Shown piece after piece: positions 1-64,000 of a stretch of DNA of 64,000 nt. Position numbers and translations under genes: made by a program. Positions within the stretch are counted from its first letter, which is position 1, and every line of letters starts with the position of its first letter. The DNA is from Nymphaea colorata (lineage: Eukaryota; Streptophyta; Magnoliopsida; Nymphaeales; Nymphaeaceae): NCBI RefSeq assembly GCF_008831285.2, contig NC_045150.1:17498600-17562599 (forward strand), given 5' to 3'. The notes under the pieces are model-generated. The model was not told where the DNA came from and made no database searches. It saw only the letters and a program-made list of their open reading frames with translations.

Positions 1-89
1 TGATAATAGGTTGACCCAGGCTTACCCATGGAAATAGAAAGCTCTAACAAGCTCTCACATATGGATTAGGCTTCCAGACCTCCCTACAG

Positions 90-478
90 AACTCTGGATC
101 TCTCAAATTTTCAAAGACATTGTAGACTCCATTGGAGCCTCCTTTGTAGAAGTGGATGAGTATACTGAAGGCTTTGCTTGATATGGTTTTGCCAAATTCA
201 TATTGAAATTCCCCTTAGATTCCAACCAGTCCCTGATATTGAACTCATGGTGGAAGAGGGGCTTGTTATCGATCAAGCCATAGAATATGAAACCAAAATA
301 TTTTTGTCAGAAATGCGGTTCCACAAGTCATTTTGGCAACTCATGTGAGAGTCATAAGCTAAACAATGGAATGAATATGGTGGCCTGGCACACCATTAAA
401 ATGCCCAAGAGAAGATCCAAGACAAAAAGCAAACCTACTAACGATGTCCATAAGGCTAATAGGTTAGACGTACTGTAG
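90..478 (+). pseudogene. LINE ORF1 C-terminal relic with CCHC zinc knuckle
   Basis: The translation carries a DUF4283-like stretch followed by a CCHC zinc knuckle (C-x2-C-x4-H-x4-C, CQKCGSTSHFGNSC, near 300-345). This is the usual arrangement at the end of ORF1 in plant L1-type LINEs, where the protein binds RNA as the nucleocapsid-like partner of ORF2. The reading is interrupted by stops and a frame change upstream of 287, so it is non-functional. It lies in the same orientation as, and about 600 bases before, the ORF2 relic starting at 1054, as expected for one LINE. The window edge cuts off the 5' part. Confidence 0.6.
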
Positions 479-1053
479 GAGATGGATCTTTCAGACAAGG
501 GAGTGACTGAGATTTATGATCCAACAAGACATCGATTGATGGAAGATACCTTCTAACTAGAAAACGAAGGAATGGGGTCAGATTGAAGAGGCCAAAATGT
601 GGACAAACTGAAATTCTCCCAAGGGCCAAGCATTGAGGCCACGAGCAAGGAAAAGCAACGTATTGGTTCTAACATCATCATTTGGAACCCTACAGCTTCT
701 CTGCAAAAAGAAAAGCTCCCTTTCCGTCGGGTGACTTTGATGAGATAGAGGGAATAGATCATACAAGCATCTTATAGGAATCAAGCAACAAAGGGAAGAA
801 CAACCAAGTCAAGAAGCACTCACTCAAATACAAATAAAACAACACTTTAAAAAAAATCCAGTCCCCCAAAAGTCCTTTGTAAAGACATGGAAATGTTGGG
901 TGTTAAAGTAAAAGCAAAAAAGGCAAACCAGTGGCACCCATGTACCAATCTTTGGAATCTAACATGATGCTTGAAGATGAAGAGATGGAAGAGTCCCAAG
1001 CTTGGACACACAAGCCGGGGTAAGCGCAAGGGAGATGAGGCGAACGCTTGATC

Positions 1054-2174
1054 ATGAAAACCTTGGTATGAAATGTCCGAGGGCTGTCGGCCAAGCCAGC
1101 CCAACAAAAATTCCTAAATTTGGTTATGACTCAGAATCCAGACATCGCACTGGTAGGACTCAAAGATGAATGTAACTTATTGTTACCTGTAACCTGCGTA
1201 GGTGTGTATGCACCCTTGGAGTAGACGAGAAATAAAGGATTTCTCGAAGCAAACCCCCAGGTTCTAGACCCAGGAGTGCACTTTCCCATATGAGCATTTG
1301 GTACATGTATAAGCTTTAGAAATTCTGCCTCAAAATGCCAAACTTCCAAGTGGTTTCCAACATCCACATTCATTGCACCTGGGGCTGACCAATGTTTTTT
1401 TGGAATGCTAATGAATTCTAGCTAAGTCACGTGGTATGATTACCTTTACTGGCTCATGTTGCATTTCAAAGAGATCTTTTTTGGTAATAAAATAGTTATT
1501 ATTTGCATTTATTTACACCTTGATTTCAGAATTAGGTCATTCTTATTTCATGAACCATTTAGCATTCTAGCTCTTATTTAGATTCCTTTTGTATGTCAGA
1601 GGAGCTTTGTCTCAATCAAAGATGTGAATGAGAAGTCATTAAGAGGGCTGGCCCTTTCTCCCTACCTTGCTTTTTCTCGGTTTATTGATGGATCATGTAT
1701 GAAGGAAATCTTTAACTCTGATTTCAAGTTCACGTGGACAAGATCGATGCCAAGATCGATCTTTGATCACAGTGCTATCATCTCCCAGGCAGTCGAAAGG
1801 CGAAACATAATATGGGACAAGGATTCTTTTCGATACTTCCAATACTGGGAGAAGCAAGAAATCGATGAAGACCAAGTCCAATCAAGTTTTAATACTGTCT
1901 CTTCCTGGGTGCCATATGATCAAGCTCATTAACAATCTAATGGCTAAGTGAGATAAGTTGAAAGCATTGTGCAAATTGAGGCCAAACGACTTATCTACCT
2001 GAATCAACTGGTTAAGGAGGGATATTAAAGCTACTTAGAAGCTGGCAGATGTTGAAGAGGAAGAGCCCATAACTCTGAAGCTGCACTTCAGAAACTGTTA
2101 CCAAAACTTTTACTAGTAAAGGAAAAATTACAGAGACAAAAATTGAGAATCAAATGGATTCAAGTGGATGATTT
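1054..2174 (+). pseudogene. LINE ORF2 relic, part 1 (endonuclease to start of RT)
   Basis: From the ATG at 1054 the frame reads MKTLV*NVRGL, then PDIALVGLKDE near 1130-1170. This is the standard start of the plant LINE apurinic endonuclease (WNVRGL, PDI), with the Trp codon turned into TGA. A later block at 1624-1932 holds the endonuclease C-terminal SDHSPI-like motif (FDHSAI) and the FRFxxxW-like motif (FRYFQYW). At 2120-2174 the linker RQKLRIKWIQVDD matches the RQKSR-x-WL-x-GD motif just before the reverse transcriptase. There are many stops and frameshifts. The relic stops exactly at the Gypsy insertion (target duplication 2175-2179) and resumes at 18157, so the two parts are one LINE split by the later element. 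Confidence 0.75.
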
Positions 2175-2179
2175 AAACA

Positions 2180-5100
2180 TGTTTGCATCCCAAAATTTTA
2201 TTGGTTTTGGAGTGCTTCAAAAAAATTGAGTTTTGTTTTGAAATAAGAAAGAAAAGGGACTCGCCCGTCGGTATGAGGATTGACCGTTCCCGGCGCCTTT
2301 ACCGGGGGTAATCAACCCAAGGGATATGTTCATCATTGATGCATTTCGTTTTAACTTAAACATTTTTTTGATCCTATATGCGGTGTAGAAAATATTGAAA
2401 GTTTGATGTTTCAAATTTTTGAAAAGACTCTTGAAGGGTTGCTTGAAAATGTGAAATGTTTTGAGGAAAAAGTAGAATTAGTAAGTATCATTTGAAAAGC
2501 TTGTGAAATCATTTTGAAATTACTTTATTGTTCTCTTAAGACTTTAAGTAGGTTTGAGATTTTGCTCTAATTCGGTTACCACCTAGCTAGAGCTTCATCC
2601 CATCTTGCTTAAGTTTTTTTGGAGAGGTACTTGTGATCATAAGTGAAATAAAATGGGTGAGAATGCATGGATGCATTTATCCTATATGATTGAAAGAATG
2701 TAAAACATTCCTACCACAACATTCATCTAAAGTCATTCCTACCACAACAAACATCTAAGGTTTTTCTTGTTGTATATAAGAAGGGAAAATTTTTGAAAGG
2801 GGATTGAGATTGTAGACCATCAAGCATGACTTCAATGTTAGGTCATTACTTGGTTTGTGGTTTTAATGAAGTTGGTAGATAAAAATATCAAGAGAGGAGA
2901 ATGTTAAAAAGAATACAAGAGATAAAACACTCTTATGAAAAGAAACAGAGAGATAGAGAAAGACATGCATACATATGTACATACCATCACATATACACAT
3001 ATATGAAAGCTTAAGAGAAAAATATGTATTGATTTGAAGAGAAAGAGAAATTTTAGAGGAAAAAAAAAATATCATACGAATATATGGGTTTGAGAAATTT
3101 TATAAGAGAAAATATTTGTCCTGAAAAGTGGAACAAATATTTGAAAGAGAGGAAATGGAGCACATGTACATACGTATTTATGCACATATGAAAATTTATA
3201 AAATGGAAAGTGAAAGCATAAAGAGAGAAAGATAGGGGGTCATCATGTTGACATAGATGTATATAACATGTGTATACATCCATACCTTCACAAGATTATA
3301 ATTCAAGGAATAACTTAAAATTGTAAACTTCAAGTTTAATGTAGGCCGGAGGGGAGCTTGGACTCATACAAGAGTCTAAGCTAAGTCCCTAGGGCCATGT
3401 TAGAAGGTTCCTTTCGAAAATGTTTTGGAAAATAAGCATATAATGTTATTATTTAGTTTGTTGTAAGGGATATATTTCTTTCTCCGTTGGGTATGAAAAA
3501 AAAACAAGCAACATAACGAGACACTCGTTAGGGTTTTTAATGGCATGATTAAGAAGGAAACTAGCGTAAAATGACATGCAAATGCATATTAATATGTACA
3601 TTTTCGTGAGGGTTTATCTCGGGTTGGACAAGTCCCAACCTCAAAAATTAATTTGAAAATAAAGAGTCCCCAAACCACACTCTCATTCCCACCATATATT
3701 CACATATAAGTAGAAAACCAAGCAACTATGCATGAAAAATATATAGACAACATTCAATAAAGGAAAAAGAGAAAGAAGATGACGGAAAGTGCAAGGTTCA
3801 ATTAGGAGGGAGGACATGATGTAACTATGAAATGATATATCACCTCATCTTCTCATGTTCCTGGTGCACTTGAGTATAGCCTCTTGACTCTAAAATAGAG
3901 ATTGAGAGCTATCTCGGCCATGAGAAAATAAGAAATAGATGAAAATAAGAGGAAGCAAAAGAACAACAAGAATGTATTAATGAAAAGAAAGAACATGATT
4001 AAAATGAAAGATCATCTCATCCTTTCATGCTCCCGGTGCACTTGAGCATAGTCTCTTGTCTCTAAAAAGGGGTTGAGTGCTATCTCCTTTGGTCATGGGG
4101 AAATGAAGATGAGAAGAGAAAATGAAAACAATCAACAAGACTATGTTCAAGAAAAAGGAATAGCATAATAATAAGAACATATTAATAAAAAATGACAACA
4201 ACAAGAATACTTGAAAGAACATTATTTAATCACAAAATAAAATATCATCTCATCTTCTCATGCTCCTGGTACACTTGAGCATAGCCTCTTGTCTCTAAAA
4301 AGAGGTTGAGGGTTATCTCCTTTGGCCATGGGGAGATAAAGATGAGAAAAAGAAAAAAAAGAAATGAAAGGGATTATGATTACATACCTTTAATGAGAAA
4401 TGACCTAAGGAAGATAAACACCTTCACTTGAAATCCCCTTTGAGTGAAGCTCCAAGATGATGCCTCCAAGAGGGTTGTAGCTTGCTCCAAGTTGGAGAGG
4501 AAAATGGAGAGAGGAAGAGGGAGAGAGAGAGATCTCAAGAGAAACTCTAAGTCTTCAAGTGAGAATACACTAGAGTTTATCCCAAGAGCCAATCTTGCCC
4601 AAGAGGGGGGAATGAGAGGTATTTATAGAAGATTTTGGAGCCAAAACCCTAAATTTGAATTTTTTGACTCAAAAAGACTAAAATCACCCTCTAAAAGGAG
4701 GTTTTTGGTCAAAAGAAGGGCAAATCGATCTTGTTTATCTAAAAAGACTAAAATCACCCTTTAAAAGGAGGTTTTTGGTCAAAAGGAGAGGCAAATTAGT
4801 CTTGTTTACCCAAAAAGACTAAAATAGCCCTTTAAAAGGAGATTTTTTTGGTCAAAGGAAAGGGAAAATGGGTCTTGTCTACCCAAAAAGACTAAAATCA
4901 CTCTCTAAAAGGAGATTTTTTGTAAAAAGAAAGGGCAAATTGGTGTTGTCCACCCAAAATGACTAAAATCACTATCTAAAAGGAATTTTTTTGGTCAAAA
5001 GGAAGGGTAAATGGGTCTTATCCACCCAAAAAGACTAAAATCACCCTCTAAAAGAGATTTTTTTGTCAAAAGGAAGCGCAAATGGGTCTTGTCCACCCAA

Positions 5101-5454
5101 AAAGACTAAAATCACCCTCTAAAAGGAGATTTTTTTGTCAAAAGGAATGACAATTTGGTCTTGTCCACTCAAAAAGACTAAAATCACCCTCTAAAATAGT
5201 TTTTTTTTGTCAAAAGTAAGGGTAAATTGGTCTTATCCACCAAAAATACTAAAATCACCGTCTAAAATGAGATTTTTTTGTCAAAAAGAGGGGCAAATGG
5301 GTCTTAAATGATCGATTTGGATCTGAACTTGAGTTTTGGATCTAATTTGGATATGAAAGTTATATTTTGGATTTAATTTGGATCTAAATTTGAGTTTCGT
5401 GCTTGGATGAAACATCATAATCTTTTTTTTTAAAAAAAATTTGGGGTGATTACA
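2180..5454 (-). repeat. 3' LTR of the Tat element
   Basis: This 3275-bp repeat is nearly identical over most of its length to 14530-18151. The two copies differ by scattered substitutions and a few indels. This copy has about 65 extra bases near 3597-3662 that the other lacks, and it lacks about 400 bases present at roughly 16305-16710 in the other. Internally it holds three copies of a block built around GTGCACTTGAGCATAG (near 3840, 4011 and 4249) and an array of about 72-bp units at 4665-5310. Open frames inside it (for example 2863-3283 and 4025-4764) recur in the other LTR and are not genes. Confidence 0.92.
4665..5310. repeat. About 72-bp tandem repeat array inside the 3' LTR
   Basis: Roughly nine imperfect units begin with AAAAAGACTAAAATCACCC and contain a T-rich run, then a GGGCAAATGGGTCTTGTCC-type segment. 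Unit starts fall near 4670, 4741, 4812, 4885, 4957, 5029, 5100, 5172 and 5245. The same array occurs in the other LTR. Confidence 0.9.
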
Positions 5455-5470
5455 AATGCCCCTCTTTGTT
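5455..5470 (-). other. Polypurine tract of the Tat element
   Basis: On the minus strand, AACAAAGAGGGGCATT directly precedes the 3' LTR, which begins TGTAATCACCCC in that orientation. Its position and purine content fit the plus-strand primer for reverse transcription. Confidence 0.7.
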
Positions 5471-5914
5471 AATAAGTCGGTGTTAGTCGTGCTAGTGACA
5501 AAGATAAACACCACAAATTTTTGAAATAAGACATTTTCATAAAGATGTTTCAGGCTTTACCCTTACCTGCACAGGTTTGCCGATTTCAAATTCAGGTTTA
5601 ACCCCCCTGAATGGGTTGCCTTGACTTGCATCATAAGTTGAACCCTTTAACTGTGTGGGTTGCTTTGACTTGTAGCATAGGTTTAACCCATTTGCCTGCA
5701 TGGGTTGCTTTCTGCATGGGTTGCCCTTATATTACAGGTTTAACCCTTTACCTGCATGGGTTGTTCTCAAGCCTTGAGCGATAATAATAATAATAATATA
5801 AAAAAAACTGTCCCAGTGAAATTGTCATGTTTTACGACTGAGAAGAATTTAGATTGAATAATCGATGTGGAAACACAAACGTTTGACATTGATTGGAAAA
5901 TGAATACAAGAGAA
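5471..5914. repeat. Tat 3' non-coding spacer with degenerate tandem repeats
   Basis: This lies between the integrase stop and the polypurine tract. From about 5545 to 5765 a motif pair recurs at irregular spacing of about 60 bases: an AGGTTTAACCC-like part and a CCTGCATGGGTTGC-like part. It is a decayed minisatellite, and a short ATA run follows at about 5782-5796. No coding content is seen. Confidence 0.6.
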
Positions 5915-7334
5915 CTAGACATAAAATTTTTTGAGGTGAAGGGCATTAACAGGATCGGCAAGTTCCACCCCATCAGCATCAATTAGTCGGTATGAATTGT
6001 GGGGCAAAGCTTCCTTAATGACATATGGGTCTTCCCAATTTGGTGCCCACTTGCCTCGTAGTCGTCCTCTAAGGTACACCGCAGATCGTAGGACCGAATC
6101 ATTCACTTGAAACTGTCTCTCGATAACTGACTTGGCAAATTGTCTGGCTAACCTTTGGCGATAAGCTTCAGCATGTTCAGTCGCTTTTAGCCTCTTTTCA
6201 TCTAGCAAATCGAGCTGCATTAGCCTTTTCTGCTGATATTGAGTAAGAGGGAGCTCTATAAGAGAAGCGAACTTCAAAGCAGGTTTCAACACATGTAATG
6301 GTAGAACCACTTCTGTTCCATAGACTAGCTCTGCTGGAGTGGCATTTGTTGGAGTTCTCATAGTGGTGCGATATGCCTATAGAGAGTTATGCATCTTTTC
6401 ATGCCAATCTCTTCCAGTTTCTACTGTCTGTTCCAAGATGCGGATCAGGATCTTGTTTGTAGCCTCTGCTTGTCTATTGCCTTGGGGGTAATAAGGAGCT
6501 GAAAAATGGTGCATGATGTGGTACCTGCTGCACAATTCCTCATCTTTTCATTCTTGAAATGAGTTTCGTTGTCAGATACTATATCATGAGGGACTCCAAA
6601 TCTGCAAATAAGATTTTTGTGAATGAATGACACTACATGACGTCCTTCCACTGTTCTAGTGTGACGACTTCTACCCACTTGGTAAAATAATCTATTGCAG
6701 CAAGAGAATACTTATGGCCGTTAGAAGCTGCAGGGGATATCGGTCCGACTATGTCAAAGGCCCACATTGAAAATGGCCAAGGAGATGTCACAGAATGCAA
6801 GTGAGAGGCTGGGGCATGAACCATTGGAGCATGCAGTTGGCATTCTTTGCATCTTTTGACAAATTGGTGACAATCTTTTTGCATGGTAGGCCAATAATAC
6901 CCTACTCAAATTATTTGTTTGGTGAGGGTTTGGTAACCAACATGGCTCCCACAATCTCCTCGATGTGATTCTTCGATTACTTCCTTTGCTTCATCTTCAT
7001 CAAGGCACCGAGAGTATTCAGTGCTAAATACAGGCCTGTATAATACCCCTGTTAGGATAAAGTACCTCGCTGACATACGTTGTATTGCTTTTTGTTCATT
7101 TTTAGGCATTTCAGCCGAGAATTCTTCGCTTTCAATGTACCTTTTGATGTCATGGTACCAAGGCGTATTCCCCCCTTGGATATGATGAACATGCGCCATC
7201 GTTTCAAAAGCAGGGTGTTCTAATCTTCCAATCTCAAAAGAACGGATTGTTTCATTGGTTTGAAAAGTGATGGTCGATCCTAAGCTCGCGAGGCCATCCG
7301 CAATAGGGTTACCTTCTCTCTTTACGTGAGCCAA
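5915..7334 (-). pseudogene. Tat integrase domain
   Basis: The integrase inserts the cDNA into the host chromosome. The zinc-binding N-terminus is visible as SHRGDCGSHVG (near 6950) and CKECQLHA (near 6835). The catalytic core includes AFDIVGPISP (about 6760) and SDNETHF (about 6575). The segment around the catalytic Glu (6361-6445) is frame-broken and unclear. The C-terminal part, 5915-6361, is open for 148 aa from NATPAELVYGTEVVLP to PVNALHLKKFYV and ends the polyprotein as Tat elements do. At least three frame changes separate the blocks. It follows the archaeal-type RNase H block directly in the Tat order. Confidence 0.85.
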
Positions 7335-7409
7335 TTATACTTCTTCGAATTGACAGATTAAGGAGGTAGCAATTTCTTGATATGGCATCAACTTTTCATC
7401 GTTGACTTG

Positions 7410-7802
7410 TCATTCTCCATTCACTTGGTTTATAATAAGTTGAGAGTCACCGAAGGCATGCACTCTTTTCACTTGAAAACTCAATAAATAACGAAGTCCT
7501 TGTATGAGGGCTTCATATTCAGCCATGTTATGAGTACATGGAAAATCAAGTTTCAAAGAGTGCGAGATCATTTCGCTTTCTGGAGTGATAAGTAAGATGC
7601 CTATGTCTGCTCCCATCACATTTCTGGACCCATCAAAGTACATCTTCCATGTCGGAACCATTTCTAATCTTAGTACATGTTCATCTAGAAACTCATCATT
7701 TGTTCTGATTTCTTCGTATTGAGGGAAGTCTACTAACTGTTCCGCAATTGCTTGTCCTTTGATTGACTTTTGAGACACATATTCAAGATCATCTTGCATC
7801 AA
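7410..7802 (-). pseudogene. Tat second (archaeal-like) RNase H domain
   Basis: An open 130-aa block starts with the end of the usual RNase H tether (QKSIKGQAIAEQLVDFP). It then shows a complete second RNase H-like fold: MYFDGSRN (first Asp, about 7634), NMAEYEALIQGL (Glu) and FGDSQLIINQVNGE (second Asp). The extra aRNH between RNase H and integrase is characteristic of the Tat lineage among plant Gypsy elements. The catalytic acidic residues are all present, and this is one of the best-preserved parts of the element. Confidence 0.85.
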
Positions 7803-9198
7803 TAGAACTTACCATTTGGCGATACGCCCATTAAGGAATGGTTGTTCCAAGATGTACTTGAGAGGATTTAGTTTGGAGAGTATCTTGACCTCACAAGCTA
7901 ATAAATAATGTCTTAACTTCTGGCACATCCAAACCAATGCCAGGCAAGTTTTCTCTATTGGACAATACTTCTTTTAGTATTGAACAAAAGTCTTGCTAAT
8001 GTAATAGATTGCATGTTTGATGCGACTTCCTTCCTCATATTGTGCCAAAAAACCGCCACATGCTGACTCATTCACTGTGATGTAAAGCAGTAATGGTCTA
8101 CCCAACGTTGGTGGTTTTAGAATTGGTGGATTTATAAGGTATTTCTTGATCCTTTCGAATGACTGTTGGCATTCAAAACCCCATTCAAACTTGATACCTT
8201 TCCTCAACAGCTGGTTGAATGGCTCGCATCTCATGGCCAGATTGGAAATGAATCGTCTAATTGATTGGATTCGTCCTTGCAAGCTTCACAACTCCTTGAT
8301 ATTGGTAGGTGGTGGCATATCGATTATTGCCTTAGCTTTGGTAAGATCCATTTCAATTCTCTTCTTACTGACCATGAAACCCAACAGCTTGCCTGACTCA
8401 ACCCCAAACACACATTTTTGAGGATTCAGGCGAAGCTTGTACTGTAAAAGCCTCTCGAATGCTTGGGCAAGAGTTTCAATGTGATATTCTCTTGTCTTGG
8501 ATTTGATCAATATGTCATCGATATATGCATCAATGATTTTATACATCTGGTCATGGAAGATGGCAGTCATGGCTCTTTGATAGGTTCCTCCAGCATTTTT
8601 CAACCCAAATGGCATTACCATGTAACAAAAAGTGCCCCAGGGTGTAGTAAAAGCGGTCTTAGGTTGATCTTTGACAGCTAATTTGATCTGGTTATATTCT
8701 GAATATTCATCCATGAAAGAAAACATTGCATGGTCTGCAGTACTGCCTACCAATAAATCAATGTTTGGAAGAGGATAATCATCCTTCGGTGTGGCTTTGT
8801 TCAAGTCTCGAAAGTCAATGCACAACCTGACTTTACCATTTTTCTTGGGAACCACCACGATGCTCGCCAACCATTCGGGGTAATCAATGGCACAAATAAA
8901 TTTTGCCTTTAGCGGGTCCTCTACTCCTTCTTTTACAGGGCCTTCTAGTCGAGGGTCAAGCTTGCGTAATTTTTTGCTTAATTGGCTTGCAATTAGGATT
9001 TAAAGGCAAACGATGTTCGACCAACTGGGGGTCTAAACCGGGCATATCTTCATAAGTCCAAGCAAAAGCTTCTTGGTTACTTATAAGAAAGTTCACCAAT
9101 CTTTTCTTCTCATCTACTGACAAACTGGTGCCAATTTGAAGAATTTTAGGGTCTTCACTGGTTCCAATATTAATTTCTTCAATTGGATCATTAGCCAA
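7803..9198 (-). pseudogene. Tat reverse transcriptase and first RNase H
   Basis: The RT N-terminal region (8956-9198) reads FAWTYEDMPGLDPQLVEHRLP. After a frameshift the palm continues at 8286-8870 with KVRLCIDFRDLNKATPKDDYPLP and the catalytic YIDD box (near 8515). A TGA at 8286-8288 sits in IKEL*SLQGRIQSIRRF, after which the same frame continues into the connection and RNase H region (7974-8282, ESACGGFLAQ, HAIYYISKTF). The expected FSFMDGFSGYN motif reads FSFMDEYSEYN, an unusual change of two conserved Gly. A stop near 7971 precedes the rest of RNase H (KKYCPIEKTCLAL, LRHYLLACEVKI). Non-functional as it stands. Confidence 0.88.
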
Positions 9199-9582
9199 GG
9201 ACGAGGGATGTTCTTGTTTCTGAATCTAAGTGAATTCTGGCAATTTTGACATTGGTATTGTCATAGAATCCCTTTCACTGACTACTTATTCGATAAATGC
9301 TTTCTGGGGGGACTTCCGTGGAAAAAGAATAAACTGAGACATATTGAGTTCTGACATCCTGTAAAGAGGATAAAGAAAAGAGTTTGATGAAATTAAAATT
9401 GACAACAAAATATTACTTGCATTGCATATATAAAAAAAAAAGTTCTTAGTTCATAGAATGGGTCCTCTCATGAGACCAAACAAAAAGATGTTTAAAATTA
9501 GAAAATTCACGGGAGGATTTGAAACAAAAGTGAATACTATTAGCCCCCAAGATCTTTTTCAAATTCCTTCATGATATCCCAG

Positions 9583-9888
9583 TCATCTCGTGTTCATCTG
9601 AAAAGGGATGCTAATCGGCTGCAACATGCCATTTTCATTTTTTTCGAGGCTAGTGAATGGACGGTAGCCGCCTTTCAGAAGCAACTGAAAACCTTTAGGA
9701 TTTTTTGTGAAATGAACACATAAATGATGTTCTTGGTAACTAGCATGATTGCTCAAAACAATATGGGCACTTTCAGATGATTCGCCTATCTTTATGTTCT
9801 GCATCCATTCTTTCAAAGATCTGTCTTTTGTTGTTCTTATGATGGGTACATTCACTGGATCAATTGGCCTAGGGAGCATTGGTTGCAC
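9583..9888 (-). pseudogene. Tat pol linker between protease and RT
   Basis: An open stretch of 101 aa lies between the protease and the RT and sits in the usual poorly conserved spacer of the polyprotein. No recognised domain is visible. It is included because it bridges two recognised blocks. The remaining 9199-9582 is frame-broken spacer. Confidence 0.5.
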
Positions 9889-9942
9889 TAGCCTTTCGGT
9901 TGGATCCTCAGCACGTATAGTGATGACTGATGTGCCAAAATT

Positions 9943-12335
9943 TCATTTGAAGCATTGATGAAGAGTGGATGCGACTCCTCGTATTTGGTGAACCCAGGGT
10001 CGTCCTAAAAGCAAGTTATATGATGGTGGCACATCTACCACATGGAACATAATGTGATGGCTAGTATTTTCGATGGTCACGTTCATATCGAGAGTACCTT
10101 TGCTGTTTATGCTTCGGCCATCATATCCGTAGATCTTGGTATTATCGGAACGATATTTGTCTTCACGAAATCCCAAAACTTTGGCCGTGAGATCGGGGCA
10201 AATATTTAAGCCACTTCCTCCATCAATCAATACATGTGGCACAGTCATTCCATTGACTTGGACGATGATATAAAGAGCATCTTCATGAAAATATCCCCAT
10301 TTTGAGAGGTCCTTCTCTGAAAAGGTAATTGACTGGTCCTTAGAGGGTCGAATCCAATCTCCTTCAACTATACGTTCTTTCAAAGGGAGGACCTTACCCC
10401 AGTAGCTTGAATCTTCATCCAGAGAGTCATTTGATGATTCATCATCACCGCTTTGTAAGATAAAAGTGTTTGGGATTATTGGAAGTTTTTCGGATGAACC
10501 TTCTATCTTTCCGTTCATTAGAGCAATAAAATCCAAAGGTTTCCCACCTTGATCTGTCACCATGACTTTATGTGAACTACTTCCACCACAAGGTCGGATG
10601 TGCTCCTGCTGATGATATAGAAGTGGAGTGCCTGTGGTGATCATGGCCACTACCGCCTTCCCATGGTTAGGAAATAGATTCCTCAACACTTCAGGGACGC
10701 TATCATCACCAATCTTGAGATCCTTGTTGATGAAGTCTTGAATAATATTTTTTAGGACAAAACAATCCTCAGTGTCATGACCAGGAGCACGATAAAACTT
10801 ACACAGTTTTTCTTTATTTCCTCCCATCATTTTCGGAGGCTCAGATACTTTTGGCAAGACGATAGTTCCTTTGGCGAGAAGGTATTCGAGGATCTTCTCA
10901 CGAGACTGGCTGAGAGGAGTGAATTTTCGGTCGTAGCTCCAATCTGGGTGTTTGTTTTTCCTTTCATCGTCGTCTTTGAGAAACTGCGAGTTCTTCTTGA
11001 AATTGACTTCCTTGTCATGCTTGTAGTTGTTGTCATGATCCTTTCTAATGCCAGCATTGACTATGAAGTGTGTGGGCAACTGTACCCTTCCTCATTTCTT
11101 TCCATCTTCTTTGTATTTAGGAGCAATAATTCCGTCAAAATCTCCTTCCTCGATTCCTTCTTCTATCGAGTTTACTTGTTCCATCAACTCAGTAAAGGTT
11201 TTGATCGAGGCGTTGCGGATGAGACTTTTCAAGGGTTGGGCAAGATTTTTCCTGATGAGTGACAAGTCTTGTGTCTCAGAAATGGGCTCCTTCATCTTAT
11301 TGCATTGAATTCTTTATTTTTGGATGAATTATCGAGCCTTTTCTCCCTCTTTCTGACGAAGACTGCAAATGGTACTGAGGGTTGGAGCCATGGGAGCATT
11401 TTGTTCAAATCTTTCGACAAACATGTTAATCAATTTGTCAAATTCCTTCAGCTTGATTGGATTGACATTTTCTTTGTATCATTGTGCGGCAATGCCTTCA
11501 AGACTTCTTGGAAAATATCAGAACAAAGCTCTGTTATTTGTTCAAATTTTGTAGCAATCATTGAAAAACGTTGAAAGATGAACATGTGGGCAAGTGGTTC
11601 CATCATATCTGATGAATTCTCTGGGCAAGCCTTTCACGTCTTCGTCCCCTTCAATGCCAAGGTAGTAGTCCTCACATGAGTATGAACGTTTCCCCTTCCC
11701 CCTAAGCTAAAGAGTGTTCATTCTTTTCTCCATTTCATAGAATCTGCGCTTAGTTGGACTTTCATCAGCACTTGATTCAACCAATTCTGGCTTGGTCTTT
11801 TTGTTCTTGCCCTTGATCTCCTTTACTTTTTCTTTAGAACTCTCACTGTCTGAGCTACTGCTAGTGATGTACTTCTTTGTCTTTTTGACTTTCTTGATAG
11901 GCATTCTCTTCCTTTTGGGTTTCTCTTCCGAACTTTCAGTGGTGATAGGACTGGGTGAGCTGCTTTCTATCATAATTTATTTTCCCTTTTTACTTCTTTT
12001 TGTCGTCTTTTTCTTTTTGAAAGGAAGCAGTTTGGTTTTTCTTCCTTACTAATTGCCGAATCCGAACTCAAATAATCTTTATCCTGATCTGTAGGAGAGG
12101 ACTTGTTCTTCTTCTTCTTTCTTTTCTGCTTGGCTACCTTTTCATTCTCAGGTTCTGGAGTAACCATTAAGGCCTTTTGTTCTTCTTGCTCTTTCATGAA
12201 TCGCTCCATGAACAAACGAAACATATGGTAAGCTTCTGGCTCGATTACTGGTAGGCCAAGTGTTTCTGGTCGGAGTTCAGAAGATGAAGCCTCATTCTGA
12301 GGAGCTTGCTTAGCTTGCGATCTAGTTTCAACCAT
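9943..12335 (-). pseudogene. Tat gag and protease
   Basis: The ATG at 12335 opens with MVETRSQAKQ, a common Tat gag start, followed by a long Lys/Ser-rich low-complexity region (11707-12335). The capsid-like core is readable at about 11300-11650 (GLPREFIRYDGTTCPHVHL, then MFVERFEQNAPMAP) but carries several stops. From 11079 the frame is open for 378 aa: a knuckle of the form CKFYRAPGHDTEDC, lacking the second Cys of a classic CCHC as in other Tat gags, then the aspartic protease with VLIDGGSGLNICP (about 10210) and the flap/hydrophobic motif SYNLLLGRPWV (about 10010). The active site is DGGS rather than DTG/DSG. Gag packages the RNA and the protease matures the polyprotein. Confidence 0.82.
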
Positions 12336-12453
12336 CTTGTTGGCTTTCAAGTATTCACCTTATGACACAAGAAAATAGAGTTATTGAAGGGAAATAATAA
12401 CAAAATGAAGGTTCATATTGCATTACAAGTTTTAAAAGTTACATCCAAAGATA

Positions 12454-13727
12454 CTAATAAAGATGACAACGATAGAAGGAATACAAAGTTGACAACATAA
12501 AATTTTTATAGAGAATGATGGATGGTGGTCGGTTGGCATCCCACCACTCAGCATATTTCTTCTTCACCACTGGGCCTATGAACCAAGTGTATAATATTTG
12601 TGTCTTCCATTCTTGTCGAGCTACTGCAAACAATGCCGTCCATTGAGGAGAACTAAGGTTGAATTCGGGAATAGCTCCAATTGGTGCATGCACAGAGACC
12701 ATATTCTATCTTTGAGAGAACTGTCTCATACATCTATCAACACAATAATCAACTAAGAAGTAAGGGCCCAATAGTGTGGTACGCCCATGATGATGGTGAG
12801 TGTATCGGGGTAGGTTCTGCCAACGATCACAATAGTCCCAAATGATCTCTCCTTCATTCAATTGCTCGATCAAACGATGATATTGCTCCAAGATTGTCAA
12901 TGATCCATCAGCGTTTCTGAATAGACTGGCTTGGGGTCCCGCATGCTTGAGGAACCACAAATGTAAAACATATGTGCATCCTTCTATGAAGTTGGTATCT
13001 CCAATGGTAAAGCGGGTGAGTCCTCGGTAAAGGAAGGCTAAGGTAGTCATTGCTATTGACAAGTGTCGGGTCCCTCTATGCCCCCATACTCGAAAAAGTT
13101 GGGGAATATGGACATCTAAAAGGTCGCTTCCATCGGTAAAAAGGGTCACTCCTACTGTGCAGAGCATCATACAATGTTTAATTCTCCCTATGGTTTTTCG
13201 AGGTAGGGTAGAAGGTTCAACATAGGTTCCAAATTCTTCATACAAATTTTTCATGTTGATGCTTTGATTTTCATGGTTTTCTACTAAAGGCCAAGTTTTT
13301 CGTCCAATAAAGTGAGCAATGAGGTCATTTGCATTGACCTTGGTTGGGTTCATAAGGAATTGTTTTTCTAATAGATCATTTGGGTCACAAGTTGAGGTAG
13401 GGAGGTCTAGTATTTCGGCAAATTCATCTAGTAATATTGTCATTTTTCCCCATGGAAACCAAAAAGTGGAGGTCATTGGGTTCCAATGCTCGGTGATTGC
13501 ATGTACCAAATTTTCATCAACTGATTGCATTCCTCCAGCTGCCACTGTCTCTAGCCCACATTCTTCAAAGTAAGAAGGAAACATCCGAGAGAAGGTGGGA
13601 TGCCAAGTCCGATACCATTCAGGAGCCAAAGGTTTAGACTCAAGAGAAATGTTGGTAGACCGTTCGGACCTTCCCCAAAGAGGATGTGATCATAAGGGAA
13701 TGTGACACCACGTTGGAAAGAATACAT
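12454..13727 (-). pseudogene. Extra ORF1 upstream of gag, plant mobile domain-like
   Basis: A 307-aa open block (12706-13629) ends at an in-frame TAG, and the same frame runs on for 82 aa more (12454-12702). An ATG at 13727, in a different frame, gives MYSFQRGVTFPYDHILFGEG and probably marks the original start, with one frameshift near 13640. The core TEHWNPMTSTFWFPWGKMTI followed by LDEFAEILDLP resembles the plant mobile domain/DUF7745-type proteins found in plant transposons and in the ORF1 of Ogre-like Tat elements. Its function is not known. It lies between the leader and gag, as ORF1 does in Ogre. I am confident it belongs to the element and less sure of the domain name. Confidence 0.65.
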
Positions 13728-13729
13728 CT

Positions 13730-14509
13730 TGAATGATGACTCTAAAAGATAAAGATTGAATTAGTGGAAAACATTGACTAGGTTGACAAAGACAATATGA
13801 GGTAGATGTGTGGAATGAGGTTGTAAATCATCACATAAGGTTTCACGCACATCAACATCTATCATGAAATAATTTTTTTTTTTAGAAAATTGGGTATAGG
13901 AACCTAATTGAGATAATTTTGTGTCACGATAATCCGATATCAAGTTATTCTTATATACCTTAGCCAAATGGCTTAGTACGAGCATAGATTCTTCCTTAGG
14001 CAACTAAGGGTAGAATTCATCAACTTCTTCTTGATCACTCGTCAATATACCATAAATTACCACTCATGGTACTAACGAGGGAGCTTTCCCTCCCAAGGTG
14101 TGGTCTAGTTGTAAGGCTTAGTCTTATGCTACGGCCAAAGACCAAGCCCAGCAACATGATGACCGAGACAAATAGGTATGAGGAATTTTGAAATATGAGA
14201 AATCATAAAAGATGAGTTGTCTCTAATGTAATGTTGCCTAAGTTTGATGATTAAAATAGAAGAGCAAACATGGTTTTCAAACAACTCCGAAATTGAGAAG
14301 GGTGGTATGTGATCATAGATATATGCGAACATGATTGATCCTCCTCAATTAGTCCTATGTGCAAAAAAACAATCACAATCACCAAACAATGCAATGAAAT
14401 GTCAATGGGGTCGAGGCCAAAATAAAGGACATGCTTTATCATTGGTAATATATGAGATGTTCAAGTTTGTAGAAATGCATCAATTATAATCATAGTCAAA
14501 CGATGACGG
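13730..14509 (-). other. Tat 5' leader
   Basis: About 780 bases lie between the primer site and ORF1. One open stretch (13761-14003, 80 aa) has no recognisable motif. The rest has scattered stops. It is probably an untranslated leader or packaging region. Confidence 0.4.
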
Positions 14510-14527
14510 ATCCCATCACGGTCGCCA
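14510..14527 (-). other. Primer binding site of the Tat element
   Basis: On the minus strand TGGCGACCGTGATGGGAT lies two bases inside the 5' LTR. The leading TGG fits a tRNA 3' CCA end. The matching tRNA was not identified here. Confidence 0.65.
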
Positions 14528-14529
14528 TC

Positions 14530-17500
14530 TGTTTGCATCCCAAATTTTTATTGGCTTTGGAGTGCTTCAAAAAAATTGAGTTTTGTTTTGAAATAAGAAA
14601 GAAAAGGGACTCGCCCGTCGGTATGAGGATTGACCGTTCCCGGCGCCTTTACTGGGGGTAATCAACCCAAGGGCTATGTTCATCATTGATGCATTTTGTT
14701 TTAACTTAAACATTTTTTTGATTCTATATGCGGTGTAGAAAATATTGAAAGTTTGATGTTTCAAATTTTTGAAAAGACTCTTGAAGGGTTGCTTGAAAAT
14801 GTGAAATGTTTTGAGGAAAAAAGTGGAATTAGTACGTATCATTTGAAAAGCTTGTGAAATCATTTTGAAATTACTTTATTGTTCTCTTAAGACTTTAAGT
14901 AGGTTTGAGATTTTGCTCTAATTCGGTTACCACCTAACTAGAGCTTCATCCCATCTTACTTAAGTTTTTTTGGAGAGGTGCTTGTGATCATAAGTGAAAT
15001 AAAGTGGGTGAGAATGCATGGATTCATTTATCCTATATGATTGAAAGAATGTAAAACATTCCTACCACAACATTCATCTAAAGTCATTCATACCACAACA
15101 AACATCTAAGGTTTTTCTTGTTGTATATAAGAAGGGAAAATTTTTGAAAGGGGATTGGGATTGTAGACCATCAAGCATGACTTTAATGTTAGGTCATTAC
15201 TTGGTTTGTGGTTTTAATGAAGTTGGTAGATAAAAATATCAAGAGAGGAGAATGTTAAAAAGAATACAAAAGATAAAACACTCTTATGAAAAGAAAGAGA
15301 GAGATAGAGAAAGACATGCATACATATGTACATACCATCACATATACACATATATGAAAGCTTAAGAGAAAAAGATGTATTGATTTGAAGAGAAAGAGAA
15401 ATTTTAGAGGAAAAGAAAAATATCATACGTATATATGGGTTTGAGAAATTTTATAAGAGAAAATATTTGTCCTGAAAAGTGGAATAAATATTTGAAAGAG
15501 AGGAAATGGAACACATGTACATACGTATTCATGCACATATGAAAATTTATAAAATGGAAAGTGAAAGCATAAAGAGAGAAAGATGGGGGGTCATCATGTT
15601 GACATAGATGTATATAACATGTGTATACATCCATACCTTCACAAGATTAGAAATCAAGGAATAACTTAAAATTGCCAACTTCAAGTTTAATGTAGGCCGG
15701 AGGGGAGCATGGACTCATACAAGAGTCTAAGCTAAGTCCCTAGGGCCATGTTAGAAGGTTTCTTTTGAAAATGTTTTGAAAAATAAGCATAAAATGTTAT
15801 TATTTAGTTTGTTGTAAGGGATATATTTCTTTCACCGTGTGGTATGGAAGAAAACAAGCAACATAACGAGACACTCATTAGGGTTTCTAATGGGATGATT
15901 AAGAAGGAAACTAGCGTAAAATGACATGCAAATGCATATTAATATGAAAAATAGAGAGTTCCCTAACCACACTCTCATTCGCACCATACATTCATATATA
16001 AGTAGAAAACCAAGCAACTATGCATGAAAAATATATAGACAACATTCAAGGAAGGAAAAAGAGAAAGAGGATGACGGAAAGTGCAAGGTTCAATTAGGAG
16101 GGAGGACATGATGTAACTATGAAATGATATGTCACCTCATCTTCTCAGGTTTCCGGTGCACTTGAGTATTGCCTCTTGACTCTAAAATAAAGATTGAGAG
16201 CTATCTCGGCCATGGAAAAATAAGGAATAGAGGAAAACAAGAGGAATCAAAAGAACAACAAGAATGTATTAATGAAAAGAAAGAACATGATTAAAATGAA
16301 AGATCATCTCATCTTTCCATGCTCCTGGTGCACTTGAGCATAGTCTCTTGTCTCTAAAAAAAGATTGAGTGCTACCTCCTTTAGCCATATGGAGATGAAG
16401 ATGAGGAGAAAATATAGAAAGAAAAACAATGCCATATTTAATAAAAGAGAAAACATGATTCAATCATGAAATGAAAGATCATCTCATCCTTCCATGCTCC
16501 CAATGCACTTGAGCATAACCTCTTGTCTCTCAAAAGAGATTGAGTGCTATCTTCTTTGGCCATGGGGAGAGGAGGAAAAGAGAAAAGAAAATGACAAGAA
16601 CAAGGTTATATTGAAGAAAGGAAATAACAATAACAACAAAAATATATTCATGAAGGGAAAGAACAACAACAACAAGAATACTAGAAAGAGCATGATTTAA
16701 TCATAAAATAAAATATCATCTCATCTTCTCATGCTCTCGGTGCACTTGAGCATAGCCTCTTGTCTCTAAAAAGGGGTTGAGTGCTATCTCCTTTGGCCAT
16801 GGGAAGATGAAGATGAGAAGAGAAAATGAAAACAATCAACAAGACTATGTTTAAGAAAAAGGAATAGCATCATAATAAGAACATATTGATAAAAAATGAC
16901 AACAACAAGAATACTTGAAAGAACATGATTTAATCATAAAATAAAATATCATCTCATCTTCTCATGCTCCCGGTACACTTGAGCATAGCCTCTTGTCTCT
17001 AAAAAGAGGTTGAGGGCTATCTCCTTTGGCCATGGGGAGATGAAGATGAGAAAAAGAAAAAAAAGAAATGAAAGGGATTAAGATTACATACCTCTAATGA
17101 GAAATGACCTACGGAAGATAAACACCTTCACTTGAAATCCCCTTTGAGTGAAGCTCCAAGATGATGCCTCCAAGAGGGTTGTAGCTTGCTCCAAGTTGGA
17201 GAGGAAAATGGAGAGAGGAAGAGGGAGAGAGAGAGATCTCAAGAGAAACTCTAAGTCTTCAAGTGAGAATACACTAGAGTTTATCCCAAGAGCCAATCTT
17301 GCCCAAGAGGGGGGGAATGAGAGGTATTTATAGAAGATTTTGGAGCCAAAACCCTAAATTTGAATTTTTTGACTCAAAAAGACTAAAATCACCCTCTAAA
17401 AGGAGGTTTTTGGTCAAAAGAAGGGCAAATCGATCTTGTTTATCTAAAAAGACTAAAATCACCCTCTAAAAGGAGGTTTTTGGTCAAAAAGATGGGCAAA

Positions 17501-18151
17501 TTGGTCTTGTTTACCCAAAAAGATTAAGATAACCCTCTAAAAGGAGATTTTTTGGTCAAAAGGAAGGGCAAATGGGTCTTGTCCACTCAAAAAGACTAAA
17601 ATCACCCTCTAAAAGGAGATTTTTTTAAAAAAAAGAAGGGCAAATTGGTCTTGTCCACCCAAAATGACTAAAATCACCCTCTAAAAGGATTTTTTTTTGT
17701 TAAAAGGAAGGGCAAATGGGTCTTGTCCACCCAAAAAGACTAAAATCACTCTTTAAAAGGAGATTTTTTTGTCAAAAGTAAGGGCAAATTGGTCTTGTCC
17801 ACCCAAAAAGACTAAAATCACCCTCTAAAAGAGATTTTTTTGTCAAAAGGAAGGGCAAATTGGTCTTGTCCACCCAAAAAGACTAAAATCACCCTCTAAA
17901 AAAGATTTTTTTGTCAAAAGTAAGGGCAAATTGGTCATATCCACTCAAAAAGACTAAAATCACACTCTAAAATAAGATTTTTTGGTCAAAAGGAGGGGCA
18001 AATGGGTCTTAAATGATCGATTTGGATCTGAACTTGGGTTTTGGATCTAATTTGGATATGGAACTTGTATTTGGATTTAATTTATCTAAATTTGAGTTTC
18101 GTGCTTGGATGAAACATCATAATCTTTAAAAAAAAAATTGGGGTTATTACA
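14530..18151 (-). repeat. 5' LTR of the Tat element
   Basis: This 3622-bp repeat is the partner of 2180-5454. It contains five copies of the GTGCACTTGAGCATAG-type block (near 16132, 16304, 16480, 16709 and 16949), against three in the partner, and a similar array of about 72-bp units at 17370-18000. It ends in TATTACA and is followed by the AAACA target duplication. Confidence 0.92.
17370..18000. repeat. About 72-bp tandem repeat array inside the 5' LTR
   Basis: About nine units start with AAAAAGACTAAAATCACCC near 17377, 17444, 17516, 17588, 17663, 17735, 17806, 17876 and 17948. They are collinear with 4665-5310. Confidence 0.88.
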
Positions 18152-18156
18152 AAACA

Positions 18157-19240
18157 CCAATTAGAGCAATCTATAATTTCTTCTCCACAAGCAGTATAGT
18201 GAATAATCAGAACAAAACCCATTTGGTGCTTACTGATAGAAAAAAAAGAGACAATCAGATGCACAAGTTCAGGCCCATCTCCCTCAGTAATAGCTTGCAA
18301 AAATTTATTACAAGAATTATGGTGAAAAGGATGCAACCCATCCTCACTCACATTATTTGGAATAATCAAAATGTCTTCCTTCAGAGTCTTTTGCATTCAA
18401 GATGGCTTCCTTCTCATCTAGGAAGTTATTCACATTCTCCAAAAAAGCGCTAGCAGTTTACCTGCTTCAAAATTGATCTTAGAAATGCATACAATTGGGT
18501 AAATTGAAAGTCATTGGAGAATGTGATGCTCTATTTGGGATTCAGTGAAGAATGGACATTCAAGAGATGATCACTTGCACTGTTATGTCCACATTTTTTT
18601 CTAAATGATAGAGAAAGTGAATGGTTTGCAAATAGATGATGCCTCTAGAAAGGAGATCCTTTATCCTAGTACTTATTCATTCTAGTCATGAAAATGCCCA
18701 CTCATTGTGCGAAGGAGAAAGGGAGAACGAAGCAGATTTGTGTCCCAGCCATGGATACGAAATCCAGCTCCCCCTTTTCAACTTACTATGTAGATGAAAT
18801 CATGTTCTTTGTTAAATGAAAGTTAGGATCTTGAGGAGGGAGTGGGTCTCAGAGTCAACGCAGAAAAAATACCATTTTTTGGTTTTAACCTAGAAGATGC
18901 ATTTATGGCCTATATCGAAATGAGCTTGGATGAAAAAAAAGATGTCCTCCTTCAAAACAGTTAGGAATCCCTCTCCAAGTGGAGGTTTTCTCTAAGGAGG
19001 AAAGTTGTTTTCTATTGGTGAAAGTTGACCAGAAACTGGCTAAGTGAAAGAAAAAATATTTATCCTTATTAGGGAAATTTTTGCCTTATAAAGCATGTCA
19101 TAGCAGCTCCAGGTTACTGGAGCTTGGTTTGGTTATGAAAATTCTTCTAAACACTTGCCAAAAAATTAAAGAGCCAATGTTCTAGTTTCCTATGGCGAGA
19201 CTTTAAAGATGTCAAGGGTTGTATTAGAGACATTGGGGTA
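18157..19240 (+). pseudogene. LINE ORF2 relic, part 2 (reverse transcriptase)
   Basis: Directly after the Tat target duplication the reading resumes with LINE reverse transcriptase motifs: HKFRPISLSNSLQKFITRIM (near 18265), NNQNVFLQS (about 18362), then KIDLRNAYNWVNWKS-like and LGFSEEW (18465-18550). The RT thumb/connection region (KWKKKYLSLLGKFLP-like) is readable near 19045. Stops are frequent and the YADD box is decayed. It ends in FLW-like residues near 19190 and is replaced by Copia sequence at about 19240. Together with 1054-2174 it is one LINE. Confidence 0.78.
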
Positions 19241-22200
19241 GGAGTTGTTTGCATTGAGATAAGCATAAGATGCAAATTGACTTTGAGAGATGTGAGACAT
19301 GTTTTAGATCTTAAAATGAATCTGATTTATGCAAGAATGCTAAATGAATATGGATATTGTACTTCTTTTAGTCTAGCTGGTTGGAAACTGACAAAGGGGG
19401 CGCTAGTGTTGGGTAGAGGTAGCAGATTTGACTCTTTGTGGTAGGAAGTCTCGAATCAGTAGTGTTGAGGTAAATACAGTTACTAAGGGTACTTCGTCAG
19501 ATTTGTGACATAAGAGGTTAGGTCACATGATCAAAGAGGAATTGACTTGCTCGCCAAGAAGAATTTGTTACTAAAGGCAGATAGTGCATAGTTATCTCCT
19601 TGTGGTCATTACTTGGTTGGTAAGTTGCATAGAATCTATTTTCAGAAAAAGCGCTCTTCAAAAATTAAAGATGTATTAGATTTAGTTTATTTAGATATGT
19701 GTAAATCTATAAATGTGACATCTAAAGGTGGAATATCTTACACATTTATCGATGATGCATCTAGGAAAGTGTGAGCCTTTATAATGAAAAACAAAAGTGA
19801 AGTAATATCTTTATGATTTTTCATGCAGTGGTTGAACATGAGACTAGTAAAAAGATGAAGAGTCGATGTATATATAATGGTAGTGAGTATATAGTTTCTT
19901 CTCTACGAGAATATTGTCTTAAGCATGGTATTAGCCATGAGAAGACAGTTCCTTATACTTCACAGCGTAATGGAGTTTCATAAAGGGTGAACAAAACTAT
20001 AAATGAGAGAATCAAAAGTTTGCTAACTAGCTCTAAGTTACCTAAGTATTTTTTGGGAGAGGCAATACGCACTGCAGTTTACTTGATAAACAGATCTCCT
20101 TTAATGTCTCTAGATAGAGATATTCCACATAGAGTTTGGTCAGATAAAAAGATTAAGTATGATCACCTCAGAATTTTTGTTGCAAAGCTTTCATACCTAA
20201 AGAACATCGAACCAAACTAGATGATAAAGCTATTCCTCTAATATTTCTTGGTTATGCAGATGATGAATTTAATTACAGGTTATCGGATCCAAAGAATCAC
20301 AAAATCTACAGGAGTCGTGATGTTGTCTTCAGAGAGGATCAGATGATTGAAGATGCCATGAGAGACAAATAATTAGGCGTGAATGCTAATGGTGTTCATG
20401 AGCCAACCTGTGCAGAACTTGAAGAATTTTTCATCTGAGCATGGTGAGACTGATGAAAATGTAGAGAAAGAGGAAATAGAGGCAAATAAGCAGTATATAG
20501 ATGACAGGCCTATGGAGACTCAAACTGATCATGAGCATGAGTTGGAGTGGGAGCATTCTCCTCATTTAGAACCAACTGAAGAGCAATTTGGGGAGGTAAA
20601 AAAATGTGTATATCATATACTAGATATTCTACTAATGAATATATTATGTTTACAGATAGTGGAGAGTCAGAATCCTATGCAGAGGTACTAGATGATGTGC
20701 ATAAAGATGAATGAATTTAAGTTATGTAGGAAGAGATGAAGTCTCTATATAAGAATCACACTTTTGATTTGGTAGAGCTACCAAAAGGTAAGAAAGTGCT
20801 GCAAAACAAGTAGATCTACAATCTTAAAAATGAAAGCGAAGGCAAGTTGAGATACAAAGCTCGGTTAGCGGGAAAATGTTTCAAGCAGGAAAGAGGTATT
20901 GATTTTGATGAAATTTTCTCTCATGTGGTTAATATGTCATCTATCAGGGTAATACTTGGTTTGGTGGCATGTCTGGACTTGAAGTTGGAGCAGTTAGATG
21001 TAAAAATTGTTTTTCTTCATGGAGATCTAAAGGAAAAAATCTACATGATACAACTAAAAGATTTTGTAATTACTAGGAAGAAGCATATAGTTTGTAAGTT
21101 AAGGAAGAGCTTGTATGAATTTAAACAAGCACTTAGGAAGTGGTACAAGAAATTTGATGCATTTATGATAAATCAAAAGTATCACAGGTCAGCCGTAGAT
21201 CATTGTGTCTACATCAGAGAGTTCTCATCATATAACTTCATTATCTTGTTGTTATATGTAGATGACATGTTTATTGTTGGATAGGACTGTTGATTGATTA
21301 GCCAATTAAAAAATGACAAGGGCAAGTTCTTTGATATGAAAGACTTGGGGCCAGCACAACAATTGTTAGACATGATAATTGTTCGTGATAGAAAAACCAA
21401 GAAACTATGGTTGTCACAAGAGAAATATGTTGAGAAGGTGTTTAGCAAGTTTAGTATGAAAGATGCTAAAACAGTAAGTACACCTTTAGCAACATATTTT
21501 AAATTGAGAAATGAGCAATGTCCATCCTCAATAGATGAGAAAGAAAGAATGGAGAACGTATCATATGCCTCCATAGTAGGGAGTCTCCTGTATGTTATGG
21601 TTTGCACTCGCCCAGACTTGGCTTATGCAGTTGGTGTAGTTAGTAGGTTCTTGTCAAATCCAGGCAAAGAGCATTGGGCTGCAGTGAAGTGGATCCTAAG
21701 GTATCTTAAAAATACTTCCAATTACTGTTTATGTTTTGGTGAACCTAACCTAGAGATACAAGGATTTATTGATGCAGACATGGCATGTGACTTAAACTCT
21801 AGAAAGTCTCTTTCTGGTTATGTCTTTACTTTTGCAGGGGAGCTGTATCATGGCAGTCTAGGTTGCAGAAGTGTGTTGCTCTTTCTACTACAAAGGCAGA
21901 TTATATTGCTGCAACTGAAGCTTATAAAAAGTTGTTGTGGATGAAGAGTTTTCTTCAGGATATAGATCTTAGCCAGAAGACCTATGTGTTGTATTGTGAT
22001 AGCCAAAGTGCTATAGATTTGGTGAAAAATTCAGTTTTTCACTCAAGAACCAAGCACATTGATGTTAGATATCATTGTATTTGTGATGTACTTGAGCAAA
22101 AACTAATGCAGGTTTTGCAGATACATATATGATGACGAAACCTCTACCTAAAGAGAAGCATGACAAGTTTAGAGACCTAGTTGGGATGAGGCAGTGCATT

Positions 22201-22253
22201 AAGTTTGTTCATTTTGCAGGTATGATCCCTCTCTTGAGCCTGAAGGGGGAGTT
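19241..22253 (+). pseudogene. Truncated Ty1/Copia (Tnt1/Tork-like) pol relic
   Basis: It begins in the pre-integrase region (LTLRDVRHVLDLKMNLIYAR, then WKLTKGALVLGRG), followed by a GAG-pre-integrase zinc-like segment (LSPCGHYLVGKLHR near 19605). A degraded integrase follows (FIDDASRKV; TAVYLINRSPL near 20070). RT lies at 20830-21280 with SLYEFKQALRKWYKKFDAF and the catalytic YVDDM (about 21260), and RNase H at 21294-22130, ending KPLPKEKHDKFRDLVGM. Many stops and frame changes. The gag and 5' LTR are absent, so the element is 5'-truncated at the junction with the LINE. The wording of the pol motifs is closest to Tnt1-type elements. Confidence 0.8.
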
Positions 22254-22790
22254 TGTGGGGTCGGGTCTAACCTCAAGACATGACCCAACCTGGGTGATGA
22301 AAAAAAAGGGGAAAGGCACCCGATGGTGCCCTACCCTCTCACGTCCTCTCTCTCTCTCTCGTTTCACTCTCTTTGGAAAGAAGAAGAAAAAGAGAGTTTC
22401 CCTCTTGCACTTCACACACAACAAGAAGAGAAGGGGAGGAGGTAGGCAAGAAGGAAAGAGGAAAAAGAAGAACATGACTGAGAGTTTGTGCAGCCATGTG
22501 GGTGCAAGTGCAGAGAGAGAAAGTGAAGAAAACAAGGGAAAGAAAAGAGTAACATGTGGTGATTTCTTTTCTTGTAGTTTTCTTATGCATTCATTCTTTA
22601 GGATGATTTATGCTATTCTTTACAAGAAAAACAACACATATTGATGTGGTTGTATTACCTCTTTCAATATATACATGGTCTTTTACCCTAGTATTGGAGT
22701 TTTTTCCACGTATATTGGTCTCTTGTTTTTTGCATTATTTAACATATATTTTGATACATTGCTGCAATATTGCTGTTGGGAACACAATCT
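22254..22790 (+). repeat. Probable 3' LTR of the Tnt1-like Copia relic
   Basis: A purine tract (GAAGGGGGAG, about 22242-22251) precedes TGTGGGGTCGGG at 22254, which fits a Copia LTR start after the pol stop. The GTTTTTCCACGTATATTGG motif near 22700 is common in the 3' part of such LTRs. The end is a guess, placed near AACACA at 22781-22786. No second copy is present to confirm it. Confidence 0.4.
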
Positions 22791-22799
22791 TGTGATAGC

Positions 22800-23365
22800 A
22801 GCCGAATGATTCTGATTTTCAGTAGTTTTGCACAATCCTTCTTATAAAATCAGCCTGTTTAGACTGTTATGTTGATGCTAAAGGGTGTTGTTAGTTGTGT
22901 AATTATTGGATATATGCATGTTTAAAGTTTGCGAGTGTTTGTGACAACATTAAGTGTTGTTTTTTACTGGTTATTGTCTTTAGAAGTATTCGTTTGCAGG
23001 GGTAATCAGTTTTTGATATATCCATTTTTGTGAGTTCTCTTACAAGTTGGGAACAAGCTTTGTTGGGGGAAAACAACTATAACAGTGAACTGTGCTTGGA
23101 CGTTTTGGTGGACAAATACTGCCCCTGTTAAACGTTATTCAAGGACTGGAATGGTGGCATAAAAGGAAGTTTAAGGACAAAGCCCTAGATAAGTGCTAGA
23201 AGGACTGATTCCACTTAGCAATTAGTTTCTTTGGAAGCTAGGGAATATCAACAAACACTAAGGCAGTCTCAAGGCATCAGACAACCAAAGTAGCTTTTGG
23301 AACCTTTGCAAAGAACTCTTATGGAACCACAAGTGGGGGAAAAATTGTGGGCCCATTGTACGAAA
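22800..23365. other. Unassigned interspersed sequence
   Basis: No gene or motif was recognised. It may include the end of the Copia LTR and decayed LINE sequence. Confidence 0.3.
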
Positions 23366-23673
23366 TTGGTTAGCATCAAGGATCTTGTGGGGAGATGACC
23401 ACATGGCTTACAGGACGCACCACAACATCCACAAAGTTTCTTAGAGAAGAGGCAGGAAGATGGGAGTAGCAGGGTTAGTCAAGAACTAGTAGGGGAAGAG
23501 TGTTTTCAGAGCTGCCCAGTTTGTTAGAATCAAGGATCTTGTGGGGGATGGCCACATGGATTACAAGATGCACCACAACATCCATATAGTTTCTTGGAGA
23601 AAAGGCAGGAAGATGGGAGTAGCATGGTTAATCAAGAACCAACAGGGAAAGAGTGTTTTTGGAGCTACCCGGT
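23366..23673. repeat. 154-bp tandem duplication
   Basis: Two adjacent copies (23366-23519 and 23520-23673) share ATCAAGGATCTTGTGGG and GGCAGGAAGATGGGAGTAGC and differ at many scattered bases, so the duplication is not recent. The plus-strand translation of the second copy is open for about 50 aa (MDYKMHHNIHIVSWRKGRKM) and may be a decayed transposon coding sequence. The family is not identified. Confidence 0.8.
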
Positions 23674-24239
23674 GGACTAAATTTATTTATGCTAAGCAAG
23701 AGGACTAGATGTTGATAGAATGCCTGCCTTTTGTAGGAAAATTCAGATGGGAAGATGGCCCCATCATTCTGAAAGCAAACAATGGGGACTAGAGAAGAAA
23801 GTCGAAGATAGCTTGAGAAGGTTTGATCCGAACTTGCAGCAGGCAACGGGTGGCCTGATGTTGAAGCTTTACATTTGCTTTTTCTTATTCTAGAGACTAA
23901 CTTTTGTAAAAAATGGGTACTGATGAATGCTAACTGGTACCCATTGGGTGAACAGAAAATCACAAACTAGAACATGTGGCGTTCCATTCTTTTGTTGTAC
24001 ATAATTCCTCATTTTTGTTGAATAATGAAGATGGGGCCTATCCCTTATGCAGTCCTTGTCCCGAACTTGACGTCAATCGTCATTGTTTTAGATTGACTTA
24101 TCATAAAGTCAAATTTGTAAAATAACTCATGAATTGACTTTAATTTGAGATGTTTTAAATCGATTGATGGAGTTAAAAATCTCATTATTGTGTATTCTAA
24201 ATTCCTCAAGATGATACTTTTATTAGTTGTTATAACAAG
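23674..24239. other. Unassigned sequence between the tandem duplication and the LINE
   Basis: Nothing recognisable was found. The minus-strand open frame at 23628-23963 has no motif. Confidence 0.3.
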
Positions 24240-25510
24240 CAATGATGCAAAATAATACTTCTATAAGTTCAAAGAAATACAGTTTTCTACTTTGCATGCC
24301 AAAAGTAAAAACAACATAACAAATAGAACATTGAAGTTGAAGATATATGTAGAAGTTTTCTCCTCATTTACTTGAAGCCAGATCCATCTTCAAATTCCAT
24401 GAATGCCTTGAGGCTTCACCACCTTCCCTTTACAAAAAATGTATATCGTCAGCATAAAAAAAGATCAAAATATCATGTTTACTTTTGCCAGTACCGGTGG
24501 GATTTTAATTTTTCTTACTTGAATGTGCAATCATGCTTCTCGTCAATACCTCTAACACTACAATGAAGAGATACAGGGAGACGGGGTTCCCTTGGTGTAG
24601 CCCCCTTTTAGGATTGAAACCATTGTCACAAGTCACGACTGTCATAATACTTTACCCCCACTCTTGACAAAAGCCTAGCACACAAAGGGTTCCTTCAAGA
24701 AAATTTCAACCAGCTCGGTCGTATGCTTTACTTAGGTCAATCTTCGCATATAAAGATTTTGTTTTTCATCAACTTATTGAGGCAATGACTTTGTGGTGAA
24801 GAATGATACCATCTAGAATGTATCTACCTTGCAAGCAAGCATGTTGGTTCTTTGATATGTCACAGCTCAAAATGGGGTGAGGTCTTCTAAAGATAATCCT
24901 CATTATAAACTTGAGGATACTGTTATACATGGAGGTTGGTCAGAATCTACTCATGTCATATGCCCCCATTTCTTTCAGGATCACCAGTATATGTGATTTG
25001 TCAATGTTCTTCACTAGTCATCCAATGACAAAGAAGTCTTTTACCATTGTTGACATGTCTTCCTTATCTAGGTGCCAAAATTGTTGAAAAAACCTGTTGC
25101 TAAAGCCATTTGGGCCAGTTGTTCCCTCCTTGTCCGATTTAAGGGCAGCCCATTCAATTTCTTCTTTAATGATAACGTCCAAGAAAGTATCCTTTTCTTG
25201 AATGAACACAATATGCCATTGCAGCAGCTCATTAGGCAAAATACTGGTCCCATGTTGGAAGCCCAAAAGCATTTCAAATTGCTGACTGATGACTTGAAAA
25301 ATATCTTTCATGTTTGAAGTGATGCCATTATATGTCATCACATTAGTTATTCTGCCTCTTTTTTTATCTTCCCTTCACCACAACATGAAAGTATTTGCAT
25401 TCAGGTCTCCATCCTTGAGCCACCTCATGCGAGACTTTTGTCTCCACATGTCTTCTTCAAGGACAATCTCCAATTCCTTTTAAGTATGAGTTCACCTCTA
25501 GTGGCGTCAT
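24240..25510 (-). pseudogene. LINE ORF2 fragment (reverse transcriptase)
   Basis: Read on the minus strand it starts near 25500 with the linker RQKSRMRWLKDGDLNA-like and continues with HFEMLLGFQ-like residues (IFQVISQQFEMLLGFQ). Then come ALKSDKEGTTGPNGFSNRFF (the DKAPGPDGF motif, about 25110-25160) and KIDLSKAYDR (about 24750). The catalytic FYADDIHF lies at 24441-24465. Stops and small frame changes occur throughout. The orientation is opposite to the first LINE, so this is an independent insertion relic. Both ends are truncated and no poly(A) tail is visible. Confidence 0.8.
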
Positions 25511-25519
25511 TGGCTTACT

Positions 25520-27340
25520 CCTCCCTCTATGTTGCACCCGAGCAATTCCCAAATCACACTTGCCACTATTCTTCATGCTATTAACTCCCCTCGAACTGAT
25601 TCTAATTTATGTATGAGCTTAATCATTGTAAACCCTCACGGTTTGAGTCAATTATAGGATAACAAAGAAAAATGACAATAAACTTTGATCACTAAAAACA
25701 TTTAATTGGGAACCATTGCTTGCTTGAATGTTGTGAGGGGGCGTGACTTTGTGCTAACTTTTTCTTCCCTTCTAACATTTGGTGAGTGAGTATGAGAGTT
25801 AGTTTGTTGTTGCCCTTGTACCGTTGGGTTTGTTTATTGTTGAGTGTAAGGTTTCATTGCTAGTTCATTGCCTGTCATGTGCTTTTGTGTGTTAACTTCA
25901 TTGCCGGTGGTGTGCTTTTAAGCCTTTATTCGAGTACAAATGTATGCCGCCTTGTTATCTTATATACACACTTTTGCCTCGTATATCTTCTTTTGTTTTA
26001 GGGGTTTGCTCATTTGCTGTAGCACTTTATGCATTTTGCTCATTTGCAATGCAAAACATTGAGGGCATCAATCAATTTGTAGTTGCTCCAGTGCACCAGT
26101 GAGAGTCGAGAGTGTGAGGGCTGTGCAACATTAAGGGATTTGTAATTGTAATTTTGTAGCTGCTGCTCCACCGATGCATGCAAGCAACTGTGCAACAAAC
26201 CATTGAGGGATCCTTTTTCCCTTTTTTTGTATATTACAATTCAGTAAATTTTTTCTCTTGTTGACTTGCTCGTATGAGAGGCTATTTGATGGTTTCTCTT
26301 TATTTTGTCATGTAGGCAAACTTTTTGTATTTGTTCATTCTTATGCAGTCTTCACAAAGTCCCAGCTTCCACTACCAGACAAATATCATAGCCTCACAGA
26401 TGTGGAGAAGCAATATCATCAGAATTTCTGATTTCTCGTGGCAATTAGTTAATTCTTACTAGTTTGATGTTAAAGACACCCTTAAACTTTAATGTACTCT
26501 AAAAATACATTTTGTATTGGAACAATGACCTCTGTTTTTATGGCTTATTTGACATGCATGGAGATTAGTATATCTGCTACATAAGCTGTTGAGTGAACTA
26601 TGTTTATGTTTAGTTGCAGCATGGGGATCAGTATCTCTGATACAGCTTGATTTTGCAAACCGAATAACATGGTTCTATAGGTTGCCTTCTAGGCAAAGTT
26701 TATAACATAAATTCCTTATTTTCAATTGTTTAGAAGTTTGACTTTAGAAGATGGACTGGACACCTAATAATTTTCTTTAACCCTACTACTTTAAAGGTTA
26801 TTTTAGTATGCTAGGCTGGTTCTAGTTTGATAGCTATTGAGCTAAGGAATTTTTTGGAGGTGTTTTTTTTCTAGGATATTTTATGTTGGATATGAACCTA
26901 GATTCTGATTTGAGACAAATTCTTTAGTTGATTAGATCAACAAGTATCGCCTACCATTTAGTTGAGCGTGAGCATATGAAAAATTATTGATGTTATGGTA
27001 TGTTGTGTATTAAAATTGTCACTTGACTTAAACTGTCTGGATGACGTTCTCCATAAACCTAGACCCTTTTTGTTGGAACTATCTATTCTTTCTATTGCAA
27101 GTGCCAACTAGGTGATGTGCTATGAACCAGTAACACTTCAACCTCACACAACAGCCCCTTACCATTTGCGTATCCTGAAGTAGCAGATATATTTAGGATA
27201 AAGCTAAGGTGCAGCCTCATCCATCATGAAACTCATGTTTTGTGCTTGAAATTATATGGTTTGTTGTTCTATCAAGCTACATGATAATTGACCCAAGTAG
27301 CTCTTGGCTTGAATTGGTTCCACTTGTATCATGCTATGAG
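25520..27340. other. Unassigned intergenic sequence
   Basis: About 1.8 kb of AT-rich sequence with no supported gene. Open frames are short and lack motifs. Confidence 0.4.
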
Positions 27341-27424
27341 CTATGCCACATAGGTGCGGGTACGGTGCCAGTGCGAGTACAAGTACAGACCATTTTGAAA
27401 AAACTTGGGTGTAGGGGTATGGCC

Positions 27425-27460
<36 letters not shown>

Positions 27461-28340
27461 ATATATATATCAAAAGATTAGAATTCAAACAAACAGAATA
27501 GCATATTCATAAATCATGATCCAAAATTTATAGAAATTGCTAAACAAAGTATGAAAATAATTAACATGCAAAATATATCAGCTTTGTTGATTCTCCTTAA
27601 TCGCATCATTAAGTTTAGAAGGAACAACAGATTCTGTAAGGTCCATATTAAGAGCTTGCAAATCGTGTTCTCTTTCAAGTTCCATGTCAGTGTCCTCTAG
27701 ATTAACATCCCAATACTTGGATGATCCTGAATTGTAAGTTACAATCAAACCACAATATGATTTAAGTTAATATTAACTTCAAACAACCAATATATACATA
27801 TGTATACATATCAAAGATAAAATAAGAAAGCAACACTGTAATCATCTGAAGTACGTGAAAGTAAGGTAGGTTGGAGTAGACATAAACTAAATCTTCTGCT
27901 CGCTTACTAGTTAGCTTATTTCTTTTGATATTGTGAATCTGAGAATAAGTGCTCTAATTTCTTTCACAACATGAAGAGGTTGCAGGTCGAAATAATAACT
28001 TCAATGCAAGTTGTTGGAGATTTGGTGTCGATGCTCCAAAATATAACCACCAATTAACAAGATCCCTTTCATCTCTTGCCATTGTAGCTTGCAATGAATC
28101 ACTTTTTCCAGTAGAGAAGCTCGCAAACTCATTATTTATTATCTTCAACTAATGAGAATAAAAAAATAGGCTTCCCAAATATATCTCCTTATTGTTTAAT
28201 ATTTTTAGATCTCGATTATGAGGAACATGACCAGTATCTCCTAGCAACTATGTTTGTCCATAATATTTGGGATTTAAGGAGTGTGTTATACAATGGGTTA
28301 TACTTAGATTCTATCTTCTTACTAAAATGTTATGCACATG
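27341..28340 (-). pseudogene. hAT transposon 3' end with decayed transposase C-terminus
   Basis: The right-hand part reads on the minus strand as the hAT C-terminal dimerisation domain: DLVNWWLYFGASTPNLQQLA, then SSCCERN*STYSQIHNIKRNKL (about 27905-28080, Trp changed to TAG) and SKRAEDLVYV. A last acidic exon (KYWDVNLEDTDMELEREHDL) lies at about 27590-27730. The terminus CTATGCCACATAGGTGCGGG at 27341 matches the ends of the element at 44199-48795, so the GTACGGG-rich terminal sequence belongs to a hAT family. It is truncated on the transposase N-terminal side and inactive. Confidence 0.72.
27427..27455. repeat. (AC)n microsatellite in the hAT terminus
   Basis: An uninterrupted AC run is followed by a short (AT)n. 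The same arrangement occurs at 47790-47840 in the related element, so the tract was carried by the transposon. Confidence 0.9.
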
Positions 28341-31318
28341 ATTGAAAAACTCAGAATGATCAAGTGCAACATTCTTCTTCTCATGTGATGTTTTGAATTT
28401 TTTCAATCATGTTATCCCCACATGTCATAAACTCTATGAAGCATGAGCTTTCTTTTTCAATGTTTACATATATTTCTATTTTCACTAAAGTTTATGATAG
28501 GTTTTTATTTATTTTATGAAGATTTTTGTTTTATTTTCTTAATGTGTTGTAACATATTATAGTTTATGAATGATGTATCATGAGTGTTCATTGTGTGTGT
28601 GATGGTTTTTTATATAAAATACTTTCATTATTTTTTCTTTTTTTTGAACTTTCTCTATTTTTTTGAATTTTTTTAATTCTTTATAAATTTAAAAAATAAT
28701 TTCACTAATATATTTATAATACATTACAATAGGTTACCATGCAGTGCAGCTCGATCGCTATTGTATGCCTTTTACAGTATTGGGACATCACCACTAACAT
28801 CATATTCTGCACTTTGTGGCAATGTATGCCTAATTCAACAAAAATTACAAGTTGTCTCTTGCCCATTTAAGTCTGAAGAAATATTACAATACAGTGTATA
28901 GGTCAACCCAGTCGATAGACGTTATTTTATGCCTTTTACAATATTGAGACATCACCTTGTCTCTTGCCCATTTAAATCTGAAGAAATATTATGCTCTAAA
29001 TAATTAGAAGAAAAAGTCGCAAGGGAGTGCCAATGGCAGCACTGTAAATGGTTCTATGTCAATTAAAAAATGAGATTGTGAGACAATTTCATGAGAAAAC
29101 AACAAAACTAGGGAAGATGGTGCAAAGTTGGAAAATAAAAATTTCATAGTGGTGGAACAGTTTCATAAGGGAAGACTGGCTTGCTCACGCTCCAACAACA
29201 CCAGAGGAAGCACCAAAGGTAATTCGGGCATGACAAATGAAAGAAACAAAAAATTTATGGTTTTGTTATATTGCAGAATTCAAAAATCACAACAGTATAC
29301 AAATTCAAATTTCATACCCTGAAAAAATATCATAATCTAAAGAGCATATGTGTGTTTGCTTTTGCTATTGGCAGTTTGTGGCAAGTATGGTGTGAATAAC
29401 AACCACAAATTAGCTGACAAATATTGTCACAAATGCAATATTATGACCTAATGAGTGACATTTCTAATATCTTTTATTTCTTAGGAAATATTTTAGTGAA
29501 ATGGTAATGGATTTACTACAGCCAAAGGTGTTTGCTGAACAAGATTTTACATGAATGAAAGAAAAAATGCCATTTTTGAATATCGGACAATCATTGACAT
29601 TTTTAGGTTGATACAAAGATTTCAAAGGGTAATGCATGAATAAAGATAAAGCCTGTGTAATAGGGCTGGTAACTTGGCATCAATTCTAATTTCAATCCTC
29701 ACAGGGTTTCTCAAACTTGGTCCAGATAGCCCTTCAACAGACTTAGTTAAAATGGTAGAGGAAAGACAATTTTTTCACTCCATTTATAAACAAGCTAAAA
29801 TGGAAGAGGCTTGCTTTGGAAGCCTAAATGTAGAAGTCTATCTGCTCATCAGGAATCAAAACCTGTTCTGAAATTAAGTCACATTTTCCCATTACGAACT
29901 ATAGGAAACATGTTTCTTGGTCTTCCATAGGATGATATAAGAATGGGACTATCAGCCGGGCCCTTTCTTTGTGCATTAGCCGTGGCAGCCGATGCATAGA
30001 AGAGGATTCTGCTACAGTCCCTCCACGGGAGAGAGAGAGAGGAGGGAGGGAAGGGGCATGGGGGAGGAAGGTCACAATAGAGGGAAAGGCACATGGAGAA
30101 AGTTGCAGCAAAATAAGGAAGTGAAGTGGAGGGGAAATAATGTAAGAGGTGGGTGGGATGAAGTGGATGGAGGGACAGTGGAAAGGGAAAGGGGACAATA
30201 AATGAGGAGAGATGAACAAAATGGAGGTTAACGGTTCAAATTTGAATTGGATATATCATCAATCATATCCACTTTTTCAAATATTCATATATTTGGATTC
30301 GAACACCAACAATGAAAAGTTGTATCTGAATCCAAATCCAAAATTCAATTTCACAATCTGAATCCGAATCTGATTTTTATTTTTATATTAAAATCTAAAT
30401 CTAAAATTTGAACTGAATTTTGCCAATTTTCAAAATGTAAGAGCATTATACATAGGATGTTAAAATAAGTTTGATCAAAATCTATATTCAAATCTGATCG
30501 GATGTCATTTCTTGAGTCCAAATGCAATCTGATTTCTTAATTGGATATTCCAACTTTTTAAGGAAGATATCATTCATGAAGTAACTTTCTTGTGTTTGAG
30601 AGAAGAATGCATGAGATAGACATCTTTGACTTGATGATCCTGCTATTATGCACTCCAAGGCATTGGGCATTTGATATACCTACAATTACGAAATTTTAGA
30701 ATCAAAATGTTCAATTTTTAAGAAATTAGAATTACCAAACAAACATGGTATTTTGTTTTCAGAATTATAAAACTTAAACCTGAAATTTTGATTTCATTCT
30801 AGTTTGAAGAGGAATTATGATTATGAAATTTTTATTCTTAATCAAAATTCCAAACCATCAAATGCCCTAGAAAAGTTACACGGGATTTTCTTGAAGGGCA
30901 CAAATTTAAAAGGACACTTTTTTCTTATAGTTTATGTGCTAAGAATCACAAGCTATTAGCGAAGAAATAAGACCTGCCATTCAAGAGCCATATCTATCAA
31001 CACTTTACAACATGACAAAAATGAGCTTAAGGGTGTTTGATAGGCAAAAAAAAGGCAAGGAACCGTTTCTCTATTGACAAGTTTCGCCTGGTAAGTTTTT
31101 TCGTGTTCTCTACGACTTACAATAGAGTGTCAAACATGGAAGAGTTATTACTGGATAAAAGCTCTGGTTTGACCCGGAGGGTCCGGCTTTTTTTTTCTTC
31201 CAACAATTACTTTTTTGCCCACTGGGGCGACAGCGCACATCTCCTCTCCTGTTCATTGCATCCCTCTCGGTTGCGTGAAGTGCTACCGCCTTGCCACTGC
31301 TGTTTCCGCTATCGTGAA
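28341..31318. other. Unassigned region upstream of eIF5B
   Basis: No gene was found in about 3 kb. Three things are visible. A T-rich stretch at 28560-28790 resembles the reverse complement of 44300-44470 in the intact hAT. A partly duplicated segment (TTGTCTCTTGCCCATTTAA at about 28852 and 28956) is present. Degenerate GAATCCAAATCC-like motifs occur around 30290-30400. Confidence 0.35.
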
Positions 31319-31407
31319 TATAAAGGAGGGAAGGGGCGGGTCTGGCTGCGCGATTGTTTTCAATCACTCTCGTTCGTTGGTCTCGTGGCTGATCGTGCGA
31401 TCCCAAG
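31319..31407 (+). promoter_or_regulatory. Putative eIF5B core promoter and 5' UTR exon
   Basis: TATAAA at 31319-31324 lies in a locally GC-rich stretch. A plausible short untranslated exon follows, ending CCCAAG at 31407 before a strong donor GTGAG (31408). A long GA tract follows inside the intron, as is common near plant 5' UTRs. The first coding exon has acceptor candidates at 38865 (TTGTAG) and 38897 (GTGCTAG). The link between the two is inferred, since no transcript evidence is available. Confidence 0.35.
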
Positions 31408-31416
31408 GTGAGAAAA

Positions 31417-31423
31417 GAGAGAG

Positions 31424-31455
<32 letters not shown>
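31417..31455. repeat. (GA)n microsatellite
   Basis: A nearly pure GA tract directly follows the putative donor site of the 5' UTR exon. Confidence 0.9.
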
Positions 31456-31458
<3 letters not shown>

Positions 31459-32950
31459 GTTCGTGGAGTTAGAGGGTTTTCTTCTAGGTTTTTGGAATGT
31501 TCTTTCAACGGAGGTGAGATAAGCTATTTAGTCAGATTGAACAAAGAGAACAAAGAGGTTTCTCTCTCTTTCTCTCCCTGTCTCTCTCTTGATGCTTAAT
31601 TTTGTTTCGATTTTCTCCTGTTTGATCTTGAGATTTCCTGTCATATATACTGTATGTTTTTTTTAGGGCAGAGTTGTAAGGAAGGAGTTTTAGTTTTCCA
31701 CCCTTTCCATGTTGCTGATGAGTGTCATATTCTGCATCTTGTGTTTTGGAAAGTTTGAACAGTTTTTTATCTGGCGTACACACTTGTAATGCTTTTTTTT
31801 TTTTAACGACTTGTTTGGGTTTCTGCAGCTTATTATGGCTTCTCGATTTGCCTGTAATTTTTTCCTCCGTACATACATGTGATGACAGTGGCGAATAGCA
31901 GTGGTGTCCAGGAATACTTTAATATGCGATAACAGCTTCTTGGTGTTTGGATTTTTCATTTTTCCTGCTGTTCATTCTTTTCTTGGTCTCAAATTTGATA
32001 ATGCTGATGGATGTTTGATTGGCTTGCATAACCCAGAACTGAAATTTGTTGTTGGTGTAAATTCTACATGAATTTGCGATTTACTTGTCCATGTACAGCA
32101 GACAAAGAACATAAAATGCATCGGTCTTTATTATGAATGGTAGAGACTCTAGAGAGCTATATGTCAATGCTGTAGACTACTGTTACTTTGGTAGGGAATA
32201 TTGTAGACCATATTCACAGTTTTGCTTTAGGATAGTTGTGACTGGTTATCCGCTAATTGCAGCCAAAATGGTCTGCACGACTCATTCAGAGTTCATGGAA
32301 CTTTTTTGCTGTCTCATCAAAAAGCAGGAAATGGTTACTCGAACAAAATTCTAGGCCATCAAATACTGTCTAAAAATGGATCCTGGAAACATTTTGGTTC
32401 CAACTTCAACTGGAATAATGCCTTGGGAATTCTAATTTCAGAAACATTACTTCAGGGTGTCAAAGGGGCCTTTAAATAATTTCAGAAAATGGAAACCCTT
32501 TTTATGGACAAAAAGTTTACAGGAACCATATAATATGCAGTTGGGCATAAATGCGCCAGAGAGAACTGAGCGCAAGTAAGTGTATCCAACAACCTTTTCC
32601 CATCTAAGCTCTTGGTAATTATATTTAAGTATTTCCTTGTTTGTACTGTAATCAAGAGCTGGTCGTTAATTTTGTTGTTGCATATAAAGATTTCATATGT
32701 TTCGAGTAGGAAATTTTGTATCTTTGGGCATATCTCTTGCTTACAATTTTAAAATGGTCCTTTTTTGTGATTCTTTTTACGAAAGCCCCACTTTAGTGTC
32801 AAATAAAAACTTGAACTAAAATTCTGATATTAATGAAAAATGTTACTGTACTTTTTTCAACATCAGCTGTTACAATTACTTTTTTTATTTTTTGGGTAAA
32901 TAAAGCTTAAATTTAATAATTTTTATGAAAAGTGTTACTTCTATGAAAAT

Positions 32951-32952
<2 letters not shown>

Positions 32953-32985
<33 letters not shown>
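32953..32985. repeat. (TA)n microsatellite
   Basis: A pure TA run in the putative 5' intron. Confidence 0.95.
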
Positions 32986-32987
<2 letters not shown>

Positions 32988-33839
32988 TTGTCACATATAT
33001 CGTGCACAGGGCATACTAGAAGTTCACGGAAAACTTAAACATCATCCTTTTCATGATGATAAACTTTCCCATCATCTAAAAGAATAGCCCAAAGAAGGCA
33101 TTTTACAAAAGAAAATATTTTAAATGTTAAATGAAACATAGAAATGAGTACTTTAAAAAAAAAAAGCTTAAAAACGGCTTTTGAGCAGATAGCAAATTGC
33201 TATATAACTTTTAACTTTAAGATCAACAATTAGGCATTCAACTTTCCAGAGCAATTTTCAAAGAGCCGTTGATGAATGGAAAAAGTTGAAGTGGATGGAT
33301 AATTTACAAAAATACTCCGTTTAGGCTTACTTTACAATTAATTGAAGGAAAACCAAGTATTAAAATAAATCATCAATAACACCTATTAAAGTAACTGATA
33401 AGGCAGGTATTAAGCTATCCTTAAGAAGGCATTTTAGTTTTGCTCTTGAAAACATTGGGAACCAAAGGTCTTGTTCTCGAAGCCACATTTGGTTCATAAT
33501 GATTTCGGTTAGTCTCATGACAACGAAATGGTTCTGGAAATACCTGCATTTGATTCACGAAGTTAGCATCCATGTTCGATGCTCTTCTTGACTTTTAGAA
33601 CATGCATGTTATGGAGACACATTGTGTTCCAAAAATCAAATGGCCTCCTATTGGATCACTAAAGAAAGTAATGTGCAAACATACAAAAATTACTCTGAAA
33701 ATGATGTTCTTCCCTGAAAGTGAATGGCCATTTATTCCTCTTATAGAAATTTAGAAAAGCAAAATACAATATAATTATAAAATAGAATTTTATGGAAAGT
33801 CTGAGAGGAGAAGGAAGAAATAAGAGTGCCACGCCATGT

Positions 33840-33845
<6 letters not shown>

Positions 33846-33908
<63 letters not shown>
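33846..33908. repeat. Compound (GT)n(GA)n microsatellite
   Basis: A GT run of about 33 bases passes directly into a GA run of about 30 bases. Confidence 0.95.
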
Positions 33909-33909
<1 letters not shown>

Positions 33910-34683
33910 ATATCTTGTCATGCTTGCATGGCTTTTGGTGTCTAATAGTTGTTTCGGCTGGTGCTCGACCATTGATCCCCAGGTTCAGATTCTGCCATTC
34001 TCTTTATCCTTCTTCCGCTGGCAATCAGTAAACTTTTTCTCACTCTCGGTGATGGTTTTACATGTCTGTTCCCCGTTTGCCTTTGCAGCTCGACCTTGAC
34101 CTTTGTATCCGATTGGTGATTTTTCTGCATCTTCCTCTATCTCTCTGTCTTTTGCATTTGGAGATTATTTGCTGAAGATGAAGGAAGGGGTAGTCTAGGG
34201 TTTCTTTTCTTGTCCTTTACATTTTTTTGAGTGATTGTTGTGATTGGTATGTGTATTAAGCAATCTTGATCATCTATTTGGTTTGCATTCATCCATCTTG
34301 GTTGATGATTGCGGTGAATGTCCATGCCTCTGTGGTTATGATTGCTGCTGGTTTGAGTCATTGGTGCATAATGCGCTTTCTGGAGTTGATTTTTCTGATT
34401 GACGAGTTTGACTGTGACAGCTCACTAAGGTTAAGTTTTTTTTTTTTTTTTTTAGATTGTTTTGTTTCTTATGAGTTTTGAGACTTATGGATTGGTAAAG
34501 TTTCATGACATAATAGCCTTTTATTTGTTTCATATTTTTTGGTTTCTGGCCCAAGTTGTAGGTGCTGGTTACTGGTGATTAGTTTCATACCATATTGCAA
34601 CTGTTGATAATAACCGAGTTGACAAAAACGTACATTGGAGCTGGACCATCTAAAATGTTGGGCAGGGGATTGATAAATACTTT

Positions 34684-34917
34684 TGTTGTAGACGATGGAG
34701 AAAAGAGATGGAATGAAAAAGAACGAAAGAGAGAGAGAGAGAGAGAGCAATCGTAATATTATTGCTAACCTTAATCTCTTATTTAAAGAGAAAATAGGGG
34801 TCGGCTGGAGTCTTTACACAAGAGTTACACATAAATATGTAAATGACTAAAGAAGACTCTAACTTTTAAATAATCAGAAAACTACCAAACTTAAACCTAA
34901 GCTTTCTAATTTCAACA
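34684..34917 (-). repeat. 3' LTR of the Copia derivative
   Basis: 234 bp, starting TGTTGTAGACGATGG and ending TTTCAACA. Contains a GA tract of about 21 bases. In element orientation the purine-rich GCTTGAGGGTGAG lies directly before it. Confidence 0.92.
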
Positions 34918-34924
34918 CTCACCC

Positions 34925-35572
34925 TCAAGCTGGAGCATAGATATCAATCATTCTCAGCTTGTCACAACATCTAGAAAAATCACCAATAAGAAGAGCTTTA
35001 GTAAACATATATGCTGCTTGATCTTCAGAAGCTACGTGAACAGTAGACACAACACCTTCTTGTATAAAGTCCCGAATATAATGACAATCCACCTCTATGT
35101 GCTTTGTTCTCTTATGAAATACTGAATTGTTTGCAATGTAAGTGACAACTTTATTATCACAGTACATTTTCATAGGAAGAGGAACATGAATACTCATATT
35201 TGTTAACATAGATTTAACCCACGTCATCTCAGTGGCCGTTTGAGCCATTGCTTTATATTCAGATTCTGCACTTGATCTAGAAACTACATTTTGTTTCTTG
35301 CTTCTCCATGATATGAGGTTGACCCCAACAAAGATACAGAAGCCTGTGGTGCATTTTCTGTCATCAACAGACCGTGCATTATCGGCATCACTGTAAGCAG
35401 CAATTTCTAGAGATTTACCTTTCTTGAAGAAGAGGCCTCTGCCCGGGGATGACTTTAGATATTGCAAAACCATCAACGCAGCATCCCAATGGATTTTCCT
35501 AGGCTTTTCCATAAACTGACTTAGTTTCCCAACAACAAAGCTAATGTCTGGTCTTGTCACAGTAACATACAA
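34925..35572 (-). pseudogene. Copia RNase H
   Basis: An open 215-aa block carries [20 protein letters not shown], the first catalytic Asp in YSDADNA, the Glu in SRSSAESEYKAM and the Asp in MYCDNKVVTYIA. It ends with the conserved C-terminal RCCDKLRMIDIYAPA. RNase H degrades the RNA strand during cDNA synthesis. It is out of frame with the RT block upstream. The domain looks largely complete. Confidence 0.88.
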
Positions 35573-35702
35573 AAGTTTACCAATGAGAGACCTGTAGGAT
35601 CGTTAATCCACTAGTTCTGATTGATTATCATGAAGATGAAGACGTGGATTCATAGGAAGATTAGCCGGTTTGGTTCCTAGCATCCTTGTATCCTGCAATA
35701 AG

Positions 35703-36257
35703 TCAAGTACACCTCTGACACAACACTACACCTTTTTTGTTATGTGCAACCTCAATCCCAAGGAAATATCGCAAGTGACCTAGATCCTTCGTGACAAAGT
35801 GCTTATGAAGAAAAGCCTTTGTAGCTGAGATTTCTTGATCACAATCACCTGTCAAGATAATGTCATCAACATATACTACCATAACAACTATACTTCTGGA
35901 GGTCTTCTTGATAAATAGAGAGTGATCCAAAGGAGATCGTTCAAATCCACACTGTGAAACAACCTCAGATAGTTTTTGGAACCACGCCCTGGGACTTTGT
36001 TTAAGTCCATAAATTGCCTTATTCAGACGACACACTTTACTACACTCCCCCTGTCGCTCGAATCCTGGGTGTTGCAGCATATATACGATCTCTTCAGGAT
36101 CACCATAGAGAAAGACATTTTTCACATCAAGCTGATACATAGGCCAATCAGTGTGTACCGCAACAAAAATAATGAGACGAATAGTGCCTAACCTGGCCAT
36201 AGGAGAGAACGTCTCAAAAAAGTCTACTCCGTATGTTTGAGTGTAACCCTTAGCCAC
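35703..36257 (-). pseudogene. Copia reverse transcriptase
   Basis: The block reads GYTQTYGVDFFETFSPMARL, then AIYGLKQSPRAWFQKL, then the catalytic VVYVDDIILTG (near 35865). It breaks down near 35703, after LGIEVAHNKKGVV. A frame change separates it from gag upstream and from RNase H downstream. Confidence 0.88.
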
Positions 36258-36267
36258 TAATCGAGCC

Positions 36268-37452
36268 TTATATCGCTCTATTGACCCATCTGAATGATAC
36301 TTGACTGTAAATACTCATTTCGAGCCAACAATTTTCAGGTGGATCAACCAATTCCCAGGTACCACGCTGTACGACAACATCCATCTCATCTTGCATAGCT
36401 TTCCGCCATTTACAGTCTAGTAATGCCTGTTGATGACCAGTTGGTATAGTATGGATTGGCATAGCTTTAAGAAATTGCTGTAAGTTGTCATCAAGATGGT
36501 CAATGGAAATAAAGTGAGAGATAAGATGCATAGTACATTGTCTCTTGCCTTTGCACAGGGCTATAGGTAAGTCCTGTGAAAGATCAACGTCAGGTATACT
36601 TACTTCAATGAAGCTCACATCGTGAGGAGAGTTTGATGGTCGACCATGTTTATCCCAACAACGATCCTTCAAGTGTCTCATCTTCCCACAATAGGTGCAT
36701 TGGAACCTCCCACGACCACCAGTTCCACGACCTATACCTCTTCCTTTGGCACTGTAAGAGGTGCCCTGACCACGAACACCTCCCACAGCAAGAGCAGAAA
36801 TTGGAGTCACACCAGCTGGTTGGGACAAGCTAATAGCAAGACGACTAAGTCTATTGTAAGCATCAGAGAGATCAGGAATTTCACTCCCTATGAGCATTTG
36901 ATCCTTGGCAGCTGCATACTCAGGAGAGAGGCCAGTGAGAAACTTTGCAACCATGGTAGGTTCAAAGTGTGACTTATAACACGATTTGCATGGAGGGCGC
37001 AAGAATTTCAGCCTCTCATAGGTCGCTTTAACAGATGCAAAATACTGTGATAGATTTTGATTTCCCTGTCGAAGATTGTGCAACTTCTCTTCAACTTGAA
37101 GAATTTTACTTACATTTTTGTCTTGTGAATATGTTTGCCTAAGGAATTCCCACATCTCCTTAGCAGTAGTATAGTAAGTAATAGTAGAAGCAATCTGTGG
37201 TTGGACGCTATTCATAATCCAAGCCATAACAATGCTGTTGTCCTCTTCCCAGGTCATGTACTTCCCTGACTTGTCAGTAGGTTAATCCTCTTCAATTATG
37301 TGCCTCTTTCTATGTCCTTTTACTGACAACATAAAGGACCTAAACCACAATTCATAGTTGTGTCTATCTAACTTGGTAGTAGATCCATAGGAGAAGGGAT
37401 TTCTAGCTCTTTTATGATCATTGCCACCCTCTAGTTTGTTAATTTCAGCCAT
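36268..37452 (-). pseudogene. Copia gag fused by deletion to the pre-RT region
   Basis: The ATG at 37452 opens MAEINKLEGGND. One in-frame TAA at 37282-37284 interrupts an otherwise open frame to 36268. Gag motifs are EMWEFLRQTYSQ, QVEEKLHNLRQGNQ and a CCHC knuckle (CTYCGKMRHLKDRC, about 36680). Directly after the knuckle (HGRPSNSPHD) the frame continues with residues typical of the hinge before RT (HTIPTGHQQALLDCKWRKAM, then RGTWELVDPP). The protease, pre-integrase and integrase are therefore deleted in frame. It is lost by frameshift near 36310. Confidence 0.82.
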
Positions 37453-38201
37453 AGCAGGAAATACTGTAATAGAATAGGAAGACCACAACAAAAAAAAAAT
37501 CGTGCAGCAGGTTGAACACAAAAGAAAAACTAGCCAACTATTTTGAGACGTAGATAGCAGGAAGCAAACATGCACAGTAACGGTCAACAATTTTCAAACA
37601 AAGTCAGCAGATTTCAACGCTGCTTCATTGTATCCCACGCAGCACCACTGCCACACATCACTGCCACACATCACTACTGACACAGCACACGCAGAACCAC
37701 TGCTATACTTCGCCAATTTCACAGCAATTATTATTCCAACATCGTCGAAGTGTGCATATATATTTTTTTTCACAGTCAGACGTAAGCAGGAATACCATAA
37801 GCTGTGCATAGTTTTAACGACAGCACAAAAAAAAAAACCCTATATGCAGGTAACTTCAGAACTTCCAACGTGAAATCAGACGTCACATGTGCTGCACTTC
37901 ATTGCACGACTTCATCGACAAAGAAAAATTATGATACTTGCCTGCACGTCATTGGCTGCCCTCAGATTTTTTTTTTGTGAACAACATTGGCTGCATTCAC
38001 ACTGCTTGCACGACATTGGCTGCCTCCACACAACTTCAAAAAACCATTATCAATCTAGGGTTTTAAGAAACCCTAGATTGGGCTAAAGGATTTGTCCAAG
38101 TCGTGAGCAGACCTGCTCACAGAAATCTGCCCTAGAAAAACAGACTTGAGAGAGTATAGAAAGGAAGTCCCAATTAGATTGCGTAGGTCCCCAACCGTTC
38201 A

Positions 38202-38215
38202 CTGCTCTGATACCA
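38202..38215 (-). other. Copia primer binding site
   Basis: On the minus strand TGGTATCAGAGCAG directly follows the 5' LTR. TGGTATCAGAGC is the standard complement of initiator tRNA-Met used by plant Copia elements. Confidence 0.92.
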
Positions 38216-38253
38216 TGTTGTAGACGATGGAGAAAAGAGATGGAATGAAAAAG

Positions 38254-38300
<47 letters not shown>

Positions 38301-38468
38301 AATCGTAATATTATTGCTAACCCAGTCTCTTATTTAAAGAGAGAATAGGGGTCAGCTGGAGTCTTTACACAAGAGTTACACATAAATATGTAAATGACTA
38401 AAGAAAACTCTAACTTTTAAATAATCAGAAAACTACCAAACTTAAACCTAAGCTTTCTAATTTCAACA
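38216..38468 (-). repeat. 5' LTR of the Copia derivative
   Basis: 253 bp, nearly identical to 34684-34917. Most of the length difference comes from a longer GA tract (about 42 bases here). Confidence 0.92.
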
Positions 38469-38911
38469 ACTTCCAAATTTAGTTTGCCAATTTCTAAACT
38501 CTTGTTCATACACTCCTTCAGGATTCCATGGTGTAATTGTAGTTTGAATATAGTGGATTAGAGTCTTGCTGTCATCCATGCACCTGTGTTGATTCTTCAT
38601 CCGGTTTTTATTTTGAGGAAATCAATTTGAGGATGCTTGCTGATTGGCAATGAACCAACTTTAATGACTTGTTCAGTTGGAGTGTAGGATGTTTCCTTTT
38701 TCAAACTAATACTTTTGATCACGTTGTTAATGATTTTGCGTGCCTGCTGAATTGTTTAGGCATAAATAGCAGTCAATCTATGTTAATTTTGTTATTTTCT
38801 GTTCCCATCTAAAGTAAGAACTAGAGGCAGGCTAAACAACTACTGTTATTCTCTGGTTATTGTAGGTGATTTTTTTCTCTTGGTGTATTGGTGCTAGTGG
38901 ACCTGTCTGCA

Positions 38912-41900
38912 ATGGGTAGGAAAAAGCCAACTGCTGGAGCTGATGAAGAGGAGCCTCCAGTTAGGGTTGCCCCTGTTGGAAAGAAAAACAGGAAAAAGGA
39001 CCGTGTGATTGATGATGATGAATATTCAGTCGCAACTGAACTTACAGATGATCAAGAGCAAGCATCGATGGCTGAAAAATCTGTGAATGAAAAGCATCAA
39101 GTTGGTCAGAAGATTAATGAATTCTCAGGCTCTGCTGATGATCTGGCCCTCTCTAATAGGAATCAGAAAGATAAGAAAGGCAAAAAGTTACCTATAGAGA
39201 ATAACGAAGAAAAAGAAAGTGGGAAGAAGAAAGGAAAGAAGGGAAAAAAAGATTTTAAGGTCGATGATGACGAATTTGAGATTGGTGATTCTGTTAAAAG
39301 TGTGTCAATTCAAGGAGAAGAAACAGAGACTGAGATTAAGAAAGGAAAGAAGGGAAAAAAGGACTCTAAGGTTGATGACCATAAATTTGATATTGATGAT
39401 TCTGTCAATAGTGTGCTAGTACAAGAAGAAGAGGCTGAGACTGGGAAGAAGAAAGGAAAAAAGGATTATAAGGCTGATGATAATGAATTTGATATTGGTG
39501 ATTCCATTAAAAGTGAGTCAATGCAAGGAGAAGAAGAAAACTTTGACGTTTCATTTGCAGGAAAAAAGAAAAAAAAGTCAAAGGAGAAGGCATCAAAACT
39601 GGATGTATTTTCATTGCTGGCTTCATATGAAGGCGAGGATGCAGGTCTGCAGGAACCATCACTAGAAGAAAAGAGAGTGGAGGTTGATGATGAGTCAGAT
39701 GGTATTGTTTTTACAGGAAAGAAAAAGAAGAAAGGATCTAAAGCTAAAGCTACTGAGGCTCTAGAGGTAACTGCAACAAGCACAACTTCTGATATTGAGT
39801 TTTCAAGTAGAGTTTTGGATGAAACCACAGCTTCATCAAAGTCAACAATTTCTGAATCAAGTGAAAAGCTTAATGCATCTACAGTTGAAGAAAAATCTAT
39901 GGAAGAAGAAGATGATGAACCTACAATCATTTTCTCTGGAAAGAAGAAGTCTAAGTCCAAGAAAGGTAGCATGTTCTCTTCCACTGGTTTTGGTACAATT
40001 CCTGTAGAGGAGGAAGCTTCAGCGGCTGCTCAAGTTCCTGCAATTGATAATAAGGGAGAAGTCGAGTTTGGTAGCACAGCTGAGACACAGGGGAGCAATG
40101 ATCAACCTGACTCCGGACTTACATCTAAAAAGCAAAAGAAGAAGAAGAAGAGTGGAAGAACGGCCCAAGAGGAGGAAGATCTTGAGAAAATTCTTGCTGA
40201 ACTTGGAGAGGTACCACCATCTACGAAGCCTGCCCCAGCAGTCACGGAAGATGAATGCCTTACTCATGGCGCAGCTCCTTTAACAACTGGTTCAGGGGAG
40301 GTTGAAGCTAGCACTGGGCCTACAGTGACCATTGATGCTGAAGAGCCTGAAGAGTCTGCAGCTGCAAAAAAGAAAAAAAAGAAGAAAGAGAAGGAAAAGG
40401 AGAAAAAAGCAGCAGCAGCAGCTTCTGCAGCTGGGGCAGACGAACAAAAAGCCAAAATAGTAAAGGAAGAGGCGCAGGATATGAAGAGCAAAGTCTCAGA
40501 TAAGAAGGTCCCCAAACATGTCAGAGAAATGCAGGAAAGGCTAGCAAGACTAAAAGAAGCTGAAGAGAAAAAGAAGCGGGAGGAAGAGGAAAGGTTGAGA
40601 AAAGAAGAAGAGGAAAGGCTTCGCCTTAAGGAGTTGGAAAGGCAAAAGGAGGAGGCTAAGCGTCTGAAGAAAGAGAGAGAAAAGGAAAAACTCCAGAAGA
40701 AAAAGCAGGAAGGTAAGCTCTTGACTGGAAAGCAAAAGGAAGAAGCACGTCGGCTGGCATTAATGAGAGAGCAGTTTCTATCTCAAAGTGGGCTTCCCAC
40801 AGAGAATACTGGAGTCACAAAAAAACCAAGGTATGAGAAGAAGAAAAAACCTGTCTTTGCTCAAGTGAATGTCAGTCTGTCTGAAAAGGTTGTAGAAGTA
40901 GAGGAAGCTGTTGACGATCAGCATATTAAACCGGAGCAACTGGATGCTGATAAAATTGAAAATGAACCACCCGAAGGGGAAAATGTTGATGAGTTAGACA
41001 ATGAGCCTGAGGAAGAAAATGATGCTGAGGAGGATGAAGATGAATGGGATGCAAAATGTTGGGATAAAGATGTTGTTCTACCTGGTAAAAGTGCATTTTC
41101 GGAGGAGGAGTCTGATCCCATGGTCAAGAAAGGCACAAAGCGTGTGATGGGCCCATCGGATTCAACATCTTCCAAGGTCATGATAGCGCATCCTTCTAGT
41201 ACAAAAGATGGTGTATCATCTGCAGCTACATCAAAGGTGAATGTAGGTATTGAAAGAGGAGTTGAAAACCATGGTGAAGCTGTAGAAACCAATAAAAGAA
41301 AAGACACAGCAAAAACAAGAGAGAATCGGAAAGAAGAGGCGCTTGCCAAGAAGAGTTCTAGTGATCTACGTTCTCCAATCTGTTGCATCCTTGGTCATGT
41401 TGATACTGGTAAGACTAAGCTCCTTGATTGCATCCGCCGAACAAATGTTCAGGAGGGTGAGGCTGGAGGCATCACACAGCAGATTGGTGCAACATATTTT
41501 CCAATGGAGAACATAAGGGAGAGAACAAAAGAGTTAAAAGCTACTGCAGAATTGAGGGTACCTGGCCTATTGGTAATTGACACCCCAGGACATGAGTCCT
41601 TCACGAATTTGAGGTCACGTGGTTCAAGTTTATGTGACATTGCAATTCTGGTTATTGACATCATGCATGGCTTGGAACCACAAACAATTGAATCTCTCAA
41701 TCTCTTAAAATTTCGTAAGACACCTTTTGTTGTTGCTTTGAATAAGGTATGAAGTATAAACCCACCTTTAAAGTGGATTTGATATCTCTGTTTAATGGTA
41801 TTCTGTCAATATCTGTTCTCATATCTTGCTTTAAATGGAAAGGTGGACAGATTATATGGGTGGAAAAGCATCCCGAATGGGCCAATTCAGAAGGCCTTGA

Positions 41901-44900
41901 AACAGCAGTCCAAAGATGTGAATGTAGAATTTGAGACGAGGCTTTCTCAGGTAACCCCTTTTCATGTGCATTTTTTTCTCTGTTATTTTTGGAAGACTGA
42001 TTCATGGTATGTGTTCGTTCCATCTGCTTATTATTTATCAGATTGTCACGCAACTGAAGGAGCAAGGTTTGAACTCTGAGTTGTACTACAAAAATAAAGA
42101 AGTGGCAAAATATGTCAGCATAGTGCCCACGAGTGCAATTAGGTAGGTAGCCACGATCCATAGTAAAAATTTATGCTCGTCTGCTTTTTTGCTTAAATTA
42201 TTTTTGCAACTTTAAAGTAACTTGTGCTGAAAATATATAAGATTGAACCAGATACAAGGATAAAAAGTTTTTAGATAATCAGATTTTAAAGGAGTGCTCA
42301 GCCTGAATAGGTGGCATGTTTCTGGTGTTGCAGCGGTGAAGGCATTCCAGATCTTCTTATGTTGTTGGTTCAGTTGACACAGAAGAGAATGGAAGAAAGG
42401 CTCATGTTCATCAGTGAGATTGAGGTAATTCTGTTCTTCCTATGAGTCTGGGTACTGTATCACTCTCATTTTGGTTCCATGGTCAGGTCATGGTTGCAAA
42501 ATATTTAATAGCAAAACTGAAAAACTGATTAAAAGTGTTTGTTATAAGTTGATTTCTTGTTTTTAGGCACCACGGTGTATGTAGCTTCCAATCCAGAATT
42601 TTTTCATTGTCCTGTACTGATTGCTTCTTTTTGTTACTCTATGTATCTGCCTTGCAGTGCACAGTCCTGGAGGTTAAGGTTATTGAAGGGTTGGGGACGA
42701 CAATTGATGTTGTCTTGGTCAATGGTGTGCTTCATGAGGGAGATCAGATTGTTGTCTGTGGTATGCAGGTAAATTTTGGACTCAGTTCTCCTTGGTTTCA
42801 ATGTCATTGGGGCATGATGGGTCAACCTCATACATGCGCTGTGTCATATCATCAGGGTCCTATTGTTACAAACATCCGAGCTTTGCTGACACCTCATCCA
42901 ATGAAGGAGCTAAGAGTTAAGGTATACAGAAGTCTTTCGCTTGCTTTTTGTTTCTGTTGGGAGGTATTTGACAAAATCAATGAGCATAAATTTTTATTGG
43001 TGCTTTATCTACGTTAAGGATATGTTTGACAAAATTATGGCAGAGGGAGATACCGGCAGGCAAGGAGGCTTGAAGAAAGTCTATTTTATCCAAAAGTCCA
43101 ATAGGATTAAGTCCCTTCAAAATTTAGCATTATCATTTATTGTGTGATACACCATATCAAATCCTTCCAGTTCCAATTTTATTCAGACATGTGATGAGCT
43201 AGCTAACATTTGTTTTGTTTATTCTTTTAACACTAGTTCAGTACTGTGACCAGATATACATATCTAAGGTGTTTGGTGGATATTATACATTGACTCTTTG
43301 AGCTTAGGACTTCCTTGTAAGGATACCCCATCTGCTTCTCACACCAGCAGGAGTTTGTCACTGAAGAGTTTTGTTCTGCTGCGATTGCTGTGGTGCTTTG
43401 AGATTATCAAAAGTTTCGACAGACCATTTTTTTTCATTTTTATTGTCTTGGTTTAATTGGACATGAGTCCATCAAAAGAATCCCTGTAGCTTGGAATTTC
43501 CCTTGTTTTATTTGCTTGAGGCTTGAGGTGCTCTAGTAAAAATTTCTTCACCTCTTACCCTTTAAAATTGAACTCTTATATGTTTTAGCTGATGGTATGC
43601 TGCTGAAGATATTCTGATATAATATTCCACATGGACAAGAAATGCTCTGTGAAGGTTGAGGGATGTGATTATTTTCTTTCTTATCATAAAGGCAAATAGT
43701 CGAGCAGCTCGCTTCAGCCTTAATAAGCATTCCTTGTTTTTGTAACCATTCAGCTCATGTTAGTCTTAACAGTCTCACGTTACTGAGGCTTTCTCTTTTT
43801 AGTATTGAGATATGAGACCTAATGCGAATGTCACCTATGGGGATCCTGCAATTCTGTGTTATCTTGGTTTCTGTTGTGGGTCCTTCTGGACATGATTCAA
43901 ATAGTAGACATTTTATGTTAGTTGTCACTGTATTGATGGAATATGGATGACTCCTGTTTGATATGAGCTTGGGCTTACTTTTCCAAAGCTCAGTCAAGAT
44001 TGGGCTTGAATTTTGAACCAAGATATTCCTAGGTTGGCTGCTAACTAGCCTGTGGTGTCTATCCTTTGTGAAAGCCAAATAGTGGACAATGACTTTGACC
44101 ATGATAGAATTTCATGGCTGGAATAAGTAATTTAAGACATGAGGTCATTTTTCAAAGTTGTGTAGTGATAACAAGGGGCAATATATATTGCTAATAATCT
44201 ATGTCACATAGGTACGGGCAATGTTATCACTGCCGTATCGTATCGTGTATCGGTCGGGCCGACCTATACGTCGTATCGTAACGTATCGTAAATGTATCGT
44301 AACGTATCGTAAAATTATTTTTTTAATTTGTAAAAAATATTAAAAATTTATAAAAAATAGAAAAAAAATCAGAAAAATTCTAAAAAAATCCGAAAAAACT
44401 AGTAAAAATCAGAAAAATTCAAGAAAAACGTATTTAAAGGAACATTCATCATTCATGTATATGAAGTAAGACCTGTGAGCTATGCATATGAACAAGACAT
44501 TCCAAAATAAGAAATCAAACATTCAAAAAAACAAAATAACATACTAAACAACCTAAGAGTATTCAATTACATCACAATTCATAAGTTCAGAAGTCAAAAC
44601 TCAGAACATATTGACATAGTTTTCAAAACTCAAAACAAAAAGCATCGTCAATCGTCATTTGCATCATCATCTTCATTCTTCATCATCATCTTCACTTCCT
44701 TCATTAACTTCTTCTTCTATCCCCTCTGTTGCAAATGGAATGTCACCAACATTCCATTGCTCCCCCCCAGCCTCTCCTTCTTCAACAATCTCTACTGCTC
44801 CTTCAACATTCAAAAAATCAAGATCGTCCTCATCAAGTATTGCAGCTGGTTCTTCTTCAACCCAAGAATCTAATATATCAAAATGGTCAATGAAGATAGG

Positions 44901-47788
44901 ATCATATTGATTGTGATGCTTCCTCGTAGATGTTGTTTCTAGTTGCCTAACAAGAGAAAAAATTAACAAATTGTTAGAGATTAAAATATATATTAGAATT
45001 TGATATTCTTGTATAACAAAACAAATGTTTACCTTTGTCTCAACTTCATATTATAACGAACATAAACAAGGTCATTCAACCTTTTATGTTCCAGCCTATT
45101 CCTCTTCTTACTATGGATGTGCTGAAATACACTCCAATTTCTTTCACATCCAGTTGCACTACATGTTTGACTGAGGATTCTAATTGCAAGCTTCCTTAAT
45201 TCTGGGCAATCAGGCCCAAACCTTTCCCACCACAAATCTAATAACAGATGGAAAGTAAAAATGTTGTCAGAAATAAATATATGAGAAGGTAGAATAAAAG
45301 CTAAACAACAAAAAGTATAAAGTTTCTTTTTCTAATACCTGGACGCATAGTTGTCCTGCATCGAACTGCTGTGTCTCTCGCCATGGTACCAGAAGCCGTA
45401 TCATATTTGTTGATCGACATATGGATAGCGTCTTGTTCTTTACTATCACTTACTAATACATCAATGCAATCCAACATGTCATACTCGACCTCTCTGTCCT
45501 TCTTAAAAGTGGGAAGATATCTAATAGCAGGATTTAGGTAGTAGGCTGCTGCATGAAGTGGGCGATGAAGTTGTCCAGACCACCTTTCATCTATAATCTT
45601 CCATATAGGCATGTACTTCTTTTTTCCCTTCATATTATCTCTAATGGCCTCCTTGGCTCTATCCATAGACTCGTATAAATATCCAATAGAAGGTCTATCT
45701 TCACTATCAACTAATCTGAGGACTTTCACTAGAGGTACACAAATCTTCAATAAGTGCACACATGATTCCCAAAAGTCAACATCGAAGATGGTATCCACAA
45801 CTGTCGTAGCCTTTCTTTTATAGGCATGTGGATATGCAGCCCAATCATCACTTGAAAACATCTGCCTGAGAGAAGATCTTTGCTTGACTATACCCTGCAC
45901 AGTCAAAACATTTGTAGCAAACCGTGTTTGTGCAGGTCGAATCAATTCAGCCCCATTTGTGAATTTCCTCATCAAATTCAAGACATAAGCATGATTGTAA
46001 ATAAACTTTGTGATTTCTTGGCATCTGTGAACTGTCAACTTCATATCATCCCTTTCACCAAGATCCTGAAGCATAAGATTTACACAGTGAGCAGCACATG
46101 GACTCCAATAAAATGTCCCATATCGTGTTGCTAACATTTCACCTGCAGCTTTATAATTTGTTGCATTATCAGTGATAAATTGTACGACATTTTCAGGCCC
46201 AACTTCTTCTATAACTTTATCAAAAATCCCAAACAACACATCAGCAGTCTTCGGAGTATTAGACAAATCAACAGATTTTAAGAACATAGTACCAAGAGGG
46301 CAATATACAAGGAAGTTTACCAATGTTCTGTTCTTGATGTCTGTCCACCCATCTGCCATTACACTGCATCCTGTAGCTTTCCAACTCAATTTTAGTTCAT
46401 CACAATATGTCTTCACATCTCTAACTATATTGTTGAGAATTTTACCTCGCAATTTATGAAAAGAGGGCATTTTATACCCTCGCCCTACACTAGCAATCGC
46501 ATCTGCTATAGACTGATAATGATAAGAGTTTGCTGCATTGAAGGGAATGGATGCATCATAGAACCACCTTCCTATGGTTTCATCTGCTGCTTCAATAATA
46601 TCCTTTGATTGCATGGCTATACGAATCTCAGGCTGAGCACCAGCAGCAGTATAATTGGGAAAAAAATTCTTGATCGAACCAGACATATTGCTCGACTTCA
46701 TAGTAGGTACTCTACCACCACCAGTACGACCCTGACTTCTGCCACGTCCTCGTGAAACTGAACTTATACTTGCACCTCTTCTTTTTCTGGTTGCAGTTGC
46801 AGAAGAACCACCTTCATGCATGATGCCTTTCCCTTTAGTTGTTCCCAAACTGACACCAACATCTTCTTGTTCAAGTTGAACATATTCACCTTCACTTTCT
46901 TTTCCTTCATGTGGGTCCCCATATCCTTCCTCCGCATCTTCCATGTCCTTTTCAATCCTACTTGCTTTCACTGCATCAAGAAGCTGCTGACACTGGTGCT
47001 TTACATACGCTGGCAATGGGATCTCTTGGGAGCCATTGCAAGCAGCCACATCGCTGTGTGTACCAGCTATATGGTGTTTAAAGCGAGAAATCCCTCCTGA
47101 TATGATTTGCTTACAATAATTGCACTTAACTCTTAATCTATCTTTGGGATTCACCCTTGTACACCACTGCCATGCAGGATCCGACATTATATCTTCACAA
47201 AACAAGTAAAAACGTACAAATAAATGTAGGAAATAAGAGAAATGAACGATTCAACGGCAAAAATGAGTTATTTCTTACCTTCTTGGTGTTAAAAACCAAA
47301 AAACCCTCTTTCTCCAAGCTTCCCACCGTCTCAAGACTCCCCACAACGAGAAATGAAGCTTCTTCACCGGCAAATCTTGATGCAATGGAGAAAATCTGTC
47401 CCTCCCACGTCTCTCGTAGCGTTGAGAAACAAGAAGAGAGAGAGAGAGGAGCGTCGGTTTGAGAATAAGAAGCAAAAAGGGGCCCGACGGCCCCTTTTTT
47501 AATTTTACTCCCGTATCGTGCGATACGGGGGTGTATCGCACGTATCGTGCGATACACCCACCGTATCGTACGATACGTGCGATACGCGTATGATACGTAC
47601 GCGTATCGTATTTACTAAGTGTACCGTATCGAAAACTATGATACGGACGATACGTATCGTACGATACGCGTCCGTATCGTACGATACGGATAACATTGGG
47701 TACGGGTAACGGGTGCCGGTGCGGGTACGGGTACGGGTACAGATCATTTTCAAAAAACTTAGGTGCGGGGGTACGGCTTTACACGCAC

Positions 47789-47839
<51 letters not shown>

Positions 47840-48625
47840 GTCAAAAAAATTCAAACAGAATAACATATTCACACATATATATATCAAAAAATTACAAACA
47901 AAATAACATATTCATAAATCATGATCCAAAACACAGTATGGAAGTTCCAACTTGCAGATTTTCACTCAGGCCTTCTCTTCAGCAATGCTTTATTTTCTTT
48001 TAAGTGTACTTTTGGTTGTAACACTTTAAGTTTGAGAGCGGGTGTTAAAAATTGTGTAATGAATGTGTATGTGCGTGTGTGTGTATGTGTAGATATAAAA
48101 CGGGAATTCCCACTTTGGGACTAGTTTTTCCAACCTTTTTTCTCTCCCTTGCTTTTTCTCTGTCCCTCTTTTCATATTTCCTTTTGCACCTCTCTGCCTT
48201 ATGATTGGTGGATTGTGGAATATATATGGCATATATATAATATGCTTTGTTAGTGTGTATAGCGAGCAAATATGTTTGCAACCACATGGGTACTGCTGTA
48301 AAGGCAGCGTACCCGTACCGGCCAGGTACGACACTGGCGCTGGTACTGGTACTGTCCTGGGTACCTCTTGGGCACTGGTCAAACAGTACCGGGTACGGTC
48401 AACGTACCCAGGACTGTATCCGTTCAATTTAAAACTCGATCAAAGTTGACCAAGTCCTTTCTTATCCAAAATTTATGATTTCAGTTTTGTTCTTTACACC
48501 ATTTACACTCAGGAAACACATACAAAGTTGTGTTTTCATATTTTTTTCAATAGTTTCTTCTTTAAAAACTATAAATTTTGAATCATGAATGCGCTATTTT
48601 GTTTGAATTCTTATTTTATGTTATA

Positions 48626-48701
<76 letters not shown>

Positions 48702-48794
48702 CGTACCCCCGTACCCAAGTTTTTTGAAAATAGTCCGAACCAGTACCCGTACCAGCACTCGTACCGGCAACCGTACCCGTACCTATGTGACATA

Positions 48795-48834
<40 letters not shown>

Positions 48835-50923
48835 AAAATATTTGTCTATGTATGTATGTATTTTGTTAGTATGTGCATATATTGTAAATATATTTTTATA
48901 TAGGTTAAATATGTAATTTTTTATTTTATATTCTGTATTTTTTCCTTTTCTGTTCTTATATTTATTGACTAGATTCTGGTCATTTTTAGCCTTTTACCAG
49001 GATTGACCTAGTTGTTGGCACCAATGGCTAGCTCAATGTGTTCTTCATCTGCATGTATTTAAAACCTCACCTTCTTGGCTATGCTTCTCTAAGCACTTCG
49101 CTGTAAATAAGGACTTACTTTTTTATGTTGTTAATGCCAAAGTGTGTAACTCTCTAGTATCTTGGTTGTGGTTTTGTGCATATATAGCTTTAGTAATTTC
49201 CTTGCATCTCTTGTGAGTTAAGTCTCTTTTGACTTTATTATTAAGATTGGGTCTCGTTTAACAGATACAACTTGCATGCTACTATGTAGACACACACATG
49301 GACATATATACTGTTGGTTTACCATTAGGAAGCTTGTGACGTTCTATACAGCAGAAAAATTCTTTCAGAATAATGTGGAAGCAGGGTAATATTGCTTAGA
49401 AATGATGAAATAGTGATGAAGGTCAAGAGTTTGATTGGAATCAAAGATAGATGGGCCATAGAATGAGTAGGAAAAGGGCAGCAAAAATTTGCTTAATAAT
49501 CATTAACCACCTTTTCAGGAAAAGGGCAGCAAAGGTTTGCTTAATAATCATTAACCACCTTTTCATGAAAAGGGCAGCAAAGGTTTGAATTATAAGATTC
49601 CAGGTTTTGAAGATCAAAATGAATACATGAAGGATTGCCTCATAAAAGACTTGCTTCAAAAGATTGACATGACTTAGCTCATAACATGCTTGGTATTAGA
49701 GAAAATGTCAGTTGTATATGCTTTTCTCAAGTTAGTTTAAGATCTCATTCAAAATCAACAATCATTAGAGGCCCGACTTACTCCCTGTTTCTCATCTTGC
49801 CTTATCCAAGCACACGATATGCTGACATATGTGCTGGGTGCTAATATTTGCTGCTTGATACTAGTATCTGGAGAATTTGTCATGTTGTGGATAATCAAGT
49901 TTAGTGATGCTATACAATATATTGACACGTGGTCGATTTTAAATATTTGGTGGAGATACTAATGGTTTTTATGCCAGTGTAAAATCAAGTCCAGAAATGC
50001 CATAACATACAATCGTGGAAAGGCTCATAGTTACTTATTTAGGTACGGTGGTGTAAAATCAAGTGAGTTTAGGGAGTCTTGTAAACTCCAATTGGGGCGT
50101 CTGTTGCTGGTGACCTGACATAGTGAAGCTGTTAACTGTAGCCTAAGCGAGTTACAATCATGGAAATACTGTGTCAGGCTGAGTTTAAAAATTGACCTAT
50201 GAAGGTGATCAACAGTAAAAATCAGGTTGTCTGGTCAATTATGGTCATTGTTCATTTTGCACCTTGCGGTTGTTGGAGGTAAATTTTTTCGCCCATTCCA
50301 TGTTGTAAGTTTGTCACAACGGAAGTATGTTACAGGGTGTCGATAAACACACATAAAACTGAAAATATCATCTCTTTCTGTTGTCATTGTTGTATGTTGA
50401 GGCAAACATTAAATGTTTCACCTGTAAATTTATGGTGATTGATTGATATAGAGAGGAGGATTAGAGTTTAGTACCTCTATTACTAAGTGCCTACTTGGAT
50501 GTTCATGGTTAACTTTGAGAATTTCATCCAAGTTTACCTTGAGAATTTCTTCTCAAATCTTTTGGTTTACTCTCTGAATGCAGGATGATGTTCTACACAA
50601 TTGGCTTTCTTACTACAATCTGCTTTCTACTATGTCATACAACCTCCCTTTGTTTGCGTTTGCTTAATCAATTGATGTCAATTTTTTATCCTTAAAAGAA
50701 ATTTTAGGCACATAGCAGTCCACTGAATTGGCCGATATTGCAATATTTATCTCTGCTTTGTTCTATTCTCTTGGGGTATTTAGTTGCGCTGTTTGTAGCA
50801 CATGAAAAGTAGATTTGTTATTGGCACACAGAAAAAGTATTAATGTTGTATGTGTATGTATGTGGACACATTTAAGAATATATAATGCTCTACTTGTGGA
50901 ACTAGAAGTCTAAAAGTATGTCA

Positions 50924-50984
<61 letters not shown>

Positions 50985-53900
50985 CAGAAAGTCATGATAT
51001 GATTATGGGATAGCATGCTTTTGATCTTGAATGTTGATCGCGTGTTGGCTAGATCATATAATGGCTTATGTGGGTTGTGTGAAATCCAAATTTAGATGGT
51101 CCACCAAAATATTGTTCTCAGTGCTACATGTCTATGATATCAGCTCAATCCGTAAAAGTTACCCATGTCACATGGTCCTCTTGTGTCTTAAATGCTGTGG
51201 CTACTTGTATCTCCTTTTCACATTTTCACTTCTGTCTGGTCAAAGTTGGAATCTTGGTTTTATCTTTTTGATGTCAAACACAGTTAGGCAATGTGAATGG
51301 CCAAAGAAAGCCGTGTCACAAGTAACATGATCACAAATTTCAAATGCTTATCAGTTATTATTTTAGAAAACAATTTTGATGTACTCTAAATTTTATCTTT
51401 TATTATTTCCAAAATGGATAAGAAAAACATAAAAGAAAGAAGGGAAAGCAAAGGCTAAAGAGTTTATTTTTTTAATTTATTTGCTTTTGAACTTCAGGGA
51501 ACATATCAACACCATAAAGAGCTCAAAGCTGCACAGGGCATCAAGATTACTGCACAGGTGATCTCCATTTCATTTTCCTGTTCATAGTTGTATTGGAACC
51601 ATACAATCTGAAACAATTTTGCTACCTGATCCTGCTAAAATATGTGTGTTGTACATTCTTCTATTCCAGGGCCTTGAACATGCGATTGCAGGTACCCAGT
51701 TATATGTTGTAGGGCCTGATGATGATTTGGAAGAAATAAAAGAGGAAGCAATGTCAGATATGGAGACTATCATGAAAAGGATTGACAAAAGCGGTGAAGG
51801 TGTGTGTGTGCAAGCATCTACTCTTGGCTCACTTGAAGCTCTGTTGGAGTTTCTAAAGAGTGTTAAGATACCAGTTAGTGGTGTAAATATTGGTCCGGTA
51901 CACAAAAAGGATGTTATGAGAGCCAGTGTTATGCTTGAAAGGAAAAAGAAGGAGTATGCAATTATCTTGGCATTTGATGTGAAAGTAACACCAGAGGCAA
52001 AGGAGCTAGCAGATGAGGCTGGTGTGAAGATATTTATGGCAGATATTATCTATCACCTGTTTGACCAGTTCACAGCATATATCAATAATCTTAAAGAAGA
52101 GAGGAAGAAAGAGGCAGCTGATGAGGCAGTTTTTCCTTGTGTTCTTAAGATTGTTCCCAATTGTGTCTTTAACTCGAAGGATCCAATTGTGCTGGGAGTT
52201 GATATTCTTGAAGGAATTCTGAAGGTTTGCTTTCTTCATTTTCTAACAAATTTCTCCTCTATTTTATAACTAGTTTTTAATATCGTGTGCTTTCAACTCA
52301 TTTTGCTATTATGGACTCTTACGAGAATGATCATGTACATTCTTAAAACGTCAACAAAAATATAGATAAAAAAATTGGAAAGTAGAAGTTTAGGTGATGG
52401 TCTGCTGTAAGAGCAACATTTTGGAACAATTCCTTATAGCAACTTTATTAATGTGCGATCAATCCGGTGGTTGATAGCTATGTCCATGCTCTGCATTCAG
52501 GTTGGGACTCCAATTTGTATACCTTCGAGAGACTTTATTACTATTGGAAGAATTGCGTCTATTGAGGACAATCACAAGGATGTTGAAACTGCCAAGAAAG
52601 GCCAGAAGGTGGCTGTGAAGGTAAAATGTAGCATTGCAGATGCGCTAAATATGATTTGGTATCTCAGTTCAGTTTTCATTTCCTTTTTTTATTTGTTTGA
52701 CCATTTTTATGCTATGCTTTTTACATGCAGATTGTTGGTAGTAATCCAGAAGAATCACAGAAGATGTTTGGTAGGCATTTTTCAATCGAGGATGAACTTG
52801 TTAGTCAGATCTCAAGGAGGTCCATTGATGTGCTGAAAGAGAACTATAGGGTACAATTTCTTGTCAATGCAAATATTTTTCTCTTACTGTTTTATTTTTA
52901 TGCCATTTTTTACAATCACTATATTATGATATTCTATATATGCTATGAAAACACCAAAGAATGCTGGCTATATATTGTTACCGGTGACAGTATAGCAATT
53001 ATTTAGAATATAATTGTATCTTGTTGCAAGGGATGATGAAAACAATAGTATTTGTGAAGCTCCTTTGAATGTCACCGGGAAGAGAAGCATTTTGTCAACG
53101 CCTCATCTCTAATAAAGCTCTGCATTCTTTACCTGATATCAGAATGCTGTCTTTTGAAATAGTGTCTACACAACCATTGAATCAAAACTTTGAGATTAGG
53201 AAGCAATCTGGAGTTAACTAACAATCAGATATTTGAGATGCTTATTGCTTCACAAACCTGCTATGTCCGGGAACCCAGATTACTTTATGGTGCCTTCTCT
53301 CATCTCTGATTTGTTGAATCATGTGAAAGATGAGATTGGTTCAACTGAATATGATAGCTCAAAGTTCGAAAATTATACTTCATTGTAGCATTACTATTAA
53401 CTCTATTTGGTTACTCAGAGACCTTAAGAGACCTGTGACATTGACTTGGCAAATCTACAACAGATCAATTTCCAGTACCATTTAACCATGTTGGAAGTGC
53501 TTGTTGATTGATTTGGAATGGAAACTGAAGGGCTTAAGTAGGGCTGCACAACGAGTCGAGCCAACTCGGGCTCGACTCGAACTCGCTCGAGTAAACTCGA
53601 CTCGAGCTCGACTCGTTTTTTATATGAGTCAAGCTCGAGCTTAAATATAAACTCGAGTATGTTAACGAGCCGAGTTTGAGTTAGTCAAACTCAACTCGAT
53701 TAAACTCGACTCGGCTCGACTTTAATTTTTCTTTTAAGTTTTCCCACTTTCTTTTGTTTTGCATTTTTAAATTTTTCCTCCTTTTTCACGCTTCCTCTTT
53801 TCCTCATTATTAAATCTCATCTCATCATTACTCTTTTCAACCACTCTTTCCATTTCCCTCTCGTTTTTCTTTTCCCTCTCATTTTTTTCCCTTTCCTTTT

Positions 53901-54803
53901 TTTCTTTTCTCTCCCACACCTTTTCTCCCGCCGCCTTTAATCACTGCTCATGTCAGGTGCCAATGCCATTATCGATGACACCACCGTAGGCAGCTTTTTT
54001 GCCTTGTGAAAGAGCTGTGAGCACTGTTTATGGCAGGTGCTGGCAGGTGTTATTACCGAGGACACCACCACAAGGAACTGCGCGCGTGAGAAAGAAATAA
54101 ATCAGTTTACTCGAGCCGCTCGAGTCGAGCTCGAGCTTGGAAACAGTTTCTCGAGTCGAGTCGAGTTAAAGTCATGAAACTCGTGTCGAGCTCGAGCTGG
54201 CCGAACTCGAGCTCGACTCGGTTCGTGTGCAGCCCTAGGCTTAAGGTTTAACGTATTTGTATATTATAGAACATTTGACATGTACAAATGTTAGAAATCA
54301 AAGTACTACAACAGTGAAAATGATCCTGAAATGCCTAAACGTTGGAAAATGTAGAAAGTTGATGAAATAAAAAACAGAAACAATAAAATGATGATATACC
54401 ATGCTCAAAGACATTGCCATAATCCACCACAATGTGAGTAGCACTTTATGTGCTGGATATCCTCAGCAATTACTTCATTTCAAACTCTTGTCACGGACCA
54501 GGCAATGAACTGGTATTCAGCCCTCCAATGGATGGAGGGATGGGTCTGTGGTTTGGGGGTTTGTCAATGTTCATTCCGAGACCTTTTTGGTCGGAGTCTT
54601 GGAGATGGCAATTCTGCATGTGATTTCTTGCTCTCCTACGTGTCCTGGCTTGTACATGCTTTCATTCTTGTATCTGTTTGCTTTAGTTTTGACTATTATG
54701 GTATGTCATTACGTCCGTATTTGGATGCAATATGCAGGAAGATTTGACTAACGATGAATGGAGGCTGGTGGTAAGATTGAAAACTCTCTTCAAAATACAA
54801 TGA
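38912..54803 (+). CDS. eIF5B: Eukaryotic translation initiation factor 5B (eIF5B)
   Basis: eIF5B is the cytosolic GTPase that joins the 60S subunit to the 48S complex at the start codon. Exons read by eye: 38912-41746, 41843-41950, 42042-42142, 42334-42424, 42658-42768, 42856-42921, 51498-51557, 51670-52224, 52501-52620, 52731-52850 and 54738-54803. All junctions are GT-AG and stay in frame, giving 1410 aa. The start ATG opens MGRKKP, the usual eIF5B start. Residues 1 to about 820 are Lys/Glu-rich with repeated [11 protein letters not shown] modules and a charged helix (about 548-625). The GTPase has GHVDTGKT (828-835), [17 protein letters not shown] (890-894), NKVD (944-947, split by intron 1) and SAISGEG (from 1012). 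The C-terminal domains end [12 protein letters not shown]. No break was found, so the gene appears functional. Confidence 0.95.
39219..39540 (+). repeat. Three imperfect coding repeats in eIF5B
   Basis: Three consecutive modules of about 35-40 aa have the pattern KKGKKGKKD-x-KVDD-x-EF-x-IGDS-x-KS followed by an acidic stretch. They differ by substitutions and small in-frame indels, consistent with old tandem duplication of a charged, probably disordered segment. Confidence 0.75.
44219..44310. repeat. Left TIR and subterminal CGTATCG motifs
   Basis: CAATGTTATC is followed by five CGTATCG copies within about 80 bases (two of them overlapping) and a GGTCGGGCCGACC palindrome. In hAT elements such subterminal repeats are transposase binding sites. 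That function is inferred here. Confidence 0.7.
44673..47187 (-). CDS. hAT transposase (BED finger, DUF659, hAT dimerisation)
   Basis: Three exons: 47187-45339, 45237-45033 and 44946-44673. Both introns are GT-AG and in phase, giving 775 aa with no stop. The start ATG opens MSDPAWQWC. The BED zinc finger uses C22, C25, H39 and H44. A DUF659-type core has MADGWTD (about residue 278-284) and [15 protein letters not shown] (from about 338), whose Asp residues fit the first two members of the hAT catalytic triad, then [12 protein letters not shown]. Exon 2 carries the dimerisation domain with [11 protein letters not shown] (Glu648, probable third catalytic residue) and [12 protein letters not shown]. 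Exon 3 is strongly acidic. The enzyme would cut and reinsert the element. An open frame this long implies recent activity or selection. Confidence 0.9.
47505..47698. repeat. Right subterminal palindrome array and TIR of the hAT
   Basis: About thirteen CGTATCG or CGATACG motifs lie in about 190 bases, many joined as the 16-bp palindrome CGTATCGTACGATACG or close variants, ending in GATAACATTG. The array is far denser than the five motifs on the left end. It is CpG-rich against an AT-rich background and could be a transposase binding array and/or a methylation target. Confidence 0.85.
47790..47840. repeat. (AC)n(AT)n microsatellite in the non-autonomous hAT
   Basis: An AC run is followed by an AT run at the same place as in the hAT relic at 27427-27475. 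Confidence 0.9.
48628..48697. repeat. (TA)n microsatellite
   Basis: A pure TA run of about 70 bases lies next to the inverted right end of the non-autonomous hAT. A second TA run follows its terminus at 48796-48832. Confidence 0.95.
49471..49588. repeat. 48-bp minisatellite, about 2.4 copies
   Basis: Units begin GAAAAGGGCAGCAAA at 49471, 49519 and 49567 and are nearly identical, so this is a recent duplication inside the intron. Confidence 0.9.
50927..50983. repeat. (TA)n microsatellite
   Basis: A pure TA run in intron 6. Confidence 0.95.
52851..54737 (+). other. Last coding intron of eIF5B
   Basis: A 1.9-kb intron from donor GTACAATT to acceptor TATGCAG contains the MITE at 53539-54237. 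Sequence outside the MITE shows no other feature. The open frame at 54448-54747 has no motif. Confidence 0.85.
53539..54237. mobile_element. hAT-type MITE
   Basis: The inverted termini are TAGGGCTGCACA at the left and TGTGCAGCCCTA at the right. The perfect 8-bp duplication GGCTTAAG (53531-53538 and 54238-54245) flanks the 699-bp element, which is typical of hAT. Both subterminal regions are filled with CTCGAG/GACTCG/CGAGCTCGAG motifs, while the middle is a pyrimidine-rich stretch without coding capacity. It must depend on a transposase encoded elsewhere. Its termini differ from those of both other hAT families here. Confidence 0.92.
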
Positions 54804-55535
54804 TATGTAAATGATGAAATCAGTCCTACTGGAAATAGTGAAAGCTGTGCATGCACCAATCACGTCAAGCCTAATTTCAGGATGCACCTGTTGAGAAATG
54901 CAGGTAAGGGAGTATTTTTCTCTTTGTTTTAATATTTGATTAGTCTCTACTGTATTGCAAGCAAGAAAGATGGTTAATGTACGTGCTTAATAACTTTGGA
55001 TCTGTTAAGCAATGATTATAATCTCCAACTGTTATTCCTCGCCTTTCAATGATGTGGTTTGGTAAAAAAGAATAGAAAATTTCTATTTTATCCTTAAACT
55101 ATGTTTTGGCAAGTGTCTCACTATGTATTCCTGTTTGAACATGGTTGTGCACATGGACTTATGAGATGTTTGTTGCACTCTCATTGTCGATGCTGCTTCG
55201 GGCATGAATTTGGTTGAAGAAAGTGTGGTTAAAAGGCCATTTCTTTTCACTTATTTGAGTTCTTATTCTTATTTGTTTTGACTGCTCTTGTGATAAAATT
55301 CTGATGAAAATGTGTTTGTTCCATTTGCAGGAACCAGAAGATTCTCCTGTTCCGGGAGTTTTGCCCATTTGATTTCTTTTCTTCTCTTCCTTCCACATAA
55401 TGCCCCCCCTTTCTTGAGGGTGCCGTCTCTGTCTTTGGTTTTTCTTTGGGAGCCACCTTGAGTATTGTAACGTTCCATTTTTGAGTTCCATTTTTTGTGT
55501 ATGGGAAAATAAACTTACAGTTTCAAAAATAGTCT
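54804..55535 (+). other. eIF5B 3' UTR with a probable intron
   Basis: After the stop, a good donor (CAG/GTAAGG at 54903/54904) and acceptor (TTTGCAG ending 55330) suggest a 3' UTR intron. A poly(A) signal AATAAA lies at 55508-55513. An intron more than 55 bases after a stop codon could expose the mRNA to nonsense-mediated decay. The splice is predicted only from the sites. Confidence 0.5.
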
Positions 55536-56334
55536 CGTTTTGTTCGGTGATGAAGCAATTTTGTATTTCTTGACATGGTTTGTAAAAGTTAGTTTTGTAT
55601 CATCCTTGAACCTTCAATACGGCAGGTTAAATCGGCAGTGCTAGTTATCTCTCTCAAATTGGTGTCTTTGTCTTTGAAGTGAAGAGCTTGCTTGGAGGTA
55701 GGTCTCCTACCTTTATTTCAACAAAATGGTTGCTTGGAGGTAGGTCTCCTACCTTTATTTCAACAAAATGGTTATATAAAAGGGAAGGCTAAAGACAGAC
55801 CATAACAATACTTACAAAGGATTAACCCAACCTTTCACCAAAAAAATTGTTATAGAACATAGCCTACAAGCCATGTATTTACATATTCAAGTCAGCAAAA
55901 TAGTCATGAAGATCATATTCAAGTCAGCAAAATAGTCATGAAGATCATTGGCATGATCTATAATCAGTCGTCTTATGTCTTTATAGCAACACTTTATTTT
56001 GTAGAAATTTTCACTTGAAATTGATTGAAACACCTTCTCCAGTGTATGCAGTCGCCTTTCAATCTCTCTTTAATTTTTCTCACTCAATGTTTGATAGGGG
56101 AAATGATGACATAGTCACTACCATATTCTTTATGGAATATGAGAATGTGCTCCAAGACTTTCATTTTTTTCCATGAATTTTTTCATGATCTTTGACAATC
56201 ACTATACAACTTCTGATGCTCATTATCCACTTAACTAAAGCCTGCTATTTTCGGTCCATGCTTGGTATAATGAGTTCTAACAATATTAATTAACCATCCA
56301 TTTCTATCTGAATTGATGTCTCAGTATTTTTCAT
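55536..56334. repeat. Intergenic stretch with two short tandem duplications
   Basis: No gene. A 42-bp unit (TTGCTTGGAGGTAGG...) is perfectly duplicated at 55688-55771. A 32-bp unit (CATATTCAAGTCAGC...) is perfectly duplicated at 55882-55945. The remainder is AT-rich and unassigned. Confidence 0.85.
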
Positions 56335-57235
56335 TCAAATTCTCATTTTAATTTTTGTAACTATCCATGTAGCTCCTTCAACCCTCTCTTGCAACCTACA
56401 TCCTTGAGGTTCAAAATTGTCATGGAAACATTTGTTCCTAAGGCGCCATATATTCCAGTAAACAATTAAGGACATCCTCCAGCACTGACGCCTCCACTTC
56501 CTTGAGATCCTTGCTTGCAACCAACTCTTAAACTCATTTACAATTCACTTTGCGAAAATAGCAACCAACTCTTAAACTCATTTACAATCTCACTTTGCGA
56601 AAATTTAACTATCCCAAACTTTGCAGCAAGAGACCTCCAAACCTTTTTTGCTAACTTACATTTTATCAAGACATAAGCATTCGTCTCCTCAACACATCGG
56701 CAGAAGTAACAACGATTTGCTAGCTGAATCCCAACCTTATAGATTCTATCAAGGGTGGGTAGTCTGCCTTCACAAGTGATGTATGAATGCTAGCAACTCT
56801 TGGGTGGGGCTTGGCTAGTCCAAATCTTCTTCCACCACCATTCTCTAGTACCCTAGACTCTACAATTCTTAGAATCTCGTGTACCTTGAAGCTCTCCTTA
56901 CCACCATCACTCCAAACCAAAGTATCATCAGCATCACGCAACTTAATGTTAGCAATGGATACTCCAAGATGCGTAACAATAGCAAGGGACAGACTTTCCT
57001 GGTTTACAAAGTCTTGGTTTACACAAATTTGCTCTTGAATACCGATTTTAACATCACTTCAAATCATCACGCATCCATTCCAATCAATTTTGCTTTGGAA
57101 TTGGTGTCTTTGCTTCTCATAAAATCTAAAGGAGGAACAATTGAGTTTGGAATCCGTGATAAGGTCAGAGCTGCTGTTGTTTGCTGGCTTTGGGAGTCAA
57201 ATACCTCCAGCCACTTTTGCCTGCCGTAGAAAAAT
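56335..57235 (-). pseudogene. LINE 3' fragment (zf-RVT region)
   Basis: On the minus strand ADDTLVWSDGGKESFKVHEI (about 56880-56940) matches the DTLVWxxxxxGxFSVKxAY motif near the C-terminus of plant LINE ORF2. It is followed by a degraded zinc-binding RVT region with residues like NRCYFCRCVEE (about 56700) and then SLIVYWNIWRLRNKCFHDN (about 56420-56480). Several frame breaks and a 44-bp tandem duplication interrupt it. Confidence 0.72.
56517..56605. repeat. 44-bp tandem duplication
   Basis: The unit starting GCAACCAACTCTTAAACTC occurs at 56517 and 56561, nearly identical, within the LINE fragment. It adds one more frame break to that fragment. Confidence 0.9.
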
Positions 57236-58970
57236 GCAGTGTTAAGTAATTGTTTTGCGGTGCAATGCTTGCCGTAGATACTGCAACTATGACCATGGAA
57301 GATTTGACCAAATTATAAAAAAGATGCATATGCTTCTCTTATGTTCATATCTTTATGCAGATTAATTGAGTCCGATATTGTCCAAGTTCTTTGGTATTTT
57401 TTTTTTCATTGGATCGAATCAATATATAATTGTAAGAAGACTGCCTTTCTTGATTATTAAGTCTTTCATTAATCTATTTTTGGAAATCATATATAATTAT
57501 AGGGACTGCCTTTCATGATTATTAATTCTTTCATTAATCTCTTTTTTTGTAATCTTAAATATTTCTTTGCATGTTTATTTACTTTAGGGATCGTGCGAGT
57601 TTCGCCTGGACAAATTATCCAAGAGCAAACCAATTCATTGGCACGTCTCCTTAATCTCCTTTTTGAAATTTTAGATATATTATGCATAGTCGTTTATTTG
57701 CAATCGCACATTCCTAAATGGAAAGGAACGCTACTTCTTTCTCCTTGCCACCTAGGCAATTGCACGTGTGCTTGCCCTTGCATAGTTTTCCTGAAATTAT
57801 GTCGCATGTATCGGAATCCACGTAATAGATCGTGGTGGTACACAGGCACAGGAATTAACTAATCGAAGACATGGTGGAAATGTCATTGTACAAATGTAAG
57901 TTTAGAAAATTACACGGTGAATACGACCAATTCTCAAGTACTCTCAAGTAGCAGTCTCCATGCATGCGACTAGCAAATGAGCATATTTTTTAAATCACAT
58001 TTTGACAAATAAACTTAAATTTCATCTATTAAAGGCATCTCCATTCCCAAAACCTAGAAGCGTCGCTCATGATTCATCACTCTACAACTTAACAGGGTAA
58101 GATATCTGACCACAATCTCCTGGTTGAATAATGAAACAGGATGTGCAAAGTATCAACTCTTAGAGAGCCATAAAAGTACGCTACTAAAGAACATTCATAT
58201 GCACTTTTGTTTAGCGTATTCCAGCTTGAACAATCTGACATGATCTCTAGCCACTGGAAAGCATACATCTGAGCAGATCGATGCTAACCAAATGGACAAC
58301 ACTGAGCTTAAGACAACAAGTGGCGTTGCTTTCATTTAATTCAATCATAAGACAATGATAATATATTTTTTTATTTTTACAATCAAAACTTATACAGTTA
58401 GTGGCAGCCTCAGCCTATACATTTATATTGGTATCATTTTGTAGCTGATTCCGTCAAGTCACAGAATTTATCTCAGAAAACTAATATCATCCCATTATGT
58501 TGGATGACTGTCAGTCACCTTCCACAAATTACTATCAACCATCTGGTCTGAATCTTATTGGGTTATAAGTCCACCTATAACAGTAAGAGGCTGGCAGGAG
58601 ATCCATAAAATAACTTCACTTTACAGTAATATGCATAATTAGCTATTGGAATCAAACTGAGGGCTTAACTCCATATACTGCAGCCCAGCCCAGAAGTTAT
58701 AAAACTGCCATGTACTTCAAAAACATGCGGACAGGGCCAGCGGCTCATTATATTCACCAATTGGAAAAACCCATTCCAACCAGATACTAAAATTAACAGC
58801 TGCCTGAATTAGTGAAAAGATCTTGATGAAAGAGGTCGCAATGTGTTACCCAACTTAACTGCAGCAGCTGCCCATTAGATACTCTTGAGTTTGAAATGCA
58901 GCACGGAAGCTGCAAAATGTCAACAAACTGCAATCCGTTGCCATAAAACATGCTCTGGACACTATGTCAA
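57236..58970. other. Unassigned intergenic sequence
   Basis: No gene is supported. The part next to 58970 is probably the 3' UTR and downstream region of the minus-strand gene. The plus-strand open frame at 57515-57862 has no recognisable motif. Confidence 0.35.
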
Positions 58971-59541
58971 TCAAACCCCAAGATCAAATGAAGGAGAGCA
59001 AAGGACATCTAGGTCATGTCCTTCCTTTCTGTTCAAAGATGTTTCCAGTTTTGCAGATTGCTGTAATGTTAACTCAGATTTACGTTGCAGCATTTCCGCA
59101 GCTGTTGCCTCTATCTCATCAAGATCAAGGCCCTCATAGAATTGATCATCAAAAACTGTGTCATTCTCATGCTCAGGGCATTTTTCTTCACAACGAGAAG
59201 TAACAGGTCCATTTCCTTCAACACAAATATCTGCTGCATGAAGAGAAGGGACTGATTGATAATCCAATTTTCTTTTCCTCATATCTATCTTCCCTTCTGT
59301 TTGCTTCCTCACAGCTATCCGTACCTCACTTGCCAGTGCATTTACTGATGTTATCCCTTCTTCCAGCTCACAAGGATCCCTGTTGCTGCTGTTTGACTGG
59401 TTTATTGACCTCCCACTTACTACTGAAGACTTTTCAAAACTATCTGTACCTAGTGAATGACCTTCACTAATAGTAACTATGGGGGAAGAACCATTGAAAT
59501 TTAGGTGGCATTCTAATGGTGATTGTGAGAGAAGAGATCGC
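58971..59541 (-). CDS. Terminal exon of an unidentified minus-strand plant gene
   Basis: A continuous open frame runs from a plausible acceptor (CTGATAGCAG, exon starting 59541) to a stop at 58971-58973, about 190 aa. The sequence is polar and non-repetitive, unlike the transposon relics nearby. Near the end it has an acidic helix-like segment FDDQFYEGLDLDEIEATAAE and finishes SPSFDLGV. This recalls the C-terminal region of plant FANCM-type helicases, but I cannot confirm that and leave the symbol blank. Upstream exons would lie beyond 59541, where Copia elements begin at 59962, so the gene would span or be interrupted by them. Confidence 0.5.
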
Positions 59542-59837
59542 CTGCTATCAGAAAGTCAGTTTAGTACAATATGAACATAAAAAATCCAGTCTGAAAGCTA
59601 AATAAGAAGCCCTTATAGTATGAAATGATAAAGCTACATAATATTGCTCATCAGAAACAAGGCTTTCAGAACCCAAAATCAATAACAAAGTTAGGTATCT
59701 CCCACCTCTCATTTCAATGAACAAAAGTATAGTGGTCTAATGGTAAACAGAATGAAGGGATGCAATTTTGTTCCCATATGCATTAATGTGTGAACAACAC
59801 ACTAATGATCACAGGTATGTGGGTACGGCTGATGGTG

Positions 59838-59861
59838 TATATATATATATATATATATATA
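59838..59861. repeat. (TA)n microsatellite
   Basis: A short pure TA run upstream of the Copia LTR. Confidence 0.9.
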
Positions 59862-59961
59862 GGCACACAACATGGAAAAATACATTCATTAAAATTTTAA
59901 ATAAACCAAAAAAACATTCATTTAGATTACAATTGGTACAGATTGAGAGAGACGAGAGAGA

Positions 59962-59971
59962 TGTTGAGGAA

Positions 59972-60025
<54 letters not shown>

Positions 60026-60174
60026 AAAGAATTCATCATTAACGTAACCCTAATCTCTTTTAAAAGAGATTAGGGCTGGCGACAAACACTTTACAAAAAC
60101 AATCCAACAACTGTAAGAAAATGTTTAAAGACATCCTCTCTAACTTTCTAATATTTCAAAAATACTCTTTAACA
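59962..60174 (-). repeat. 3' LTR of the outer Copia element
   Basis: It starts TGTTGAGGAAAGG and ends CTTTAACA, followed in plus sense by TTCCCCCTCAAGCTGGAGCAT (polypurine tract in element sense). It includes a GA tract of about 50 bases (59974-60023) and a perfect 28-bp palindrome at 60048-60075 with 14-base arms (CCCTAATCTCTTTT). The start is inferred from resemblance to the LTR at 60894. Confidence 0.7.
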
Positions 60175-60893
60175 TTCCCCCTCAAGCTGGAGCATATATA
60201 TCAATCATGTTTAGCTTGTTACAACATCTCTGAAAACCGCATATGAAAAGAGCCTTGGTGAGGATATCAGCTGCCTGATCTTCTGAGGAGACATGAATAG
60301 TGCTAACAATTCCTTCTTAAACTAAGTCTCGAATATAGTGGCAATCCACTTCAATGTAAACAGTCCTTTCATGAAAGACAGGATTGTTAGCAATATATGT
60401 CGTTGCCTTGTTGTCACAATACACCTTCATTGGGAGATTCACTGAGATACCCAACTCCAAAAGTAGTGATCTAACCCACGACATTTCAGCCGCAGTTTGA
60501 GCCATAGCCCTATATTAAGACAGCACTAGAACGAGCCACCACATTCTGCTTCTTGCTCCTCCAAGAAATAAGATTACATCCCACAAAGACACAAAAAACC
60601 TGTAGTAGGCTTTTTGTCATTTACCGACCCTGCATAATCAACATCACTATACGCTTCAATGTCAACACATTCTCCCTTTTTGAACCATAACCCCTTTCCT
60701 GGGAGCTGATTTCAGGTATCTGACAATCATTAGAGCAGCATCCCAATGAACCTTCCGGGGTTTTTCCATGAATAGACTTAGCTTATTCACAACAAAGCTA
60801 ATGTCGGGGCGAGTAACAGTCAAATATAACAGTTCCCTATCAGGGATCTGTAAGATCTAGAGTCAAACGGCTCTGAGTCATCATCATGTATAT
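60175..60893 (-). pseudogene. Outer Copia element, RNase H fragment
   Basis: On the minus strand the RNase H reads [15 protein letters not shown], then ESEYRAM-like residues (degraded), [31 protein letters not shown] and CCNKLNMIDIYAPA. Stops occur after DLV and in the middle. The fragment ends abruptly at 60893, where another LTR begins, so the rest of this element lies beyond the inner element, outside the window. Confidence 0.82.
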
Positions 60894-61126
60894 TGTTGCA
60901 GCCTTGAAACGTGGAGAGAGAGAGAGAGAGAGGGCTGAAGACGTGAGAGTTGAGAAGAAAAGAACTCATCTCATTCACTAACCCTAATCTCTATTATAAA
61001 GAGATTAGGGTAGAAAGAAGTTCTACATATTACATGAATCTAAAATAAAGAAAATATTAAAGAGATCTTATAACTCTTTAATATTACAAAAAACCACCTA
61101 GAAACATAAACATTCTTATTTCAACA
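60894..61126 (-). repeat. 3' LTR of the inner Copia element
   Basis: 233 bp with TGTTG/CAACA ends and a short GA tract. An inverted repeat at 60982-61010 has 11-base arms (CCCTAATCTCT) around a TATA-like centre. Confidence 0.88.
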
Positions 61127-61337
61127 CTCCCCCTCAAGCTGGAGCATATATATTAAACATGCTCAACTTGTCACAACATTTAGAGAAAGCACCAATAGGG
61201 AGAGCTTTGGTGAAGACATCTGCAACTTGGTCTTCTGAAGGGACATGATTAGTGGCAATGGTTCCTCCTTGAACGAGATCCGAATGTAATGACAGTCAAC
61301 CTCAATATGTTTAGTTCTCTCATGGAAAACTGGATTA

Positions 61338-62640
61338 TTAGCAATATATGTGGCTGCACGAACAATACATCTTCATGGGAAATGGAATCGACACACTTAG
61401 GCTAGATAGCATGGATCTAGCCCAAGTCATTTCTGTTGCAGTTTGAGTCATAGCTCTGTATTCAGATTCTACACTAGATCTTGACACCACGCCTTGCTTT
61501 TTACTTCTCCATGATATGAGGTTGCTTCCCACAAATACACAAAATGCTGTGGTAGATTTTCTGTCATCGATTGAGCCAGCATAGTCAGCATCACTATAGG
61601 CTTCCACTTCCAGAGTCTTGCCTTTTGTGAACAAAAGGCCTTTGCCAGGAGACGATTTCAGATATTTAACCACCATCAAAGCAGCATCCCAATGAACTTT
61701 CCTTGGTTTTTCCATAAATTGACTTAGCTTCCCCACTGCAAAACTAATGTCTGGTCTTGTCACAGTAACATAGAGTAATTTTCCAATAAGGGATCTATAA
61801 GATCGAGAATCTACTAATTTTGTTTGGTCATCATGAAGGTGTATACGTGGATTCATAGGCAAATTAGCCCGCTTAGCTCTTAGCATCCCTGTGTCCTGCA
61901 ATAAATCAAGAACATACTTCCGTTGAGAGAGAACAACACCCTCCCTATTGCGAGCAACTTCTATTCCCAAGAAGTATCGAAGTGGACCAAGATCTTTCGT
62001 TACAAAGTGTTTTTGAAGAAACAGTTTTGCATCAGAAATTTCTTGATCAGAGTCACCTGTTAGGATAATATCATCAACATAAACCACGAAGATGGTTATA
62101 CCTCTGGAAGTCTTCTTGATAAACAGAGAATGATCAAGAGGAGATCTCACAAAGCCACACTGTGAGACTACCTCGGAAAACTTGTGAAACCACGCACGAG
62201 GACTCTGCTTGAGTCCATAAATAGCTTTCTTCAGCTTGCACACTTTGCCACACTCCCCCTGTCGTTCAAATCCTAGTGGTTGTTGCATATAGACAGTCTC
62301 ATCGAGATCACGTACAGAAAGGCGTTTTTGACATCCAGTTGATACATGTGCCAGTCATGGTGGACAGCCACAGAAATGATAAGACGAATGGTTCCCAACC
62401 GAGCAACTGGAGAGAAGGTCTCAAAGAAATCTACACCGTAGGTCTGCGTGTAGCCCTTAGCAACCAACCGAGCTTTGTATCGTTCCATAGAACCATCAGA
62501 ATTATATTTCACTGTGAATACCCACTTTGAGCCAATAATATCACAACGAGGAGGAGGATCAACAAGTTCCCAAGTGCCTCTCTGCACTAAGGCATCCATC
62601 TCATCTTGCCTAGCCCGTCTCCATTGGGTGTCTAATAAAG
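61338..62640 (-). pseudogene. Inner Copia RT and RNase H
   Basis: RT begins with RGTWELVDPPPRCDIIGSKW (about 62540-62585) and SDGSMERYKARLVAKGYTQT. A one-base loss near 62308 shifts frame. It continues open for about 316 aa with KKAIYGLKQSPRAWFHKF, the catalytic VVYVDDIILTGD (about 62065-62100), LGPLRYFLGIEVARN and then RNase H with YSDADYAGSIDDRKSTT and SRSSVESEYRAM. RNase H is cut by a small deletion after PFPMKMYC (about 61360), removing the third catalytic region. Apart from these two breaks it is well preserved. Confidence 0.9.
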
Positions 62641-62954
62641 CCTGCTGGTGACATGTAGGAACTGTATGAGGAGCCAGAGCTTGAATGACTAGAGCTATGC
62701 ATTTAAGATGTACTTACCTCCTGAGAAACGGTTGGCGAAGGATTATGAGAAGGGTCCTGTCGACGTGTGTAGACCAGCGGAGGATCACGAAACTTGGACA
62801 TTACAGTAGAAGGAGATTCAAAAGGGAACGACTCCAAAGGAATATGAGGAATAGGTAGTGGGTCTGGTGATGGTGGCATCTCCGGAAGGATGGAAGAGGA
62901 GCTATAATAAGGCTGAGACTCAAAGAATGTGACATCCGCACTGATATACTTCTT
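62641..62954 (-). pseudogene. Inner Copia hinge between integrase and RT
   Basis: A Ser/Pro-rich variable stretch (YYSSSSILPEMPPSPDPLP near 62850-62905) follows ISADVTFFES, the usual segment after the integrase. It is separated from the integrase by an in-frame TAA at 62955-62957. Confidence 0.75.
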
Positions 62955-63960
62955 TTAAGTTAAGGGATCAAAGCATTTGTAGCCCTTATGGTTTCTGGAG
63001 TAGCCTATAAAGATACACTTAATGGCTTGGGCTCCCAATTTATCATGTGTTGGTCCAAGTATGTGAACGAAGCATGTGCAACCAAATACTTTGGGAGCCA
63101 CTAGAAATAAGGGTCGTTGTGGATGCACAAGTTTAATGGGAACCTTGTTGTCAATGGAGGATGAGGGTAAACGGTTGGTTAAGTAACAGGTCGTGAGGAT
63201 GGCATCTCCCCAAAAAGATGCAGGTAACTTGGTATGAAGCATTATGGAACGAGCCACATTTAAGAGTTGGCGATGTTTACCTTCAGCTACTCCATTTTGT
63301 TGGGAGGTATGGGGACAAGTAAACTGAGGAGAAATGCCATTATCGGAGTAAAACTTCATTAAGGTTGAGGCTTTGAACTCAAGGGCGTTATCAGTGCGAA
63401 CGTTTTTAAAAAGAATACCAAACTGGGTCTTTATTTCAATAATAAGATTTTTGAGAATACATACTACTTCAGACCTTTCCTTCAAAAGGAAGACCCAAGT
63501 GACTCGAGAATAATCATCAACAATGACAAGAAAATACCGAAATCTTGACCTATTGGCAACTCTGCTAGGACCCCACACATCAACATGAAGAAGATCAAAT
63601 AGTCCACAACTGGACGGACAAAGACTCGATGAATAACTGCTACGGGTGTGTTGGACAAGTTGACAGACTTCACACTGGAACGACTCTGGTATTGAAAGCT
63701 GAGGAAGAAGGTGACAGAGCTTGGAGACAGATGGATGACCAAGTCTGAGATGCCACTGGAAAGAGGAGGACGGTAAGGTGATCGATGATGCTGCAATACC
63801 CACTGGATCCGACAGGAAGTAGATGCCCCCTTTCTCATAGCCTCCACCAATCGTCTTTCTAGTTTGCAAGTCCTGAAATGAACATAAACCATAGTAAAAT
63901 GTAACACGACAGTGTAAATCATTAATCAATTGTCCAACTGATAACAAATTTGTTGGGAAC
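62955..63960 (-). pseudogene. Inner Copia pre-integrase and integrase
   Basis: An open block of about 330 aa starts NLLSVGQLINDLHCRV. It has the GAG-pre-integrase zinc site (WHLRLGHPS with FQCEVCQLVQH). The catalytic core has LLHVDVWGPS (Asp), NVRTDNALEF (Asp, replacing the common DNGxEF) and SQQNGVAEGKHRQLL (Glu). The C-terminal GYSRNHKGYKCFDPLT ends at an in-frame TAA. All three catalytic acidic residues are present. The protease and gag lie beyond the window, and a stop just upstream of 63960 already breaks the polyprotein. Confidence 0.9.
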
Positions 63961-64000
63961 TGTTAAAATATATTGTAATGGGGAACCGGATCCATATCTG

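Follow-up and report, generated by a model that had tools for sequence, protein, structure and literature searches.

Related systems and the element described here

Tag1 of Arabidopsis is about 3.3 kb long, with ends that begin with CAATG, and the zinc-finger N-terminus of its transposase is said, by the title of a study, to recognise subterminal motifs. An element of like size class, whose ends resemble those of Tag1, lies in a stretch of 64,000 nucleotides of Nymphaea colorata (the window, for the whole stretch analysed); the likeness is one of general features rather than of compared sequences. Ac/Ds invites a second comparison: there, as here, open full-length copies exist beside derivatives that keep these ends but have lost internal sequence. 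The terminal letters of Ac differ from those of this family.

Short subterminal repeats are binding sites for the transposase or its BED domain in Herves, Ac, Tol2 and Tag1, according to the available part of PMC3143072, and binding of the same kind is documented for Hermes in the corresponding part of PMC10368747. The subterminal motif here is CGTATCG, in contrast to the AAACCC motifs that an excerpt of PMC3143072 mentions with references to the Tag1 papers. Hermes, a housefly element with a solved structure, is alike in its BED finger (PMC10368747, in part), in its aligned acidic residues and in a lean of its targets to nTnnnnAn. In the part of PMC2528002 at hand, the Hatvine families of grapevine are likewise multi-copy hAT families with 8-bp target-site duplications (TSDs) and short inverted termini (TIRs), in which a few frames are intact and deleted copies are numerous, and they set a close precedent for the family described here. 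They belong to another host and are other families, and, in a further difference from the present one, EST matches exist for them.

What the window adds to these systems is a new family of known hAT type that works like Ac/Ds or Tag1; the mechanism itself is not new. The family was not found in the general hAT literature searched, and its absence from other literature is not implied. Very probably, the window copy belongs to a young hAT family and is potentially autonomous; it would move by cut-and-paste with a transposase translated from a spliced minus-strand transcript. The sequence features behind this reading are the ends and the duplication, uninterrupted copies of the target repeat, an open frame whose product has the domains and the aligned catalytic residues, many separate insertions, and derivatives that keep the ends after internal deletion. 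A single plant genome thus offers a defined set of young intact hAT copies together with the deleted derivatives that match them, which, if the family is active, would be useful in gene tagging and in studying how well introns of essential genes tolerate insertions.

Ends, duplication and subterminal repeats

The element spans 44219..47698 (3,480 bp), with its transposase on the minus strand. These are the limits proposed in the first-pass annotation, and they are marked by TIRs of 10 bp, CAATGTTATC, on the left at 44219..44228 (plus strand) and on the right at 47689..47698 (minus strand), each an exact inverted match to the other. Directly outside them stand two identical 8-bp copies of GGTACGGG, at 44211..44218 and 47699..47706 (no strand), so that the inverted termini and perfect 8-bp duplication claimed at the outset are exact in coordinates and letters. 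An 8-bp TSD and short TIRs (here 10 bp and exact) are features of hAT membership.

The genome searched was the window's own assembly, which comprises 407,766,735 bases (408 Mb) in 783 contigs. A chance origin of the ends is far excluded: a 22-mer from the left end has 61 exact genome matches and a 27-mer from the right end has 105, against 0 for the reversed control in both cases; the short word CAATGTTATC itself occurs 1,806 times versus 563 for its reversed control. A search with the whole element returned 1,556 candidates, of which 40 were scored, and counts for the family are accordingly lower bounds. Analyses of copies use the best 30 loci, with the window copy among them. One match to the left end elsewhere in the window (28650-28740) was dropped as low complexity: the sequence there is A+T-rich, and the strand is the wrong one for the coding remnant at 27867-28118.

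Inside the left end lie five CGTATCG repeats (44234..44309, plus strand), and inside the right end a largely palindromic array of CGTATCG/CGATACG (47512..47688, plus strand) with seven forward and six reverse copies. All but one of the 19 occurrences of this motif in the window fall within the element's two ends. By analogy with other hAT elements, these subterminal repeats are probably transposase-binding sites, a putative role that would extend to the right-hand array as well as to the left.

The predicted transposase

The predicted spliced transposase has 775 amino acids encoded by three exons on the minus strand, from an ATG at 47187 to an end at 44673, and is open throughout. Exon 1 (45339..47187) holds the ATG, the BED finger, DUF659 and the beginning of the hAT dimerisation match; exon 2 (45033..45237) holds the bulk of the dimerisation region and the catalytic Glu; exon 3 (44673..44946) holds an acidic tail and the stop. 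Intron 1 (45238..45338, 101 bp) and intron 2 (44947..45032, 86 bp) are both GT..AG, and both splice-site pairs are retained in all of the best 30 copies, as are the GT and AG of a possible further minus-strand intron in the 5' untranslated region (47193..47278, 86 bp). The stop-free, three-exon transposase announced beforehand is thus present as an open frame with predicted splicing, and the positions then given for splicing, 45339/45237 and 45033/44946, are the exon edges of this gene model. It had also been said that all other coding regions of transposons in the window are broken. The five other open frames scanned, which have reverse-transcriptase or integrase matches and are 156-338 amino acids long, look like pieces; the claim reaches beyond these frames.

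Pfam places the protein among hAT transposases through DUF659 (E 5.7e-57, above the curated cut-off), Dimer_Tnp_hAT (PF05699; E 1.4e-13, 50.9 bits against a cut-off of 21.4) and zf-BED (PF02892; E 1.2e-6, 28.9 bits against 20.6). The match to the Hermes transposase (residues 203-677, E 3.7e-7) is remote, and the DUF659 match and the predicted spliced gene distinguish the Nymphaea colorata element from Hermes. In that alignment D279, D340 and E648 fall on the acidic catalytic triad of Hermes, and by this correspondence they are taken as the Asp-Asp-Glu triad. Their minus-strand codons lie at 46351..46353 (D in 30/30 best copies), 46168..46170 (D in 29/30, N in one) and 45143..45145 (E in 30/30).

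Family members and deleted derivatives

In 26 of the best 30 copies the two 10-bp ends are complete and flanked by an exact 8-bp duplication. All 26 duplications differ from one another, and these copies are therefore separate insertions. Near-identical copies sharing the termini, which the first-pass annotation proposed to look for, are accordingly present, and its opposing scenario, in which one old insertion and the sequence around it were copied together, is at odds with duplications that differ among 26 of the 30. In the other four, one end is altered (L025), the duplication has one mismatch (L026, L031) or there is no duplication (L037). Another 14 loci were fetched, and 12 of them have an exact 8-bp duplication; among these 14, L043 has one duplication mismatch and L052 lacks the right end within the fetched stretch.

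When the window's gene model is applied to the best 30 copies, the transposase frame is intact in 12, and 18 have a stop or frameshift. The sole defect in four of the copies (L010, L015, L016 and L029) is the loss of 1 bp, with the protein ending at residue 760-762. An apparent tandem duplication on two contigs (C11 and C14) was rejected, as the family has there inserted into itself and the pieces of the outer copy overlap by about 8-11 bp. No relatives were confirmed in IMG/VR when it was queried with exon 1.

Three shorter family members, L039 (1,030 bp), L041 (969 bp) and L042 (970 bp), have one common deletion junction, with element positions from about 437 to 2853 removed. Each sits at a site of its own, flanked by its own exact duplication, and their aligned parts are 99.4-99.5% identical. 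Almost the whole transposase frame is missing from them, so they were presumably mobilised in trans. A different deletion is seen in L040 (1,157 bp).

Age and selection

Movement of the family is very recent, but the window copy is only moderately young and does not belong to the newest insertions. Pairwise distances among the best 30 copies have a median of 1.75%, and the closest pairs are L013/L015 (0.06%), L014/L021 (0.09%) and L017/L023 (0.12%). The members of each of these three pairs lie at different places with different duplications, so the last jumps were close to the present. The recent mobility suggested from the window is borne out by such pairs, by the 26 distinct duplications and the 12 open frames among the best 30 copies, and by uninterrupted copies of the target repeat (see below). 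The window copy is more isolated: its nearest relative among the best 30 is 0.95% away, its terminal branch is 0.6%, and 11 of its bases are unique among these copies. In its exon 1, at 45616 (about codon 524), three bases are missing that 28 of the 29 other copies possess.

The Arabidopsis substitution rate is about 7e-9 per site per year. At this rate a pair 0.06% apart would date back some 40,000 years, and the terminal branch of the window copy would represent at most about 0.9 million years; perennials may accumulate substitutions more slowly, which would make both ages greater.

Pooled over 435 pairs of the best 30 copies (pairs that are not independent), dN/dS is 0.447; for the window copy against the other copies it is 0.613, a weaker signal. 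Differences shared among copies lean to third codon positions (32/32/48), which suggests that selection probably acted on the source copies until recently, and those found in a single copy are evenly spread (64/61/56). This is the usual transposon picture: selection keeps the transposase of the source copies working, and copies drift once they are inserted.

Proposed mechanism and possible present activity

In the proposed mechanism, a spliced minus-strand transcript would be translated into the transposase, whose N-terminal BED finger probably binds the CGTATCG subterminal repeats. The protein would then pair the CAATGTTATC ends and excise the element with its Asp-Asp-Glu, RNase-H-like centre. 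Joining of the excised element to a target staggered by 8 bp, followed by host repair, would yield the 8-bp duplication; the target in this case would have been a site near the end of an older repeat, within the intron of the eIF5B-like gene. Four parts of this scheme we infer: production of an active protein, the DNA motif bound by it, movement of the derivatives in trans, and continued movement today.

It is only just short of an even prospect that the family is active today, with intact copies moving themselves and the derivatives of about 1 kb, as a native two-component tagging system of the Ac/Ds kind. Recent extinction or silencing, with copies that look intact through youth and nothing moving now, is a serious possibility too, if rather under an even chance. 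A neutral copy that has diverged by 0.6% should have gained about 0.66 nonsense changes; the open frame of the window copy thus fits its youth, openness alone is no proof of function, and a dead family could look the same. Extinction or silencing would also sit well with the stops or frameshifts already present in 18 of the 30 copies and with single-copy differences that are as even over codon positions as in unconstrained inserted copies. It is less easily squared with pairs 0.06-0.12% apart at different sites, which place jumps near the present, or with the third-position lean of shared differences, a sign that source copies were probably selected until recently. Present activity of intact copies and derivatives is the reading on which the use of the family for tagging would depend.

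Insertion site and target

The insertion lies in an 8.6-kb intron (42922..51497, plus strand) whose flanking exons match GTP_EFTU, GTP_EFTU_D2, IF-2 and GTP_EFTU_D4; the GTP_EFTU_D2 match, at 20.2 bits, is under the Pfam cut-off of 30.3. Because this domain set fits eIF5B, we read the host gene as eIF5B-like, and the placement of the element in an eIF5B intron is upheld in that form. The transposase is antisense to the host gene.

Within the intron the element interrupts an older repeat, whose left part (CTATGTCACATAGGTACGGG) lies at 44199..44218 (plus strand, edge approximate) and whose right part lies at 47707..47800 (plus strand), as seen from matches to repeat copies. The insertion is near the end of this repeat, with the duplicated word starting about 12 bases from its edge. 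Uninterrupted copies of the repeat occur elsewhere in the window, one of them inverted in the same intron (48696..48814, minus strand, 80%) and a second at 27332-27447 (78%). A genome search with the joined flanks gave 908 candidates; 40 were scored and all of these matched, one being the window's own right flank. Eleven of the other 39 were read, and all 11 are continuous across the junction. The copies compared are paralogues in one genome, not accessions.

Reading the length of the duplication at this site requires some care. GGTACG hexamers follow one another in the flank, and GGTACGGG overlaps itself with a period of 6 in uninterrupted repeat copies, so that this site taken alone can also be read as a 2-bp duplication. 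It might be supposed that the eight matching bases are partly accidental, and that a shorter true duplication was made in a repeat copy with one extra hexamer. GGTACGGG does recur in this way, twice each in L054 and L055 and three times in L062, and more copies of it are present in the flank to the right of the window element; at the junction L062 is one hexamer longer than the joined flanks, and a 2-bp duplication in a copy of that kind would yield identical letters. We nevertheless regard such an origin as very unlikely. With one GGTACGGG removed, the joined flanks are spaced as in 10 of the 11 repeat copies, save for one extra A in the window, and L062 is the only longer copy; the unduplicated join was found in 0 of the 11 outer-repeat copies read. 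Moreover, exact 8-bp duplications in unrelated sequence flank 25 of the 29 other best family copies, and for that reason we read the duplication here as eight bases long.

That the transposase is a domesticated host gene and no part of a mobile element is less credible still: the open frame, the predicted spliced gene and a dN/dS below 1 could be so explained, but the many copies with ends and exact duplications and the internally deleted derivatives could not, and by copy number and ends the locus departs from domesticated transposons, which the available part of PMC2528002 describes as generally single-copy and without TIRs or TSDs.

The duplications of the family also carry a trace of target choice. 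Relative to the base composition of the window, 25 duplications lean to nTnnnnAn: 16 of them have T as the second base (p 0.0007), and 13 have A as the seventh (p 0.025). The same preference is documented for Hermes in the part of PMC2803484 at hand. The window's own GGTACGGG departs from this pattern.

The repeat interrupted by the hAT element

The older repeat that the hAT element interrupts begins with CTATGTCACATAGGTACGGG and contains GTACGGG-type repeats; in the window it lies at 44199-44218 and 47707-47800, on the left and right of the insertion, and again at 48696-48814 and 27332-27447. It is abundant in the genome, with 40 matches among the 908 candidates scored, the window's own flank being one of these 40. 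The copies near 44.2-48.8 kb stand in mutually inverted orientation, and this pair may represent both ends of a single older element of ~1.1 kb that served as the target of the hAT element. Close to one copy of the older repeat is a decayed remnant of a different hAT transposase (27867-28118, minus strand; 41% amino acid identity over 93 residues), and given this adjacency the older repeat may be the terminus of a related hAT family.

Family copies and their shared ends

Genome-wide, the terminal sequence CAATGTTATC occurs ~1,240 times above its reversed control, an excess far greater than the analyzed family copies explain, which points to additional families or short derivatives sharing the same ends. 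Self-insertion within the family was observed at two loci, L014 (contig C14) and L033 (contig C11), where an inner copy lies within the left part of an outer one; at both, the 8-bp duplication is exact and is made of the outer copy's own sequence.

The transposase gene has a possible intron in its 5' untranslated region (47193-47278, minus strand), with GT and AG present in all 30 of the best family copies analyzed. Elsewhere in the window, a minus-strand open frame of 327 amino acids (12709-13689) matches the plant mobile domain (PF10536).
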